From an uncultured Deferribacteres bacterium (lineage in GTDB: Bacteria; Zhuqueibacterota; JdFR-76; DREG01), in the NCBI GenBank assembly GCA_913009825.1, contig CAJVYQ010000004.1:62001-126000 (forward strand): a stretch of DNA of 64,000 bases, written 5' to 3'. Both the position numbers and the translations under genes were made by a program. Positions 1 to 64,000 of the stretch are shown in pieces. The notes beneath the pieces were generated by a model. It was given only the letters and a program-made list of their open reading frames with translations, was not told the DNA's origin and searched no databases. How positions within the stretch are numbered: position 1 is the stretch's first letter; the number at the start of each line of letters is the position of its first letter.

Positions 1-267
1 TTTTACTTGTTCAATTCCGCTATCCAGGCCGGTTATCTGTGGCTGGTCATTTTCGGTGTGATGAATTCAGTGATCTCCGCTTATTATTATCTGCGTGTGG
101 TGGTAAATCTGTATATGCACGAACCGGAAAAAGAGGTGGCGGTGCCGAAGGCTAGTTTGGGGCTTTCCTTTGCCTTGTTGATTGCAATGGTTGCCGTGCT
201 GCAGATGGGGATCATGTCTTCTTCTTATTTTGAATTCTTCCGGCAGGCCGTTATCGCCATGCCGTAA
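1..267 (+). CDS. nuoN: NADH-quinone oxidoreductase subunit N, C-terminal fragment
   Basis: This is the last 88 codons of an ORF that enters from the left edge; the TTG start in the ORF track at base 7 is an artefact of truncation. The piece has two hydrophobic helices. The segment GVMNSVISAYYYLRVVVNLY is typical of the C-terminal end of NuoN-type antiporter-like subunits of complex I. In the family this subunit sits in the membrane arm and takes part in proton translocation. A strong terminator follows directly, so nuoN is probably the last gene of a nuo operon lying to the left. NuoM or NuoL are less likely alternatives. Confidence 0.85.
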   Translation, partial: FYLFNSAIQAGYLWLVIFGVMNSVISAYYYLRVVVNLYMHEPEKEVAVPKASLGLSFALLIAMVAVLQMGIMSSSYFEFFRQAVIAMP

Positions 268-291
268 AAAAAGATATCAGTTAACCTGAAA

Positions 292-344
292 AATAGCGGG
301 AACAGGAAATCAGTGCTTTGAATTCTTGTTCCCGTTATTTTTTT
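292..344 (+). terminator. Rho-independent terminator after nuoN
   Basis: The inverted repeat ATAGCGGGAACA / TGTTCCCGTTAT (one G-T pair) closes a loop of about 24 bases and is followed by a run of seven T. It lies 25 bases after the nuoN stop and before the pepA start. Confidence 0.85.
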
Positions 345-366
345 AAGAGAAGAAAAGGGACTAAAA

Positions 367-1863
367 ATGAAATATACAACAATCAGTAAAAATGTTGCTG
401 AAATAAAAACGGATGCACTGCTTATCTTTGCTTTCGAAAATGAAAACTGGCGCGTACTTCCCCTGCCGGCAAAGATTAAAAATTACATTTGTACTGCGGC
501 GGTAGACCCAAAAGATTTTACCGGTAAGGAGGCGGAATTTCTTATTATACCGGTGCAGAAACAGTTTCCAAATTTAAATCGTATCGTTTTAGTTGGCCTG
601 GGGAAGGAAGATAAATATTCTACCACTGTTTTGCGTAATGTGTGCGGAAAAACAGTTCGATTGCTCAAAAATTACCCGGTGAAAGCAGTTTCATTGTTGG
701 TTAGAAAAAAATTGACCGGGAAATATAATTTGTCCCGGTTAGGACAAACAATTGTAGAAGGGTTCAAATTGGGCGGGTACCAATTTGATACATATAAAAC
801 TAAAGAGGATCAGAATAAAAAATCGGAACTGCGTAAAATAGAAATGGTTACCGGAAGCGCAAAAGAAATAACCGGAATCCGGAAAGGGGTGAAAACGGGA
901 GAAATTGTTTCGGCGGCGGTTATACTTGCCCGGGATTTGGCCAATCAGCCGGGGAATGTGGCCACACCGCAAATGCTTGCCAAAAGCGCCAAATCGATGG
1001 CGGAAAAAGCGGGATTGGCTTGCGAAATCCTCAGCGAAAAAAAGATGCAGAGTCTGAATATGAACGCCCTGCTTGCCGTAGCCAAAGGAAGTAGTCAGCC
1101 GCCGGCATTGATTGTTTTGGAGCATAAGGGCGCGAAAAAGCGGGAAGCTCCGATCGTTTTTGTCGGAAAGGGAGTTACTTTTGACAGCGGGGGAATCTCT
1201 CTGAAACCGGGTAAATGCATGGATGAAATGAAGTTTGATATGAGCGGCGGTGCAACGGTGATCGGCATTATGCAGGCGGTAGCTCAACTCAAACTGAATA
1301 AAAACGTGATCGGTATCGTTCCTGCTGTTGAAAATTTGCCGGATGGTAAAGCTGCCAAACCCGGGGATATCGTAAAATCCATGTCCGGGACAACTATCGA
1401 AATTCTGAATACGGACGCGGAAGGCAGAATGATTTTGGCGGACGCCCTTACCTTCGCTGAAAAATACAAACCCGCTGCCGTGATCAATCTGGCAACGCTG
1501 ACGGGTGCCGTTGTGGTGGCGTTGGGGCATGTTGCCGCCGGGATTATGGGGAATGATGATGAACTGGTTGATGGAATTAAAAAATATGCGGAAATCAGCG
1601 GGGAAAAAGTGTGGCAGTTCCCTTTGTATGATGAATACAAAGAACAGATTAAAAGCGACGTCGCCGACATCAAAAATATCGCCCGGAACGGAGCCGGGGT
1701 GACGACGGCAGGCGCTTTTTTATCAAAATTTACGGAAAAATATAAATGGGCTCACATCGACATCGCCGGTGTTGCCTGGACCAACAATGCGATTCCGATT
1801 GCTCCGAAAGGCGCCACCGGGTTTGGCGTTCGTTTGTTGCTGGAATGGTTGACCGATAAATAA
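367..1863 (+). CDS. pepA: Leucyl aminopeptidase (M17 family)
   Basis: A 498-residue cytosolic M17 aminopeptidase, the usual length for the family. It removes N-terminal residues from peptides using two metal ions. The catalytic C-terminal domain is clear: VGKGVTFDSGGISLKPG at about residues 264-280 supplies the Lys and Asp metal ligands, KFDMSGG the next Asp, and NTDAEGRMILADAL at about 348-361 the Asp/Glu pair and catalytic Arg. The N-terminal third is the more variable domain, as usual. The ATG start is preceded by a purine-rich stretch (AAGGGACTAAAA). The gene stands alone between a terminator and the ffh block, so it is probably a single transcription unit. The reverse-strand ORFs over it are shadows. 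Confidence 0.95.
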   Translation: MKYTTISKNVAEIKTDALLIFAFENENWRVLPLPAKIKNYICTAAVDPKDFTGKEAEFLIIPVQKQFPNLNRIVLVGLGKEDKYSTTVLRNVCGKTVRLLKNYPVKAVSLLVRKKLTGKYNLSRLGQTIVEGFKLGGYQFDTYKTKEDQNKKSELRKIEMVTGSAKEITGIRKGVKTGEIVSAAVILARDLANQPGNVATPQMLAKSAKSMAEKAGLACEILSEKKMQSLNMNALLAVAKGSSQPPALIVLEHKGAKKREAPIVFVGKGVTFDSGGISLKPGKCMDEMKFDMSGGATVIGIMQAVAQLKLNKNVIGIVPAVENLPDGKAAKPGDIVKSMSGTTIEILNTDAEGRMILADALTFAEKYKPAAVINLATLTGAVVVALGHVAAGIMGNDDELVDGIKKYAEISGEKVWQFPLYDEYKEQIKSDVADIKNIARNGAGVTTAGAFLSKFTEKYKWAHIDIAGVAWTNNAIPIAPKGATGFGVRLLLEWLTDK

Positions 1864-2107
1864 ATGGTATTTTCTCAATAAATTAGAGTAAAAATAAATT
1901 GCGATTGAGGGTTTATAAAAAAGCGTGTATTAATTGAACTCGCTTGCGTTTGTTTTTAGCTACAAAAATGGGCTGGTGATTATTTGATAACTTTTGGCTC
2001 TAAACAAAGTGAAAACAAGAAAAAACCACTTGCAAAACGAAAGTTAATTTATTACCTTTCTTAGTTACAAATTGGGTTGATTGTATTTACCTGGGCGGTT
2101 TTGACAG

Positions 2108-3433
2108 ATGTTCGAAGAGCTGAGCAGAAAGCTTGATAGCGTATTTAAAAAGATCAAGGGGCAGGGAAAACTTTCGGAAGACAATATCAAAGAAGCCCTG
2201 CGTGATGTTCGGCGTGTTCTTTTAGAAGCTGATGTAAATTTCCGCGTTGCGAAAAAGTTTATTCAGGCGGTGCAGGAAAAAGCGGTTGGCCGGGAGGTGG
2301 TTCGCAGCATAACCCCGGGCCAACAGGTCGTTAAAATTGTGTACGATGAATTGTCCCGTTTGATGGGACAGTCTGCGGCGGATCTGCATTTTTCCAATAT
2401 TCCGCCAACAATTTTCATGATCGTTGGGTTGCAGGGTTCCGGAAAAACAACCTTTGTCGGGAAATTGGCAAAACATTTAAGGAGCAAGGGACACACTCCT
2501 TTAATGGTTGCAGTGGACATCTATCGTCCCGCAGCAGTGAAACAGTTGCAAACCATCGGCAAACAATTGGATATATCTGTGTTCTTTGAAGAAAATACCA
2601 ACCCGGTTGATCTGAGCAAAAAGGCGATATCCTTCTCCCGTCATAACGGGCAGGATTGTGTCATTTTGGATACGGCAGGCCGGCTTCATATCGACCGGGC
2701 CATGATGGACGAATTGGTGGAAATCAAAAAAACGGTTTCTCCCAACGAAATATTGTTTGTGGCGGATGGCATGACCGGTCAGGATGCGGTGAAAGCGGCG
2801 GAAGAATTCATGCAGCAACTGGATTTTAACGGCGTCGTTTTAACCAAAATGGATGGTGATGCCAGAGGCGGTGCCGCGCTTTCCATCAAAGCCGTAACCG
2901 GCAAACCGATTATGTTCTTCGGTACCGGTGAAAAATTTGATGCGCTGGAAATCTTCCATCCGGACCGTATGGCCTCGCGGATTTTGGGCATGGGCGATAT
3001 TGTCAGCCTGGTGGAAAAAGCACAGGCGACCATCGACCGGGAGCAGGCCGAGAAGATCGAGAAAAAAATACGGCGGCAGGAATTTACGCTGGAAGATTTT
3101 TTGGATCAGATGCATCAAATAAAGAAGATGGGCCCGCTTGACCAAATTATCGGCATGATTCCCGGTTTGGGAAATTCACCGTTGGGTAATGTTCAGGTTG
3201 ATGAAGGTGAGATGGTAAAAATAGAGGCAATCATCAATTCGATGACCCGTGATGAGCGCCGGCGGTCCAATATTATGAATGGCAGCAGACGAAAACGTGT
3301 GGCCAGAGGAAGCGGTACATCGGTACAAGATGTAAATCGTTTACTGAATCAATTTTCTCAAATGCAAAAAATGATGAAGCGATTCAGTAAAATGGGTAAA
3401 AGAGGTTTTGGAAAAAATTTATTTCCATTTTAA
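2108..3433 (+). CDS. ffh: Signal recognition particle GTPase Ffh
   Basis: A 441-residue SRP54/Ffh protein that binds signal sequences and 4.5S RNA and hands ribosomes to FtsY at the membrane. Seen: an N-terminal four-helix NG part; Walker A GLQGSGKTT at about residue 106; DTAGRLHID at about 187; TKMDGDARGG at about 244; and a methionine-rich M domain from about residue 300 with the RNA-binding segment GSRRKRVARGSGTSV. The C-terminus is Met/Lys/Phe rich. It heads the ribosome-biogenesis block: rpsP starts 34 bases downstream behind its own Shine-Dalgarno. No 4.5S RNA gene was recognised in the 244-base gap upstream. Confidence 0.97.
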   Translation: MFEELSRKLDSVFKKIKGQGKLSEDNIKEALRDVRRVLLEADVNFRVAKKFIQAVQEKAVGREVVRSITPGQQVVKIVYDELSRLMGQSAADLHFSNIPPTIFMIVGLQGSGKTTFVGKLAKHLRSKGHTPLMVAVDIYRPAAVKQLQTIGKQLDISVFFEENTNPVDLSKKAISFSRHNGQDCVILDTAGRLHIDRAMMDELVEIKKTVSPNEILFVADGMTGQDAVKAAEEFMQQLDFNGVVLTKMDGDARGGAALSIKAVTGKPIMFFGTGEKFDALEIFHPDRMASRILGMGDIVSLVEKAQATIDREQAEKIEKKIRRQEFTLEDFLDQMHQIKKMGPLDQIIGMIPGLGNSPLGNVQVDEGEMVKIEAIINSMTRDERRRSNIMNGSRRKRVARGSGTSVQDVNRLLNQFSQMQKMMKRFSKMGKRGFGKNLFPF

Positions 3434-3467
3434 TGAATTGATTGCATGAAAAAAGGAGGTAGCAGAT

Positions 3468-3965
3468 TTGGCGGTTAGATTACGCTTAACGAGAATGGGC
3501 AGGAAGAAAAAACCTTATTACCGTATTATTGCGGTTGACTCGCGTGCCCCGCGGGACGGACGATATCTGGAAAATCTTGGCTATTACAACCCGCTGCCCG
3601 ATCCCTTTGAACTGAAAATAAATGAGGAACGTGTGCTGTACTGGCTCGGCGTTGGCGCCATCCCCAGTGATACAGTGAACTCCTTGTTCAGAAAAGAAGG
3701 TATTCTGTTCAAATGGGACCTGGTTAAACGCGGATTGTCCGGTGAAGAATTGGACAAGGAGATGAAGCGTTGGGAAGTGATCCAATTAGAAAGAAGGCGG
3801 AAACAGGAAAAGAAGCTGGAAGCTAAAACGGATCGGGAAGAGAGCAAAGAAGCTCCGGCAGAAGCGGCTGCGGAAGAGGTTCAGGAAAAAGCCGAAGAAA
3901 CTGCCGATGCTGCTCCGGAATCCGGTGAAGCTGAAGATGAAAAAACCGTAGAAAAAGCATCGTAG
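3468..3965 (+). CDS. rpsP: 30S ribosomal protein S16 with acidic C-terminal tail
   Basis: The first 85 or so residues are a standard S16 (MAVRLRLTRMGRKKKPYYRI, then RDGRYLENLGYYNP). The start is TTG, chosen because AAAGGAGGT lies 8 bases upstream and the product begins exactly at the family N-terminus. After about residue 110 the protein continues into a Glu/Ala/Lys-rich, low-complexity tail of some 50 residues, giving 165 aa against the usual 80-100. Acidic tails on S16 occur in several FCB lineages; their function is unknown to me. S16 is an early-binding small-subunit protein. It is the first gene of the rpsP-khpA-rimM-trmD-rplS order seen in many bacteria. Confidence 0.97.
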   Translation: MAVRLRLTRMGRKKKPYYRIIAVDSRAPRDGRYLENLGYYNPLPDPFELKINEERVLYWLGVGAIPSDTVNSLFRKEGILFKWDLVKRGLSGEELDKEMKRWEVIQLERRRKQEKKLEAKTDREESKEAPAEAAAEEVQEKAEETADAAPESGEAEDEKTVEKAS

Positions 3966-4073
3966 TCACAATAAAGACAATACAAAGGTATATTTTCTAA
4001 GCAGTTCAGTACTAAGTGGTATCCTGGAATTACTCAGGTTGTTTTGGCCGGAACCTTATTAGGAGAGAGAAAA

Positions 4074-4304
4074 ATGAAGGAGTTCGTTGAATTTATTGCA
4101 AAACACTTGGTGGACAGGCCGGAAGAAGTGCGCGTTACCGAGATTGATGGCGAGAGAACAATTGTATATGAACTCCGCGTTGGTGACGGCGAATTGGGGA
4201 AAGTGATTGGCAAACATGGCAATACAGCGAAATCTATTCGCACATTGCTGGCTGCCGCTTCGGCAAAATCCGGGAAACGGGCCGTTCTGGAAATATTGGA
4301 ATAG
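4074..4304 (+). CDS. khpA: KH-domain RNA-binding protein KhpA (YlqC)
   Basis: A 76-residue single KH-domain protein. The KH signature [21 protein letters not shown] (VIGKHG is the GxxG loop) is complete. The ORF track starts at 4044, but I place the start at the ATG at 4074: it has AGGAGAGAG just upstream, and [19 protein letters not shown] matches the family N-terminus. In Firmicutes KhpA pairs with KhpB and binds many RNAs, affecting cell size and division. Its position between rpsP and rimM is conserved across many phyla and suggests a link to ribosome maturation. rimM starts 14 bases downstream. Confidence 0.93.
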
Positions 4305-4317
4305 TAGTTACTGCATA

Positions 4318-4848
4318 GTGAAATTTGCACCGGAAGATCATGTTGTAATCGGCCTTATCCTCAAACCTCACGGGATAAAAGGAGAGGTAAAAGTTAAACC
4401 GGTCACCGATTTTCCCGAACGCTTCTTAAAATTGAAACGGGCTTTTTTAGTATCCGTACATGGTGCGCGGAAAGAGATTTCTATCGAAAAAGCCAAAGTA
4501 CTCCGGGATATAGTGCTGTTGAAAATCAGGGGAATCGATTCTATCTCCGAAGCAGAAAAATACCGCGGTGATGAAATTGTGATTATGCCGGAAGACAGGT
4601 TTAAGCTGCCGCCGGATTATTATTATGAGTCCGATTTAATCGGAATGCAGGTTGTTCTTTCTCATGGTGAAATGATTGGCACGATTGTCGATGTGCAATC
4701 CTACCCTGCACAGGATTTGTTGATTGTGAAAACAGGGAGCGGCAGAGAAATTTTGCTCCCTTTCGTAAAGGAGATTGTTCCGGAGCTGTTGCCGGAGGAA
4801 GGGAAAGTGATTGTAAACAATATTTCGGGACTTTTCGACGAGGAATAA
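4318..4848 (+). CDS. rimM: Ribosome maturation factor RimM
   Basis: RimM helps 16S rRNA processing and assembly of the 30S head by binding S19. The track ORF begins at 4207 inside khpA in another frame; the real start is the GTG at 4318, giving 176 residues that open with the family pattern VVIGLILKPHGIKGEVKVKP. The N-terminal RimM beta-barrel is followed by a PRC-barrel-like C-terminal half (YYYESDLIGMQV, then EILLPFVKEIV). The stop TAA ends one base before the trmD start, so the two are translationally coupled. Confidence in identity is high; the exact start could be a few codons away. Confidence 0.95.
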   Translation: MKFAPEDHVVIGLILKPHGIKGEVKVKPVTDFPERFLKLKRAFLVSVHGARKEISIEKAKVLRDIVLLKIRGIDSISEAEKYRGDEIVIMPEDRFKLPPDYYYESDLIGMQVVLSHGEMIGTIVDVQSYPAQDLLIVKTGSGREILLPFVKEIVPELLPEEGKVIVNNISGLFDEE

Positions 4849-4849
4849 T

Positions 4850-5575
4850 GTGCGGTTTGATTTAGTGACGGCGTTTCCAAATTTGGTCGCAGGACCGTTG
4901 GAAGAGAGCATCATAAAAAGGGCACAGCAGAAAAATCTTGTTGAAATTGTGGTTCATGATCTGCGGCAATTTGCCTGCGATAAACACCATCGGTTGGATG
5001 ATTATCCGTACGGCGGCGGACCCGGAATGGTGATGAAACCTGAACCGTTTTTTCGCTGTGTTGAGCAGATCATCGGCGATGTTCCGGCAAAAAAACGTAA
5101 AATTATTTTTATGAGTCCGCAGGGAATAACTTTCACTCAGGAAACAGCCAATGATCTCACGAATTGGGATCATATTATTCTTTTGTGCGGCCATTACAAA
5201 GGGGTTGATGAGCGGGTGATCGAAGCGCTGGTGGATGAAGAGATATCGGTGGGAGATTATGTGCTGACCGGCGGAGAGCTGCCCGCGTTGATTGTCATCG
5301 ATGCGGTATCCAGATTGATCCCGGGCGTGATCAGCGATTTAGAGTCGGCCAATACGGATTCTTTCCAGCATGATTTGCTGGACTGTCCCTATTTTACACG
5401 TCCGGAAGAATACCGGGGAATGCGCGTGCCGGATGTTTTGCTGTCCGGGCATCATCAAAAAGTTGCGCAATGGCGCGCGGAGCAGGCGCTTGCCAGAACA
5501 AAAAAAAGAAGAAAAGATTTATTAAATAGAAAAATGTCAGAGCCGGATAGAATGGAGGATAGAAAAGATGGGTAA
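4850..5575 (+). CDS. trmD: tRNA (guanine-N1)-methyltransferase TrmD
   Basis: A 241-residue SPOUT methyltransferase that methylates G37 of tRNAs with an adjacent G36 using SAM, preventing +1 frameshifting. Seen: [26 protein letters not shown], and the trefoil-knot SAM-binding segment [20 protein letters not shown]. The start is GTG, one base after the rimM stop. The 3' end overlaps the rplS start by 8 bases. Length and motif order match the family. Confidence 0.97.
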
Positions 5576-5918
5576 GCTTGAAGCAGTAGGTGTTGAACAG
5601 TTGCGGGATGATCTTCCGCATTTTCATTCAGGTGATACATTAGCGGTTCATATAAAAGTGCGGGAAGGTGATAAAGAACGGATTCAGATATTTCAGGGAA
5701 CCGTCATTAAAATAAAAGGCTCCGGCTTGAACCGGACATTTACGGTTCGTAAAGTTTCCAATGGCATCGGTGTGGAGAAAATATTCCCTCTGCACTCACC
5801 CAATATTGCCAAAGTAGAAAGATTGCGTGAAGGCAAAGTGCGCAGGGCAAAACTTTACTACCTGCGTAACTTAACCGGCAAAGCCGCCAGAATTGAGGAG
5901 AAGCGTTCCAACTATTAG
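5568..5918 (+). CDS. rplS: 50S ribosomal protein L19
   Basis: A 116-residue L19, full length, beginning [20 protein letters not shown] and carrying the family core [38 protein letters not shown]19 sits at the 30S-50S interface. The start overlaps the end of trmD and has an internal AGGATAGAAAAG Shine-Dalgarno within the trmD coding region. It is the last gene of the operon and is followed by a terminator. Confidence 0.97.
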
Positions 5919-5950
5919 GTGGCTATCAGAATCATCCCTTGCAGTATTTC

Positions 5951-5985
5951 AAAAGCCGTCGTATGTTTTTCGATGGCTTTTTTTT
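5951..5985 (+). terminator. Rho-independent terminator of the rpsP-rplS operon
   Basis: AAAGCCGTCG pairs with CGATGGCTTT (one wobble) around a loop of about 8 bases and runs into eight T, 32 bases after the rplS stop. Confidence 0.85.
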
Positions 5986-6193
5986 GAGGTACTACCAAGC
6001 AGAGAAGATGTTGCTGTTTTTGGTTTGTGCGCCAGAGTGAGACTCACAGCAAATCCGGTGATTGGTTATTTTGATGGTACTATTTTGCACTTATAGATTT
6101 TCATGTAATTGATTCTTTAAGCCATTTCAGATACGGCTGTTTTTCTTCATGAAAACGCCATACTGAAAGACCTGAATGGGAGACTCGGATAAT

Positions 6194-6502
6194 TTAACCC
6201 ATGCGTTTTGTCGCTGTGTCGAATTCTTTATGGTGTATAAAAATTGCTGATTCGTCTTTTCTGACATCCAGATATTTATCAGCATTTTCCAGAATGACTT
6301 GCCTTGATAAACTAACTGCTTCGGCTATCGCTTCTTTAGTGATACTATTGCGCCATTCTTCGATGATCGTTTCCCAATCCAGTCCATCTGCAATTTGCTC
6401 TAAAACATCTGCAACCGGAATGCGTGTACCCCGAAATGTAGGTTTACCATGACAAATTTCAGGATCTGAGATTATATATCTGCCATATAATTTTCGATTC
6501 AT
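6194..6502 (-). CDS. DUF433 domain protein (orphan antitoxin-like)
   Basis: A 102-residue protein with the DUF433 signature: ISDPEICHGKPTFRGTRIPV followed by VLEQIADGLDWETIIEEW. These small helix-turn-helix-like proteins often precede a DUF5615 PIN-like toxin on the same strand. Here no toxin ORF follows (below base 6194); only about 90 bases in the same frame after the stop can be read as WRFHEEKQPYLKWLKESIT before another stop. The antitoxin role is therefore inferred only from the family. It is convergent with the rplS operon and isolated. Confidence 0.75.
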   Translation of the reverse strand: MNRKLYGRYIISDPEICHGKPTFRGTRIPVADVLEQIADGLDWETIIEEWRNSITKEAIAEAVSLSRQVILENADKYLDVRKDESAIFIHHKEFDTATKRMG

Positions 6503-6804
6503 ATTTATTATCTTTTTATTTTGGTTTTAGACAGGTTAAGTCGGCATAGGATCATGGTGTTCTTCTTTTTGTAACTTACATTTCAATTTAATATAGAAAA
6601 ATTGCTAATTCATGCAATTCTTTTGTTCCGTTTTCATTTTTACTAAAATTGAGTGATTTTTATGTCATTCCGTAGGAATCTTTTTGGTTTATTGCTTGGA
6701 ATTTACCTACCTGCGGTTCGTCGGGCAGGCAGAATAAAAAAGCTCTTTAAGTAGCTGCTGCAAACTGAAGACAATAACCATGCTGTTGGAGTAAAAAAAA
6801 GTTC
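6503..6804. other. Intergenic region, no gene
   Basis: AT-rich spacer between the DUF433 gene and the mrp promoter. It holds a degenerate sequence TGTCATTCCGTAGGAATCTTTTT and a nearby GCCTGCC-like hairpin arm. Similar text lies inside the family B element near 17200, so this may be debris of a small mobile element. No coding signal was seen. Confidence 0.5.
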
Positions 6805-6833
6805 TTGACTTTTGCTATCCGGTTAATTATATT
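6805..6833 (+). promoter_or_regulatory. Sigma70-type promoter upstream of mrp
   Basis: TTGACT, a 17-base spacer, then TATATT, about 100 bases before the mrp start. The match to the -35/-10 consensus and the spacing are good. The transcription start is not known. Confidence 0.5.
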
Positions 6834-6930
6834 TCGGACTAAATAAGTCGGGTTTATTTTAAGATAAATCCGACAATTTTGATTAAGGTGAATAAGTTAA
6901 ATGATGATAAATTAATGAAAGAAGATTGAC

Positions 6931-8025
6931 ATGTTTGGCAAGAAGAACAATTCAGATAATGCCGTTCTGAGCCGGGAACTGGTAATGGATAGACTAAAAA
7001 CCATCAAATATCCGGGGTTCAGCCGGAATATTATTTCATTCGGTGTGGTGAAGAATGTAACGATACAGGATTCCACGGTGAAGGTGCAATTGAATTTTAC
7101 CACGCAAAATGCGGAAATCCGTGAACAAATTGCCATTTTAGTGCGGGAGCAGTTAGAAACCATGCAGCAGGTTAAAAATGTTGAATTGCAAACAACGGCA
7201 CAGACTGCCCAGGCACCGCCGCAAGCATCGGTTTCCCATGCCCCGGCAGACAGGGAATCGGAAAAATTATTGATGGATACAAAATACAGAATTGCCGTGG
7301 CCAGCGGTAAGGGCGGAGTGGGAAAATCAACTGTTGCCGTTAATTTAGCCATTGCTCTGGCAAAACGAGGCGCCCGTGTCGGGTTGCTGGATGCGGATAT
7401 TTACGGTCCGAATATTCCGATTATGCTCGGCGCGTATGAAAAACCGAAAGGCAGGGATAATAAAGTTCTTCCTTTGGAAAGATATGGAATAAAATTAATG
7501 TCTATCGGGTTCTTTTTAGATGAGAATTCGCCGATTATCTGGCGGGGACCGTTGGTTGGTAAAGCAATTGAACAGTTGATGCGGGATGTGGCCTGGGAGG
7601 ATATTGATTTCTTTATCGTGGATATGCCTCCAGGCACCGGGGATGCGCAGATCAGCCTTTCCAGTCTGACGAAGCTATCCGGTTCCGTGATGGTTTCCAC
7701 ACCTCAGAATGTGGCGTTGACGGATGTGATTAAAGGGGTGAAAATGTTTCAAAAGGTAGATGTGGCAATAATTGGCATGGTAGAGAATATGAGTTATTTT
7801 ATTTGTCCCCATTGCGGTGAACGGACGGATATATTTGCCCACGGCAATACCGAGAAGACCAGCAGGAATTTAGGCGTACCGTTTTTAGGCAGCATTCCGT
7901 TGGATACGGCAATCCGTGAGGGTGGCGATGAGGGCAAACCGATTGTGGCTATGCGACCGGATTCTCCGCAAGCGGAATCATTTTTTGCTATTGCAGATAA
8001 AATTTTAGAAAAGATGCCGCTGTAA
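6931..8025 (+). CDS. mrp: Mrp/NBP35-family Fe-S cluster carrier ATPase (ApbC)
   Basis: A 364-residue P-loop protein that carries and delivers Fe-S clusters in the cytosol. The N-terminal ~90 residues are a DUF59/MIP18-like domain. A linker rich in Ala/Gln/Pro follows, then the deviant Walker A SGKGGVGKST at about residue 125, DADIYGPNIP, DMPPGTGDAQ, and the cluster-binding CPHC at about 292. It stands at the head of a group with a desulfurase-like ORF 15 bases downstream and a separate DUF59 protein after that, consistent with Fe-S assembly. The ATG start is supported by GAAAGAAG upstream. Confidence 0.95.
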   Translation: MFGKKNNSDNAVLSRELVMDRLKTIKYPGFSRNIISFGVVKNVTIQDSTVKVQLNFTTQNAEIREQIAILVREQLETMQQVKNVELQTTAQTAQAPPQASVSHAPADRESEKLLMDTKYRIAVASGKGGVGKSTVAVNLAIALAKRGARVGLLDADIYGPNIPIMLGAYEKPKGRDNKVLPLERYGIKLMSIGFFLDENSPIIWRGPLVGKAIEQLMRDVAWEDIDFFIVDMPPGTGDAQISLSSLTKLSGSVMVSTPQNVALTDVIKGVKMFQKVDVAIIGMVENMSYFICPHCGERTDIFAHGNTEKTSRNLGVPFLGSIPLDTAIREGGDEGKPIVAMRPDSPQAESFFAIADKILEKMPL

Positions 8026-8040
8026 AGGAAAAGTTATCTT

Positions 8041-8649
8041 ATGATATATTTTGATCATCAGTCAACATCGCCAACCGATCCGCGTGTTGTGGATGTTATG
8101 CCGCCCTATTTTTCAGAGCATTTCGGCAATTCGCAAGCCCGGTTTGTCAACGGGGAGCAGCCCCGGCAGGCAATTCAGGAAAACAGGAAACGCGCCGGTA
8201 CGGAAAATGTGTCCGGCATCATTAGTATGGGCAAAGCCGCGGAAATGCCGCCGCGGCTGGAAAAAATTTCACAATTGGGAAAGATGCTGATCGAATGGGT
8301 TCAAAAAAAAATAACTAAAGTGCATTTAACCGGTCACCCGGAGAAAAGATTGCCCGGTCATGCCGGTTTTTGCTTTGAATTTGTGGAAGGGGAGCCCGTG
8401 CTGCTGTTTCTCCCGGCTCAGGGAATTGAAGTAGCCAACGGTTCAACCTGTTCTTCTCAGGATTTAAAGGCCTCACATGTTTTGATGGCGCTTGGCGCGG
8501 GAGATTTGTTAACACAGTGTTCTTTGTTGTTTTCCCCCGGCAAAGAAAACAGGGAGGCAGAAGAGACAATATTTCTGGAAAAATTGCCGTCGGTAGTTGA
8601 CCGGTTACGCAGCATGTCACCGGTGCATGAAGGATTCGATTATAATTAG
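8041..8649 (+). CDS. Internally deleted cysteine-desulfurase-like protein
   Basis: A 202-residue ORF built from the two ends of a NifS/IscS-type cysteine desulfurase. Residues 1-45 match the N-terminus (MIYFDHQSTSPTDPRVVDVM, then FGNSQ). From about residue 50 the text jumps to the region after the PLP core (RAGTENVSGIISMGKAAEM) and continues to the normal C-terminus (LPGHAGFCFEFVEGEP, GIEVANGSTCSSQDL, LRSMSP). The catalytic Cys of the SxCSS loop is present. The roughly 200-residue core with the GATESDN segment, the PLP-binding Lys (SxHKxxGPKG) and the cofactor His/Asp is absent. The frame is intact and coding-like throughout. It cannot be a normal PLP desulfurase; it may be a decaying gene, a recent in-frame deletion, or a repurposed sulfur-binding protein. 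It sits 15 bases after mrp. Its stop codon overlaps the left end of a family A element. Confidence 0.8.
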   Translation: MIYFDHQSTSPTDPRVVDVMPPYFSEHFGNSQARFVNGEQPRQAIQENRKRAGTENVSGIISMGKAAEMPPRLEKISQLGKMLIEWVQKKITKVHLTGHPEKRLPGHAGFCFEFVEGEPVLLFLPAQGIEVANGSTCSSQDLKASHVLMALGAGDLLTQCSLLFSPGKENREAEETIFLEKLPSVVDRLRSMSPVHEGFDYN

Positions 8650-8778
8650 TGTCTGAACGAAAAGTGGAAAACATGCATCTTGCTTGTTTTATAAACTGTT
8701 TAGTTTCCTTCTTTTCAATAAGATTATAATTCAAACAAGATGTTTGATATACAATTTAGATACTTTTCGTTCAGGCAC
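8649..8778. repeat. MITE-like element, family A copy 1
   Basis: A 130-base non-coding element with terminal inverted repeats GTGTCTGAACGAAAAGT / ACTTTTCGTTCAGGCAC, flanked by TA on both sides. It is about 95% identical over its full length to the copy at 27693-27822. It follows directly on the desulfurase-like ORF: the TAG stop uses the element's first G. Removing the element and one TA leaves TAA at the same codon. Confidence 0.85.
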
Positions 8779-8936
8779 TAATTAAGGAATCTTTTAGAGG
8801 TTCACACTCGCATTGATAGATGCTGGATTTTTATAAAGAATCCGGTTTAATGTGCCGGTTTCCAATTCATATCTTTTCGGTGCAAGAGATCGGTTCGTTA
8901 ATAATTCACAGAACAGGATAGACAAAGGAGAATAAA

Positions 8937-9239
8937 ATGATAGATGAAAAAAAAGTTTGGCAGGCATTAGCCAATTGTTACGATCCCGAAATTCCCATAA
9001 ATATTGTTGATCTGGGCCTGGTTTACGATATCCGGATCGACGACAATGCGGTAAATATAAAAATGACCCTCACAGCGCCGGGCTGTCCCATGCATTCCGT
9101 AATTGCCCAGGATGTGCGGGCAAAAATATCCGCCATTGAAGGTGTTGCCGATGCTCATGTGGATGTGGTTTGGGAACCACCCTGGAATCCTTCTATGATG
9201 AGTGAAGAAGGAAAGGTGAAGTTGGGATTTACGGAATAA
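8937..9239 (+). CDS. DUF59/MIP18-family Fe-S assembly protein (SufT-like)
   Basis: A 100-residue protein with the DUF59 signature: CYDPEIPINIVDLGLVYDI, followed by MTLTAPGCPMHSVIAQDV with the conserved Cys (at about residue 51). Relatives (SufT, PaaD, MIP18) help mature Fe-S proteins. ATG start with AAAGGAG upstream. It follows the mrp/desulfurase-like pair, from which it is now separated by a family A element and about 160 bases. The C-terminus WEPPWNPSMMSEEGKVKLGF is typical of the SufT-like branch. The exact client is unknown. Confidence 0.88.
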   Translation: MIDEKKVWQALANCYDPEIPINIVDLGLVYDIRIDDNAVNIKMTLTAPGCPMHSVIAQDVRAKISAIEGVADAHVDVVWEPPWNPSMMSEEGKVKLGFTE

Positions 9240-9484
9240 AGCGAGGCAAAAAGTTCATTTATTTCATCATAAAGATTGATCCGTTCCGATCCGGCAGGAA
9301 TTTTCTGTATTTTAAAGAAAATGATTTGTAACAAAACAACCGGATATTCATCAAAAAAATGCAGTGAAAGGATAATAAAATGAACTATTTCAGAGAAAGA
9401 TCGTATATATTATGACATTTTCGAAAAAATGAGTGATAACATGAAGTTGGAAAAACGGAATTATTTATAAATAATAGGTGATTT

Positions 9485-10342
9485 ATGCCAGTACTCAGGA
9501 GTGAAAACAAAACAACTTTTAAGGCGTCTCTTGCAAATTATTTGCAGGATATTCAAAAAACTCCGCTTATTACCAAGGATAAAGAAGTTGAACTTGCCGA
9601 GAGAATTGTAGAAGGCGATGAAGCGGCGCTCAATAAATTGGTCGAATCCAATTTGCGTTTTGTTGTTTCAGTTGCCAAAGAATACCAGAACCGTGGATTG
9701 CCTCTGGAAGACCTGATCAACGAAGGTAATATCGGTCTTATTAAAGCGGCGCATAAATTCGACAGCACCAAAGGGTTTCGTTTTATCTCTTATGCCGTTT
9801 GGTGGATTCGTCAGGCGATTATGGAAGCCATTGTGAACCAATCCAAAATGGTGCGATTGCCATTCAATAAGGTCTGGGAAGTTTTTAAGGTAGAAAAAAC
9901 CTACAATAAACTTCGCAAAGTTCTTGGCCGCGATCCCAGTATGGATGAGGTAACCAAAGAACTGGGGATCTCCATTTCCGATCTCTCCAGCATCATGAAG
10001 AATTTTGGCAAGGACCTTTCTCTCGACGAGATGATCAGTGATGATTATGATTCCACTTTGATGGATTTTATCCCGGATGATAAAACGCCGCAGCCGGACG
10101 ACACATTGATGGATGAATCCCTTAAGATTGAAGTGAGCAAGGTGCTTTCTTCTTTGCCACGGCGTGAAGGTGAAATTTTGCGCTTGTATTACGGAATCAC
10201 CGCAGAACGTTCTTTGACCCTCAGTGAGATTGGGGAACGGTTAAATCTAAGCCGTGAACGCGTGCGCCAGATCAAGGAATTAGCCTTGAAAAAATTGCAG
10301 CGAACCAGTAAAGGACGGATGCTGCGGCAGTTTCTGGGATAG
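9485..10342 (+). CDS. rpoD: RNA polymerase sigma factor RpoD/SigA (short form)
   Basis: A 285-residue sigma70-family protein. Regions 1.2 to 4.2 are complete: region 2 NLRFVVSVAKEYQNRGLPLEDLINEGNIGL and the promoter-melting SYAVWWIRQAI; region 3; and region 4.2 TLSEIGERLNLSRERVRQIKELALKKL. Region 1.1 and the large non-conserved insert are absent, as in the short primary sigma factors of Bacteroidetes and relatives. I call it the primary sigma factor; a group 2 paralogue cannot be ruled out from this window alone. No Shine-Dalgarno stands out (only AATAGGTGATTT), as often seen in FCB genes. Confidence 0.9.
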   Translation: MPVLRSENKTTFKASLANYLQDIQKTPLITKDKEVELAERIVEGDEAALNKLVESNLRFVVSVAKEYQNRGLPLEDLINEGNIGLIKAAHKFDSTKGFRFISYAVWWIRQAIMEAIVNQSKMVRLPFNKVWEVFKVEKTYNKLRKVLGRDPSMDEVTKELGISISDLSSIMKNFGKDLSLDEMISDDYDSTLMDFIPDDKTPQPDDTLMDESLKIEVSKVLSSLPRREGEILRLYYGITAERSLTLSEIGERLNLSRERVRQIKELALKKLQRTSKGRMLRQFLG

Positions 10343-10379
10343 AGTTGCTGCAAAAATCCTTTCACATTTTATTTATAAA

Positions 10380-11423
10380 ATGAAAGAAGCCCTATTGTAC
10401 GACCCTGTTGGCAACAACAGGGTCGTTTGTAATTTATGCCGCCATTATTGTAAAATTTTGCCCGGTCATTGGGGGATTTGCGGCGTAAGAAAAAACATCG
10501 ATGGCAAGTTGTACACCTATGTTTTTGAAAATGCCATCGCTGCCCACGTTGATCCCATAGAAAAAAAACCTTTGTTTCATGTCCATCCCGGTTCCCTTTC
10601 TTTTTCCATTGCCACAGCAGGTTGTAATTTCCATTGCGATTTTTGTCAAAATGCCGATATCGCTCAGATTACGCAGCGGCCATTTTTGTCTGATATAAAT
10701 GAACCTTCCATTCCGGGAGATTATCTTTCGGTTGGCAACGCGGTTGAAATTGCCCAAAAACGCGGTTGTCGTTCTATTGCCTATACTTACACAGAACCGA
10801 CTATCTTTTTTGAATATGCTTATGAAATCAGCAAGCTCGCTTCCCGCCATAAAATATTGAATCTTTTCATTAGCAACGGTTATATGAGTCCCGAGGCTAT
10901 CGACATGATTCACCCTTATTTGGATGCGGCGAATGTTGATTTAAAAGGATTTCATCAGGATTTTTACCGAAAAAAAATCGGTGCCAAATTGACAGGCGTT
11001 CTCGATTCCTTAAAACTAATGAAAGAGAAGGGCATCTGGTTGGAAGTAACTACGTTAATTGTTCCGGCCTATAATGGCGATGAAGCAAACCTGCGGGATA
11101 TTGCCAATTTTATCCGCACTGAATTAGGAATTGAAACGCCGTGGCATATCAGCCGTTTTTTCCCGCATTACAAAATGTCACATATACCGCCTACTCCCCC
11201 CGGAATTCTTAAACGGGCCCGTGAAATCGGGTACGAAGAAGGTCTGCGGTATGTTTACACCGGCAATTTACCCGGGGATGACGGCGAAAATACTTTTTGT
11301 TATCAATGTGGCAAGGAATTAATTCATCGCTGGGGATTTCAGGTGAGTGAAAATAATATTAAGGATGGGAAATGTTCCAATTGTGGCGCCCTCATCGACG
11401 GGCTCGGTATGGATCCTCAGTAA
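10380..11423 (+). CDS. amrS: AmmeMemoRadiSam system radical SAM enzyme AmrS
   Basis: A 347-residue radical SAM protein. An N-terminal Cys-rich segment (CNLCRHYCKILPGHWGICGVR) precedes the CxxxCxxC cluster motif in GCNFHCDFCQN at about residues 82-89. The PWHISRFFPHYKM segment and the C-terminal CYQC...CSNC zinc-ribbon-like pair are typical of AmrS. In the family it occurs with AmrA and Memo (AmrB), whose joint chemistry is not settled to my knowledge; neither partner is in the window. It starts 37 bases after rpoD and may be co-transcribed with it. Confidence 0.9.
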   Translation: MKEALLYDPVGNNRVVCNLCRHYCKILPGHWGICGVRKNIDGKLYTYVFENAIAAHVDPIEKKPLFHVHPGSLSFSIATAGCNFHCDFCQNADIAQITQRPFLSDINEPSIPGDYLSVGNAVEIAQKRGCRSIAYTYTEPTIFFEYAYEISKLASRHKILNLFISNGYMSPEAIDMIHPYLDAANVDLKGFHQDFYRKKIGAKLTGVLDSLKLMKEKGIWLEVTTLIVPAYNGDEANLRDIANFIRTELGIETPWHISRFFPHYKMSHIPPTPPGILKRAREIGYEEGLRYVYTGNLPGDDGENTFCYQCGKELIHRWGFQVSENNIKDGKCSNCGALIDGLGMDPQ

Positions 11424-12017
11424 AAGTGTGACAGATCATTTCCTTCCTTTCTTTTCTGTTTCTAATCCCTGAGCGCAATTTAAAAATATACAACACTTTA
11501 GTTCTCTGAAAAATTCTATCAAATCCCATTTAAAGCGCATGATTCATAGTTGGTGGTAAGCAGCCTCCCCTAACCTCTCCCTTCGTCAGGCTCAGTAAAG
11601 GAGGGGAATTTCCTTCCTTTGCCAAGGGGAGGGAAGGAGGAGTTGAATCCCATATTTTTAAGTAATACCTGAATTGAGCGATTCTCTTGCTTTTGACCTT
11701 GTTTTTTTTATTAAACGGATTTTCATTTTTAACACAAATGCGGCCGGCGATTCAGCCTGCCTGTGCAGACAGGCGAATCACCCTACAATCGCTCAATTCA
11801 GGTAATAATTGCAAATTTTCCCTTTCTTTTCTGTTTCCTATTGAATTTTTTCTTATAAAAACTTACATTGTTTAAATTTAATTTGAACCTGACCGCGGAG
11901 AAGTTTGTCTGTCCGTATGGTTTTATAATGGATTGGGAGATGGTATTCTTTTCGATTTTAACACATTCCATCAGCCCGGTTTTGGTTAGAAAAGATTGCT
12001 TTAAATTGGAGGCATAA
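11424..12017. other. Intergenic region with hairpin-rich repeats
   Basis: The 594 bases between amrS and rnfB hold an imperfect palindrome of C-rich then G-rich runs near 11565-11640 (CCTCCCCTAACC against GGGGAGGGAAGGAGG), then the family B element annotated separately, which contains the small hairpin GCCTGCCTGTGCAGACAGGC. No ORF with coding character was seen. Confidence 0.6.
11667..11803. repeat. MITE-like element, family B copy 1
   Basis: A 137-base element bounded by perfect 17-base inverted repeats ACCTGAATTGAGCGATT / AATCGCTCAATTCAGGT. The flanking hexamers AGTAAT and AATAAT match at 5 of 6 positions, consistent with a 6-bp target duplication as in copy 2 at 17183. Confidence 0.75.
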
Positions 12018-12827
12018 ATGAATCCGGTCTTTTTGTCATCTATTGTTGCACTTGGTGTGTTAGGGTTAACTTTTGGCGCGATTTTGGCCATCGCCTCCAG
12101 GAAATTTGCGATTGAAGTAGATCCGCGTATTGAAGAGCTTACCGAAATTCTCCCCGGGGCAAATTGTGGCGGCTGTGGTTATCCGGGTTGTGCCGGTTAT
12201 GGGGAAGCGGTTGTGACGAAGGGAGAATCCATCACGTTGTGCGGCCCGGGAGGACCGGAAACGGCGGGAAATATCGCCCAAATTCTTGGCGTTGAAGCTC
12301 AGGAAATGGTGCCTAAAATTGCCGTGGTCCAATGCGGTGGCAGCCATAATAATGCAAGACAGAAATATGAGTACGACGGCATCAAGGATTGTAACGTGGC
12401 TACGCTTTTGGGCGGTGGTTCCAAGGCTTGCGAATTTGGCTGCCTGGGATTGGGTTCCTGTGTGGAGGCCTGCCCTTATGATGCCATGGCCATGCGGGAT
12501 GACGGACTGCCCATGGTGTTTGAAGATAAATGCACCGGATGCGGTCTGTGCGTTACCGCTTGTCCAAAAGGGATCATGGAATTGATTACGGCGACGCAAA
12601 AAGTGTATGTCGCCTGTGTCTCTCACCTGAGAGCTAAAGAAGTGAAAGCGGTTTGTTCTGTCGGTTGCACCGGATGTGGATTGTGTGCCAATCCCAAATT
12701 TACGCCCTCCGGTGTAGTTACAATGAACCGTGAAATTAATCTGCCTATCATCCCGGGAAAATGGGACGATTATGAAACAGCCGTAGAAAAATGCCCGACA
12801 CAATGTTTTGTGGTGCGCGAGATGTAA
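12018..12827 (+). CDS. rnfB: Ion-translocating oxidoreductase complex subunit RnfB
   Basis: A 269-residue Fe-S protein anchored by one N-terminal membrane helix (residues about 5-27). A four-Cys cluster domain follows (CGGCGYPGCAGY at about 51-62), then two ferredoxin-type motifs (CLGLGSCVEACPYDAM and CTGCGLCVTACPKGI) and a further CSVGCTGCGLC near the C-terminus. RnfB passes electrons from ferredoxin into the Rnf complex, which couples ferredoxin:NAD+ oxidoreduction to ion pumping. No other rnf subunit is in the window, and a terminator follows. So rnfB is either the last gene of a split operon or works apart from the core complex. Confidence 0.92.
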   Translation: MNPVFLSSIVALGVLGLTFGAILAIASRKFAIEVDPRIEELTEILPGANCGGCGYPGCAGYGEAVVTKGESITLCGPGGPETAGNIAQILGVEAQEMVPKIAVVQCGGSHNNARQKYEYDGIKDCNVATLLGGGSKACEFGCLGLGSCVEACPYDAMAMRDDGLPMVFEDKCTGCGLCVTACPKGIMELITATQKVYVACVSHLRAKEVKAVCSVGCTGCGLCANPKFTPSGVVTMNREINLPIIPGKWDDYETAVEKCPTQCFVVREM

Positions 12828-12912
12828 AATATTTTAACTCACTAAACATCAGCCTACAGCGGATAGGCACGGAATACTCAAAATATATAAGTCAAAAATA
12901 AATATTGAAAAC

Positions 12913-12945
12913 AAAAACGCCCGATTTTTTTCGGGCGTTTTTTGG
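12913..12945. terminator. Bidirectional terminator between rnfB and nrdJ
   Basis: AAAACGCCCGA pairs with TCGGGCGTTTT around a short T loop, with T runs on the 3' side of both strands. It sits between convergent genes and can serve both. Confidence 0.85.
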
Positions 12946-12971
12946 TTTACTTTTTTATCTCTCTGTTTTTT

Positions 12972-15900
12972 TCAGGAACATCCCAGCGAATTGCCACAGT
13001 TCAAACATTTGTAGCAACTTCCGTTGCGAACGGTAATGTGACCGCAAATGTCGCAGGTAGGGGCATCGCCCATCAAATCGGACAGTGAATTACTTACAGC
13101 GTCGTCCGGCGCGGTGCTTTTTGAATGACCGTTTCCCTTTACTTTTACTTCGGTGGCGGCCTGTTCCGGCAGGATGATTTCCAGTGGAATTGTTTCGTTG
13201 CTTTCTTCATCTTCCATGTTTGCTTCGTCTCCCTCAACGTTGGGTTTAACATGGAGGAAATCGGTGCGGCCCAGGTATTCCATGCCTAACACGCGGAAAA
13301 CATAATCGAGGACAGACGTGCAGGTTTTAACATTGGGGTGGTTAACCATGCCGGCAGGATCAAAACGGGTAAAGACAAATTTTTCCACATATTTCTCTAA
13401 AGGAACGCCGTATTGCAGTCCCATGGAAACGGCAACCGCAAAGCAGTTAAGCAGGCTGCGGTAGGAAGCGCCCGCCTTGAACATATCAACAAAAATCTCA
13501 CCAAGTTTACCATCCTCATAGTCACCGGTACGCAGGTAAACCTTATTCCCCGCCACATCAGCGCCGATGGTAATTCCAGGCCGTCTTGCCGGGAGATGGC
13601 GTTTTTGACCCCGGCGTAAAAAATGTTTTTCCTCTTTTTCCGGCTGCTCATCGGATTGGTTCGACAATGGCTGAGAAAGTTTGGAACCGTCGCGGTACAA
13701 AGCCACTGCTTTTATACCAAGTTTCCACGCTTGTACATACAGTTGTTCTACTTCTTCGATGGTTGCTTCATTTGGCAGGTTGATGGTTTTGGAAATGGCG
13801 CCGGAGAGAAACGGTTGTACGGCCGCCATCATTTTAACGTGCCCCATCGGCTCGATGAATCTGCTGCCAATGCCGCACCGGTTGGCACAATCGAAAATTG
13901 CGTAATGTTCCGGTTTCAAATGAGGTGCGCCTTCAACTGTTTGTGCCCCTCCCACAAAGATCTGAATCTTTTTGACCTGTTCGGCAGAAAAACCACGATT
14001 TTGCAGCTCGATTGGCGTAATGTGCGGTGTATGATTATCGAAGACTTTAAATTCGCCGATGTAGGCTTCAGCCTCCTTGATTTGATCCTCACGAAAACCA
14101 AGCTGGATTAATTTGGACATGGAAAGATGGGGTGCGCCCTGCAGTGTGCCGTATCCCAGGGCATAGTTGACAATGTCTTCCACCGCTTCCGGTATATAGC
14201 CGAGGTTACGCAGCGTTTTTGGAATCGATTGATTGATGATTTTAAAGTAACCCCCGCCGGCCAGTTTTTTCCATTTGACCAGTGCAAAATCCGGTTCAAC
14301 ACCGGTAGTATCGCAATCCATCAGCAAGCCGATGGTCCCGGTTGGCGCCAGAAGAGTAACCTGTGCGTTCCGGTAGCCGAATTCTTCTCCGAAATCGATG
14401 GCATCCTGCCAGTCATCTTCGGCCGCTTCCAGTAGTCGAGGTTCAAGGAGATCATTTTTATGGATATTTCCCAGCGCGGCCTGGTGCATGCGCATCACAT
14501 TTAACATGCTGTTCCGGTTCTCCGGAAAACCGGCAAACGGACCGGTTTTGGAGGCAATTTCCGCAGAAGTTTTGTATGCGTGACCGGTCATAATTGCCGT
14601 GAGAGTTGCCGCGTACGCTCTGCCTTGTGCCGAATCGTACGGAAAACCTTTCATCATCAGCAGTGTGCCCAGATTGGCGTATCCCAGGCCTAACGGACGA
14701 AAATTATGGCTGTTTCCGGCGATCTGCCCGGTGGGGTAGGAGGCCAGATCCACCAGAATCTCCTGGGCAATGATGAAAATTCGTACCGCTTTACGGTAGG
14801 ATTCCACATCGAAGGTACCATCTTCGTGCAAAAATTTTACAAGATTGAGCGAGGCCAAATTACAGGCGGAATTGTCCAGAAACATAAATTCGGAACAGGG
14901 ATTGGAACTGTTGATCCGGTCGGTACCTTTGCAGGTGTGCCATTTATTAATGGTGCTATCGAATTGAACGCCGGGTTCAGCGCTGTGCCAGGCCGATTCG
15001 GCAATCAGGTGCATCAGTTCTCTGGCTTCGTACGTTTCATATTCCTCACCCGTGGTACGTAAACGGGTTTTCCATTCACCATGGTTAAAGTAGATATCCA
15101 TAAACTCATCCGTGATACGCACGGAGTTGTTTGAATTTTGCCCGGAAACCGTGCGGTATGCTTCATCGTTGAAATCAGCCGAATAACCTGCTTTGATTAG
15201 AGCGGCCACTTTCTTTTCTTCGCGCATTTTCCAGGTGATAAAGTCAACAATTTCCGGATGATCCATATCCAAACAAACCATTTTTGCCGCCCGCCGCGTG
15301 GTGCCGCCGGATTTGGTGGCGCCGGCGCCTTTGTCCAGCACTTCCAGAAAAGACATCAAGCCGGATGAAGTTCCGCCGCCTGATAATTTTTCCTGCCGGC
15401 CGCGTATGGCTGAAAAGTTTGTTCCCGTCCCCGAGCCGTATTTGAACAATTGTGCCTCGTTCTTGGCCAGTTCAAAAATAGACATTAAATCATCCTTAAC
15501 CGACTGAATGAAGCAGGCGGAGCCCTGCGGACGTTCATAACTGTTCTTTACGGCTTTGATCGCCTTTTCTTTAAAATCCCAGGCAAAATTTCCGCCACTG
15601 CCTTTTATGCCGTGTTTATGATATAATCCTACATTGAACCAGACCGGCGAATTGAACGCACCTATCCGGTGGATCAATAGATAGGCCAATTCGTTGCGAA
15701 ATGTTTTGGCATCGCTTTTCGTTGCAAAGTAATTGTGTTCAAAACCAAAATCTGAAATTGTGTCAATAATTCTCGAAATCACTTTTTTTACCGAGACCTC
15801 ATGGCCTGTTCCGGGCACACCCGCTTTGCGAAAATATTTTGACACGACAATATCCGTAGATAATTGCGACCAGTCTTCCGGCACCTCCACATCATTCATC

Positions 15901-16064
15901 TCAAACACTACCGTACCGTCCGGTTCCGAAATGACAGAACGGGTTTTTTTGAATTTTACGTCATCAAGAGGATCCGCATCAGCCGATTTTGAAAAATAGT
16001 TCTCGATGGACAGGCCGGTTTTGCTTTGAATCTCAGTATCTTCCCCGGAAATGATTTCAGACAT
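12972..16064 (-). CDS. nrdJ: Adenosylcobalamin-dependent ribonucleoside-diphosphate reductase (class II)
   Basis: A 1030-residue class II ribonucleotide reductase that makes deoxyribonucleotides with adenosylcobalamin as radical source, independent of oxygen. Seen: the active-site region NPCSEFMFLDNSACNLASLN; the barrel segment LLAPTGTIGLLMDCDTTG; and a C-terminal Cys-rich zinc-finger-like tail (CDICGH...CYKCLNCGNSLGC) that holds the reducing thiols in this branch. An N-terminal ~80-residue extension and a Glu-rich linker near residue 940 are typical of the long NrdJ type. The ATG start has TAGGAGAATGAACT upstream. The adenosyltransferase gene lies 258 bases upstream on the same strand, providing the cofactor link. 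A candidate NrdR site pair lies in the spacer. Confidence 0.96.
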   Translation of the reverse strand: MSEIISGEDTEIQSKTGLSIENYFSKSADADPLDDVKFKKTRSVISEPDGTVVFEMNDVEVPEDWSQLSTDIVVSKYFRKAGVPGTGHEVSVKKVISRIIDTISDFGFEHNYFATKSDAKTFRNELAYLLIHRIGAFNSPVWFNVGLYHKHGIKGSGGNFAWDFKEKAIKAVKNSYERPQGSACFIQSVKDDLMSIFELAKNEAQLFKYGSGTGTNFSAIRGRQEKLSGGGTSSGLMSFLEVLDKGAGATKSGGTTRRAAKMVCLDMDHPEIVDFITWKMREEKKVAALIKAGYSADFNDEAYRTVSGQNSNNSVRITDEFMDIYFNHGEWKTRLRTTGEEYETYEARELMHLIAESAWHSAEPGVQFDSTINKWHTCKGTDRINSSNPCSEFMFLDNSACNLASLNLVKFLHEDGTFDVESYRKAVRIFIIAQEILVDLASYPTGQIAGNSHNFRPLGLGYANLGTLLMMKGFPYDSAQGRAYAATLTAIMTGHAYKTSAEIASKTGPFAGFPENRNSMLNVMRMHQAALGNIHKNDLLEPRLLEAAEDDWQDAIDFGEEFGYRNAQVTLLAPTGTIGLLMDCDTTGVEPDFALVKWKKLAGGGYFKIINQSIPKTLRNLGYIPEAVEDIVNYALGYGTLQGAPHLSMSKLIQLGFREDQIKEAEAYIGEFKVFDNHTPHITPIELQNRGFSAEQVKKIQIFVGGAQTVEGAPHLKPEHYAIFDCANRCGIGSRFIEPMGHVKMMAAVQPFLSGAISKTINLPNEATIEEVEQLYVQAWKLGIKAVALYRDGSKLSQPLSNQSDEQPEKEEKHFLRRGQKRHLPARRPGITIGADVAGNKVYLRTGDYEDGKLGEIFVDMFKAGASYRSLLNCFAVAVSMGLQYGVPLEKYVEKFVFTRFDPAGMVNHPNVKTCTSVLDYVFRVLGMEYLGRTDFLHVKPNVEGDEANMEDEESNETIPLEIILPEQAATEVKVKGNGHSKSTAPDDAVSNSLSDLMGDAPTCDICGHITVRNGSCYKCLNCGNSLGCS

Positions 16065-16180
16065 AGTTCATTCTCCTACAACTAGAAAGTAAATTGAATC
16101 TATCAAAAAATTCGATGAAATTTTGAAAGAAAAAACTGATTTGAGTTAGCGTAAGATTAATGAAATCTATAAGATGTGAA

Positions 16181-16229
16181 TACTACCATATATAGACGGC
16201 ATTAATTTTAGTGAACAAAATATAGTGGG
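16181..16229 (-). promoter_or_regulatory. Candidate paired NrdR boxes upstream of nrdJ
   Basis: Two AT-rich near-palindromes resemble the NrdR box (consensus aCaCwAtATaTwGtGt): AACAAAATATAGTG at 16214-16227 matches 12 of 14 positions, and the core ATATATAG at 16188-16195 with weaker flanks. Their centres are 30 bases apart, close to the roughly 31-base spacing typical of NrdR pairs. They lie 120-160 bases before the nrdJ start. No nrdR gene is in the window. Confidence 0.4.
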
Positions 16230-16322
16230 TTTGAAATAAAAAAACAAGAGAAAAATTAACAGAAAACGGTCGAAAAATGAATCCTTGCGTAAATATTGAA
16301 GTTACAAATGCAAAAAATATTT

Positions 16323-16859
16323 TTATGTTTCGAACCCTTTCCTGGCCGGGATTCCGGCGTTAAAATAGTGTTTTATTTCTCTCATCTCGGTGACCAGATC
16401 GGCGATCTCAATCAGTTCTTTCGGCGCTTTTCGGCCGGTGCAGATAATCTCCACTTCTGCCGGTTTGTTTTGTAAAATATGAAGAACATCATCGATGCTG
16501 ATAAGCCGGAAATAAATCGCTACATTAATTTCGTCCATCACCACAATCCGGTAGTTTCGACTATCGATGGCGGCTTTTATTTTTTGCAACCCCTGTTGCG
16601 CTAATTGCACATCCTTCTCAGATGGATTTTTTACATGGACAAAGGAGGGCTGGCCGTATTGCTCTATGACTAATTGACCCGCAAATTGCTTCGCCGCCCG
16701 CAATTCACCGTATGCTTGCCCTTTCATAAACTGACCGATGTAGATTTTGTACCCGTGTCCCAGCGCCCGCAGAGCCAGGCCGAGCGCGGCGGTGGTTTTC
16801 CCCTTGCCGTCTCCGGTATAAACCTGGATGAGACCTTCTGTTTCTTCGTTTGTTGGCAT
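16323..16859 (-). CDS. cobO: Cob(I)yrinic acid a,c-diamide adenosyltransferase (CobO/BtuR type)
   Basis: A 178-residue P-loop enzyme that transfers the 5'-deoxyadenosyl group of ATP to reduced corrinoids. The Walker A YTGDGKGKTTAALGLALRALGHG lies near the N-terminus, followed by FMKGQAYGEL and the conserved VVMDEINVAI. Length fits the CobA/BtuR family, which differs from PduO. It stands just upstream of the B12-dependent reductase on the same strand, so its likely job is to supply or regenerate adenosylcobalamin for nrdJ and other enzymes. No cobalamin riboswitch could be recognised upstream. Confidence 0.93.
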   Translation of the reverse strand: MPTNEETEGLIQVYTGDGKGKTTAALGLALRALGHGYKIYIGQFMKGQAYGELRAAKQFAGQLVIEQYGQPSFVHVKNPSEKDVQLAQQGLQKIKAAIDSRNYRIVVMDEINVAIYFRLISIDDVLHILQNKPAEVEIICTGRKAPKELIEIADLVTEMREIKHYFNAGIPARKGFET

Positions 16860-16899
16860 GATATATCCTATGCAAGTTAATAATTATTTATAATTTATG

Positions 16900-17039
16900 G
16901 TAACTACTCAGGTTCCCGGTTCAGAAGTTCATGGTTCAGAGGTTAACAACACAAATACATAAAAAGCGTAAAAGGATTCTAACAGGTCTGCCGCGGGCAG
17001 GGAACTTTGAACTATGAACCTGTTAGCCTGAGTAGTTAC
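16900..17039. repeat. MITE-like element, family C copy 1
   Basis: A 140-base element with ends GTAACTACTCAGG / CCTGAGTAGTTAC and a perfect 8-bp direct repeat AATTTATG on both sides (16892-16899 and 17040-17047). Inner palindromic pieces (GGTTCATAGTTCAAAG-like) add secondary structure. The right-hand duplication contains the stop codon of the aldolase pseudogene. GTAA ends with 8-bp duplications are the pattern of IS66-family elements, so this may be a non-autonomous IS66 derivative (inference). Confidence 0.85.
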
Positions 17040-17182
17040 AATTTATGATTGTTTAGGTTGGCCAAGAATATTCTTATAAAACTGATTAAACTCGTTTTTT
17101 TTCATAGATTTCATCCATTCAATGGCCTCACCCGGGTGTTGGTTGAAAAGACCGGAAAAAGGTATCCTCTCAATAAGTTATG

Positions 17183-17313
17183 ACTAAACTAAGCGATTCT
17201 AATGTCATTCAGCAGGAATCTTTTTGAATTCAAGCACAAAAACAACATGATTCCTTCTGAATGACATAGCGCCCTTTTAGTGCCGGTTTTAAGATGAAAA
17301 TCGCTCAACTTAG
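17183..17313. repeat. MITE-like element, family B copy 2
   Basis: A 131-base element inside the aldolase pseudogene. The ends (CTAAACTAAGCGATT and, reversed, CTAAGTTGAGCGATT) are diverged versions of those of copy 1. It is flanked by a perfect hexamer GTTATG at 17177-17182 and 17314-17319. Internally it has TGTCATTCAGCAGGAATC / GATTCCTTCTGAATGACA, a long hairpin. Confidence 0.8.
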
Positions 17314-17601
17314 GTTATGGTAAAACTTCGTAATCGATAGCTGTTGTACCGGATTGACGAGGTAATTGGCGATCGGTAATTCGAGGGGACAATTTCCTGC
17401 TGCTCTGCCGGGTCCAAACAGAGTTCCATCGATAAAATTCACTCCGGCGTTGATTCCGGTAATGGTGTTGGCGAAAGCAAGCTGTTGATTATTATGGAAA
17501 TGAACCCCGATTTTTTTTGATTCAGGAATTCTCTATATTTTGAGATGAGAGATCGCACCTCTTCCGGATACAGCGCGCCATAACTATCGACAATATAAAT
17601 A

Positions 17602-17718
17602 GTGTCTGACCGAAAACTCGAGGAATCTGTATGTTACAATAACTTAAAGGGTTAAACAGATTTCTCTCCGCCTTTTGGCGGATCGAAATGATAAAAAAGT
17701 GTATTTTCGTTCAGACAC
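17602..17718. repeat. MITE-like element, family A copy 3, inside the aldolase gene
   Basis: A 117-base element with ends GTGTCTGACCGAAAA / (reversed) GTGTCTGAACGAAAA, flanked by TA (17600-17601 and 17719-17720) within a wider TATTTA repeat. Removing it with one TA rejoins the aldolase frame as ANAIYIVDSYG without loss of a base. Internally it has the hairpin CCGCCTTTTGGCGG. Confidence 0.88.
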
Positions 17719-18270
17719 TAAATAGCGTTTGCTTTTGTTTGTGAATCGATCTGTTGTAAAGCTTGATCCAGGCTATCGGGTTTTTCCCGGGAAATGGCCA
17801 TGATATTGATGGTACATTCATAGCCCTTTTGGGAAGCGTTGTTTGCCATGGCAACCGCCTTGTCGATATCCCTGATGTAGGTGGCAATGCGAATCATATC
17901 TACTGCCGAATCTTCGCTAGGGAGAATATCTTCGGAAACAGCTTTGTGGGCGTCCTGCATAATAGCTATCTTTGTCGTGCTTTTGTCTGTACCTTCAACA
18001 ACTTTTCGCAACTGATCTTCATCGCAAGATCGCCAGGGGCCGTATTCCTCAGGTGAAAAAAAAATCTTACTGTTGCGATATCCCAACTCAATGTAATCAA
18101 TACCTGTAAGACATGCGACATGATAAACGGCTCTGACAGTTTCCAGATTGAATAGTGATTTATTCATCAATCCCCCGTCCCGGATAGTACAATCCAACAG
18201 TTTAATTTTTCTCTGTTCCATTGTTCTCACTTCTAATGTTTGATCTTGCTTTGGTTTTTTATCGCTATTT

Positions 18271-18381
18271 GTAACTACTCAGGGATGATCTATGTATGAA
18301 CCGTAACCGTGCTTCGACTCCGCTTTGCTTCGCTCGGAATGACATATTTCTCGAGTTTTCGGACAGACACTATGTAGTTAT
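18271..18381. repeat. MITE-like element, family C copy 2 with a family A remnant
   Basis: The left end GTAACTACTCAGG is clear. The right end is degenerate (TGTAGTTAT), and the flanking octamers CGCTATTT and CAGTATTT agree at 6 of 8 positions. Bases 18356-18370 are the right end of a family A element (TTTTCGGACAGACAC) without its left partner, so a nested insertion was later partly deleted. It lies immediately after the stop of the TPR gene. Confidence 0.65.
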
Positions 18382-18389
18382 CAGTATTT

Positions 18390-21236
18390 TTATTTTTCCT
18401 GACCCCGTTTTTTTAAATCAGCTATCTTCTTTGCCAAACCCGGAGCATTAGGATTGATTTTTAATGCGATTTCAAATTGTTGAATTGCATGATCCGGATC
18501 GCCGGTTTTGAGGAAAAGATTACCGAGTAAAATTCGTTCGTCAAAATATTTTGGCTTGATTGTCAATCCGTCTTTGAGGATTGAAATTGCTCCTTCCGTT
18601 GTTTTTCCACTTTTCGATAAAAGTTCTCCCAGTATAAAACATGCATTTGCATCGCGTGGATTAAGTTCATGTACTTTTTTGAATATTTTAATGGCATTTT
18701 TAAAATCTTGCATCTCGATATACAATTTACCCAAATTAATATGTGCATAGATATTTTCGGGGTCTCGATCCAAAATATTATAATATTCTTTGGCGGCGTT
18801 GTCGTAATCTTTCAATGAAGTGTACAATCGTCCCAGATAAATCCGAGAGTAGAGATTGCCCGGATCAAGCTTCATAACGGTTTTAAATTCCCGAACGGCT
18901 TTTTCTTTTTCATCGGTTTCCGCACAAAGTTGACCCAATTCCAAATGAGCGGAAACATTAGACGGATCAATTTTTAAAATGGCATCAAATTCCTGCTTTG
19001 CTTTTTCCTTATTTTTCATAATTGAATAGATGTTGCCAAGGTTGTGATGTGCATCGACATTTGTTGGTTCCAGACTGATTACTTCCTCAAATTCCTTTTT
19101 GGCTTTTTGATATTCTTTTTTGTTGATGTAGATATTTGCCAAATTAAAATGAACGCCAATTATTTTTTCCTTTTCCGATTCAAGAGGGAGCACTGCTTTA
19201 AATTTTACTTCTGCTTTGTCCAATTCTTTCTTGTTTAGATAAACACTGCCCAAATTGAAAAGTACGTCCATATTTTTTGGGTCCAGTTTGATCGCAGTTT
19301 CAAATTGTTCTTCCGCCTTGTCGTATTCTTTCATTCTTAAATAGAGGCTTCCCAGATCGTTGTGAACAATAGGGTTTTTCGGGTCCAGTTTTACTACGGC
19401 TTTAAATTCATTTTCTGCTTTTTGGTATTCTTTTTTATTTGCGTATAATGTCCCCAATGAATAGTGGGAGTACGTGCTCCTTGGATTGAGTTTTAATGAC
19501 TTCAAATATTTTTTTTCGGCATTGTCGAAAAGTCTAAATTGCTCAAAAATTCTTCCGCTTCTGAAATAATTATAGTCATCCAGAAATCTTTCATGGATAA
19601 TTCTCTTCTCATTTGGTTTGATATTCACAAATTCGGGAATATTGGCGCCGCGATCTTCATTCAACGGTGTGAAATTACGCAAGAGTACGGGGGGCGTATC
19701 ATTGCCATTTTCATCGATGTGAGTTAAAAAAAGCTGTGTATTCGGAGAAAAGACCTTGGAAGAAAATACCAGCCATTTGCTATTGGGCGACCAGCTATGC
19801 CAGGAATTCATTCTATTGGTGTTGCAATTCATTAACCTGGGTTTTCCTCCTTTTGCCGGTATAATGTAAAGCTTGCTATCCGGTTGAAGTAGCATAAAAC
19901 TGTGTGCCTGTGTGAAAACCATCCATTTACCGTCGGGAGAAAATTTAGGGAAGTAATTGCTCATACCGTTATTTGATGCGCCTTCGATTGGTTCGGCTTT
20001 TCCGCCTTTTCCATGATTAAATGGTACTCTGTACAGACTGTACATGAATTTTTTATTTGTCTCCTGCGGCTTTTCCAAAAATTCTTCGCCGCCTAACGCT
20101 TCTATCGATTCCTCTTTGTTAAGGATGATTCCCTTAAATTTATCTCCTTTCGCTTTCAATTTTACGGCACGATTTTTTGCAAAAACCACGTTTTTTCCAT
20201 CCGGTGTCCAAACGCCATCGGCCTGGACATAATCTTCGTCATCAGCACCGGCAAGAGCGTGTATCTCTCCGGTTTGATGATCATAATAGGCTAATATTCC
20301 CATCACGGGAAAGAAAATTTGTGAAAATAGAATATCCCTTCTCGGTAGAAAAACGGATCGGTCTTTAACGCCGCTTATCACATATCTGCCGTCCGGTGAA
20401 ACTCTCGGCAGCATGCCAAATGTAGGTATATCCGGAACAAAATTTGACCAACTGATCAATTTATCCCGTGAAAAAACGGTTTCTTTGTCGAATGAAGTCA
20501 ATATGTAGGCACCTTTATCGTTACCAACATCAACATCCATCCCCAATATTTTGCCATTGGCAGAAAAGGAATGGCAGTTACCGCAGACCGGCAAGTCGGT
20601 AAGCACTATTGGCGGTGGATCGTACGAGGAGATATTACCCAGACGCCATCTGATTTTGTCTACATTTTTAAGCGCTATGCTGAAAGGCAATGGAACATCG
20701 CGATAAAAAATTGGGGCGGCTACGGAGTCTTTAGAGGTTGAAAAATAGACTGTTCCTTTTGATATTTTCTTTTCTATTCCGGCAGTTGATTTTAAACCAT
20801 AAATAGTAATCGATGCTCTCTTTTCCAATGATCTTTGTTTCATCGTTTCCCATAAATTTCTTTCCGGCATCCATTCAGTCGTGTCAACTTCAACTTTTAT
20901 GGGAGGTTCATTATCATTGAACCTGGCGACAATTTGCCATTTGTTGATTTTCTGTTTTGTATCTCTCCAGATAAATTCGGGAGCAATGATGTCCGGGGGA
21001 AAAACAGAATTATTGAATGGATAAACAAAGGCTATTTCTCCTGATATAGGCCAAAATAGTTCCGACGCAATGAAAACAGAAACAACAACGGAAATAAGGA
21101 TGACGAAAATAGTGATAATTGATTTTGCCCGGGGTTTTGGGGTTGCCAATGTTCCTTCCAAATTTTTACTTTTATCTTTTTTCTGCTTTTTTCCTCCCTG
21201 TCGTTTGTCACGTCTATTCTTTCTTGCTTGTGACAT
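18390..21236 (-). CDS. Membrane-anchored PD40 propeller and TPR protein with a CxxCH motif
   Basis: A 948-residue protein. A Lys-rich cytoplasmic N-terminus (about 38 residues) is followed by one membrane helix (about 39-60), so most of the protein should be periplasmic. Then come a beta-rich domain, a CGNCH motif at 218-222 in a segment VCGNCHSFSANGKILGMDVD, and several TolB/PD40-type strands (FSPDGKWMVF, WSPNSKWLVF). The last ~370 residues hold about ten TPR repeats (LNPRSTYSHYSLGTLYANKK type). The CxxCH could bind one c-type haem. Similar TPR/PD40 fusions occur in Bacteroidetes without a settled role. The gene ends right at a family C element and is followed upstream by the Rid gene on the same strand. 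Confidence 0.75.
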   Translation of the reverse strand: MSQARKNRRDKRQGGKKQKKDKSKNLEGTLATPKPRAKSIITIFVILISVVVSVFIASELFWPISGEIAFVYPFNNSVFPPDIIAPEFIWRDTKQKINKWQIVARFNDNEPPIKVEVDTTEWMPERNLWETMKQRSLEKRASITIYGLKSTAGIEKKISKGTVYFSTSKDSVAAPIFYRDVPLPFSIALKNVDKIRWRLGNISSYDPPPIVLTDLPVCGNCHSFSANGKILGMDVDVGNDKGAYILTSFDKETVFSRDKLISWSNFVPDIPTFGMLPRVSPDGRYVISGVKDRSVFLPRRDILFSQIFFPVMGILAYYDHQTGEIHALAGADDEDYVQADGVWTPDGKNVVFAKNRAVKLKAKGDKFKGIILNKEESIEALGGEEFLEKPQETNKKFMYSLYRVPFNHGKGGKAEPIEGASNNGMSNYFPKFSPDGKWMVFTQAHSFMLLQPDSKLYIIPAKGGKPRLMNCNTNRMNSWHSWSPNSKWLVFSSKVFSPNTQLFLTHIDENGNDTPPVLLRNFTPLNEDRGANIPEFVNIKPNEKRIIHERFLDDYNYFRSGRIFEQFRLFDNAEKKYLKSLKLNPRSTYSHYSLGTLYANKKEYQKAENEFKAVVKLDPKNPIVHNDLGSLYLRMKEYDKAEEQFETAIKLDPKNMDVLFNLGSVYLNKKELDKAEVKFKAVLPLESEKEKIIGVHFNLANIYINKKEYQKAKKEFEEVISLEPTNVDAHHNLGNIYSIMKNKEKAKQEFDAILKIDPSNVSAHLELGQLCAETDEKEKAVREFKTVMKLDPGNLYSRIYLGRLYTSLKDYDNAAKEYYNILDRDPENIYAHINLGKLYIEMQDFKNAIKIFKKVHELNPRDANACFILGELLSKSGKTTEGAISILKDGLTIKPKYFDERILLGNLFLKTGDPDHAIQQFEIALKINPNAPGLAKKIADLKKRGQEK

Positions 21237-21265
21237 GTTTCGTTCCTTTTTTTAATTAAAAATTC

Positions 21266-21516
21266 GTAACTGTTCAGGATACGATATTATTATATTGGAA
21301 GTTGTTCTACACCCCCGTACCCCCCTCAGGGACTATATAGTGTCTGTCCGAAAATACCCACGATATTATCATTCCGGCAATTTTTAAGCCGGAATCTACT
21401 TGAGGGCAGCAATGGATTCCCGCTAAAAGTATGCGGGAATGACAAATTCGGACAGACACTATATAGTCCCTGAGGGGGGTACGGGGGGTGTTTGCTCACA
21501 TTACCCGAATAGTTAC
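21266..21516. repeat. MITE-like element, family C copy 3, carrying a nested family A copy
   Basis: A 251-base element with ends GTAACTGTTCAGG / CCCGAATAGTTAC and a perfect 8-bp direct repeat AAAAATTC (21258-21265 and 21517-21524). Inside it a long palindrome starting ACACCCCCGTACCCCCC is split at its central TA by a family A element. It has replaced the 3' end of the Rid-family gene. Confidence 0.9.
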
Positions 21517-22645
21517 AAAAATTCAAAGCAACTGCATCTACTTCAATTTCAAATAAAAGTTCATCCCGGCAAACATCATTATTGCCGACAAGAACAATCG
21601 ATTGGGTTAATCCGTATTTTTTGCAGTATTTTGTTAATGCCGGAGCATCTTGACGGCGCTTAAAATAGGCAATTGCCCGCATCACATTAGAATAATTCAT
21701 ACAACGTGATTTCAAAATTGCTTCCACCACACGGAATGTTAAATCGATTTGCGCTTCAACATTATTTACGTGAACGGTATTGCCTGCCGAATCTATGCTG
21801 GCAGTGCCCGAAATGATGAGGTGACGGTGATCCGGCATCAAAACTTCGACGGCTCTGCTGAAAGAACTTTTATAATAATAAGCGGAACACTGTAACGGAG
21901 ATGTAACTTCCTTAATCTTTACGTTTTGACTGTGGGGTTTTATGGCAATTGCCCCGGCAATCAAAGCTGAATGATTCGGATTGTCACCGCCGATTCCCGT
22001 ACTGGCAGGCAAAAACCGATCGAAAATATGTTTTTCTTTGTATATTTTACTTCTTATCGAATTAAATTCCTTGTACCATTCCGGAATGTTTTCGTTGAAA
22101 AACCACGTGCGAACAAGGTCGGTCATTTCCATTCCGGCAGACTGCAAGGCTGTTTCCATTTTTCCCAAAGTCTGTTCTGTTTGCACTTCTCGAGTCTCTG
22201 TAGTATTTGCTGAATGGAGATTACCCAAAAAACAACATTTGGCGTAATCATTGTCAAAAACAGATCCTACCGGTATGCTATTCAAACGAATCGTTTTCAC
22301 CGCAACTCCTGAAACAGCATAAATTTGCATACCTGCGATCTTATGATTGAAGCAGCTTTTTCCGTCGATATAATTAACAGGCCGGTTTATAGATGGGAAT
22401 GTGTTTATCAGGGCGTCTCTGCATTCCCGGAAAAATGCAATCGCTCCCAGGACGTCCATCTTTACAATTTTGGCTTTCTGTTCGGCTAAATAATTTGCCG
22501 GTCGTTCAAATAGTGATAGAATCGATTCATTTGAAACCTGTTTGACAGTCAAATAATATTCGGTTATTTTTTCCCCTTGAATAGTTGTGCCATGCATTCC
22601 GGTTTTGTCAAATTCAGCAATTTTTGTCTGCGTTCTCGTTTCCAT
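21326..22645 (-). CDS. Rid/chorismatase-like protein with a MITE-derived C-terminus
   Basis: A 439-codon ORF. The first 376 residues form the real protein: an N-terminal domain and a central Rid/YjgF-type domain with LVRTWFFNENIPEWYKEFNSIRSKI and the GIGGDNP loop. A second Rid-like half (HLIISGTASIDSAGNTVHVNN, IAYFKRR) follows. This layout resembles chorismatases (FkbO/Hyg5) and related two-domain Rid proteins; the reaction is unknown. The last 63 residues, from CNYSGNVSK on, are encoded by the family C/A element. Removing the element and one 8-bp repeat gives ALNF followed directly by TAA, so the native protein was 376 residues. It is followed by the TPR gene and preceded, 28 bases away, by the GWxTD-type gene, all on the minus strand. 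Confidence 0.65.
   Translation of the reverse strand: METRTQTKIAEFDKTGMHGTTIQGEKITEYYLTVKQVSNESILSLFERPANYLAEQKAKIVKMDVLGAIAFFRECRDALINTFPSINRPVNYIDGKSCFNHKIAGMQIYAVSGVAVKTIRLNSIPVGSVFDNDYAKCCFLGNLHSANTTETREVQTEQTLGKMETALQSAGMEMTDLVRTWFFNENIPEWYKEFNSIRSKIYKEKHIFDRFLPASTGIGGDNPNHSALIAGAIAIKPHSQNVKIKEVTSPLQCSAYYYKSSFSRAVEVLMPDHRHLIISGTASIDSAGNTVHVNNVEAQIDLTFRVVEAILKSRCMNYSNVMRAIAYFKRRQDAPALTKYCKKYGLTQSIVLVGNNDVCRDELLFEIEVDAVALNFCNYSGNVSKHPPYPPQGLYSVCPNLSFPHTFSGNPLLPSSRFRLKNCRNDNIVGIFGQTLYSP
21340..21459. repeat. MITE-like element, family A copy 4 (nested)
   Basis: A 120-base element with ends GTGTCTGTCCGAAAAT and its complement, flanked by TA, inserted at the centre of the palindrome of family C copy 3. 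Two internal hairpins (CATTCCGGC..GCCGGAAT and ATTCCCGC..GCGGGAAT) are visible. Confidence 0.88.
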
Positions 22646-22673
22646 TAAAGTTGTCTTCCTTCCTTCACATTTG

Positions 22674-24548
22674 CTAATCTTTGGTTATCTCGAATTTAAC
22701 TTTTCTTGTTTTCTTCTGAAAGGATAATTTATCTTTTATCTTCACAAACAGTTCGTAATCCCCCTCTTTCAATTTGGAAATGTCGATGCTGTATTGCTCG
22801 CTCCTGCGCGGTTTGTCGGTTTCCAATTCGTAAGAAAGGCTGATACTGTTTTCTTTTTCCTTTTTATTTTTTTCGCTGCCGGAAGCGCCAATCTCAATAG
22901 AGTAGTATGCTTTCCCTTTTTTATCCTGTTGCAGATGGTAAATTTCGAAGTAGATCGTAATCGGATTGTTACGCCAGAATTGCCGAACCGGGTACACCGG
23001 GAATGAGTACTCGGAAGTTTTTTTCGCCTCGATTCCCAAAATCAGGTCGCTCAATTCAAGAGAATCCGGCGCTCTGCTCAACGGTGGGGAGATATGCAGG
23101 ATCTTTCTGCCGTTGGCCAGAATGGTATCTGCCTTGCTCCGGTAAGCTTCCGCAGCAAAAGTGCCGTGAAAAATATCCGGAGTATGTTCAAACTGGAAAA
23201 CGGAAGAATTGACCACACTACCAAAATAGAGTTTGGTTTTCCGGTAAATCTCCTTCATTTCCCGGTTTCTGATGATGAAAGTACTCAAAAGTTTGTATTC
23301 CGGCGCTTTGTATTCTTTCTTGTCCTGCCGGGTGTAATGCTTGCTTTCAAATTGCGGCGCTGTAGAAGCGACAACAGTCAGTTTCGGTTGACCGGCCCGG
23401 GAAAGTGACCGGATTTGAAATGCGGCAATGTCGATAGGGTTGATTTTTTCTTCATATTCGGATCGTTCCGGGTTGGCATATTTTCTGACCGGGTTGAACC
23501 GGTCGATATTTTTGTTAGCATAGAAAATTTGGCTGATCATATCGATATACGCTTTACGCAGAGACGGCGACTTTCTGCCGGCCAGTTCTCTGGATTCAAA
23601 TATCTGTTCATATCTGCTGTAGCGGTCGTAAAAATATTCACTGAATTCTTTCAATTCCGCATAATAGATGATGAGACAAACCGCGCGGAATTCTGCCGCA
23701 TCGATCCCGCCGCGCCGGGGAACCAAATATTCGACACATGGCTGCAAACCGTACTCGCCAGCTCCTTCCCGGTAGGAGAAGAGAAAAACAGCCGGTTCTT
23801 TAGTGCCAATCGTTTCGTATGACCAAACTTCATATTGTGGTGTCGGATCATCTAATAGTGACGTTCTGGTGTAACCCCATCTCATCAGTTCGATTTTGCT
23901 CATGGAAGAGGAACCCAGGTTGCCGCGCTGTTTTCTGTCCGGTTCGCCGTATTTGACGTAGATGGTACCCCGGTCATCGGTGCGGTACGGGCTGATCCGG
24001 TTTTTCAGATAATGCTCCCGGGCATAAGCGATGCGCTGCCAATGTTCAATCAATCTTTCATTGCTTTTTGTAGTGGGTCTGAAATCGTGTTCGAACCAAA
24101 AACTCCGGATCAAAAATGAAAGGTGCGGATCGAACTGTTTGATCTCTTCCCGCCATTCTTTTATATCAGTTGCATCTACCAAAGGCAGGACTCTTTTTGC
24201 TTCGTCGATAACCATGTTCAAATATTTCCGGGAAGGAATTTTGGAAAATGACCACAGATAAATTTCGCTTGCCGAATCGTAATATTCTTTTGCCTTCTTT
24301 TTTGTGGCAAGTTCAATGAAAGCAATTCCCAGGCGCGGATCGGTTTTCCCGTTTTTTTCATAAGCCAATTTGCCCTGCCACCAGGCGTTCAAGGCTTCCT
24401 CCCATTTTCCATCTTGCAGTAATGCAAGGCCATTTTTATAGTAATCCGTCTCAAAACAGAAAGAAGATGACGGCGGATAGGAAAAGAGCGCAGCAAGGAT
24501 AAAAACAGTCTCTAAAAATCGAACAAATTTTCTTTTTGATTTTATCAT
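22674..24548 (-). CDS. GWxTD-type domain protein, exported
   Basis: A protein of about 624 residues. The track start at 24635 adds 29 unlikely residues; I choose the ATG at 24548, which begins a signal peptide MIKSKRKFVRFLETVFILAA. The mature part has a TPR-like segment (YYKNGLALLQDGKWEEALNAW), then the domain core: FLIRSFWFEHDFRPTTKSNE, VAYARE-like IAYAREHYL, and SPYRTDDRGTIYVKYGEPD, where the eponymous GWxTD is altered. A C-terminal beta-sandwich region (KLKEGDYELFVKIKDK) fits the family's Ig-like end. Such proteins are widespread in Acidobacteria and FCB bacteria with unknown function. The stop codon is 28 bases before the Rid gene, so both are probably one operon. Confidence 0.75.
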   Translation of the reverse strand: MIKSKRKFVRFLETVFILAALFSYPPSSSFCFETDYYKNGLALLQDGKWEEALNAWWQGKLAYEKNGKTDPRLGIAFIELATKKKAKEYYDSASEIYLWSFSKIPSRKYLNMVIDEAKRVLPLVDATDIKEWREEIKQFDPHLSFLIRSFWFEHDFRPTTKSNERLIEHWQRIAYAREHYLKNRISPYRTDDRGTIYVKYGEPDRKQRGNLGSSSMSKIELMRWGYTRTSLLDDPTPQYEVWSYETIGTKEPAVFLFSYREGAGEYGLQPCVEYLVPRRGGIDAAEFRAVCLIIYYAELKEFSEYFYDRYSRYEQIFESRELAGRKSPSLRKAYIDMISQIFYANKNIDRFNPVRKYANPERSEYEEKINPIDIAAFQIRSLSRAGQPKLTVVASTAPQFESKHYTRQDKKEYKAPEYKLLSTFIIRNREMKEIYRKTKLYFGSVVNSSVFQFEHTPDIFHGTFAAEAYRSKADTILANGRKILHISPPLSRAPDSLELSDLILGIEAKKTSEYSFPVYPVRQFWRNNPITIYFEIYHLQQDKKGKAYYSIEIGASGSEKNKKEKENSISLSYELETDKPRRSEQYSIDISKLKEGDYELFVKIKDKLSFQKKTRKVKFEITKD

Positions 24549-24809
24549 ATCGGACACGCTTCGTTTGTTGGAGATGTAGAATTCAATAAAATATATAGCG
24601 TACTGAAAAGAAGATGCCACAAAAAAAACCGGCACTTAAAAAATTGGGATACAAGGCTAAGGTTTGAAGGGATCAAAATTAATTGTTACCGTTAATCAAC
24701 AAAATCATGAATGATTTCGTTCTAATCGCTATTTATTTTTTCTGTGTCGTCTTTTCTGCCACCGGTTATTTCTCTTCCGTTGCCGGTAATTGGATGCCGG
24801 ATTCCTCTT

Positions 24810-26675
24810 TTAATTCCAAAACTTCCACCGGACACCAAATTGAAACTGCCAGCCGGGTATGGTATGTTGACTGCGATAGGCGAACGATTGATTGGTGAGA
24901 TTGTACCAGTAAAAGAAAACGTCGGCATCTCCGACTTCAAAAATTAGTTTTACATGGAGAAGCGGAAGCGCAGGGAGGGTTTCGATTGTGAATTGCGAAA
25001 AATCCTGTGTGAGACCGTAACTGTTCCGCCGGCTCATGTATTCCGTGTAAATCAGGAGGTTGGCCTTTAAATTGTTTTGGAAAAAGGAGTGGGTAGCGTG
25101 AACATTAAAAAACAGGTGCTGGTTAGGGATTTCAAGCAGATCCGGTGATTCCCGTTGTGAATAACCGGTAAATTGATAGCGCGTCGTCGCCGAAAGCCAG
25201 TTTGTAAACGTGAAATCAGCGCTCAAAAACAGAGAGGAGGAGAAATAATCCGGCGCCGTTTTAAACTGAATCTCCGGCTCCGTCAGGTTGATGGGGTATT
25301 CCAGATTGGCAACTTGTTGGAATAGGAAACCGGCGTACAGATCGAACCGTGAAGATGAGTGCCATTTCAATTTGATTTGCCCACCTTTCAATTCTGCCGT
25401 TTTATCTGCGTGTGCATGGGTGATGAAGGTTGAATCGGCAGTTTGAACCATGATCGGCCAGGGTTGATTTTCAAAAGGGAGAACTCTGCCGCGGCGCCAG
25501 CCCAGAGGCGGCACAACCTGGCGGTAGAAACCGGAAGCGGAGAGGTTGAGACTTCCCGAGATCCCCCTGTTCCAAATGATATTAGTTGTAAACGCCCGCT
25601 TATTCCTACTGTAAACAGAGGCTTTGAGCGAAGCGGCGAAACGGTTCGAACCTAAATTGATTTGGTGAGTGAGTAAAATTTTACCCGGAAATTCGCTGAT
25701 TCCGGCAAAACCATTTCGTGAAGCGGAAACAGCTTCAGCCTGTAAGCGGAACAGCGTGGTGGAACTTTTTGTAACACGGGTAGCCGCTGCGGAGAGATTT
25801 GCCCAGCTCATTTTCTCTAATGTATGCCACGGCAGTTTCCAGTCGGTGTATTCCCTCTCGTCCCGATGAATCTGCACCTGAAATAGCGCGCGCCATTTTT
25901 GCGAATAGTTGTAGCTTAATTCCAGGGCATGGTCCTGCCGAAGAGCTTTTCGCTGTAAGCGGGAAAATTGGATCTGATAATTCTTATTAATTGCTCCGGG
26001 GGTTCCCGTTTCCTGTTTGTTGGAGAGAACCCGGTAGGTCAATTTGGCGCGTTCAGAAAGGGGGATAGTCAGGTCTGCGTGCAATCTGAAAATATTTACT
26101 TTGCTGTTCGAATATATCCCGCCATATTTGAAAAAGTCAGCGCCGGTCTTAAATTTGATGCCGTGAGAAAACCCGCGGCGGAAAAGGATGTTCACATCGG
26201 TTAAACCGTTGTCTCCGGTGTGATAGAAAACCTGCGTGTACGGTCGTGGTGCCGTAACATTTTCATTGTTGATTTCCAGAGTTGTGAAGTCGATGACACG
26301 CAGTGTGTCGATGGGGACAACCGGCAAAAAATTCAGATCGAACACGCCGTAAACCGGATCCGTAAGCGATATTCCCTGCCAAATTACTTGTGTCATCCAG
26401 CCTGGAACGGCGCTGTTTTGCAACAACTGCGGCTGACCGAATTGCGGCATGCGTGCAACCCAAAAATGCGGCAGTTGGTTGCTCCATTTCCCTAAATCAT
26501 AATCACCGAGTTGACGCAGCGCCGTTTGCGAAAAAACAAAATCGGTGCAGGCCGGTTCCTTTTGTACTTTGGTCGAATCGCTTTGCCCCACCGGTTTTTC
26601 CTGTCCTGTGGCTACAAGGGAGGTGAAAAGAAAGCATAATAAAACGAAACGGAATTTTAATCTTTTACTTTTCAT
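24810..26675 (-). CDS. Outer-membrane beta-barrel protein with TonB-plug-like N-terminus
   Basis: A 621-residue protein with a signal peptide (KFRFVLLCFLFTSLVATGQ) and a short mature N-terminus. The region VIWQGISLTDPVYGVFDLNFLPVVPIDTLRVIDF resembles the second half of a TonB plug. The rest is alternating aromatic/polar strands typical of an outer-membrane barrel, ending in VRWKFWN. It overlaps the ECF S component gene by 4 bases, so the pair is translationally coupled. I infer an outer-membrane receptor that feeds the S component with a small cofactor. A TonB box is not obvious, and a plain porin is the alternative. Confidence 0.65.
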   Translation of the reverse strand: MKSKRLKFRFVLLCFLFTSLVATGQEKPVGQSDSTKVQKEPACTDFVFSQTALRQLGDYDLGKWSNQLPHFWVARMPQFGQPQLLQNSAVPGWMTQVIWQGISLTDPVYGVFDLNFLPVVPIDTLRVIDFTTLEINNENVTAPRPYTQVFYHTGDNGLTDVNILFRRGFSHGIKFKTGADFFKYGGIYSNSKVNIFRLHADLTIPLSERAKLTYRVLSNKQETGTPGAINKNYQIQFSRLQRKALRQDHALELSYNYSQKWRALFQVQIHRDEREYTDWKLPWHTLEKMSWANLSAAATRVTKSSTTLFRLQAEAVSASRNGFAGISEFPGKILLTHQINLGSNRFAASLKASVYSRNKRAFTTNIIWNRGISGSLNLSASGFYRQVVPPLGWRRGRVLPFENQPWPIMVQTADSTFITHAHADKTAELKGGQIKLKWHSSSRFDLYAGFLFQQVANLEYPINLTEPEIQFKTAPDYFSSSLFLSADFTFTNWLSATTRYQFTGYSQRESPDLLEIPNQHLFFNVHATHSFFQNNLKANLLIYTEYMSRRNSYGLTQDFSQFTIETLPALPLLHVKLIFEVGDADVFFYWYNLTNQSFAYRSQHTIPGWQFQFGVRWKFWN

Positions 26676-27286
26676 GCAGTATTTTCCGGATAAAATATTC
26701 TGTTGCTGATCTTTGGCATGATAACAGGCAGCAGAACTGCGAAGATTAACATATTGGTTGTGATGTGAAAAAGATAGTAATACATGCCAAAAATCAGGCT
26801 GGTCAGCAATTTGGGCAGTGTCAGTCCGGCAAAAATTAAAAAGCCGATGCTGGTGAGCAGGTCAAAAATAAGTGTGAGAACCAATCCCATCGCGCCCAGA
26901 GAAAGCTTCTGTTTGATGTGAAATTTTTCCTCATCCCCGTGGAAAGTAAATTTCCCTTTTGCAATGAGGCTGCCGGCGAAAGCCACCAAAGCCATGCCGG
27001 CAATCTGCGCCGCCATAAGCGGAGGGGAGGCGATACCCAGCGGATTCAACAGAGAGAAGGTGAATTCTCCAAGAACGGCGGCGGTGATCCCGTTGCGCCG
27101 CCCCAAAAAATAGCCCGCCAGAAAAAAGGTAGCGGTCACCAGTTCCAGATTGGGCACCGACAAAAAAAGTAAACCAAGCGCCACCGCCAATGCGGCAAAA
27201 ATAGCAATGAAAACAATATTTCGCAAAATCGGTTGTACTCCTTCTTCAAGGTGATTCAATATATTTTTATCCCGTTTAAAAATCAA
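26672..27286 (-). CDS. ECF-type transporter substrate-binding (S) component
   Basis: A 204-residue integral membrane protein with about six hydrophobic segments. The arrangement of NIVFIAIFAALAVALGLLFL, a loop with LELVTATFFLAGYFLGRRNG, and FTFSLLNPLGIASPPLMAAQIAG is typical of S components of energy-coupling-factor vitamin transporters. These bind the vitamin and dock with a shared EcfAAT module, which is not in this window. The substrate is not readable. Cobalamin or a precursor would suit the B12-dependent enzymes nearby, but this is only an inference. It is the first gene of a minus-strand pair with the outer-membrane protein. Confidence 0.7.
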   Translation of the reverse strand: MIFKRDKNILNHLEEGVQPILRNIVFIAIFAALAVALGLLFLSVPNLELVTATFFLAGYFLGRRNGITAAVLGEFTFSLLNPLGIASPPLMAAQIAGMALVAFAGSLIAKGKFTFHGDEEKFHIKQKLSLGAMGLVLTLIFDLLTSIGFLIFAGLTLPKLLTSLIFGMYYYLFHITTNMLIFAVLLPVIMPKISNRIFYPENTA

Positions 27287-28197
27287 GACGAAATAATTTT
27301 GATACGAAAGGTTGTGAAGAAAAGAAAGAAGACGGTAGTTATTCCGGTGTCATTCATGGTTATTTGATTGTCATTTAATTGCCAATCCGTTATCTGGCAG
27401 TTTGAAATAATGCCGTTTCCTTTTTTTCGTGATGCAATTACAGTGAAAGCGCTAAAACCGTAGCGCCGGAACTAAGTTTTTTATATGAAACCAATTTGGC
27501 TATTCTTCATAATTTACCTATTTACAAATGATTGCGGTTTTTCATTGCGGTTATTCATTTTAGTACGTAAATTGCGTTTGATTGATAATTGTGATCATTT
27601 GAACCCGTTCACACACGAGCAGTATTTCGCGGGGAGATGAAAAATTTATAATTTAGGAAATTAGTACTTCTTACTTTACTGGCAATTATATAGTGTCTGA
27701 ACGAAAAGTGGAAAACATGCATCTTGCTTGTTCAATAAACTGTTTAGTTTTCTATTTTTCAATAAGATTATAATTCAAACAAGATGTTTGATATACAATT
27801 TAGATACTTTTCGTTCAGCCTCTATATGGCAAAAAATTAAAATTCTGTAAAAAAAACTATTGACTTTTATCATATTCCTATTAAATTAATTTCAAGCAAG
27901 GCTAAATATGCGAATAATGATTACCATAGATACAAATTTATTATACCTCATATAGAAGCGAATGTCCGGCAGCCAATTTTTGAGGAGATTGAGTTGCAAT
28001 AACACTTGTTTTTACTGCCCCACTATTTTTAAAAATTTGTGATCTTTCAGTCCATGTTTTTATTCACTAATTTTCAAAGGAGGTGATAAATAAAGCAATC
28101 TATTGGTTCAATTTATCAAAATGAGAAAGGAGGTGAGAAAAGTTTTTTTCGTCAGTAAGTAGTAGTTGAAGTTCGTAACTAACTGGAGGAGAAAGTA
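27287..28197. other. Long intergenic region between the divergent ECF and susC genes
   Basis: Over 900 bases without a convincing gene. It holds a family A element (27693-27822), a short possible promoter (TTGACT at 27860), and near the susC start two copies of AAAGGAGGTGA (28078 and 28126) ahead of the real Shine-Dalgarno GGAGGAG. A 13-codon ORF (MRKEVRKVFFVSK) starts at 28121 over the second copy. The rest is AT-rich with no feature I recognise. Confidence 0.6.
27693..27822. repeat. MITE-like element, family A copy 2
   Basis: A 130-base element flanked by TA, colinear and about 95% identical to the copy at 8649-8778. The right end is mutated (CAGCCTC instead of CAGACAC). Non-coding. Confidence 0.85.
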
Positions 28198-31100
28198 ATG
28201 AAAAAGATATTCATTGTATCATTTTGTCTTGTTTTTGCCTTATTACCGATGTTGGTACTGGGGCAACAACAGGCACTACTGGTTTCCGGGAAGGTTGTGG
28301 ATAGTGACGGCAATCCGCTTCCGGGAGCTAATGTTATAATCCAGGATTATGATATCGGCGCGGCAACCGATATTAACGGCAATTACAGTTTCAAAGTTCC
28401 GGCAAAGATGAATAAAGGCCAGGATGTGGTTGTAACCGCCCGTTTTATTGGTTACCATTCCAAAACGGCCTCAATTACGCTGAATTCCGGTGTGAAGACA
28501 TTGAATTTTACTCTTGCCGCAGATGTTTTACAGATGGACGCCATTGTGGTTACCGGCGTTAGCGAAGGCACACCGAAAAAGTTACTGCCGTTCAGTGTGT
28601 CCCGGGTGTCTGAGGAAGCGCTCCAGATGGTGCCGCAGCAGAGTCCTATCGAGAGTTTGCAGGGTAAGGTTTCCGGTGTGGATATTGTTCAAGGTTCCGG
28701 CAAACCGGGCACCGGCTCGGATATCAAAATACGTGGCGCTACAAGTATCGGCAGCGGCAATTCTCCCCTCATAGTCGTAGACGGCATTATTCTGGACGCC
28801 AGCAGTGAGGTTGATATCGATGCTCTGGACGTGGAGACTATCGAAGTGGTCAAAGGCGCTGCAGCGGCAGCTCTGTGGGGATCACGTGCTTCTGCCGGTG
28901 TGATCAATATCAAGACCAAGCGCGCCGGTAACATGGCGCTGGGTATGACAAAAATCCGGGTGAGGAGTGAAGCCGGTTACAGTCAGTTTGTTGGTTCTGT
29001 AAACGATTACCGCTCTGCCCATCATGAATTTGCGGTCACTGCCGATGGCAAACATTTTGCCGACGCCGATGGTAACCCGGTTAAAGATGAAGCCGGTAAT
29101 GTAATCACCGATCCATGGAAAGAATACCAGGCGTCTGTGTTGGATGGCAGCAATACCTCGAAGATTTTCCAGGATAATAACTGGCCTACCTCCGTTCCCA
29201 CCTTCAATCAGGTCGATCAGTTTTTCAATGCCGGCCAGTATCTGCGGAACCGCGCCGAGATCAGCCGTCATATGCAGGGCGGTAACATGCTGCTCAGTTT
29301 TGCGAACCTGCATGAACCGGGTATTATTGCCGGTGTGAAAGGATATAAGCGCAGCAATATCCGGTTGAATTTTGACCAGCGAATGACCGATAACCTGAAA
29401 TTGGGTTTGAGCGCTTATTATATGGATTCCTGGCGTGATGATCCGCAAGGTTCCCTCAACCCATTTTATTCGATGATGTTCATGTCACCCATGGCCAATT
29501 TGGAAGCAGATAATTCGGATGGAACTGCCTATCGAATCGATCCCGATCCAAAATCGTTGGAAGAGAATCCTTTGTATGCTTCCCACAACCAGGACATTGA
29601 CAACAATCGCCGGTCGTTGAATGCGGATTTTAATATCAACTGGAACCCGGTGCAATGGCTGGTTTTGAACGGCCACATGGCTTTCGACCGCAATAACCGT
29701 TTCAATACCCGTTATTATTTCAAAGGATTCAAAAGTATCGATAATCAAAACTATCCCACCGGGTACTATTCCCGATACCATTCCTTTAATAACTCGATCA
29801 ATTCCGATTTGACTGCAAAGGTGTTCAGGGATATCGGCAATTTTTCCATGAAAAACACGGTGCGCTACCATTATGAGAGTTCCGAATATCAGTCAACAAC
29901 CGCAAGCGGTTCCAATTTAGCGGTAAACGGTGTGCGGAGTCTGGGTGTGGTAGATCCTGAACAAAACAATACGTCTTCATATCAATCCATCGTTCGCTCG
30001 GTTGGTTATTACTGGGAATCAGCCGTAAATTACAAAGAAAAATATCTGAGTAATGTTCTGATACGCTATGACGGCAGTTCTCTGTTCGGTGAAGATCAAC
30101 GCTACCATCTCTATTACCGCGCCGGTTTCGGCTGGCGGTTAAGCCAGGAACCATGGTGGTTCTCTGAAAAGATCAATGAGTTTAAATTACGTGCCGCGTA
30201 CGGTACCGCCGGTAACCGGCCCGGTTTTTCCTCCCAATACGAAACCTTTTCTGTCGGTGGCGGGACCATTTCAAAAGGTAGTTTAGGAAATAAAGAATTA
30301 AAACCTGCTTTTTCAAAAGAGGCCGAAATAGGTTTGGAAATGGCGCTGTTTGATAAAATCTCACTGGAAATGGCCTATTCAAACAGAGTGACAGAAGACC
30401 AGATTTTAGGTGTACCGCTTCCTGCTTTTTTCGGGTATAGTTCACGAACGCTGAATGCCGGCACTCTGGAATCTAACACCATCGACGGAACCATCAGCGC
30501 CATGGTTTTCCAAAAACGGGATATGAGCTGGAATCTGGGACTCACATTTGCCAGAACCCGGGAGAAAATCACGAAATTAGACCGGCCTCCGTGGCGTCAG
30601 GGCGCTTATAACGCATTTTATGTGCGTGAAGGTGAAACCAATGGCATCATGTACGGTTACCGCTGGTTGGAAAACACCGGCGATCTTTCCGATCTGTCCG
30701 CAGCCGACAAGATCAATTATAACAACGGCGCTTTCCAGGTGAATAATGACGGTTATCTGGTACCGGTTGGCGAAGGAAATTCCTGGAAAAGCGGTCCTGG
30801 TTCGGATGGTATTGCCGGCACCGATGATGATTTGTGGGGCACCCCTGTGGTGGTTGGTACCGATGAAAACGGCGATCCCATTGAGATGGAATATGGCATG
30901 CCGGTGAAATATGCCAAATTGGATCCCAAGGAAGGCAGAACGGGATTTGTTCAAATCGGTAATGTGCTGCCCGATGTTTCCACCAACCTGTCGTCAACTT
31001 TCCGTTGGAAAGGGTTAACCGTTTACGGTCTGGTCAGCGCTGTTTTTGGCGGCAGTATTTACAACGGAACCCGCCAGTGGTGTTATCGTGAACTGCGGCA

Positions 31101-31458
31101 CACCAATGTGGATCAATTCGGCAAACCGGAAGCTGAAAAGAAGCCGATCGGTTACTACAGTAAATTGTACGATACCAACAAAACCAATAAAGAATTTGTT
31201 GAAAGCGGCAGTTATCTGAAATTGCGTGAAGTTACCGTGTCTTACCGGTTCGGTAAAAGTTTCCTCACCGGTTTTGCCGGCGGTTTCCTGAGTAATGTTT
31301 TCCAAAGTGTTTCTCTGGGTTTGATTGGCCGGAATCTGATTACCATCACAAACTATGAGGGATTTGATCCAGAAGTCGGCAGCGTTGAATACCGCGTGGA
31401 TAATTTTGCTTATCCGCATTTCAGGCAAGTCACCGCATTTGTTGAATTTGAGTTATAG
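28198..31458 (+). CDS. SusC/RagA-family TonB-linked outer-membrane protein
   Basis: A 1086-residue outer-membrane transporter. Seen in order: signal peptide (MKKIFIVSFCLVFALLPMLV); a carboxypeptidase-D-like domain (VSGKVVDSDGNPLPGANVII); a TonB-box-like DAIVVTG; the plug with SVSRVSEEALQ, the SusC signature SGVDIVQGSGKPGTGSDIKI and SPLIVVDGIIL; VKGAAAAALWGSRASAGVINI; and a large barrel ending in FVEFEL. SusC proteins pair with a SusD lid to import glycans, peptides or other large nutrients. The susD gene follows 11 bases on. The substrate is not indicated: no glycoside hydrolase or regulator is adjacent. The GGAGGAGAAAGTA Shine-Dalgarno fixes the start. Confidence 0.93.
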   Translation: MKKIFIVSFCLVFALLPMLVLGQQQALLVSGKVVDSDGNPLPGANVIIQDYDIGAATDINGNYSFKVPAKMNKGQDVVVTARFIGYHSKTASITLNSGVKTLNFTLAADVLQMDAIVVTGVSEGTPKKLLPFSVSRVSEEALQMVPQQSPIESLQGKVSGVDIVQGSGKPGTGSDIKIRGATSIGSGNSPLIVVDGIILDASSEVDIDALDVETIEVVKGAAAAALWGSRASAGVINIKTKRAGNMALGMTKIRVRSEAGYSQFVGSVNDYRSAHHEFAVTADGKHFADADGNPVKDEAGNVITDPWKEYQASVLDGSNTSKIFQDNNWPTSVPTFNQVDQFFNAGQYLRNRAEISRHMQGGNMLLSFANLHEPGIIAGVKGYKRSNIRLNFDQRMTDNLKLGLSAYYMDSWRDDPQGSLNPFYSMMFMSPMANLEADNSDGTAYRIDPDPKSLEENPLYASHNQDIDNNRRSLNADFNINWNPVQWLVLNGHMAFDRNNRFNTRYYFKGFKSIDNQNYPTGYYSRYHSFNNSINSDLTAKVFRDIGNFSMKNTVRYHYESSEYQSTTASGSNLAVNGVRSLGVVDPEQNNTSSYQSIVRSVGYYWESAVNYKEKYLSNVLIRYDGSSLFGEDQRYHLYYRAGFGWRLSQEPWWFSEKINEFKLRAAYGTAGNRPGFSSQYETFSVGGGTISKGSLGNKELKPAFSKEAEIGLEMALFDKISLEMAYSNRVTEDQILGVPLPAFFGYSSRTLNAGTLESNTIDGTISAMVFQKRDMSWNLGLTFARTREKITKLDRPPWRQGAYNAFYVREGETNGIMYGYRWLENTGDLSDLSAADKINYNNGAFQVNNDGYLVPVGEGNSWKSGPGSDGIAGTDDDLWGTPVVVGTDENGDPIEMEYGMPVKYAKLDPKEGRTGFVQIGNVLPDVSTNLSSTFRWKGLTVYGLVSAVFGGSIYNGTRQWCYRELRHTNVDQFGKPEAEKKPIGYYSKLYDTNKTNKEFVESGSYLKLREVTVSYRFGKSFLTGFAGGFLSNVFQSVSLGLIGRNLITITNYEGFDPEVGSVEYRVDNFAYPHFRQVTAFVEFEL

Positions 31459-31469
31459 AAGGAGGCATT

Positions 31470-33068
31470 ATGAAACTGATAAAATATATTGCATTAAGCG
31501 TAGCGCCGCTCCTGATTCTTTTTCTGGTTTTCGGCTGCTCGCCCGATCTGTCGGTGACAAACCAGAACGCTCCGGATAAAGAACGTGCCTTGTCCAATCC
31601 CAATGACGTGGAGAAGCTGGCTGGCGGTTCTTTTAAGGAATTCTGGTGGTCACAAACCCAGTATTACGGTCCTCCCTGGTCGCTTTCTACCATGGCCGAT
31701 GAGTTTTCCTCTTCCTGGGGCAACTCCGGCATGCGGGACCTTTCTTCGGAACCGAGAAAAGCATGGGATAACTCTTCGTCTTATGGCTATCGGGTTGTCT
31801 CACGTAATGCATGGCGGTATTGTTATAAAGCTATATCCAATGCCAGTGATGCCATGGGTCAGATCAATGCCGGCTTGATAATTACCGATGCCGATGGTAA
31901 TGACCAGACAACGCGTTTGAAAGCCTGGTGTAAATTTATTCAGGGCATCAGTCTGGGATTTCTTGGCCAGTATTTTGATAAAGCGTTTATTATCGATGAG
32001 ACGGTAAACCTGGAAGCCGGCACCCCGCCAACGGCGCCGTACATGGAGGTGCATGAGGCCGGCATGCAAAAATTGGCTGAATGTATTCAACTCTCTGACA
32101 ATAACAGTTTCGATATACCGGAAGAATGGTGGCCGGGCAATAATTTCAGCAATGTGGATCTGGCCAAACTGGCTCATTCATTCATTGCCCGCTACGAAGC
32201 CGGCGTAGCCCGGGATCCGGCCGAACGAACTGCCCGGGATTGGGCCGGCATTGCCTCACATGCCGCCCAGGGTATTACAGAAGATTTCGGTTCGGACAAT
32301 GACGGCGATAACTGGTATTCCTATCTTCATGGCCTTTTCAGCAATAACACCTGGTGCCGTACCGATTATAAACTGATCGGGCCTGCGGATACCTCCGGCG
32401 CCTTCAAGGGCTGGTTAGATTCGCCTGTCGCGGATCGAAATTATATTCAAATCCACACTAATGATGCCCGTGTAACCGGCGGCACCTGGGATTCCGATGG
32501 TAAATATTTCCGTTATTACGGCAACTGCGCTTTCCGCGCCAATCGCGGTACTTATCATTTCTCTTACTACCACAGCTACAAATATATCGACTATTACAAA
32601 AACGGTTATGTGGGCTGGGCTCATATTATGAGTGTTGCGGAGATGGATTTTCTGCGTGCGGAAGCGGCACTGCGCCAGGGAGATGCCCAAACCGCGGTGG
32701 ATCTGATCAACAAATATCATGTGGGTATCGGTGAAATGGCTCCGGTTACTGCGGCTATTCCTGTCGGGAATCCCGGTGACCTGCGGGATGCCCGTCCGGA
32801 CATCGGTGACTTTGGCAATTCTCTGTGGGCTGTGATGAAATATGAAAAAGGTATAGAAATTGCCCAAAAGAATTGCGGCGTGGCTTGGACCGATCGCCGT
32901 GGCTGGGGTACGCTGGTTTCCGGCACACCCATTCACTTTCCGATTCCCGGCGAAGAACTTGAGGTGTTGCAGATGGGTAATTACACTTTTGGTGGTGTTG
33001 GCGGAGAAGGAGCCGCGCCCAAAATGCTGGCGCCCATGCCGCCGAAGATGGATATGATCAAGTATTAA
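31470..33068 (+). CDS. SusD/RagB-family nutrient-binding lipoprotein
   Basis: A 532-residue lipoprotein with signal peptide and lipobox VFGC at about residue 22. The N-terminal SPDLSVTNQNAPDKERALSNPNDVEKLAGG pattern and the helical middle are typical of SusD. The C-terminal half has FLRAEAALRQGDAQTAVDLINKY, the TPR-like SusD signature. It would sit on the SusC barrel and capture substrate at the surface. It is Trp/Tyr-rich, as sugar- or polyphenol-binding members often are. It starts 11 bases after susC with AAGGAGG upstream and is followed by a hairpin terminator. Confidence 0.92.
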   Translation: MKLIKYIALSVAPLLILFLVFGCSPDLSVTNQNAPDKERALSNPNDVEKLAGGSFKEFWWSQTQYYGPPWSLSTMADEFSSSWGNSGMRDLSSEPRKAWDNSSSYGYRVVSRNAWRYCYKAISNASDAMGQINAGLIITDADGNDQTTRLKAWCKFIQGISLGFLGQYFDKAFIIDETVNLEAGTPPTAPYMEVHEAGMQKLAECIQLSDNNSFDIPEEWWPGNNFSNVDLAKLAHSFIARYEAGVARDPAERTARDWAGIASHAAQGITEDFGSDNDGDNWYSYLHGLFSNNTWCRTDYKLIGPADTSGAFKGWLDSPVADRNYIQIHTNDARVTGGTWDSDGKYFRYYGNCAFRANRGTYHFSYYHSYKYIDYYKNGYVGWAHIMSVAEMDFLRAEAALRQGDAQTAVDLINKYHVGIGEMAPVTAAIPVGNPGDLRDARPDIGDFGNSLWAVMKYEKGIEIAQKNCGVAWTDRRGWGTLVSGTPIHFPIPGEELEVLQMGNYTFGGVGGEGAAPKMLAPMPPKMDMIKY

Positions 33069-33108
33069 AAATTTTCGCTTGTAAATATTCATCCTGATGT
33101 AACAGTGT

Positions 33109-33150
33109 GAGGGTCATCCCGGATTATCGGAGTGACCCTCATTTATTTTT
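33109..33150 (+). terminator. Terminator or attenuator after susD
   Basis: GAGGGTCA pairs with TGACCCTC around a 16-base loop, followed by a T-rich stretch (ATTTATTTTT). It ends only 22 bases before the next gene's start, so partial read-through is likely. Confidence 0.65.
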
Positions 33151-33172
33151 CTATTTCAAGGAGATTGCGATT

Positions 33173-33670
33173 ATGAAGAAAATGCTTGTTGTTCTTTCAA
33201 TCCTTTTATTGCTTTTTGGTTTTCTGAGTTGTTCGTCTACCAAAAGTGGCAAAACCAAGTCAAATCCGGTGCGGTTTAAAGATAGAATCGGCCGGGTTAC
33301 CAAGGTTGATTTTCAAAATAAATCCAGGACTGTTTTGGTAGGCAGACATCATTTCCAGTATGAACGTGAAGAAAACAGCGAAGGCCAATTGTACGTAGAA
33401 ACCTTGTGGCGGTTCCGCGCCCCCTTTGATGATGAGTTGGCATCCGGTGTTACGGAAGCAAGATCCAAAATTATACTAACCGCCTACCCCAGAGAACTTA
33501 CTCGTCCCGCCGGTCTTTGGGTAGCAAGTATGGAGGGAAGAAACGAAGTGAAATTAGAAGGCGGACAGGGTTGGGTCACATTGCCCCTGACCGAAGGAGC
33601 AAAAAAATATTTTAAAAATATCGCAGAAGACTTACGAATCGAATACAGAATGGGTGTGCGAGAGTTTTAA
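33173..33670 (+). CDS. Small lipoprotein of unknown function
   Basis: The track ORF begins at 33107 but the start is the ATG at 33173, with AAGGAG 10 bases upstream. The 165-residue product opens with a lipoprotein signal peptide (MKKMLVVLSILLLLFGFLSC). The mature part is basic then mixed, predicted mostly beta (RTVLVGRHHFQYER, WVTLPLTEGAKKYF). I do not recognise a family. It follows susCD on the same strand and may be an accessory of that uptake system, although a terminator separates them. Confidence 0.7.
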   Translation: MKKMLVVLSILLLLFGFLSCSSTKSGKTKSNPVRFKDRIGRVTKVDFQNKSRTVLVGRHHFQYEREENSEGQLYVETLWRFRAPFDDELASGVTEARSKIILTAYPRELTRPAGLWVASMEGRNEVKLEGGQGWVTLPLTEGAKKYFKNIAEDLRIEYRMGVREF

Positions 33671-34320
33671 ATCGTGTTTATGATATTTTTCCTGGATAAC
33701 AAAATTTTCAGTCTTCAACCGTCCCTACGGGACGGTATAAATTTTGTTCTTTATTGCCCACCAATGAATTGGCGGGCAATTCCCGTTAATCCCTTCGGGA
33801 TTATTTAAAGTGCAATATGGTGTTTCAAAAAAACAACCGTTACAAAATTAATTCGGCTTTTTATCATTCGTGTGGCTGAATTTATGAGTCGTTTCGTCCG
33901 TTATCGAAAGTATATCTTCTCATTTACACCGGAAGATGATGCAAAGACGGCCTGAGCAATTACAGGAAAAACCCGGTGTTCCGGTAATTATTATGCGCAT
34001 CAAACACCGGTAACAAATTTATCCAAGTTACCCACACAAAATGATGAAGAACCCATTTTTTACTGTTTTGTACTATATTTGCAACACCCTCCTGTGCAGG
34101 CAGGATATAAATCCTTCCTGAAAAATATATGAACGGTTATCTTTTTTTGGTTTTCTCTTCGATCTATTATTTTGCCATAAATTTGGCCCAATCAGTTTGA
34201 TAAATTGACAACTCAAATCACAATCACTCAATCCGGAAAATTCTTTGCATTTATGTCTCCAATGAATTAAATTCACTTTTTAAATTTGTGAGAAAAAACC
34301 ATAAAAATCAACAGGAGAAT
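33671..34320. other. Intergenic region with a three-hairpin repeat cluster
   Basis: Contains three successive palindromes: CCGTCCCTACGGGACGG (33719-33735), TTGCCC..GGGCAA (33754-33779) and AATCCCTTCGGGATT (33788-33802). The remaining 500 bases are AT-rich, with no ORF showing coding character. The ORF track entry at 34073 on the minus strand has no recognisable features. Confidence 0.55.
33719..33802. repeat. Tandem hairpin cluster (REP-like)
   Basis: Three hairpins with C-run/G-run stems spaced 15-35 bases apart, directly after the small lipoprotein gene. The layout is like REP/BIME units that end transcripts or are moved by REP-associated transposases. No transposase is present here. Confidence 0.5.
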
Positions 34321-34416
34321 ATAACAGAATTTACCGGTAAAACCGCATTGATCAACGGCGTCGCCATGGGAATAGGTGCTGAATTTGCCCGCCTGCCGCC
34401 AGGGTGTAAATCCTGA
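34321..34416 (+). pseudogene. Remnant of a short-chain dehydrogenase N-terminus
   Basis: Thirty-one codons read ITEFTGKTALINGVAMGIGAEFAR before a stop, the opening of a classical SDR with its NAD(P)-binding TGxxxGIG motif (here NGVAMGIG). A good Shine-Dalgarno (CAGGAG) precedes it, but the start position holds ATA instead of ATG. The rest of the gene is gone; the minus-strand TonB receptor begins to overlap 25 bases later. It is a deletion relic. Confidence 0.6.
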
Positions 34417-34440
34417 ACCGGCGGATATACCAGCTCTTCA

Positions 34441-36684
34441 TTAAAAATGACTGTTAACCGTAAATACAAAATTGCGCATGGGCGCTAAGTTACGCTCCAC
34501 TTCTGTGTAATTGTAATTCAACAGATTATTGGCGCGCACGGAGAGTTGCAAATTAGTGGAAAGTTGTGCTTCAAAATAGATGTCTATTACGCGCTGGTCG
34601 ATACGGATGTCGTTGATGTAAGCCAGGACTTCATCAAACCGGCTGATGTAGCGGTAATCCAGACCTAATAAAAATTGGCGGTAACGGCCGTTGATGGAAG
34701 CCTGAAAAAGATGTTTGGGGCGATAAGCCAGTGTGGACGAAGGCGTGTGTGAAAAATCGTCCAACGAAAAAGTGGTGGGAATTTCTCCCAATCTCCGTGC
34801 ATCCAGATAGGTGTAACCTGCATTCACCGATATCCGTTTCTGCCAAAAATTGGTTTTTACTGAAATTTCCAGCCCCTGTATTTGTGTTTCTGCCAGATTG
34901 TCCAATTGGATGACCGGTTTGGGAATGAACGATTCCAACTCGATGAATAGTGTCGGTTCGATCATATTTTGATAATGATTGCGAAAAACAGCCGCATCGA
35001 TCATCAGGCCGCTGCCGAGAATCTGGTGCAAACCTAATTCGTAGGAGTTAACCGATTCTGCCTGCAAATTCAGGTTGGGCCTCACTTCAAACCCGGAAAC
35101 GATGGTGTTGGTGAAAATTTCCGCAATGGAAGCGGCGCGAAACCCTTTGCCGGCCGAAAGACGAATGGCGGAAAAGGGCGAAGGTTGGACCACAATCCCC
35201 AATTTGGGACTGAACTGGTCCTCAGAGAACAGGTCTTTCATTTGGTGGTGATCATAGCGGCCGCCTACTGTGATGCGCAACGGTTCGGCAAATTTAAATT
35301 CGTCCTGCAGGTAACCGGCGATGTCGTAGGCGAACGGGTTGCCGAACATAGAAGAGTGGGTTTGGTAGTAGGTAAACTCGCTGCCACCGGTGATGTTGTG
35401 GCGGACAGTGGGTTGATATTCTATCTGAATCTCCTGCTGCAGTTTGCTGGTTTTGGCGTAATCGTTATTGTCGTGGAAAAAATCCTGCCAACTGTTGCGG
35501 TAAAGGGACGACTTGCTGATCAGCGCCAGATTACTGCGCAGCATGGTTTTGAACGTGAGGTGGGTAATGAATTTTCCGGAATGAATTTTATCGCCGATGC
35601 TTTCCGGCGAAATACGCAGCGGATCGTTGGTGGCCGGGCCTTTCCAGGTAAGAATGTTGCCGTGATTGTTGAAGGTATAGTCGGTCATCAGAATGAAATG
35701 GGATTGTGGTGAAAAACGATAGTGAAATTTGCCAAAACCATTCCAGATTTTGTATTGTCCGTTCTGCCGGTACCCGGTCGAGGTTTTTCTCCCCGCCGAC
35801 AGGATCATGCTCAATTTACCGGTTTTGCGGGAATGGGACACGTCAATGGCGTTAAATTGCAACATACGATCGGTAAATTTCCAGGATGAGTAGGATGGGT
35901 CATCGTAATATCCCCAGGAAATCCGGCTGCGGGTTACCGGCGTTGTCGTCGGTTCTTTGGTGATCAGATTGATGATGCCGCCCATGGCATTGGAACCGTA
36001 GAGTGCGGAACCGGCGCCTTTGACCACTTCTACGCGGGCGATTTCGGTTGGCGGCAGTGCGTCCCAGTTGATGCCGCCGGTATCTCCGGCGATGGCGGGA
36101 ACGCCATCTAACAAAATCAGCACTCTGCTGCCGGCGCCTTTATTATAGCCTGTTGAACCGCGGATATTCACCTGGTCGTCGGTCATGTAAAGTCCCGGTA
36201 TAAAGCGCAGCGCATCCTGGATAGTGATACTGTTTTTTTGCCTGATTTCCTGGTCGGACAACACTGCGATGCTGACAGGTGAATCCTGCACTCGCTGAAT
36301 GGATTTATTCGCGGTGACAATCAGTTCCGGGGCCAGGATGAACGTTGATTTCAATTTGACGTCGAGTTTCGTAGTTTGATTTACGCCGATGAATGTGTTG
36401 TCAAAAACGCCCGGTTTGTAGCCGATCATGGAAATGAGAATATTGTACCTGCCGTTCGGTACATTTTCCAACACAAAAAAACCGTTTTTATCGCTGATGG
36501 TGCCCAGGGTTGTGGCTTTTAAAATGATGTTTGCGCCGGGCAAAGGCTCCCCGCTTTCGGCATCCACTACCCGCCCTTTTAAAGTTCCCTGTGCGATGCT
36601 GCTGTTTCCTGTCTGCGGGATTGTCAGGATAATCAACCAAACCAAAGGAAGGATCGTTTTATTTTTCAGGATTTTTCGTGTCAT
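34441..36684 (-). CDS. TonB-dependent outer-membrane receptor
   Basis: A 747-residue receptor. It has a signal peptide, then a carboxypeptidase-D-like domain (GRVVDAESGEPLPGANIILK), a TonB-box-like PELIVTAN, and a plug domain (ALRFIPGLYMTDDQVNIRG, VLILLDGVP, VEVVKGAGSALYGSNAMGGIINLIT). A 22-strand-type barrel closes with FVFTVNSHF. This is the FecA/BtuB-like branch, not SusC: no SusD follows. Likely ligands are iron chelates or cobalamin; none can be singled out. A lipoprotein gene lies upstream on the same strand, beyond a family A element. Confidence 0.9.
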   Translation of the reverse strand: MTRKILKNKTILPLVWLIILTIPQTGNSSIAQGTLKGRVVDAESGEPLPGANIILKATTLGTISDKNGFFVLENVPNGRYNILISMIGYKPGVFDNTFIGVNQTTKLDVKLKSTFILAPELIVTANKSIQRVQDSPVSIAVLSDQEIRQKNSITIQDALRFIPGLYMTDDQVNIRGSTGYNKGAGSRVLILLDGVPAIAGDTGGINWDALPPTEIARVEVVKGAGSALYGSNAMGGIINLITKEPTTTPVTRSRISWGYYDDPSYSSWKFTDRMLQFNAIDVSHSRKTGKLSMILSAGRKTSTGYRQNGQYKIWNGFGKFHYRFSPQSHFILMTDYTFNNHGNILTWKGPATNDPLRISPESIGDKIHSGKFITHLTFKTMLRSNLALISKSSLYRNSWQDFFHDNNDYAKTSKLQQEIQIEYQPTVRHNITGGSEFTYYQTHSSMFGNPFAYDIAGYLQDEFKFAEPLRITVGGRYDHHQMKDLFSEDQFSPKLGIVVQPSPFSAIRLSAGKGFRAASIAEIFTNTIVSGFEVRPNLNLQAESVNSYELGLHQILGSGLMIDAAVFRNHYQNMIEPTLFIELESFIPKPVIQLDNLAETQIQGLEISVKTNFWQKRISVNAGYTYLDARRLGEIPTTFSLDDFSHTPSSTLAYRPKHLFQASINGRYRQFLLGLDYRYISRFDEVLAYINDIRIDQRVIDIYFEAQLSTNLQLSVRANNLLNYNYTEVERNLAPMRNFVFTVNSHF

Positions 36685-36739
36685 GCGCCATTCCGGTTGC
36701 AGAGTTGTTGGTCGACGAGGCTTGTCGACCTCCTATTTA

Positions 36740-36884
36740 GAGTCTGTCCGAAAATTCCCGTTTTTGTCATTTCGACCGACGGGAGAAATCTGTTTAACCT
36801 ATTGATTTATCGTGGCATACAGATTCCTAGACTTCGCTTTGCTCCGCTCGGAATGACAAGTTTTACCGGTTTTCGGACAGACTC
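36740..36884. repeat. MITE-like element, family A copy 5 (variant ends)
   Basis: A 145-base element with ends GAGTCTGTCCGAAAA and TTTTCGGACAGACTC. The flanking dinucleotides are TA on the left and AA on the right, so the duplication is imperfect. Internally there is TGTCATTTCGACCG / CTCGGAATGACA. The end of the neighbouring lipoprotein ORF lies inside it. Confidence 0.8.
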
Positions 36885-37336
36885 AAATTACCTAATTTAT
36901 TAAAATCGGCAGTGATGTTTATATTGGCAACAATTTTTTCTTTTTCCACAACTAAATTCGGTTGATCGTATTCGCCGATAATTTTCAGAGGATGAGTTTT
37001 TGAATTGTAGATAACGGCAATCCATTGGTAAACGCCGGGTTCCAGTTCCACAGTAAAATCGTATTTGGCTACCCTGGCCGGGACCGGATCACCAATTTTA
37101 GCATTGAACAGAGCTACCAAAATATCGTTCACGTTTTCAGATCTCGGTTTTTGCTGAAAACAGAGGATACGCACCCATTCCATATTTTCCGGCCAATTCC
37201 CAACAAATGTTACCGTACCGCTGATTCCGGTGATTTGGACAGGGTGTAAACCGTGTTGATAATTACAGGAACTCAAGAATACAACAAGAGTGATAAATAA
37301 AAATGCTGCTGATCGTTTAAATTTTTTGGATAACAT
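36863..37336 (-). CDS. Small lipoprotein with element-derived C-terminus
   Basis: A 157-residue ORF with a lipoprotein signal (AAFLFITLVVFLSSC). The mature part has a beta-rich domain (GISGTVTFVGNWPENMEWVR, PGVYQWIAVIYNSK) that looks like a small transthyretin- or carboxypeptidase-regulatory-like fold. The final seven or so residues (LSLSENR) and the stop codon come from the family A element at 36740-36884, so the native C-terminus is lost or altered. No family is recognised. Its placement upstream of the TonB receptor suggests an accessory surface lipoprotein. Confidence 0.65.
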   Translation of the reverse strand: MLSKKFKRSAAFLFITLVVFLSSCNYQHGLHPVQITGISGTVTFVGNWPENMEWVRILCFQQKPRSENVNDILVALFNAKIGDPVPARVAKYDFTVELEPGVYQWIAVIYNSKTHPLKIIGEYDQPNLVVEKEKIVANINITADFNKLGNLSLSENR

Positions 37337-37503
37337 TTAATTTATTCATAACTGTAATTTCTAGTTCAGAGTGCCTTAAGGGAACTAAAGTTAATATTAC
37401 TAACAATCAAATCTTTGAAAAGAACAATTCAAGTTTAAGTTATTTATATTATTTGCTTTAGTCAATTTAAATTTTAGTTCACTTAAAACTTTAATTATCC
37501 ATA

Positions 37504-37536
37504 AAAAATGGCCTTAGATTAATCTAAGGCCATTAT
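37504..37536 (-). terminator. Rho-independent terminator of the fadL-like gene
   Basis: ATGGCCTTAGATTAATCTAAGGCCAT is a near-perfect hairpin; on the minus strand it runs into TTTTTTA. It lies 27 bases after the stop of the minus-strand FadL/OmpP1 gene. Confidence 0.88.
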
Positions 37537-37562
37537 GTAAAAAAATGAAAATCGTTCCCCAA

Positions 37563-39029
37563 TTAAAAATTGTATTCGAAACCTGTCATAAGAGTGAAGG
37601 TGTCAGCTTGATATTTTCCGGCGTAATTTTCCCAACCGCCGGAATTATTTTGGCTCCATCCTCTCACTTCACGATCACCGATAAAGAAATATTCGCCACT
37701 CAGATGAAGATGGATATTTCCCATATTGTAACCCAATCCAGCAATTATGACATTACGGTGTCCGACATCCGGAATTGTTGGGGAAAATGTTCCTTTAACG
37801 GCAGCCGGATTTTCAGTGTAAAAACCGCCTCGGAGCTGCAATTTATCCATCGTATATTCTAATCCAAAAGCAACACGAATTACGTTGTTCCAGTTTTCCA
37901 CCAGCTCATTTTTAGTTCCATCAGACAAGTCAATTTTGATGGCATCCCAGGCTGACCATTGTGTGAAATCAATATCCATGCTTAAAAGTAGATTTTCAAC
38001 ACCGGTATAGGAGAGACCAAAACCAATATTCATTGGAAGCGGAAGTGTGGCTTTTGCGCTGTTATCATCTATTGTTTTGGCAGAGGCGCCGGAAAATAGT
38101 GCGCCAAGTTGAAGGGCTGTTCCCTGATCTAATAACCCACCCTGTACTGCCTGAGTGATCACTGCTTGATTTACCGCATTATTTACGGGATCATTGGCAA
38201 AATAGGTTGTGCCCATGAACGAGCCGGACAGCTCTGTATCTAAATAATATCTTGCAGAGATACCCAATTGTAAATTTTCAGTAGCTTTGTACATTAAACC
38301 GATATTTCCGCCAAAACCCCAACCGGTGCCCTTTAAATTTACATCCGTCATAATGTAACTGTTGGTTGCATTAAAACTGCCGCCATTCGCTAAAACCATC
38401 CGAGATAAACCTGCCAGAAGCGGATTGGAAAGATATGGGATTTGCGTTAAGTTTGGTTGTTGAATTCTAATATCTGCATAAATGATACTCAGGCCGGCGC
38501 CAACGGATAATTTGTCCGAGACTTTATACGCAATTGTTGGGTGAAAATCCATTATTTTTAAGTTGTTATTAAATTCAGTTTTCGGATATGAAGCATTGTA
38601 GGATGTTGTGTTGAAAAGATTCCATTTTGTTCCCAAACCAAAAGGGGCAAATACGGAAAATCCAACTGCTAAGTCTCCCATGTTGTAAACAAAACCTCCG
38701 GAAGGAACAAAGAACGTTTGGTCTTCGCCGTTTTTTGCACCTGGCAGCAGGGTACCATAGGGTTGACCATGTAAAAGGGATGGGTTGTAATTTGCTGTGG
38801 GTGCAATAAATTCAAAACTGCCGCCAATTTGCATTTTCTGGATTTGTACCAGTCCTGCCGGATTCCAGTAACCCGCACTCCAATCATTGGCAATACCGCG
38901 GAAAGCGCCGCCAAATACTGTTGCCCGACTACCGATACCTGTTAACGAAACTCCTGTGGCCATAACTTCCACAGAAATTAGGGCAACACTTAACATGATA
39001 GTTATACTGAAAACATACAATTTTTTCAT
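37563..39029 (-). CDS. OmpP1/FadL/TodX-family outer-membrane transporter
   Basis: A 488-residue outer-membrane protein. The signal peptide (VFSITIMLSVALISVEVMA) is followed by the FadL hallmark near the mature N-terminus (GSRATVFGGAFRGIANDWSAGYWNPAGL), which forms the hatch. A 14-strand-type barrel follows, with LRGGFYTENPA and a terminal DTFTLMTGFEYNF. Members take up long-chain fatty acids or hydrophobic compounds by lateral diffusion. The Shine-Dalgarno AAAGGAGGTAGTGAGC is strong, and a second AAAGGAGGTGAT lies about 100 bases upstream, as ahead of susC. A terminator follows. Confidence 0.9.
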   Translation of the reverse strand: MKKLYVFSITIMLSVALISVEVMATGVSLTGIGSRATVFGGAFRGIANDWSAGYWNPAGLVQIQKMQIGGSFEFIAPTANYNPSLLHGQPYGTLLPGAKNGEDQTFFVPSGGFVYNMGDLAVGFSVFAPFGLGTKWNLFNTTSYNASYPKTEFNNNLKIMDFHPTIAYKVSDKLSVGAGLSIIYADIRIQQPNLTQIPYLSNPLLAGLSRMVLANGGSFNATNSYIMTDVNLKGTGWGFGGNIGLMYKATENLQLGISARYYLDTELSGSFMGTTYFANDPVNNAVNQAVITQAVQGGLLDQGTALQLGALFSGASAKTIDDNSAKATLPLPMNIGFGLSYTGVENLLLSMDIDFTQWSAWDAIKIDLSDGTKNELVENWNNVIRVAFGLEYTMDKLQLRGGFYTENPAAVKGTFSPTIPDVGHRNVIIAGLGYNMGNIHLHLSGEYFFIGDREVRGWSQNNSGGWENYAGKYQADTFTLMTGFEYNF

Positions 39030-39447
39030 TGCTCACTACCTCCTTTTGTTTTAACGGGTTAGCAATTAATTTGATAATGTCTTCCACTAAATTACTTTAA
39101 ACAAAATTAACCTTAAAACTATGTATCACCTCCTTTTTTTTGATTAGACAAGATTTGTTTGTGCAGCCTCAATTTGGTTTATTGCTAATAAAAGTTTCTC
39201 TATTGACCCTATATTTAAATAAAAAAATACTAAAATGCAATAGTTTTTAATTTTTTGTCATATTTTATATTGCTCAGACTATGTATGATTGCCGCGGTTT
39301 TTTTCTGATTCATTTAAGTATCCCGGCGGATTTGTAAAATGAAAGAAAAAACCTTGATTTCAACAGGTTAAATGGATAAATTCAAATTGATTGGCGGTTG
39401 ATAAAAGGACTTTATTATTACAAATTCAATGAACGGGAGGAACAAAA
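39030..39447. other. Divergent promoter region between fadL-like gene and etfB
   Basis: AT-rich 418-base spacer without a gene. It must hold the promoters of both divergent units. On the minus strand AAAGGAGGTGAT occurs at about 39123-39134, well upstream of the gene's own Shine-Dalgarno. No clear -35/-10 pair could be fixed. Confidence 0.5.
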
Positions 39448-40200
39448 GTGAAAATTGTCGTTTGTGCTAAACAGGTTCCGGATACAGAGACAAAAGTCAG
39501 AATCGGTTCTGACGGAAAAACCATTGAAACGTCCGACGTGAATTATATTTTAAATCCGTATGACGAATATGCAGTTGAAGAAGCATTGCAAATAAAGGAG
39601 AAGCAGGGTTCCGGTGAAGTAACTGTATTAAGCCTGGGACCGGAGCGGGTAACTTCGGCTATTCGCACGGTTTTGGCCATGGGCGCCGATAATGCGATCC
39701 ATATTAAAACGAATGACACGTATTTGGATTCTTATGCAGTTTCCACGGCATTGAGCGAAGTTTTGCGGGAAATGGAGTACGATCTGATTTTAATGGGAAA
39801 ACAGGCAGTGGACGATGACAATGTTCAAATGGGGCCGAGGATCGCCGCTTTGTTGGCTATTCCGTGTGTTTCCGTTGTTACCAGGTTGGAGATTAATGAC
39901 GGTCATCTGGTGGCGGAGCGGGAAGTTGAAGGTGGTGTGGAAATCGTGGAGGCTTCATTTCCGGCTATCATTACCTGTCAAAAGGGTTTGAACGAACCGC
40001 GTTATGCCTCCCTGAAAGGGATTATGATGGCAAAGAAAAAACCGGTCGAACAGAAAACAGTTGAAATCGCCGGAGCAAAATTATCCACTTTAAAGATGGA
40101 ATATCCGCCGGCAAGAAAAGAGGGCAAGATTGTTGGTGAAGGTGCGGAAGCTGTACCGGAACTGGTAAAATTGCTGCATGAAGAAGCGAAAGTTATTTAA
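39448..40200 (+). CDS. etfB: Electron transfer flavoprotein, beta subunit
   Basis: A 250-residue EtfB: MKIVVCAKQVPDTETKVRI, NPYDEYAVEEAL, and the family signature segment VEIVEASFPAIITCQKGLNEPRYASLKGIMMAKKKP. It dimerises with EtfA and carries AMP or a second FAD. GTG start with GGGAGGAAC upstream. etfA follows 80 bases on. No acyl-CoA dehydrogenase or quinone reductase is adjacent, so the electron donor is not shown; both beta-oxidation-type and bifurcating roles are open. Confidence 0.95.
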   Translation: MKIVVCAKQVPDTETKVRIGSDGKTIETSDVNYILNPYDEYAVEEALQIKEKQGSGEVTVLSLGPERVTSAIRTVLAMGADNAIHIKTNDTYLDSYAVSTALSEVLREMEYDLILMGKQAVDDDNVQMGPRIAALLAIPCVSVVTRLEINDGHLVAEREVEGGVEIVEASFPAIITCQKGLNEPRYASLKGIMMAKKKPVEQKTVEIAGAKLSTLKMEYPPARKEGKIVGEGAEAVPELVKLLHEEAKVI

Positions 40201-40280
40201 CTAACAATTTTATCTAAAGCAAAAAAGAGCGGCCTGCATTTAAGTAATGCTGTGGCTCATGCAAATAAAAGGAGGATTTC

Positions 40281-41258
40281 ATGGCAAAATCTGTTTTGGC
40301 AGTTGTGGAGCAGAGGGAAGGAATTTATCGCAAAACGGCTTATGAAGTTGCAACCGCGGCTGCTCAGGTTGCGGATGGCTTAGGTTCTGATGCCGTTGCT
40401 CTGATAATCGGGAAAGATGCTCCGGATAACGCCGGCAATTTGGCTGCCTTTGGTGTGAAGAGAGTTTTAGCAGCAAAGAATGACGAATGTAAAAATTATG
40501 TGCCCGAAGCGTATGTTCAGGCTGTTCTAACAGCAATTGCGCAGGAAGATCCGGAGGTGGTTTTGTTTAGCGCTTCCGCAATGGGGAAGGATTTGGCGCC
40601 CCGGGTCGCGGCCAAATTAGAAGCGGGTTTAGCAGCGGAAATTACCGCTTTGGAAGTAGTGGATGGTAAATTGCAGGCTACCCGCCCTGTTTATGCGGGA
40701 AAAGCAAACATCAGGGTGGCATTCGACAGCAGTCCCAATCTGGCCACTTTACGTCCCAATGTTTTTACTGCTAATGAAACAGCCGCCGGCGCCCATGCGG
40801 AAATAGCCGACCTTACTTTTGAGGCGGGAGAAACAAAATCGGTAGTGAAAGAATTCCGTGCAACAGGAAGTGGAAAGATTGAACTGACCGAGGCGGAAAT
40901 TATTGTTTCCGGCGGCCGGGGTATGAAGGGAGCGGAAAACTTTGGCATTCTGGAAGAGCTTGCGGCAGAATTGGGTGCGGCAGTTGGCGCTTCCCGTGCC
41001 GCCGTGGATGCCGGCTGGCGTCCTCATTCCGATCAGGTAGGGCAAACCGGGAAAACCGTTTCACCTAATATGTACATCGCCTGTGCTATTTCCGGCGCTA
41101 TTCAACATCTGGCCGGAATGTCTTCATCAAAGGTGATCGTTGCCATCAACAAAGATCCGGAAGCGCCCATTTTCAGTAAAGCGGATTACGGCATTGTCGG
41201 TGATATTTTTCAGGTTGCACCGGTGTTGACGGAAGAAATTAAAAAATTAAAAGCTTGA
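40281..41258 (+). CDS. etfA: Electron transfer flavoprotein, alpha subunit
   Basis: A 325-residue EtfA. The C-terminal FAD-binding domain is clear: VSGGRGMKGAENFGILEELA, ASRAAVDAGWRPHSDQVGQTGKTVSP, and IAINKDPEAPIF-like VAINKDPEAPIFSKADYGIVGD. The N-terminal domain is shorter and variable, as usual. AAAGGAGG precedes the ATG. Forms the EtfAB heterodimer with the gene upstream. A hairpin follows the stop. Confidence 0.96.
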   Translation: MAKSVLAVVEQREGIYRKTAYEVATAAAQVADGLGSDAVALIIGKDAPDNAGNLAAFGVKRVLAAKNDECKNYVPEAYVQAVLTAIAQEDPEVVLFSASAMGKDLAPRVAAKLEAGLAAEITALEVVDGKLQATRPVYAGKANIRVAFDSSPNLATLRPNVFTANETAAGAHAEIADLTFEAGETKSVVKEFRATGSGKIELTEAEIIVSGGRGMKGAENFGILEELAAELGAAVGASRAAVDAGWRPHSDQVGQTGKTVSPNMYIACAISGAIQHLAGMSSSKVIVAINKDPEAPIFSKADYGIVGDIFQVAPVLTEEIKKLKA

Positions 41259-41269
41259 TGTATCAAACT

Positions 41270-41305
41270 GCCGGCCGGTGCTTCGATTGCCGGCCTGTAT
41301 TTTAT
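41270..41305 (+). terminator. Possible terminator after etfA
   Basis: GGCCGG pairs with CCGGCC around an 11-base loop, with short flanking pairs. The T tract (TGTATTTTATATTT) is broken, so termination may be weak. Confidence 0.45.
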
Positions 41306-41385
41306 ATTTGCAGGGTTTTGTTGGGATTGGTGAAAACCCTTTTCCTGAAATTAAAAGTAACCGATGATAATTTAAGGATTGGAAA

Positions 41386-41904
41386 ATGGAAAAATGTTTT
41401 TTTGCACTGCTGATATTTTCATTTTTCTTTGGCTGCGCAACCACACAAAAAAGTAAAGCGCCGGTGAACCGGGATAAAGCAGAACCGGAAACTCAAATAT
41501 TGGAAGATTTTGACCCGGTTGAGCTAAAGGATGACGATTTTGTTGTTCCTGCAAAAGTGAATGATTTTGTTGCTCCAGGGAAGATACAAACGGAATATCC
41601 CAATGCCGTACCTTTTGCAAATGCGGATTCCGGTGAAGTGAAAACGGTTCGTGTACGAGGGTACCGGATTCAGATTGGTGCTTTTAAAAATCAGGAAGAT
41701 GCGGAAACGGTTCACAGGGAAGCGATGCTGAACTTTGAGAATGACAATGTTTACCTGATCTTTGAACCGCCGAACTATAAAATCCGGGTCGGAGATTTTG
41801 AAGCACGCCGCGATGCCGAAGGACTTTTACAAAAGGCCATTTCAATGGGTTTCAAAGATGCGTGGATTGTGAAAACTTTGGTGGGAAAGGAAGTGAGGAA
41901 GTAG
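41386..41904 (+). CDS. SPOR-domain lipoprotein
   Basis: A 172-residue lipoprotein: signal peptide with lipobox FFGC near residue 17, an acidic linker, and a C-terminal SPOR domain (RVRGYRIQIGAFKNQEDAETVHREA, then YKIRVGDFEARRDAEGLL). SPOR domains bind denuded peptidoglycan at division sites, so the protein is probably a periplasmic cell-wall-associated factor. It sits between etfA and the yebC-ruvCAB cluster and has no clear operon partner. Confidence 0.85.
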   Translation: MEKCFFALLIFSFFFGCATTQKSKAPVNRDKAEPETQILEDFDPVELKDDDFVVPAKVNDFVAPGKIQTEYPNAVPFANADSGEVKTVRVRGYRIQIGAFKNQEDAETVHREAMLNFENDNVYLIFEPPNYKIRVGDFEARRDAEGLLQKAISMGFKDAWIVKTLVGKEVRK

Positions 41905-42199
41905 AAGATAACATATTCTGATTATTCCCGCTTTGCTGATTTTGCGGAATCGTTGATGAAAAAATCTATCAAACTCCATCGATGAAACATACCTCCGCGT
42001 TTTTTTTCATGAATGTATCAACACATCGTCAACCTTTTTTGTTCAATTTTTTTCAGGCTTGGGAAGAAGTTGAATTCCTGTCCGGCATACAGTCGCAGAA
42101 TAGTATAACCCCCTTGAATAACTAACATATAGCAATTTTTATTTGGAAAACGGGAAAAATTGTATTAAATTCTATACTCGGGAAATGTCAGGAGGTGAA

Positions 42200-42946
42200 A
42201 TGTCAGGACACAATAAATGGAGCAGCATCAAGCACAAAAAAGCGAAAGCGGATGCTGCCCGTGGGAAAATATTTACCCGGTTAATTAAAGAAATTGCTGT
42301 TGCTGCGCGCTTCGGTGGTGGTGATGAAAATTCAAATCCCCGGCTTCGTACCGCGCTTGCGGCAGCAAAAGCCGCAAATATGCCGTCTGCCAATATCGAG
42401 CGCGCCATCAAGCGCGGCACCGGGGAGCTGCCCGGTGTGACTTATGAAGAAATTACTTATGAAGGATATACGGCAGGCGGCGCCGCTTTAATCATCGAAG
42501 TGCTCACGGATAATAAAAATCGAACCGTTGCAGATATCCGCCATCTTTTCAGCAAACATAACGGCAGCCTGGGCGAATCGGGAAGTGTAGCCTGGATTTT
42601 CGATAAAAAGGGTGTAGTCCACGTAAAGAATGAAAATGTGGATGAAGACGAGCTGATGTTATTAGCGCTTGAAGCAGGCGCGGACGATGTGAAAAATTTG
42701 GATGATGTTTTTGAAATTCTGACCGAACCGGAAACTTTCGAAGCGGTGCGGAATGAAATTGCTGCGGCGGATTATGAAATTGAATCGGCGGAAGTAACCA
42801 GATATCCGCAAAATACGGTGAAAATCGAAAGAAAACAGGCGGGACAGGCTTTGAAACTAATGGATGCCCTGGACGAGCATGAAGATGTCCAGAATATCTA
42901 TTCCAATTTTGATATCGATGAAAAACTGATGGAAGAATTGGGTTAA
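42200..42946 (+). CDS. yebC: YebC/PmpR-family protein (TACO1-like)
   Basis: The track ORF starts at 42143; the real start is the ATG at 42200 with GGAGGTGAA just upstream. The 248-residue product then opens with the invariant MSGHNKWSSIKHKKAKADAARGK. Family features continue: NPRLRTALAAAKAANMP, YEGYTAGGAALIIEVLTDNKNRT, GSLGESGSVAWIFDKKG. YebC proteins were described as transcription regulators, and more recently as factors that help ribosomes through proline-rich or stalling sequences. The yebC-ruvC-ruvA-ruvB order here is common in bacteria. Confidence 0.95.
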   Translation: MSGHNKWSSIKHKKAKADAARGKIFTRLIKEIAVAARFGGGDENSNPRLRTALAAAKAANMPSANIERAIKRGTGELPGVTYEEITYEGYTAGGAALIIEVLTDNKNRTVADIRHLFSKHNGSLGESGSVAWIFDKKGVVHVKNENVDEDELMLLALEAGADDVKNLDDVFEILTEPETFEAVRNEIAAADYEIESAEVTRYPQNTVKIERKQAGQALKLMDALDEHEDVQNIYSNFDIDEKLMEELG

Positions 42947-42961
42947 ATGAAGGAATTTTAA

Positions 42962-43483
42962 ATGGCCCGTCAGGGTAGTAATTTGATTGTGATGGGGATC
43001 GATCCCAGTTTGACATCGACCGGATACGCAATTATCGATTATTTTTCCGAGCAATTTTTTGCCCTTGATTACGGCCTGATCAAGACTAAATCCAGTCAAA
43101 GTTTACCGGACAGGTTGAGTGAAATTTTTCATACGGTTTCCAAATTAGTGGAAAAACATCACCCCGATGTGGTCGCTTTTGAAGATGTGTTTTATGCTAA
43201 AAATCCTCGAATTGCGCTTTTGATGGGACACGCGCGCGCGGCTTCTCTCGTAGCTGCGGCCATCCGGAATATTTCGGTGGCGGAATATTCCGCCAGGGAG
43301 ATTAAAATGTCCGTTTCCGGCTATGGTAATGCCTCGAAAGAACAGGTGAAAAGAATGGTGCTGTCGCAAATAAAAATCGATGATGCTTCCATCGGCTATG
43401 ATATTTCCGATGCTTTTGCTGTAGCTCTTTGTCACCTCTACCGCCAAAAACACCAACTGTTCACGCAAAGGAATATTTTGTGA
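42962..43483 (+). CDS. ruvC: Holliday junction resolvase RuvC
   Basis: A 173-residue endonuclease that cuts Holliday junctions symmetrically within the RuvABC resolvasome. The catalytic acidic residues are in place: GIDPSLTSTGYAI at the N-terminus, AFEDVFYAKNPR in the middle, and DISDAFAVALCHLY at the C-terminus. It lies 15 bases after yebC and its TGA overlaps the GTG start of ruvA by four bases. Confidence 0.96.
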   Translation: MARQGSNLIVMGIDPSLTSTGYAIIDYFSEQFFALDYGLIKTKSSQSLPDRLSEIFHTVSKLVEKHHPDVVAFEDVFYAKNPRIALLMGHARAASLVAAAIRNISVAEYSAREIKMSVSGYGNASKEQVKRMVLSQIKIDDASIGYDISDAFAVALCHLYRQKHQLFTQRNIL

Positions 43484-44079
43484 TTGCCCAAGTGAGAGGA
43501 ATTGTTGCGGAAAAATCACCAACACGTGTGGTTCTGGACGTGAGCGGCGTCGGATATGAAATTAATATCCCTGTTTCTACCTACGAAAAATTGCCGAACG
43601 TGGGCGGGGAAATTCGCTTATTAACTCATTTGCATGTTCGTGAAGATGCCATGCAATTATTCGGCTTCAGCAATGACAAAGAAAAGAAGCTTTTCCAATT
43701 GTTGATTGCCGTTTCCGGTATCGGCCCCAGGTTGGCGTTGGGTGTGTTGTCCGGGATCTCCGTGGAAGATTTTTCTCTGGCCGTACGGAACGAGAACTCT
43801 GCTATGCTCACCCGGATTCCTGGTGTGGGGAAAAAAACGGCGCAGAGGTTGGTGATAGAATTAAAAGATAAAATCGGAAAGGGGCTGGACGTCTCTCCGG
43901 CACGGGAAATCGGTTCGGTGAATATTCTGGAAGAAGCCGTTCTCGCTCTGGTTTCTTTAGGCTACCGGCAGACTGAAGCGCAAAAAATAGTGGAAAAAGT
44001 GGCCGGAGAAGAGGAAAGCCTTCCTTCCATCGAGGTGTTGATTAAAAAAGCATTACAAACGGTGGTTTCTAAGAGATAG
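43480..44079 (+). CDS. ruvA: Holliday junction branch migration protein RuvA
   Basis: A 199-residue RuvA that binds the four-way junction and loads RuvB. The track starts at 43429 in ruvC; the native start is the GTG at 43480 (overlap GTGA with ruvC), giving the family N-terminus VIAQVRGIVAEKSP. Seen: LLTHLHVREDAMQLFGF, two helix-hairpin-helix motifs (AVSGIGPRLALGVL and IPGVGKKTAQRLVIELKDK), and a C-terminal domain III (AVLALVSLGYRQTEAQKIV). Confidence 0.96.
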   Translation: MIAQVRGIVAEKSPTRVVLDVSGVGYEINIPVSTYEKLPNVGGEIRLLTHLHVREDAMQLFGFSNDKEKKLFQLLIAVSGIGPRLALGVLSGISVEDFSLAVRNENSAMLTRIPGVGKKTAQRLVIELKDKIGKGLDVSPAREIGSVNILEEAVLALVSLGYRQTEAQKIVEKVAGEEESLPSIEVLIKKALQTVVSKR

Positions 44080-44116
44080 ATGATTGCGCAATCCCTAAGT
44101 TGAAATTCGTAAATGT

Positions 44117-45163
44117 ATGGAATTTAATTTGACACTCGAGCCAAAAATAGATTCGGCAACAACGCCGGAACAGCTATTCGGAGAACAGGAATTTGACCGG
44201 AATCTCCGCCCGTCCCGGTTTGAGGATTTTGTCGGCCAAAATAAAATGAAAGACAATCTCCGGGTTTTCATTCAGGCGGCAGTTGCCCGGAATGAAGCGC
44301 TGGACCACGTGCTGCTTTACGGTCCGCCGGGCCTGGGCAAAACCACGTTGGCGCATATCATTGCAAAAGAATTAAATTCAGAAATAAAGGTAACTTCCGG
44401 GCCTGTTCTGGACAAAGCCGGTGATCTGGCCGGCATTCTTACTAATTTAAAAGACGGCGATGTGCTGTTTGTGGATGAAATACACCGGCTAAACATTTCC
44501 GTTGAAGAATATCTTTATTCGGCGATGGAAGATTTTAAAATAGATATCATGATTGACCGGGGCGCAAATGCACGCAGCATCCAGTTGGCGTTGCCGAAGT
44601 TCACGTTGGTGGGAGCAACGACCAGAGCCGGGCTGCTCACTTCACCCCTGCGTGATCGTTTCGGCGTCGTGAATCGATTGGATTATTACCCGCCCGACGA
44701 TCTGTATCTGATTATTCTGAGGTCGGCATCCATCCTGGATATAAAAATAGAGGAAAATAGTGCGCAGGAAATTGCGCGTCGTTCACGCGGGACACCGCGA
44801 ATCGCGAACCGCTTGTTACGCAGAGTGCGGGATTTTGCCCAGATTGAAGGAAATGGCGTCATCACGCATGCAATCACAAAGTCGTCGTTGCAGCGCCTCG
44901 ATGTGGATGAACGAGGCCTGGATGAAATGGACAAACGGATTTTGCTCACTGTAATTGAAAAATTTGACGGCGGGCCTGTAGGAGTAAACTCTTTGGCCGT
45001 CGCTGTGGGCGAAGAAAGCGATACCATCGAAGAAATTTATGAACCTTACCTGATTCAGGAAGGTTTTTTAAATAGAACCGCCAGGGGAAGGCAGGCGACC
45101 CCTCTGGCTTACCGGCACTTTGGCCTGAATAGCGGCAAGTCGGTACAACGGTCGTTATTCTAA
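44117..45163 (+). CDS. ruvB: Holliday junction DNA helicase RuvB
   Basis: A 348-residue AAA+ motor. Seen: [19 protein letters not shown], Walker [18 protein letters not shown], Walker [10 protein letters not shown], sensor 1 [20 protein letters not shown], and the winged-helix C-terminus ([20 protein letters not shown]). It completes the yebC-ruvCAB group 37 bases after ruvA. queA follows after 27 bases, so transcription probably continues. Confidence 0.97.
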
Positions 45164-45190
45164 GTTATGTGTTTACTATTGGAGTAAGTT

Positions 45191-46219
45191 ATGAAGTTAT
45201 CAGATTTTAAGTACAATTTATCCGAAAACCTCGTTGCCCAGTATCCGGCTGAACAAAGGGATAAATCAAGATTGATGATATTGAACCGGGAAAAACATTC
45301 CATCGGTATTGATGAGTTCGGTACAATTAAAAATTTTCTCAATGAAGGAGACTGTTTGGTTATTAATGAAACCAAAGTGTTTCCCGCCCGGATTATGGGA
45401 ACCAAGGAAAAAACAGAGGCGGAAGTAGAGATATTTTTGCTGCGGGAACTGGAAACCAGTTTGTGGGAAGTTCTGGTAAAACCGGCAAGAAAAGTACGGG
45501 TAGGGAATCGTCTCCATCTTACAGAAGAGCTCTACTGCGATGTGATTGATAATACAGTTTCCGGCGGCCGGGTTGTACGGTTCAATTACAACGGAAATTT
45601 CTATTCTATCGTCGAAGAATTAGGCAGATCACCTTTGCCTCCTTATATTAAACGAGATCCGGAACCGTTGGACAAAGAAAGATATCAAACTGTTTATGCC
45701 AAGGTCCGGGGAGCCGTTGCTGCGCCGACCGCCGGTCTTCATTTTACCAAAGAATTGCTGGCCGATATTGAGAAAAAAGGGGTTAAAATTGTGCCGCTGC
45801 TGTTGCATGTAGGGTTGGGCAGTTTTCGTCCGGTGCAAGTGGAAGATCTGTCCCGGCATAAAATGGATTCCGAATATTTTGAGATTTATCAGGAAACCTC
45901 AGATATCATCAATCAAACCAAAGCGGATGGCGGTAGAATTATTGCGGTTGGCACCACGACAGTGCGGGCACTGGAAAGTACTGTAACGTCGGATAATTCT
46001 GTAAAAGTGGAAAAAGGCTGGACTGACAAATTTATCTTTCCGCCTTATGAATTTAAAGTGGTAGATACGATAATCACCAATTTTCACCTACCCTGTTCAA
46101 CGCTGTTGATGTTGGTTAGCGCCTTTGCCGACCGTGATTTCATTTTTAAAGCGTACAGAAAAGCGATGCGGGAAAAATTTCGCTTCTATAGTTACGGTGA
46201 TGCCATGTTGATTATTTGA
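45191..46219 (+). CDS. queA: S-adenosylmethionine:tRNA ribosyltransferase-isomerase QueA
   Basis: A 342-residue enzyme that turns preQ1 at the tRNA wobble position into epoxyqueuosine using the ribosyl part of SAM. Seen: LSDFKYNLSENLVAQYPAEQRDKSRLM, the central SPLPPYIKRDPEPLDKERYQTVYAK, GAVAAPTAGLHFT, and the C-terminal TNFHLPCSTLLMLVSAFA. Full length and typical. The next step enzyme (QueG/QueH) is not in the window. Confidence 0.96.
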   Translation: MKLSDFKYNLSENLVAQYPAEQRDKSRLMILNREKHSIGIDEFGTIKNFLNEGDCLVINETKVFPARIMGTKEKTEAEVEIFLLRELETSLWEVLVKPARKVRVGNRLHLTEELYCDVIDNTVSGGRVVRFNYNGNFYSIVEELGRSPLPPYIKRDPEPLDKERYQTVYAKVRGAVAAPTAGLHFTKELLADIEKKGVKIVPLLLHVGLGSFRPVQVEDLSRHKMDSEYFEIYQETSDIINQTKADGGRIIAVGTTTVRALESTVTSDNSVKVEKGWTDKFIFPPYEFKVVDTIITNFHLPCSTLLMLVSAFADRDFIFKAYRKAMREKFRFYSYGDAMLII

Positions 46220-46254
46220 CGATTTAGAATTGGCGACAAAAATTGAGTTGATAT

Positions 46255-46950
46255 GTGAAAGTTGCGGCAATTGTTCTGGCCGCCGGTTCCGGCAGCCGGA
46301 TGGGAAAAAGAACGCGGAAACAATTTCTAAGAATCGGTGATAAGCCGATTCTTTTTTATTCTCTGCATATTTTTGAACAGTGCGCCGCAATCGATGAGGT
46401 TGTGCTGGTGATAAAAGAGGAAGATTTGTCATTCGCTGCCGAGACGGTTGTGGATCGGTTCAATTTTCACAAGGTACAAAAAATTGTTTCCGGGGGCGAA
46501 AAAAGACAGAATTCCGTTTTTGCCGGTTTGCAGGCAGTTGATGAGAATAGCAGGATGGTTGTTATTCACGATGGCGTTCGTCCGTTTATCACTGTGGAGC
46601 AGGTTGAATTGGGGGTGCAAAAATGTGTGGATTCCGGCGCTGTTATCAGCGCGGTGCCGGTAGTGGCTACCATCAAAAAAGCAACGGGCGGAAAGGTGGT
46701 CCGCACGATCAACCGGGATGCTCTTTGGGAGATACAAACGCCGCAAATTTTTAATTTTGATCTCATTTATACCGCTTACTCCCAGGCATTTGCCGAAGGG
46801 TTTCCCGCCACCGATGACGCGATGATGGTGGAACGGCTTGGCGGCGAGGTGCACATTTTGCCGGGAGACCGCCGTAACATTAAAATCACTACGCCCGAGG
46901 ATTTACACTACGCAAATTTTGTGCTGGAGAATAAACTATGGCCCGGGTAG
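46255..46950 (+). CDS. ispD: 2-C-methyl-D-erythritol 4-phosphate cytidylyltransferase
   Basis: A 231-residue MEP-pathway enzyme that joins CTP and MEP. The GTG start opens with VAAIVLAAGSGSRMGKRTRKQF, the nucleotide-binding loop. IHDGVRPFIT, LWEIQTPQIF and TDDAMMVERLGGEVHILPGDRRNIKITTPEDL follow in family order. The last 13 bases overlap ispF, so steps 3 and 5 of isoprenoid precursor synthesis are coupled. Confidence 0.96.
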   Translation: MKVAAIVLAAGSGSRMGKRTRKQFLRIGDKPILFYSLHIFEQCAAIDEVVLVIKEEDLSFAAETVVDRFNFHKVQKIVSGGEKRQNSVFAGLQAVDENSRMVVIHDGVRPFITVEQVELGVQKCVDSGAVISAVPVVATIKKATGGKVVRTINRDALWEIQTPQIFNFDLIYTAYSQAFAEGFPATDDAMMVERLGGEVHILPGDRRNIKITTPEDLHYANFVLENKLWPG

Positions 46951-47450
46951 GGATTGGTTACGATGTTCATCGATTGATAGAGGGACGGCCTCTGTTTTTA
47001 GGCGGCGTTCAAATCCCTTTCGCCAAAGGGCTTGCCGGACATTCGGATGCGGATGTGCTTTGCCATGCTATTATCGATGCCATATTGGGAGCGGCGAATC
47101 TTGGCGATATCGGGGCTCATTTTCCCGATTCGCAGCCCGAGTGGAAGGATCGATCCGGATTGTTTTTCTTGCGGCGGGTAAAAAAGCTAATCGATGAAAA
47201 CCGGTTCGGCATTGTCAATGTGGATGCAACCGTCCTGGCGGAACAGCCAAAACTCAGACCGTTAATCCCTCAAATGGCGGAAAATATTGCCGGGGCGCTG
47301 GGAATTGAAACATCGGTAGTCTCCGTAAAAGCGACTACTACAGAAGGGCTTGGCTACATTGGGGAGGGAAAAGGAATTGCCGCCCAGGCGGTTGTCTCCC
47401 TAACGAAGAAACCAGGAATAAAGAGGAAATTATGTCAGAAGTTAGAGTAA
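46938..47450 (+). CDS. ispF: 2-C-methyl-D-erythritol 2,4-cyclodiphosphate synthase
   Basis: A 170-residue MEP-pathway enzyme. The metal-binding GIGYDVHRLIEGRPL (Asp and His ligands), AGHSDADVLCHAIIDAILGAANLGDIG, and the C-terminal VSVKATTTEGLGYIGEGKGIAAQAV are complete. The C-terminus has about 10 extra residues (KKPGIKRKLCQKLE) that run into the gltX start, giving a 19-base overlap. Confidence 0.97.
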   Translation: MARVGIGYDVHRLIEGRPLFLGGVQIPFAKGLAGHSDADVLCHAIIDAILGAANLGDIGAHFPDSQPEWKDRSGLFFLRRVKKLIDENRFGIVNVDATVLAEQPKLRPLIPQMAENIAGALGIETSVVSVKATTTEGLGYIGEGKGIAAQAVVSLTKKPGIKRKLCQKLE

Positions 47451-48865
47451 GATTTGCACCGAGTCCGACCGGCTATTTACATGTCGGCAATGCACGTACT
47501 GCAATTTTGAATTGGTTATTTGCCCGCCATAGCGGTGGAAAGATGATCCTGCGTATTGAAGATACAGATGCGGAGCGGTCGACGGTAGAATTTGAACAGA
47601 CTTTGTTACAAGATTTGGCCTGGCTGGGAGTGGATTGGGATGAAGGCCCGGATAAGGGCGGAAATTTCGGCCCTTATCGTCAGTCGGAGCGTCTCGGTAT
47701 TTATCAAAAATACGCTCATCAACTGTTGGAAACAGGAAAGGCCTTTCACTGTTACTGCACGAAAGAAGAGATTGAAGCGAGAGGAAAGGCGGCACTGGCC
47801 AGAAGGGAAGACCCGCATTACGACGGCCATTGTTACTATCTCACGGAAGAGCATGTCGAGCAGTATAAAAAGGAAGGCCGGAAGCCGGTAATCCGGTTTC
47901 GGGTTCATCCCGGTGAAATATCCTTTTCCGATTTGGTGCGGAAAAATGTCCAATTTGATGGCAGCCATATCAGTGATTTTGTTATTCTGCGCTCGGATAG
48001 CACGGCAACTTATAACTTCGCGGTGGTGATCGATGATGCCTTGATGAAAATATCCCACGTGATTCGGGGAGAAGACCATTTATCGAATACTCCCAAGCAG
48101 GTTCTTCTCTTCAAGGCGTTTGGTTTTGACGTACCTGTATTTGTCCATATCCCTATGATCTTGGGAGAGGACAGGGCAAAATTGTCAAAACGTCATGGCG
48201 ACAACCAAGTAAGAGATTACCGTGAGAAGGGGTACCTGCCGGAAGCCATGTTCAACTTTTTAAGCTTGTTGGGCTGGTCGTCACCGAGTGGAGAGGAGCT
48301 GCTGTCCCGCCAACGGTTTATCGAAGAATTTGATTTCAGTCGTTTGTCCAAATCTGCTGCTATTTTTAATTCGGAAAAGCTGGATTGGATGAACGGTTGG
48401 TACTTGCGTAATTCGGATATCGATTATATTCTCGATCTCGGTCTCCCGTTTTTAAAAAAATCAGGATTTGATATTTCCGACCGGGAAGCCATTAAAAAAT
48501 GTGTCCGGGCGGTTATCGAAAGAATCGATCGTTTGGAACAACTACCGGATTGGTGCCGTTTGATTTATGCCGGAGAAATAAAGTATGATAATGAAGAAAT
48601 AGTGTTTAATGAAGGTTCCCAAAAAGTGTTCATCCGTTTTTTATCGGAAATTGAAAATATCTCTCAATGGGACAAGGATGCTTTTCTGCAGGTCGTGAAA
48701 ACCGTGCAAAAAGAGACGGGAATTAAAGGCAGGTTTTTATGGATGCCCATTCGAATTGCGTTAACGGGTAAAGAGCACGGCCCCGAATTGCCGGTTATTG
48801 TGGAATTATTGGGATTAGAAAACTGCAGGAAGCTAATCAAAAAAGCACTGAAAAAGCAAGGATAA
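47432..48865 (+). CDS. gltX: Glutamyl-tRNA synthetase
   Basis: A 477-residue class I synthetase that charges tRNA(Glu) (and perhaps tRNA(Gln) in organisms that use the amidotransferase route). The HIGH equivalent is HVGN in APSPTGYLHVGNARTAILNWLFAR; the KMSKS equivalent is KLSKRHG in AKLSKRHGDNQVRDYREKG. The C-terminal anticodon-binding region (FLWMPIRIALTGKEHGPELPVIVELLGLE) is normal. The ATG start inside ispF has AAAGAGGAAATT upstream. Confidence 0.97.
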   Translation: MSEVRVRFAPSPTGYLHVGNARTAILNWLFARHSGGKMILRIEDTDAERSTVEFEQTLLQDLAWLGVDWDEGPDKGGNFGPYRQSERLGIYQKYAHQLLETGKAFHCYCTKEEIEARGKAALARREDPHYDGHCYYLTEEHVEQYKKEGRKPVIRFRVHPGEISFSDLVRKNVQFDGSHISDFVILRSDSTATYNFAVVIDDALMKISHVIRGEDHLSNTPKQVLLFKAFGFDVPVFVHIPMILGEDRAKLSKRHGDNQVRDYREKGYLPEAMFNFLSLLGWSSPSGEELLSRQRFIEEFDFSRLSKSAAIFNSEKLDWMNGWYLRNSDIDYILDLGLPFLKKSGFDISDREAIKKCVRAVIERIDRLEQLPDWCRLIYAGEIKYDNEEIVFNEGSQKVFIRFLSEIENISQWDKDAFLQVVKTVQKETGIKGRFLWMPIRIALTGKEHGPELPVIVELLGLENCRKLIKKALKKQG

Positions 48866-48868
48866 AAG

Positions 48869-50317
48869 ATGTCGCTTACTATATATAATACGTTGACCCG
48901 GAAGAAAGAAGAATTTATTCCGGTTGAATCCGGAAAGGTCGGGTTTTATCTTTGCGGTCCAACGGTGTACGATTATTTTCATATCGGCAATGCCAGGCCC
49001 TTTATCGTTTTCGATGTTTTCCGGCGGTTTTTGCAATACCGTGGTTTTGAGGTAACGTACGTGGTCAATATTACCGATGTGGACGATAAAATCATCAATA
49101 AATCCAATCAGGAAAATCGGGCACCGAAGGAAATTGCCGACGAATATACCAAAGCCTATCTGGAGGATCTGAAAAAATTAAAAGTGAAACTTGCGGATGT
49201 TCTGCCCAAAGCAACGGAGCATATTTCCGATATGATTGCTTTAATCAGGGAATTGCTGGATCATGGAATCGCTTACACTTTAAATGGCGATGTATATTTT
49301 TCTGTTGAAAAATATAACGGATACGGTAAACTAAGCGGGAAGCATATCGAAGACTTAAAGGCCGGAGCACGGGTTGAAATAGATGAACGGAAAAACAATC
49401 CACTGGATTTTGCGCTTTGGAAAGCCGCAAAACCCGGCGAGCCGTTTTGGGAAGCCCCCTGGGGAAAAGGCCGGCCGGGCTGGCATATCGAATGTTCTGC
49501 CATGTCCATGAAATATCTTGGTGACCGGTTTGATATCCATGCCGGTGGCGAAGACCTGATTTTTCCCCATCACGAAAACGAAATTGCACAAAGCTGTGGC
49601 ACCGGAAAACATGCTTTTGCCAAATATTGGCTGCACAATGGATTTCTAAAAATCCGCGGTGAAAAAATGGCCAAATCGAAAAGGAATTTTTTAACTGCGC
49701 GGGAAATTCTGAAACGGTATCCGGCGGAGGTTCTGCGATTGTTTTTTCTGCAGAAACACTATCGCAGTCCCATCAATTATTCGGAAGAAATTCTTGATGA
49801 AACACAGGTTGCCTGGCACCGGTTACAGAATTTCTACCGGGAATTAAATGCTAAAAAATTGCCGGAAATTAACGAAATTGTCCCGGATCGGCTTTCCGCG
49901 CCGGCACAAAAATTTTTCCGCTTTATTGAACAAAACAGATCGGAAATGGCTGCGGCTTTGGAAGATGATTTCAACTCGGCAAAAGCGATTGGTAAATTAT
50001 TCGAAATAGTGAAAGAAGGGAATCGCCTGCTGAATAGTGAAGAAATCTCGACAGACAAGCAAGTGGTTTTGAACTATTTGAAGAAAAAACTGGAGGAATT
50101 TGATGATTTTCTCGGTTTGCTTTCCCGGGAAGCTGATAATTCATCATCAGAAAATGATTTGGAAGCCATATTGGAAATTCTGCTTGAAGTGCGGAATGAA
50201 TTGCGGGAAAATAAAATGTGGGAGTTGGCGGATAAAATTAGAAACCGATTAACGGAAGCCGGTTTTTCAATCGAAGATAGGGCTAAACAGAGCATTATCA
50301 AAAAAAATAAATCATGA
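48869..50317 (+). CDS. cysS: Cysteinyl-tRNA synthetase
   Basis: A 482-residue class I synthetase. Seen: LCGPTVYDYFHIGNARPFIVFD with the zinc Cys and HIGN motif; GRPGWHIECSAMSMKYLGDRFDIHAGGEDLIFPHHENE with the other zinc ligands; and the signature loop GEKMAKSKRNF. The all-helical C-terminal anticodon region is complete. It follows gltX after 3 bases and ends the long run that begins at yebC. An AT-rich spacer with a strong promoter for the tRNA-tuf unit comes next. Confidence 0.97.
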   Translation: MSLTIYNTLTRKKEEFIPVESGKVGFYLCGPTVYDYFHIGNARPFIVFDVFRRFLQYRGFEVTYVVNITDVDDKIINKSNQENRAPKEIADEYTKAYLEDLKKLKVKLADVLPKATEHISDMIALIRELLDHGIAYTLNGDVYFSVEKYNGYGKLSGKHIEDLKAGARVEIDERKNNPLDFALWKAAKPGEPFWEAPWGKGRPGWHIECSAMSMKYLGDRFDIHAGGEDLIFPHHENEIAQSCGTGKHAFAKYWLHNGFLKIRGEKMAKSKRNFLTAREILKRYPAEVLRLFFLQKHYRSPINYSEEILDETQVAWHRLQNFYRELNAKKLPEINEIVPDRLSAPAQKFFRFIEQNRSEMAAALEDDFNSAKAIGKLFEIVKEGNRLLNSEEISTDKQVVLNYLKKKLEEFDDFLGLLSREADNSSSENDLEAILEILLEVRNELRENKMWELADKIRNRLTEAGFSIEDRAKQSIIKKNKS

Positions 50318-50339
50318 ATGTTTTTTCTTGACAATTTTC

Positions 50340-50367
50340 TTGACAAACGGATTTTTTTTATTATATT
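50340..50367 (+). promoter_or_regulatory. Promoter of the tRNA-tuf transcription unit
   Basis: A perfect TTGACA at 50340-50345, 16 bases of spacer, then TATATT at 50362-50367. A second TTGACA lies 12 bases further upstream (50328-50333). It sits about 150 bases before the first tRNA gene. Confidence 0.6.
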
Positions 50368-50515
50368 ATAGGGCTGTTGTTTGAAAGTGCAGTTTAATAA
50401 TGGGCTGTAAGTACAGATTTTTATATTTGTTTTATGACGGGCTGCGGAAGTTCTTCAGACAACTTGTTTTTTGGGTTCTTTAAAATGGTTATTTCGCGGA
50501 ATGGTGAGATGAGGT

Positions 50516-50588
50516 GCCGATGTAGCTCAACCGGTAGAGCAACTGATTTGTAATCAGTAGGTTGGAGGTTCGAGTCCTCTCATCGGCT
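50516..50588 (+). tRNA. tRNA-Thr (anticodon TGT)
   Basis: A cloverleaf with acceptor GCCGATG / CATCGGC, D arm AGCTCAACCGGTAGAGC, anticodon stem ACTGA-TTTGTAA-TCAGT and T arm GAGGTTCGAGTCCTC. CCA is not encoded. It is the first of four tRNAs in the order Thr-Tyr-Gly-Thr before tuf, the same order as thrU-tyrU-glyT-thrT-tufB of E. coli. Confidence 0.97.
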
Positions 50589-50651
50589 CGAAACTGAAGA
50601 CGTTGCATTTTGTGTTGGGCATTTTTTGATGTGTTGGCTTGTGGGGTTTTG

Positions 50652-50733
<82 letters not shown>

Positions 50734-50743
50734 CACAGTTTAA

Positions 50744-50816
50744 GCGGGAGTAACTCAGTTGGTAGAGTTACAGCCTTCCAAGCTGTCTGTCGCGGGTTCG
50801 AGTCCCGTCTCCCGCT
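50744..50816 (+). tRNA. tRNA-Gly (anticodon TCC)
   Basis: Acceptor GCGGGAG / CTCCCGC, anticodon stem-loop CAGCCTTCCAAGCTG, T arm CGGGTTCGAGTCCCG. CCA is not encoded. It begins 10 bases after tRNA-Tyr. Confidence 0.97.
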
Positions 50817-50862
50817 CTTGTTTGTAACTTTTTTGATCGTTGTGTTTCTGATAGAAGTTGGA

Positions 50863-50908
50863 AATAGCTCCTTTGGATGACTCTGTCTAAGGGGCTATTT
50901 TGTTGTTT
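50863..50908 (+). terminator. Hairpin after the first three tRNAs
   Basis: AAATAGCTCCTT pairs with AAGGGGCTATTT (one wobble) and is followed by TTGTTGTTTT. It lies between tRNA-Gly and the tRNA pseudogene and may terminate or process the tRNA transcript. Confidence 0.6.
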
Positions 50909-50932
50909 TACAGAGGGGTTGGCGGGGGTGAT

Positions 50933-50983
50933 GCCTGCGTAGCTCGGTCGGGAAGGTCATCCCGATGCATCGGGGTCGTAGGC
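50933..50983 (+). pseudogene. Truncated tRNA-Thr copy
   Basis: The 5' end GCCTGCGTAGCTCGGTCGG and the 3' end GGTCGTAGGC match tRNA-Thr(GGT) 90 bases downstream. The anticodon arm and most of the T arm are missing. In their place is the small palindrome TCCCGATGCATCGGG. It cannot fold as a tRNA. A related palindrome (ATCCCGATACATCGGGAT) stands just after the intact tRNA-Thr gene. Confidence 0.75.
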
Positions 50984-51020
50984 CCGGGATAGAGAGGGAG
51001 GCTGAAAAATTGATATTTTT

Positions 51021-51093
51021 GCCTGCGTAGCTCAGTCGGTAGAGCACATCCTTGGTAAGGATGAGGTCACCGGTTCAATCCCGGTCGTAGGCT
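51021..51093 (+). tRNA. tRNA-Thr (anticodon GGT)
   Basis: Acceptor GCCTGCG / CGTAGGC (one G-T pair), D arm AGCTCAGTCGGTAGAGC, anticodon stem-loop ATCCTTGGTAAGGAT, T arm CCGGTTCAATCCCGG. It is directly upstream of tuf, as in many bacteria. Confidence 0.97.
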
Positions 51094-51232
51094 CAACGTT
51101 ATCCCGATACATCGGGATTGTAGACTCTAAAATATCCTAATCTGTCGGGGGCGCAGTGATGAGTACTTGAAAGATAGAATATTTTCATCAATAAAATCGC
51201 AATTTGCGAAGAAAAAGTAAGGAGGAAGCAGA

Positions 51233-52423
51233 ATGTCGAAGGCGAAGTATGAGCGAACCAAGCCCCATGTGAATGTAGGGACGATCGGTCACGTGGATCA
51301 TGGCAAGACCACGTTAACGGCAGCGATGACATTATATTTGAGCAAAAAGGGGTTATCGGAAGTACGCACGTTTGATTCGATTGATAATGCACCGGAAGAG
51401 CGTGAGCGTGGTATCACCATTGCGACGGCTCATGTGGAATACGAGACGGCCAATCGTCATTATGCTCATGTAGATTGTCCGGGACATGCAGATTACGTAA
51501 AGAATATGATCACCGGTGCGGCGCAGATGGACGGTTCGATACTGGTGGTAAGCGCGGCTGACGGCCCGATGCCGCAAACGCGTGAACATATTTTGCTTGC
51601 ACGTCAGGTGGGGGTTCCTCGTATTGTCGTGTTTTTAAATAAAGTGGATATGGTAGATGATCCTGAATTGCTGGAATTGGTAGAGCTTGAACTACGTGAG
51701 CTGTTGACGCAGTATGAATATCCCGGAGATGAGATTCCCATCATATCCGGCAGCGCATTGAAGGCGTTGGAGGATACCGATGATCCGGAAGCGACCAAAT
51801 GCATTCAGGAGTTGGTGGATGCCCTGGATGATTATATTCCGGTTCCTGAGCGGGATATTGACAAGCCGTTTCTGATGCCGGTAGAGGATGTATTCAGTAT
51901 AACGGGTCGTGGCACGGTACCGACGGGTCGGGTGGACCGCGGCAAGGTTCATGTAGGCGATGAAGTAGAGTTGGTTGGTTTGGGGGCTCATCACAAGACG
52001 GTGGTGACCGGAGTAGAGATGTTCCGCAAGATTTTGGATGAGGGTCAGGCCGGGGACAATATCGGCGTTTTGCTGCGCGGCGTGGACAAGAATGAGATTC
52101 AGCGCGGCATGGTGCTGGCGGCGCCCGGTTCGATAACCCCTCATACCCAATTCAAGGGCGAAGTTTATGTGTTAAAAAAAGAAGAAGGCGGCCGTCATAC
52201 GCCGTTTTTCAACGGATATCGTCCTCAGTTTTATTTCAGGACGACGGATGTGACCGGTTCGATCACCCTTCCCGAAGGTGTTGAGATGGTTATGCCGGGT
52301 GATAATATCACCATGGATGTGGAATTGATATCGGAGATCGCCATGGAAGAAGGTTTGCGTTTTGCCATCCGTGAAGGCGGTCGTACAGTTGGCGCCGGTG
52401 TTGTCGGTAAGATTATTAAATAG
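51233..52423 (+). CDS. tuf: Elongation factor Tu
   Basis: A 396-residue EF-Tu that delivers aminoacyl-tRNA to the ribosome. G motifs: [14 protein letters not shown] at the gamma-phosphate site, NKVD and SGSAL. Domains 2 and 3 are complete ([13 protein letters not shown], and VVGKIIK at the end). AAGGAGGAAGCAGA precedes the ATG. It is followed by rpmG, tRNA-Trp, secE and nusG, the standard order. Confidence 0.98.
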
Positions 52424-52437
52424 AATGGTGGTGACCG

Positions 52438-52587
52438 ATGCGGGATAATATCATATTGGAATGTACTGTTTGTAAAGAGCGCAATTACACTACCACAAAA
52501 AATAAAAGATTGCATTCTCAGCGGGTGGAATACAAAAAATATTGTCCGCGTTGCAACAAGCATACAATACATAAGGAAACCCGATAG
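52438..52587 (+). CDS. rpmG: 50S ribosomal protein L33
   Basis: A 49-residue protein, too short for the ORF track: [20 protein letters not shown], then [21 protein letters not shown]. The two CxxC pairs make it the zinc-binding (C+) form of L33. The ATG is preceded by GGTGGTGACCG, 15 bases after tuf. The tuf-rpmG-tRNA-Trp-secE-nusG order is conserved in many phyla. Confidence 0.95.
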
Positions 52588-52603
52588 CAGCTGATTATCG
52601 TGT

Positions 52604-52677
52604 AGGCCTGTAGCTCGAACGGCTAGAGCGCCGGACTCCAAATCCGGATGTTGGGGGTTCGAATCCCTCCAGGCCTG
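52604..52677 (+). tRNA. tRNA-Trp (anticodon CCA)
   Basis: Acceptor AGGCCTG / CAGGCCT, D arm AGCTCGAACGGCTAGAGC, anticodon stem-loop CGGACTCCAAATCCG, T arm GGGGGTTCGAATCCCTC. It lies between rpmG and secE, its usual place. Confidence 0.97.
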
Positions 52678-52770
52678 CAAGATTTTAAGTATACTGGTTT
52701 TACGCGGGAGCCGAGCGAGTTTTTTGGCGCCGCTTGTTCGTGTTCATTAAAAAATAAGATTGGTTCAGGC

Positions 52771-52959
52771 ATGTTTAATAAGATCGTATCGTTTATTAGG
52801 GAAGTCAGGACGGAGATGGCTCGTGTCACTTGGCCAACCAGGGATGAATTGCAAAATTCTACTACTGTTGTTATTCTGGTTAGCATTGCTTTTGCCGTGT
52901 TTATATTTTTTGTCGATAATATTTTAAAATATTTATTTGATCTGCTTTATGGCTTCTAG
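52771..52959 (+). CDS. secE: Preprotein translocase subunit SecE
   Basis: The track ORF starts at 52648 over the tRNA; the real start is the ATG at 52771, giving 62 residues. The amphipathic FIREVRTEMARVTWPTRDEL and one membrane helix (TTVVILVSIAFAVFIFFVDNIL) are the conserved SecE core. It clamps SecY in the translocon. nusG follows after 17 bases. Confidence 0.95.
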   Translation: MFNKIVSFIREVRTEMARVTWPTRDELQNSTTVVILVSIAFAVFIFFVDNILKYLFDLLYGF

Positions 52960-52976
52960 AGGGGAGTGAGTAGGAA

Positions 52977-53510
52977 GTGGAAAAGAAATGGTATGTAGTT
53001 CATGTTATGTCGGGCCAGGAGAAAAAGGTAAAAGCTTATCTCGAGAATGAGATCGAAAATTCCAGGATGGATGATAAAATATTTCAGGTTCTGGTTCCTT
53101 CCGAAGAAGTTGTAGAGATGAAGGAGGGGAAAAAGAAGGTTAAGAACAAGGTTTTCTTTCCCAGTTATATTTTAGTAGAAATGATTAAAACTAAAGAAAC
53201 GCTCGCCTTTGTCAGAAATATTCCTGGAATCACAAATTTTGTTGGCAATTCCCTCGATCCGCAACCGCTTCGGGATGTTGAAGTAGACCGGATTATCGGC
53301 AGGGTAGAGGCCAGTAAGGACCGCACTTCTCTGGAGGTACCGTTTCAGATCGGTAATCCTATACGAGTCGTCGATGGTCCCTTCACTGATTTTACCGGTT
53401 TCGTGGAAGAGGTGAATGAAGAAAAGAACAAACTAAAAGTGATGGTAAGTATTTTTGGCCGGTCGACTCCGGTAGAGTTGGATTTTTTACAAGTTGAATT
53501 AGAAAAATGA
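52977..53510 (+). CDS. nusG: Transcription termination/antitermination factor NusG
   Basis: A 177-residue NusG. The NGN domain ([44 protein letters not shown]) binds RNA polymerase; the KOW domain ([32 protein letters not shown]) contacts S10 or Rho. GTG start with GTAGGAA upstream. Heads the ribosomal-protein/rpoBC part of the operon. Confidence 0.97.
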
Positions 53511-53524
53511 TATGGGATTTTTAA

Positions 53525-53947
53525 ATGGCTAAAAAGATTATTGGGACAATTAAGCTGCAGCTTCCGGCAGGCAGCGCAACGCCTTCTCCTCCTGTGGGAC
53601 CGGCATTAGGACAGCATGGCGTAAATATTATGGAGTTTTGTAAAGCGTTTAACGCCAAAACTCAGGACAAGCAAGGGTTGATTATTCCAGCGGTGATTAC
53701 CGTCTATGCTGATCGCTCTTTCTCATTTATTACAAAGACTCCTCCGGCGGCGGTTTTATTGAAAAAAGCAGCCGGTCTGGAAAAAGGCTCCGGTGAGCCT
53801 AACAAAGAGAAGGTAGGCAAAGTGAGCAAAGATCAGGTGAAGGAAATTGCGGAATTAAAAATGCCGGATTTGAATGCCAACGATATTGAGGCGGCAATGT
53901 TGATGATTGAGGGTACTGCACGCAGTATGGGTTTGTTGGTTGAGTAA
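53525..53947 (+). CDS. rplK: 50S ribosomal protein L11
   Basis: A 140-residue L11: [38 protein letters not shown], then the RNA-binding C-terminal half ending in [11 protein letters not shown]. It forms the GTPase-associated centre with 23S rRNA. It lies 14 bases after nusG. Confidence 0.98.
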
Positions 53948-53989
53948 TATAGAACTTTAATTAGTCTGATTTCAATTTCGAGGAATGAA

Positions 53990-54691
53990 ATGAAACGAAG
54001 TAAACGATATGATTCCCTTAAAAAAGTAGTTGGTAGTGAAAAGCTATATGATTTGGATAAAGGGGTTAAGTTAGCAAAGAAAACTGCCACAGCAAAGTTT
54101 GATGAATCGATTGAACTCTCTTTGAGATTGGGTGTTGATCCGCGGAAAGCAGATCAGATGATCCGTGGCACTGTTTCCCTGCCCCATGGCATTGGTAAGA
54201 CAGTGAAGGTTTTGGTATTAACCAAAGGCTCTAAGGCTAAAGATGCGGAAGAAGCCGGTGCGGATTATGTTGGTTTTGAGGAATATATTGATAAAATCAA
54301 AAACGGTTGGACCGATATGGATGTTGTGATTGCCACACCGGACAGTATGAGTGAGGTTGGCAAGTTGGGTAAAATCCTGGGTCCCCGGGGTTTGATGCCA
54401 AACCCCAAAAGCGGTACCGTTACCATGGATGTTGCCGGCGCTGTTAAAGAAGTAAAAGCCGGCCGTATCGAATTCCGCGTTGACCGTTTCGGTATTCTCC
54501 ATGTCAGTATTGGAAAGGCTTCTTTCGATGAAAATAAATTGAAAGAGAATTTTAAAACGTTTTTGGAAACGATTATGAGAATGAAGCCGGCGTCAGCGAA
54601 GGGGCAGTATATTCGAAGCGTAGCGCTCTCTTCAACAATGGGACCTGGTATTAAAATTGACCGCCTGGCCGTTTTGGCTGAATTGCGTTAG
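53990..54691 (+). CDS. rplA: 50S ribosomal protein L1
   Basis: A 233-residue L1 of the mobile stalk: [55 protein letters not shown], and the signature [20 protein letters not shown]. In other bacteria L1 represses the rplKA message by binding its leader; no such site was verified here. ATG start with CGAGGAATGAA. Confidence 0.98.
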
Positions 54692-54724
54692 TTATTGATG
54701 TGTTGAAACAATAAGGATTGAAAA

Positions 54725-55246
54725 ATGCCGAGACCTGACAAAGTTGCGATTGTTGAAGCGACGAAAGAAATAGCCGCAAAAGCAAACAGCATTATTCTTG
54801 CAAATTTCACCGGGATTGATGTGGAGCGGGATACCGGTTTAAGAAGAAAAATGCGGGAAAAGGACGTCGATTATCGTGTGATTAAAAACAGACTTGCCAA
54901 AATTTCTTTCAAGGAGCTAGGGTACGATGATGTTGCGGAGTACTTGGTGGGACCTACATCTTTTGCTTTTGGTCTGGATGACCCGGGTGCTCCCGTTAAG
55001 ATTATACTGGAAGCAGGTAAAAAAACAGATATTCCCAAAATAAAAGCAATCTGGTTTGAGGGACAGTTATTCGGTGCCGAAGATGCAAAAAAAATCGTGA
55101 ACCTGCCCTCACGGGATCAATTGATTGCCCAGTTTGTCGGGGGGTTAAATGTACCTATCGCCAACCTGGTTGGTGACCTTAATAGTATTATCCGGAAATT
55201 TGTCGGCACACTGAGTGCAATTCGGAAGAAGAAAGAAGAAGAATAG
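54725..55246 (+). CDS. rplJ: 50S ribosomal protein L10
   Basis: A 173-residue L10, which anchors the L7/L12 stalk. Seen: [54 protein letters not shown], and the C-terminal L7/L12-binding helix ([15 protein letters not shown]). Start with AAGGATTGAAAA upstream. Confidence 0.97.
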
Positions 55247-55280
55247 TTTTTATCGTATAAACCATGGAGGTAAAACTGAA

Positions 55281-55748
55281 ATGACCGAGAAAAAAGCAGC
55301 CGCTATCGAAACGACTGAAGAAGCAAAAAAGGAAACCAAAGCTAAAACAAAGGGGAAAACAGCTTCTGTTACCAAAGTTGACGAGATTATTGAAGCTGTA
55401 AAAAATATGAAGGTACTTGAGCTTGCCGAGTTGGTGAAAGCTTTGGAAGAAGAATTTGGTGTGACCGCCGCCGCACCTGTTGTAGCTGTATCAGCTCCCA
55501 GCGCTGCCGCCGAAGCTGCGCCCGAAGAAGAAGAGAAGACAGAGTTTGATGTTGTTTTGGCCAACTTCGGCAGCAATAAAATTCAGGTTATCAAAGTAGT
55601 GCGCTCTCTTACAGGTTTGGGCTTGAAAGAGGCGAAGGATCTGGTAGACAATGCTCCGAAACCGGTCAAAGAAGCCGTCACTAAAGAAGAAGCAGAAAAA
55701 GTTAAAAAAGAACTGGAAGAAGTTGGCGCTACTGTAGAAGTTAAGTAG
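55281..55748 (+). CDS. rplL: 50S ribosomal protein L7/L12 with an N-terminal extension
   Basis: The track ORF begins in rplJ; I start at the ATG at 55281, with ATGGAGGTAAAACTGAA upstream. The 155-residue product is longer than the usual 120-130 because of about 27 Lys/Glu/Thr/Ala-rich residues ([20 protein letters not shown]) before the normal dimerisation domain ([29 protein letters not shown]). An Ala-rich hinge and the factor-binding C-terminal domain ([32 protein letters not shown]) follow. No internal start with a better ribosome site was seen. Confidence 0.95.
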
Positions 55749-55792
55749 TAATAATTTCATTGAATTTAAAATCTTTTTCATCGATTAAAATG

Positions 55793-55842
55793 ACCCCGTT
55801 TAGCTTCGTTGTCGGAGAGCCCTTCAATTTAAGCGACGGGGT
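55793..55842 (+). terminator. Hairpin between rplL and rpoB (possible attenuator)
   Basis: ACCCCGT..GCTT pairs with AAGC..ACGGGGT across about 28 bases and is followed by GAATTTTGATT. The T tract is weak. The place matches that of the rplL-rpoBC attenuator of other bacteria, which lowers polymerase relative to ribosomal-protein expression. Confidence 0.5.
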
Positions 55843-55882
55843 GAATTTTGATTAGACGTTGATGTCTCTAAATTAAAGATAG

Positions 55883-58800
55883 ATGCCTATGAATGGAAAT
55901 GAAGTAAAGCGAAAATCATTCTCAAAGATTCCTCTTTATGCGGAATTGCCTGATTTCCTCGAAGTGCAGTTAAAATCATTTGAGGACTTTTTGCAAACCA
56001 AGATAATACCTTCCAAACGGAAAGATATTGGCTTGCAGGCAGCGTTTAAAAATGTATTTCCAATTACAGATACCCGGGGGAACTACATTCTGGAATTTGT
56101 GGAATATCATGTGGAAAATCCACGTTATTCTGTTGAAGAATGCAAAGAAAGAAGTGTTACCTATTCCGTGCCGCTGAAGGCCAAACTTCGTCTCTCCTAC
56201 AAAGTTGAAAAAAGTAAAGAAGGAAAGTTTGCCGATACGGTTGAGCAGATTGTTTATCTCGGCTATATCCCGTTAATGACCCACACGGGAACTTTCATTA
56301 TTAATGGCGCGGAGAGAATTGTCGTTTCTCAACTGCACAGATCCCCCGGGGTGTTCTTTGGCGAAACCAAACATCCCAATGGGAATAGCCTGTTTTCTGC
56401 ACGGGTTATTCCGTTCCGGGGTTCATGGATTGAATTTGCCACCGATATCAACGATATCATTTATGTTTATATCGATCGTCGCCGGCGCTTTCCGGTTACT
56501 GCTCTGCTGCGGGCATTGGGCTATTCTTCAGATGAGGACTTGCTGAATCTTTTTGATCTGGTCGAAGAAATTTCGCTCGATAGCGGCGACTTAGATGAAC
56601 ACTATGGTAAAAAAATAATAGAAGATATTGTGGAAATATCTACAGGAGAAATTTTAGTTGAGAAAGAAGCCGAGCTTAGCCAGGAAATTATTGAAAAAAT
56701 AGCTCATCTGAAGCTTCCCTCTTTGAAAGTGATGCGGTCATCCGGTTATGGCGCTCCTCGATTAATCAGTAATACGCTGAAGAAGGATTCGACTGAATCG
56801 GAAAAAGCAGCTCTGGAAATGATCTACCAGCAATTTCGTTCCGGAGATGTGCCGGACGCCGAAGCCGCCAAAGCGCTCATCGATCGTCTGTTTTTCAATC
56901 CGAAGCGGTACGATTTGGGAGAAGTTGGCCGGTATCGTATGAACCGTAAGCTAAATCTGGGTATAGATGAAAATACTACGGTTTTAACCCGTGAAGATAT
57001 TATTGCAATTATCAAATATTTGATCGATCTCTATAGCGGCAATAAACTCCCTGATGATATCGATCATCTCGGCAACCGCAGGGTGCGAACCGTTGGTGAG
57101 CAGCTTGCCGCCCAGATGACCGTTGCTTTCACCCGAATGACCCGTATGATCAAGGAAAGAATGAATTTGCGGGATGTTGATCGACCAACACCCCAGGATT
57201 TGGTGAATGCCAGAACCATTCTTTCGGTTATTAATACTTTTTTTGGCACCAGCCAACTTTCGCAATTTATGGATCAGACCAATCCGCTGGCTGAAATGAC
57301 CCATAAACGGCGTTTAAGCGCGTTGGGTCCCGGCGGCTTGACCCGTGAGCGCGCCGGTTTTGAAGTGAGGGATGTACACTATACTCATTATGGAAGGCTT
57401 TGTCCGGTTGAAACGCCGGAAGGTCCCAATATTGGTTTGATCTCCTCTCTGACAACCTTTGCCCGAATTAATGAACTCGGTTTTATCGAGACTCCCTACC
57501 TGAAGGTAAATAACGGAATGGTTACAAAAAAAATTGAATACCTTTCGGCCGACGAAGAAGATCGTTACATAATTGCCCAGGCAAATGCTCCCGTCAATGA
57601 AAAAGGTAAGTTTTTGAACAACCGGGTTAAGTCGCGTTACCGTGGAGAATTTCCCATTGTCACTCCCGATAAAATTGATTATATGGATGTTTCCCCTACC
57701 CAGATAGTGAGTGTGGCGGCCTCTTTAATCCCGTTTTTGGAGCATGATGATGCCAACCGTGCATTGATGGGTTCTAATATGCAGCGCCAGGGTGTGCCAT
57801 TGTTGGTAACAGATTCACCCATCGTTGGCACCGGTGTGGAAAGAAAAGCTGCGCGTGATTCCCGAACGCTCATTGTTTCCGATGTAAACGGCGTGGTGCA
57901 AAAAGTAAGTGCTGCTGAAATTATTGTGCGAAAAGATGATGAGGAGAATGACAAACTCTCCATTGAACAGATACTGAATTTTGATGAGTCCGATACGGTT
58001 ACTTACAAGCTTACCAAATTTGTGCGAACAAATCAGGATACCATGACCAATCAACGCCCCATTGTTTCTGTCGGTCAGCATGTTAAAAAGGGGGAACCGT
58101 TGGCTGACGGCTGTGCAACGGATGGTGGTGAGCTGGCGTTGGGGAAAAATGTTTTGGTCGCCTTTATGCCGTGGCGCGGGTACAATTATGAAGACGCGAT
58201 TGTTATTTCCGAACGAGTGGTTCGCGATGATGTCTACACGTCGATTCATATACAAGAATTTTCTCTGGAAGTCCGGGACACCAAACGGGGTGAAGAAGAG
58301 TTGACCCGTGAAATCCCCAATGTCAGTGAAGAGGCAACCAAAGATCTGGATGAAAACGGCATTATCAGAACCGGTGCGGAGGTCTCTGCCGATGATATCC
58401 TTGTGGGAAAAGTTACGCCAAAAGGTGAAACGGAACCTACACCGGAAGAAAAACTGCTGAAAGCTATTTTTGGCGATAAAGCCGGCGATGTGAAGGATGC
58501 CTCGCTGAAAGCGCCACCCGGATTAAAAGGGGTGGTGATCGGTTCCCGTTTGTTTTCGCGCAAGAAAAAGGATCCAAAGGCGAAAAAAGCGGAAAAAAAG
58601 CTTCTGGAAGAGATCGATCGTAAACTGACGGAAGATGAAGAACGGGCTCGCCAGATCAGAGATAGAAAACTTGAATATATTCTGAATGGAAAAGTTTCGT
58701 CCGGTATTCGAGATGAAATCGATGCTAAAATTCTGATCAAGGCAGGGCAAAAACTGGCCAAAAGGAATCTGGCAAAGTTGAATTATGATCGAATCAATCC

Positions 58801-59671
58801 TTCTGTAGATTGGACAAATGACGAAGAAACCAACGAATTGGTGAGTCTGATTACAGAACACTATCATAGCAGGCTGAATGAGTTACACGATAGAGCGGAA
58901 CGGGAACGGTTCAAAATACAAATTGGTGACGATCTTGCTCCCGGCATTGTCCAAAAAGTAAAAGTATACGTTGCCAAGAAAAGAAAATTAATGGTTGGCG
59001 ATAAGATGGCCGGCCGTCACGGAAACAAAGGTGTTGTGGCTAAAATTGTTCCCATTGAAGATATGCCGTTTTTACCGGATGGCACTCCCGTTGATATTGT
59101 GTTGAACCCACTCGGTGTACCTTCACGGATGAATCTTGGGCAGATTATGGAAACCATGCTCGGCTGGGCGGGAGAAAAGTTGGGGGTTAAATACGCCACT
59201 CCGGTTTTTGATGGTGCAAGTTTGGAGCAAATTCAGGATGAACTGAAAAAAGGAGGGTTGCCCGGATCGAGTAAGATTAGATTGTACGATGGGCAGACCG
59301 GAGAACGGTTTGATCAGGAAACCCTTGTCGGCCAGATTTACATATTGAAATTGTCTCACCTGGTTGAGGATAAGATTCATGCCCGTTCAATTGGTCCCTA
59401 CTCCTTAATTACACAACAGCCCCTGGGTGGTAAAGCGCAATTTGGCGGACAAAGATTCGGAGAGATGGAAGTTTGGGCGCTGGAAGCTTACGGCGCAGCG
59501 CATACATTGCAGGAGATTCTTACTGTTAAATCCGATGATGTAAAAGGAAGATCCAAGACCTACGAAGCTATTGTAAAGGGCGAGAACCTGCCGGATCCGG
59601 GTATTCCCGAATCGTTCAACGTATTATTGAAAGAGTTGCAGGGTCTGGGTCTGGATATAGAACTTGAATAA
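55883..59671 (+). CDS. rpoB: DNA-directed RNA polymerase subunit beta
   Basis: A 1262-residue beta subunit. Conserved pieces in order: FSKIPLYAELPDFLEVQLKSF; the lobe and fork region with FFGTSQLSQFMDQTNPLAEMTHKRRLSALGPGGL (rifampicin pocket, no unusual change evident); VHYTHYGRLCPVETPEGPNIGLI; GKNVLVAFMPWRGYNYEDAI; KMAGRHGNKGVVAKI; and the C-terminal GGKAQFGGQRFGEMEVWALEAYGAA. A Lys-rich insert (SRKKKDPKAKKAEKK) lies near residue 900. It is followed by a family C element and then rpoC. Confidence 0.98.
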   Translation: MPMNGNEVKRKSFSKIPLYAELPDFLEVQLKSFEDFLQTKIIPSKRKDIGLQAAFKNVFPITDTRGNYILEFVEYHVENPRYSVEECKERSVTYSVPLKAKLRLSYKVEKSKEGKFADTVEQIVYLGYIPLMTHTGTFIINGAERIVVSQLHRSPGVFFGETKHPNGNSLFSARVIPFRGSWIEFATDINDIIYVYIDRRRRFPVTALLRALGYSSDEDLLNLFDLVEEISLDSGDLDEHYGKKIIEDIVEISTGEILVEKEAELSQEIIEKIAHLKLPSLKVMRSSGYGAPRLISNTLKKDSTESEKAALEMIYQQFRSGDVPDAEAAKALIDRLFFNPKRYDLGEVGRYRMNRKLNLGIDENTTVLTREDIIAIIKYLIDLYSGNKLPDDIDHLGNRRVRTVGEQLAAQMTVAFTRMTRMIKERMNLRDVDRPTPQDLVNARTILSVINTFFGTSQLSQFMDQTNPLAEMTHKRRLSALGPGGLTRERAGFEVRDVHYTHYGRLCPVETPEGPNIGLISSLTTFARINELGFIETPYLKVNNGMVTKKIEYLSADEEDRYIIAQANAPVNEKGKFLNNRVKSRYRGEFPIVTPDKIDYMDVSPTQIVSVAASLIPFLEHDDANRALMGSNMQRQGVPLLVTDSPIVGTGVERKAARDSRTLIVSDVNGVVQKVSAAEIIVRKDDEENDKLSIEQILNFDESDTVTYKLTKFVRTNQDTMTNQRPIVSVGQHVKKGEPLADGCATDGGELALGKNVLVAFMPWRGYNYEDAIVISERVVRDDVYTSIHIQEFSLEVRDTKRGEEELTREIPNVSEEATKDLDENGIIRTGAEVSADDILVGKVTPKGETEPTPEEKLLKAIFGDKAGDVKDASLKAPPGLKGVVIGSRLFSRKKKDPKAKKAEKKLLEEIDRKLTEDEERARQIRDRKLEYILNGKVSSGIRDEIDAKILIKAGQKLAKRNLAKLNYDRINPSVDWTNDEETNELVSLITEHYHSRLNELHDRAERERFKIQIGDDLAPGIVQKVKVYVAKKRKLMVGDKMAGRHGNKGVVAKIVPIEDMPFLPDGTPVDIVLNPLGVPSRMNLGQIMETMLGWAGEKLGVKYATPVFDGASLEQIQDELKKGGLPGSSKIRLYDGQTGERFDQETLVGQIYILKLSHLVEDKIHARSIGPYSLITQQPLGGKAQFGGQRFGEMEVWALEAYGAAHTLQEILTVKSDDVKGRSKTYEAIVKGENLPDPGIPESFNVLLKELQGLGLDIELE

Positions 59672-59691
59672 AAAAAATATAGTAACTATTC

Positions 59692-59813
59692 AGGTATGCA
59701 CAAAAAATTAGCTGCGATCACGCTTCGACTCCGTTCAGCACGGCTATTAAACCAGCCTGAGCGGAGTCGAAGGCTTATAACGCACTAAATAACAAGCAGA
59801 CTTTAACAGTTAC
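59692..59813. repeat. MITE-like element, family C copy 4, between rpoB and rpoC
   Basis: A 122-base element with left end GTAACTATTCAGG and right end AACAGTTAC. The flanking octamers AAAATATA and AAGATATG match at 6 of 8. Inside, CTTCGACTCCGTTCAG pairs perfectly with CTGAGCGGAGTCGAAG. It lies 20 bases after the rpoB stop and 43 bases before the rpoC start, so it is transcribed within the operon. Confidence 0.8.
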
Positions 59814-59855
59814 AAGATATGTTTGTTTAATAAACTCGCATTGGAGGGAAATCCT

Positions 59856-62800
59856 TTGATTACTATTAGAAAAGATTTTAGCAAAGGAATCTCAAAAAAA
59901 TATAGCCGGTTTTCAATCGGGCTGGCTTCGCCGGATCGCATTTTGGAGAAATCCAGAGGCGAAGTTTTAAAACCGGAAACGATCAATTACCGCTCCTATA
60001 AGCCGGAAAAAGACGGCTTATTCTGTGAAAAAATATTTGGTCCGGTAAAGGACTACGAATGTCATTGCGGAAAATACAAAAGAATCCGTTACAAAGGAAT
60101 CGTGTGTGACAGATGCGGTGTTGAAGTGACCACAAAAAGTGTACGCCGGGAACGTATGGGGCATATCTCTCTTGCAGTGCCGGTTGTGCATATCTGGTTT
60201 TGGAAATCTTTACCGTCTAAAATAAGTTATATTCTCGGGATATCGATTAAGAATCTCGAGCGAATTATTTATTACGAAGCGTATGTTGTTATTAATCCCG
60301 GAAAATCGGAATTAAAAGAAAAAGAGCTCATTGAAGAAGATGAGTATTATCGCATTTTGAGTGAGTTGGACCGGGATGATGAAAATCCCTTTATCGCTAA
60401 AACGGGCGGTGAAGCGATTTTGGAAATGCTTCGTCATGTAGACGTGAATAAATTGTCTACCACACTACGTGAAAGAGCAAAGATAGAAACCTCTATGCAG
60501 CGAAAAGCCGATAATTTGAAGCGTTTGAAAGTGATTGAAGCATTCAAACAAAAAGATGATCACCGTTTCAACAAACCGGAATGGATGGTTTTGACTGCAT
60601 TGCCGGTGATTCCTCCCGAATTACGTCCGCTGGTGCCTCTGGAGGGCGGCCGGTTTGCGACTTCGGATCTGAACGACCTCTACCGCCGTGTAATTATTCG
60701 CAACAATCGTCTTAAAAAATTGATTGAAATTAAAGCGCCGGAAGTCATTTTAAAGAATGAAAAACGGATGCTGCAGGAGGCGGTGGATTCACTTCTTGAT
60801 AATGGCAGAAAAAGCGTAGCTGTGCGTGGTGATGGCAACCGGGCTTTGAAATCCCTTTCCGACATGTTAAAAGGAAAACAGGGAAGATTTCGTCAGAATC
60901 TGCTTGGCAAGCGTATCGATTATTCCGGCCGGTCGGTAATTGTAGTAGGGCCCGAATTGAAAATTCATGAATGTGGTCTGCCTAAAGATATGGCGTTGGA
61001 ATTGTTTAAACCATTTGTGATCAATAAGTTGGTTGAGCGTGGTTTGGTAAAGACAGTGAAGAGCGCCAAAAAACTGGTGGAGAAAAAAGGACCGGAAGTC
61101 TGGGACATCCTTGAGGAGATTATCGAAGACCATCCGGTGATGTTAAACAGGGCACCCACACTGCACCGGTTGGGTATTCAGGCCTTTCAACCCATTCTTG
61201 TAGAGGGAAAAGCGCTGCGTATACATCCGTTGGTTTGTTCCGCTTTTAATGCTGATTTTGACGGTGACCAGATGGCGGTTCATGTTCCTCTCTCATTTGA
61301 AGCCCGGGTTGAAACATCCATTTTGATGCTTTCAAGCCACAATATTTTGTCCCCGGCAAATGGAAAACCACTGGCCATCCCCAGCCAGGATATGGTTATA
61401 GGCTATTATTATCTGACCAAAGCAAAAGACGGCGATATTGGGGAAGGTTGTTTATTCAGCTCCGTAGATGAAGTGTTGGTGGCTTATCACAATGAAAAGG
61501 TTGGTTTACATGCCAAGATTAAAGTTCAGTTGGATGGTAAGCTTGTAGAGACCACTACCGGCAGAATTATTTTTAACCAGTATGTTCCCAAAGAATTGGG
61601 TTTCATTAACGAGTTGCTAACCAAGAAACGAATCGAGGAAATTGTTGGCGATGCCTTTCTCAAATTAGGCAATTACGGCACGGTGCAATTTCTGGATAAA
61701 TTGAAAGAGATCGGTTTTTACTATTCGACGAAATCCGGCGTCTCCATCGGTATGGTGGATGTGGAAATTCCTAAAGAAAAAGATGAAATGATTTTGAATG
61801 CTTATGATCGCGTGGAAAAAATACAAAATCGTTATGAAAAAGGCGTCATCACTGACGGAGAACGCTACAATCAGATTATCGATATCTGGACAAACGCAAC
61901 CAATGCCGTTGCGGAAAGTATGTTTGAACATCTCAAGGTATCCAGATCGGGATTTAATCCCCTTTTCATGATGGCGGATTCCGGTGCCCGTGGTTCGAAA
62001 GAGCAGATTCGTCAGCTTGCCGGTATGCGTGGCTTGATGGCGAAACCGCAAAAGAAAATGACCGGCTCCATGGGAGAGATCATCGAATCGCCAATCACGG
62101 CAAATTTTAAAGAAGGATTATCCGTGTTGGAGTATTTTATTTCCACACACGGTGCGCGAAAAGGTTTGGCGGATACGGCCTTAAAAACAGCCGACGCCGG
62201 ATACTTAACCCGCAGGCTGGTTGATGTGGCCCAGGACGTTACTATTACCATCGATGACTGCGGTACCATTATGGGCCTAAGAATTGGCGATTTGAAAGAA
62301 GGTGAAGATATTATCGAGCCGCTGCGTGACCGTATTTTAGGCCGGGTGGCCGTGGAAGATGTTTATGATCCTGAAACCAGCGGAATTTTTGTAGAGTCGG
62401 GAACGCTAATCACCGAAGAAATTGCCGATCAAATATCGAATGCCGGCATCGAATCGGTTTATATTCGTTCGGTTCTCACTTGTGAAGCACCGCGAGGTGT
62501 TTGCGCTATGTGCTACGGCCGTAATCTGGCCAATAACAAGAAGGTGGAAGCCGGCGAGGCTGTTGGGGTGATGGCTGCGCAGAGTATCGGTGAGCCGGGT
62601 ACTCAGTTGACGCTACGGACATTTCACATTGGTGGAACAGCCAGTCGTATAGCTGCGCAATCTCGAGCCGTGGCTAAATCGGATGGTGTAGTCGAATTTG
62701 AAAATCTGCGTTTGATTGAACAGATCGATGGCACCAAAATTACACTGCGCAGAAACGGCAAGATCAAAGTTGTGGATGAAAATAACCGGGTAACCTCCCA

Positions 62801-64000
62801 GATGGTGGTCCCTTACGGCGCCAAGATTGTAGTGAAAGAAGATCAGGAATTAAACCGGGGTGATATCCTGTTTTCCTGGGATCCTTATTCGGCTTCTATC
62901 TTGGCGAATAATAGCGGAACCATTGTTTTTCAGGATATGATCGATCGAATCACTTACAAAGAGGAACTGGATGAAACCACCAGTAAAAAACGTACGGTCA
63001 TCATTGACACCAGAAATCGTGCGCTGAGTCCGCAAATCTCTATTGTAGATGATAATGGTGAAAAGTTGGAAAACCATGTGTTGCCAACCGGTGCTTTCCT
63101 GAATGTTCAGGATGATCAAAAAGTGAATGCGGGTGATGCATTAGTTAAAATTCCCAGGGAAATTGCGAAAACACGCGATATTACCGGTGGTCTGCCACGG
63201 GTTGCGGAATTGTTCGAGGCCAGAAAACCGAAGGATCCGGCCATTGTCAGTGAAATAGATGGGATTATCTCTTTCGGTGAAATTCTTAAGGGCGTAAGAA
63301 AATTAACCGTTACTTCCCGCGACGGTGTGGATGAAAAAATCTACTCTGTTCCCCATGGGAAACATGTTTTAGTGCATGAGGGTGATTTTGTCACGGCCGG
63401 TGAAAAAATAACGGAAGGGTCGGTTACACCACAGGATATTCTTAATATTTTAGGTCCTAATAAGGTGCAGGAATACCTTGTGAACGAAATTCAGGAAGTG
63501 TACCGTTTACAAGGTGTGCGCATCAACGATAAACATATAGAAGTGATTGTACGGCAGATGCTGCAAAAGGTAAAAGTAGAAGAACCTGGCGATACGCATT
63601 ATCTGGAAGGTGATCTGGTAGATAAATTCAGATTTCTGCGTGAAAACGAAAAATTAATGGAAAAACTGGTGATCGTCGATCCGGGTGATGCCAAATTTTT
63701 ACGTGGTGAGTTGATTGAGCCGGAAGAATTTACCAATATCAATGGCCGTCTGGAAAAAGCCGGGAAACGGAAAGCGATTTCAACAAAGCCGAAACCCGCC
63801 ACATTTAAGCCGGTATTATTGGGAATTACAAAAGCGGCACTATCCACGGAAAGCTTTATATCTGCAGCTTCTTTCCAGGAAACAACCCGTGTTTTGGCGG
63901 ATGCTGCTATTTCCGGCAAGGTTGATTATCTTTACGGATTGAAGGAAAATGTCGTGATGGGGAATCTCATTCCGGCGGGGACAGGGCTAAGCAAGTATTC
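59856..64000 (+). CDS. rpoC: DNA-directed RNA polymerase subunit beta', 3'-truncated by window end
   Basis: Not in the ORF track because it has no stop inside the window. It starts at the TTG at 59856 with GGAGGGAAATCC upstream, giving [20 protein letters not shown]. Over 1380 codons are open. Seen: first zinc site [20 protein letters not shown] at about 70-88; [15 protein letters not shown]-like [19 protein letters not shown]; the catalytic [12 protein letters not shown] at about 466; the second zinc site with [16 protein letters not shown] at about 877; and the bridge/trigger region ([16 protein letters not shown]). The C-terminus lies beyond base 64000. Confidence 0.97.

Follow-up and report, generated by a model that had tools for sequence, protein, structure and literature searches.

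What do two overlapping genes, one for an inner-membrane S component and one for an outer-membrane barrel, import together, and do their products belong to a single route? The question is raised by a 64,000-nucleotide stretch of DNA (the window) from an uncultured bacterium with an assembly of 5.1 Mb. Its phylum is the Zhuqueibacterota, also named KSB1 (PMC11683472), and relatives of the host include a candidate division KSB1 MAG and BMS3Bbin03. The preliminary description of the window proposed a vitamin uptake route across both membranes, with a corrinoid as first guess on account of the neighbouring NrdJ and CobO genes.

The two genes and their products

Both genes lie on the minus strand, the ECF-type S component first and the barrel second. 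The S-component reading frame (27286..26672) encodes 204 amino acids when counted from TTG 27286. The true start is probably TTG 27226, which gives a protein of 184 amino acids (26672-27226): a Shine-Dalgarno-like AGGAG (27238..27242, minus strand) is found 11 bases ahead of this codon, the conserved core of the family begins there in the alignment of homologues, and the confidence of the AF2 model rises sharply near it, the model being confident only from about residue 20 of the 204-residue frame. The barrel gene (24810..26675, minus strand, 621 amino acids) begins inside the S gene: the S stop codon and the barrel start codon share the four bases 26672..26675 in the ATGA-type overlap reported earlier. 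Its first codons specify a predicted signal peptide, MKSKRLKFRFVLLCFLFTSLVATG (26604..26675, minus strand), whose counterpart follows the S component in frame in fused relatives. The genes flanking the pair are unrelated to it and encode a GWxTD protein on one side and a SusC-like receptor on the other. A SusC/SusD-like pair at 28198-33068 is divergent from the S gene and has no evident link to the S-barrel pair.

The AF2 model of the S component (pLDDT 89.9) has six helices, as the preliminary description had it, in the S-component fold and matches solved S components. Its best Foldseek matches are RibU, PanT and ThiT, with probabilities of up to 0.99 yet E-values above 0.1. The Pfam family PF12822 matches the window protein with an E-value of 1.9e-5 and 25.2 bits, which is below the gathering cut-off of 30.7; the relatives L070 and L072 exceed that cut-off. 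A profile of 60 family sequences has a sole PDB match, 6fnp_A (CbrT), with an E-value of 1.4e-8. A 10-sequence subset of the same alignment served as the query of the S-family scan. Structure 6FNP is ECF-CbrT, the characterised cobalamin transporter of Lactobacillus delbrueckii, and CbrT is its S component (PMC5997447). Four strongly conserved residues of the window family (P45, N46, H174 and N178) align with identical residues of CbrT in the profile alignment. The two have in common the fold, the PN pair and the histidine and asparagine of the last helix. The CbrT system differs in being Gram-positive and without an outer-membrane partner, and overall identity between CbrT and the window protein is low. 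The window S component is related in sequence to this cobalamin S component, and corrinoid binding is predicted for it. Identity with BtuM was considered and dismissed because the translated S component contains no cysteine, whereas a cysteine of BtuM binds cobalt as axial ligand (PMC6072759).

The barrel on its own has no notable Pfam or NCBIfam match. When 50 paired barrels were combined in a profile, E. coli BtuB was the top PDB match (3rgm, 1nqe), with an E-value of 5e-37 over 565 positions. The AF2 model (pLDDT 88.7) places a short plug, about residues 46-137, inside a beta barrel, which agrees with the signal-peptide barrel and plug-like segment described before; the top Foldseek match of this model in the PDB is again BtuB (1nqg, E-value 3.7e-24, TM-score 0.80 by target length). 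The TonB-B12 equivalog TIGR01779 does not match the window barrel, and the fused receptor of locus L066 matches it under the cut-off (E-value 8e-57, 193 bits vs 600 required). A TonB box went unrecognised in 55 of the 58 paired barrels, by a scan that found one in just 4 of 18 other receptors; a match in genome G012 sits in the signal peptide and was scored as absent, and the motif EEVMVTG is carried by three fused receptors of family f11. Because the curated equivalog does not match and this weak scan recognised no TonB box, the protein was not filed as BtuB. Profile and model together point to a BtuB-like protein of the TonB-dependent-receptor type.

Inner-membrane partners and probable substrate

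Matches to the S family were found in 62 of the 82 genomes of the phylum. One of these, in G058, is weak and was not accepted as part of this system: the gene comes after one for a full TonB receptor, behind a NikR-like gene, and probably encodes a different S component. The three G058 genes (L096 5510-8394) are in tight order with a 19-base overlap, and the arrangement is possibly a parallel nickel version of the pairing of receptor and S component. The S component is also present in 37 of 39 genomes of a second phylum, that of locus L151, which is labelled Candidatus Zixiibacteriota in its record.

In group II ECF systems, shared modules encoded apart from the S component are normal. Co-occurrence with EcfAAT had been suggested as a check, and it was observed: EcfT is encoded in 76 of the 82 genomes and in 59 of the 61 that bear the S component. 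The host genome has one EcfT above the cut-off (G000:C24) and, separately, tandem EcfA-like ATPases (G000:C5), which are its top two TIGR04520 matches and score under the curated cut-off of that family. This is the layout of a shared module. Nowhere in the phylum does EcfT adjoin an S gene, and in two S-bearing genomes, G014 and G032, it was not found. Both observations would suit an S component that acts alone, as BtuM or some BioY proteins do. Such solitary action is nevertheless unlikely in view of the occurrence of EcfT in nearly all S-bearing genomes, the EcfA-like tandem of the host, the normality of unlinked modules in group II and the AxxxA pattern of S-component helix 1, which is conserved in the alignment of relatives.

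Use of the shared module is the preferred reading, and the S component appears to take the place of a BtuC-type permease. Nine genomes gave strong FecCD/BtuC matches, and eight of them have no strong S match. The two occur together in just one of the 61 S genomes, G023, which has 8% contamination. Fisher's test gives p 4e-5 for this exclusion, a statistic that ignores kinship; more telling are families f9 and f21, where sister genera differ in holding the S or the BtuC type. In the host genome a FecCD-like fragment of 96 bases stands at one end of contig C3, beside a stretch of 67% GC, and may leave room for a BtuC-type permease as well. Over positions 143900-147500 of that contig (L156 5900-9500), GC content changes from about 46% to 67% and the genes look actinobacterial; this stretch near the contig end is likely to be a chimeric join in the assembly or an insert of foreign DNA. 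All 82 genomes lack CbiC, which marks synthesis of the corrin ring, and corrinoid uptake is therefore probably obligatory.

The preliminary description had seen no riboswitch in the window, and none was detected at the locus even in a relaxed E-value scan of 27100-28250. It had proposed a search upstream of the genes in relatives, and held that an S component under a thiamine, biotin or other riboswitch would speak against its reading. In relatives, the cobalamin class (RF00174) was found near the S gene in both phyla. For 22 of the 61 S loci of the host phylum the S-gene contig carries such elements, 25 in number, all on the same strand and all within 5 kb. Nine of these, in nine genomes, are located 82-190 nt upstream of the S gene, and others precede neighbours such as BtuB-like receptors. 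In the second phylum, a cobalamin riboswitch is directly upstream at 12 of the 20 loci scanned. Loci scanned against all of Rfam contained no other riboswitch class, thiamine, biotin and FMN included. Since the riboswitches near the relatives' S genes are of the cobalamin class and no other class was found, the corrinoid guess stands, on firmer ground than the proximity of NrdJ and CobO.

The single cobalamin riboswitch of the host genome heads a separate BtuB-like gene, followed by one for a beta-propeller protein related to BtuG with a tail of the T9SS type. The window pair would therefore be a second, riboswitch-free corrinoid locus. Some relatives have a BtuB-like receptor and a beta-propeller protein beside the pair itself, behind cobalamin riboswitches. 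BtuG-like beta-propeller proteins with a T9SS-type C-terminal tail are encoded at L071 13237-15135 and L111 3134-5041; the L151 version is a lipoprotein, and the groups seem to anchor the B12 scavenger to the cell surface in different ways.

Transporters of precursors are among the members of known cobalamin regulons. The S component could likewise carry another vitamin or precursor (folate, riboflavin, pantothenate or a lower-ligand base) and merely be co-regulated with B12 genes, a proposal that accommodates the weak Pfam and NCBIfam matches to riboflavin and folate S families and the riboflavin S component as top Foldseek match. We consider it improbable: the only solved protein matched by the family profile is CbrT, a small base would hardly require a BtuB-like receptor, and the S component is nearly mutually exclusive with the cobalamin permease BtuC. 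A corrinoid is the favoured substrate.

Linkage and fusion of the two genes

Conservation of the pair had been named as a further check. Among 60 S genes of relatives that could be placed on DNA, 58 have the barrel directly downstream on the same strand. These are all of the testable cases (58 of 58); the other two are an S gene whose contig ends 203 bases past it and the weak, different S-like gene of G058. A chance pairing is ruled out by this degree of conservation. A barrel start codon with the 4-base overlap is available in 27 of the 51 unfused pairs. In the second phylum the barrel stands beside the S gene at 21 of 25 loci, and the S gene lacks it at 4 of 25. The order at L151 is riboswitch, S component, barrel, BtuB-like receptor and BtuG-like lipoprotein. 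Immediately before it lies ffh-rpsP-rimM-trmD (L151 1887-5358), a gene set also present in the window at 2108-5575. The short barrel without S component occurs as a lone gene in several BtuC-bearing genomes (L093, L094, L095 and L100).

Other genes recur near these loci. In families f20 and f21 the short barrel is followed by a DUF1848 gene, with or without the S component (L069 11278-12090; L070 3112-3912; L093 6475-7284; L095 10244-11074). The anaerobic ribonucleotide reductase NrdD and its activase NrdG are encoded directly after the S-barrel pair at L081 (3352-8778), L082 and L084 (genomes G018, G011 and G015). In G011 the pair and NrdD/NrdG stand behind a cobalamin riboswitch, which places a B12-independent enzyme in the same unit.

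In seven genomes from four lineages (G001, G014, G019, G020, G021, G064 and G065) the S component and the barrel form one open frame. A further fusion in the second phylum, L171, brings the total to at least five lineages. On the S tree the fused state requires four changes within the host phylum, and at least three are forced by well-supported branches. The junction DNA is free of stop codons, and the positively charged C-terminal tail of the S component leads straight into a hydrophobic stretch; the barrel signal peptide becomes a seventh hydrophobic segment. Known S components have both termini in the cytoplasm, which fits a signal peptide in this position. Sites of the A-x-A type occur at most junctions, for example after QSRFLLLLLVVNLLVTCVPNYALA (next residue S) and QKHRALFVMAGVLLITFRPPEVTA (next residue Q), and are read from the sequence as predicted cleavage sites. 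In G019-G021 an internal ATG behind GGGAGG could start the receptor alone; fused and separate products are therefore both possible there. A recent survey of the S-component fold describes fusions to signalling and NRAMP domains and leaves TonB and the outer membrane unmentioned (PMC11109136). The open-access literature searched contained no report of a fusion between an S component and an outer-membrane receptor.

It is very improbable that S component and barrel act as one physical trans-envelope unit. In such a unit the linker of the fused forms might stay uncut and tether the S component to the plug, and the ECF side, instead of TonB, would open a barrel that has no recognised TonB box. That the barrel is an unrelated outer-membrane protein kept beside the S gene by operon history, as the unrelated flanking genes of the window (GWxTD protein and SusC-like receptor) and the unrecognised TonB box might suggest, is very improbable in the face of the 58 adjacent pairs, the fusions in several lineages and the best profile and structure matches to BtuB.

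A proposed uptake route and its relatives

The S component and the BtuB-like receptor very probably constitute an uptake pair for corrinoids (vitamin B12), with transport itself a prediction. Several observations count against this assignment: the window has no riboswitch, most paired barrels have no recognised TonB box, and the S component scores below the Pfam gathering threshold. To these are added the two S-bearing genomes in which EcfT was unseen, the FecCD fragment of the host, the barrels without S component in BtuC genomes and the second-phylum S genes without barrel.

The proposed mechanism is as follows. The pair would be a corrinoid-specific uptake unit of a corrinoid-dependent bacterium. 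(i) Both proteins would be made together, by translational coupling over ATGA in the host and from a single reading frame in at least five other lineages. (ii) In the fused forms, the cytoplasmic tail of the S component would double as the start of the barrel signal peptide, and signal peptidase would free the barrel. (iii) The BtuB-related barrel would carry the corrinoid across the outer membrane into the periplasm. (iv) After a presumed handover, the S component would bind the corrinoid at the inner membrane. Together with a shared EcfA-EcfA'-EcfT module, whose genes lie elsewhere, it would deliver the ligand to the cytoplasm, replacing BtuCD.

A comparison for the fused forms is FbcH of Bradyrhizobium, a cytochrome b/c1 polyprotein in which an inner-membrane protein and an exported protein are made in one chain and separated by signal peptidase. 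Both FbcH products remain in a cytoplasmic-membrane complex, whereas the second product here is an outer-membrane barrel, and cleavage here is a prediction.

A pairing of this kind is already known from BtuM and btuB. BtuM is an S-component-like inner-membrane B12 transporter of Gram-negative bacteria without BtuCDF and is genomically associated with btuB (PMC6072759); as in the window pair, an inner-membrane S-like protein is tied to an outer-membrane receptor gene. The Thiobacillus host of BtuM has no ECF module, whereas the window genome has EcfT and EcfA-like genes, and no BtuM-receptor fusion was seen in that source. BtuB and BtuB-BtuG of Bacteroides (PMC10404256) resemble the paired barrel in fold and by profile match; the paired barrel differs in its short N-terminal region and unrecognised TonB box. 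The inner-membrane step in Bacteroides is an ABC transporter (PMC10404256), in contrast to the S component here. New are the obligate coupling over a phylum, its reach into a second phylum and the in-frame fusion of an S component to an outer-membrane receptor.

On this reading, two groups of uncultured bacteria gain an assignment for an inner-membrane step of corrinoid uptake that had been missing; the first group (82 genomes, no CbiC) appears unable to make the corrin ring. The pair also provides a clean genetic system, including in-frame fusions of proteins from two membranes, in which to ask whether the transporters of the inner and outer membranes are produced in a fixed ratio and whether they come into contact.
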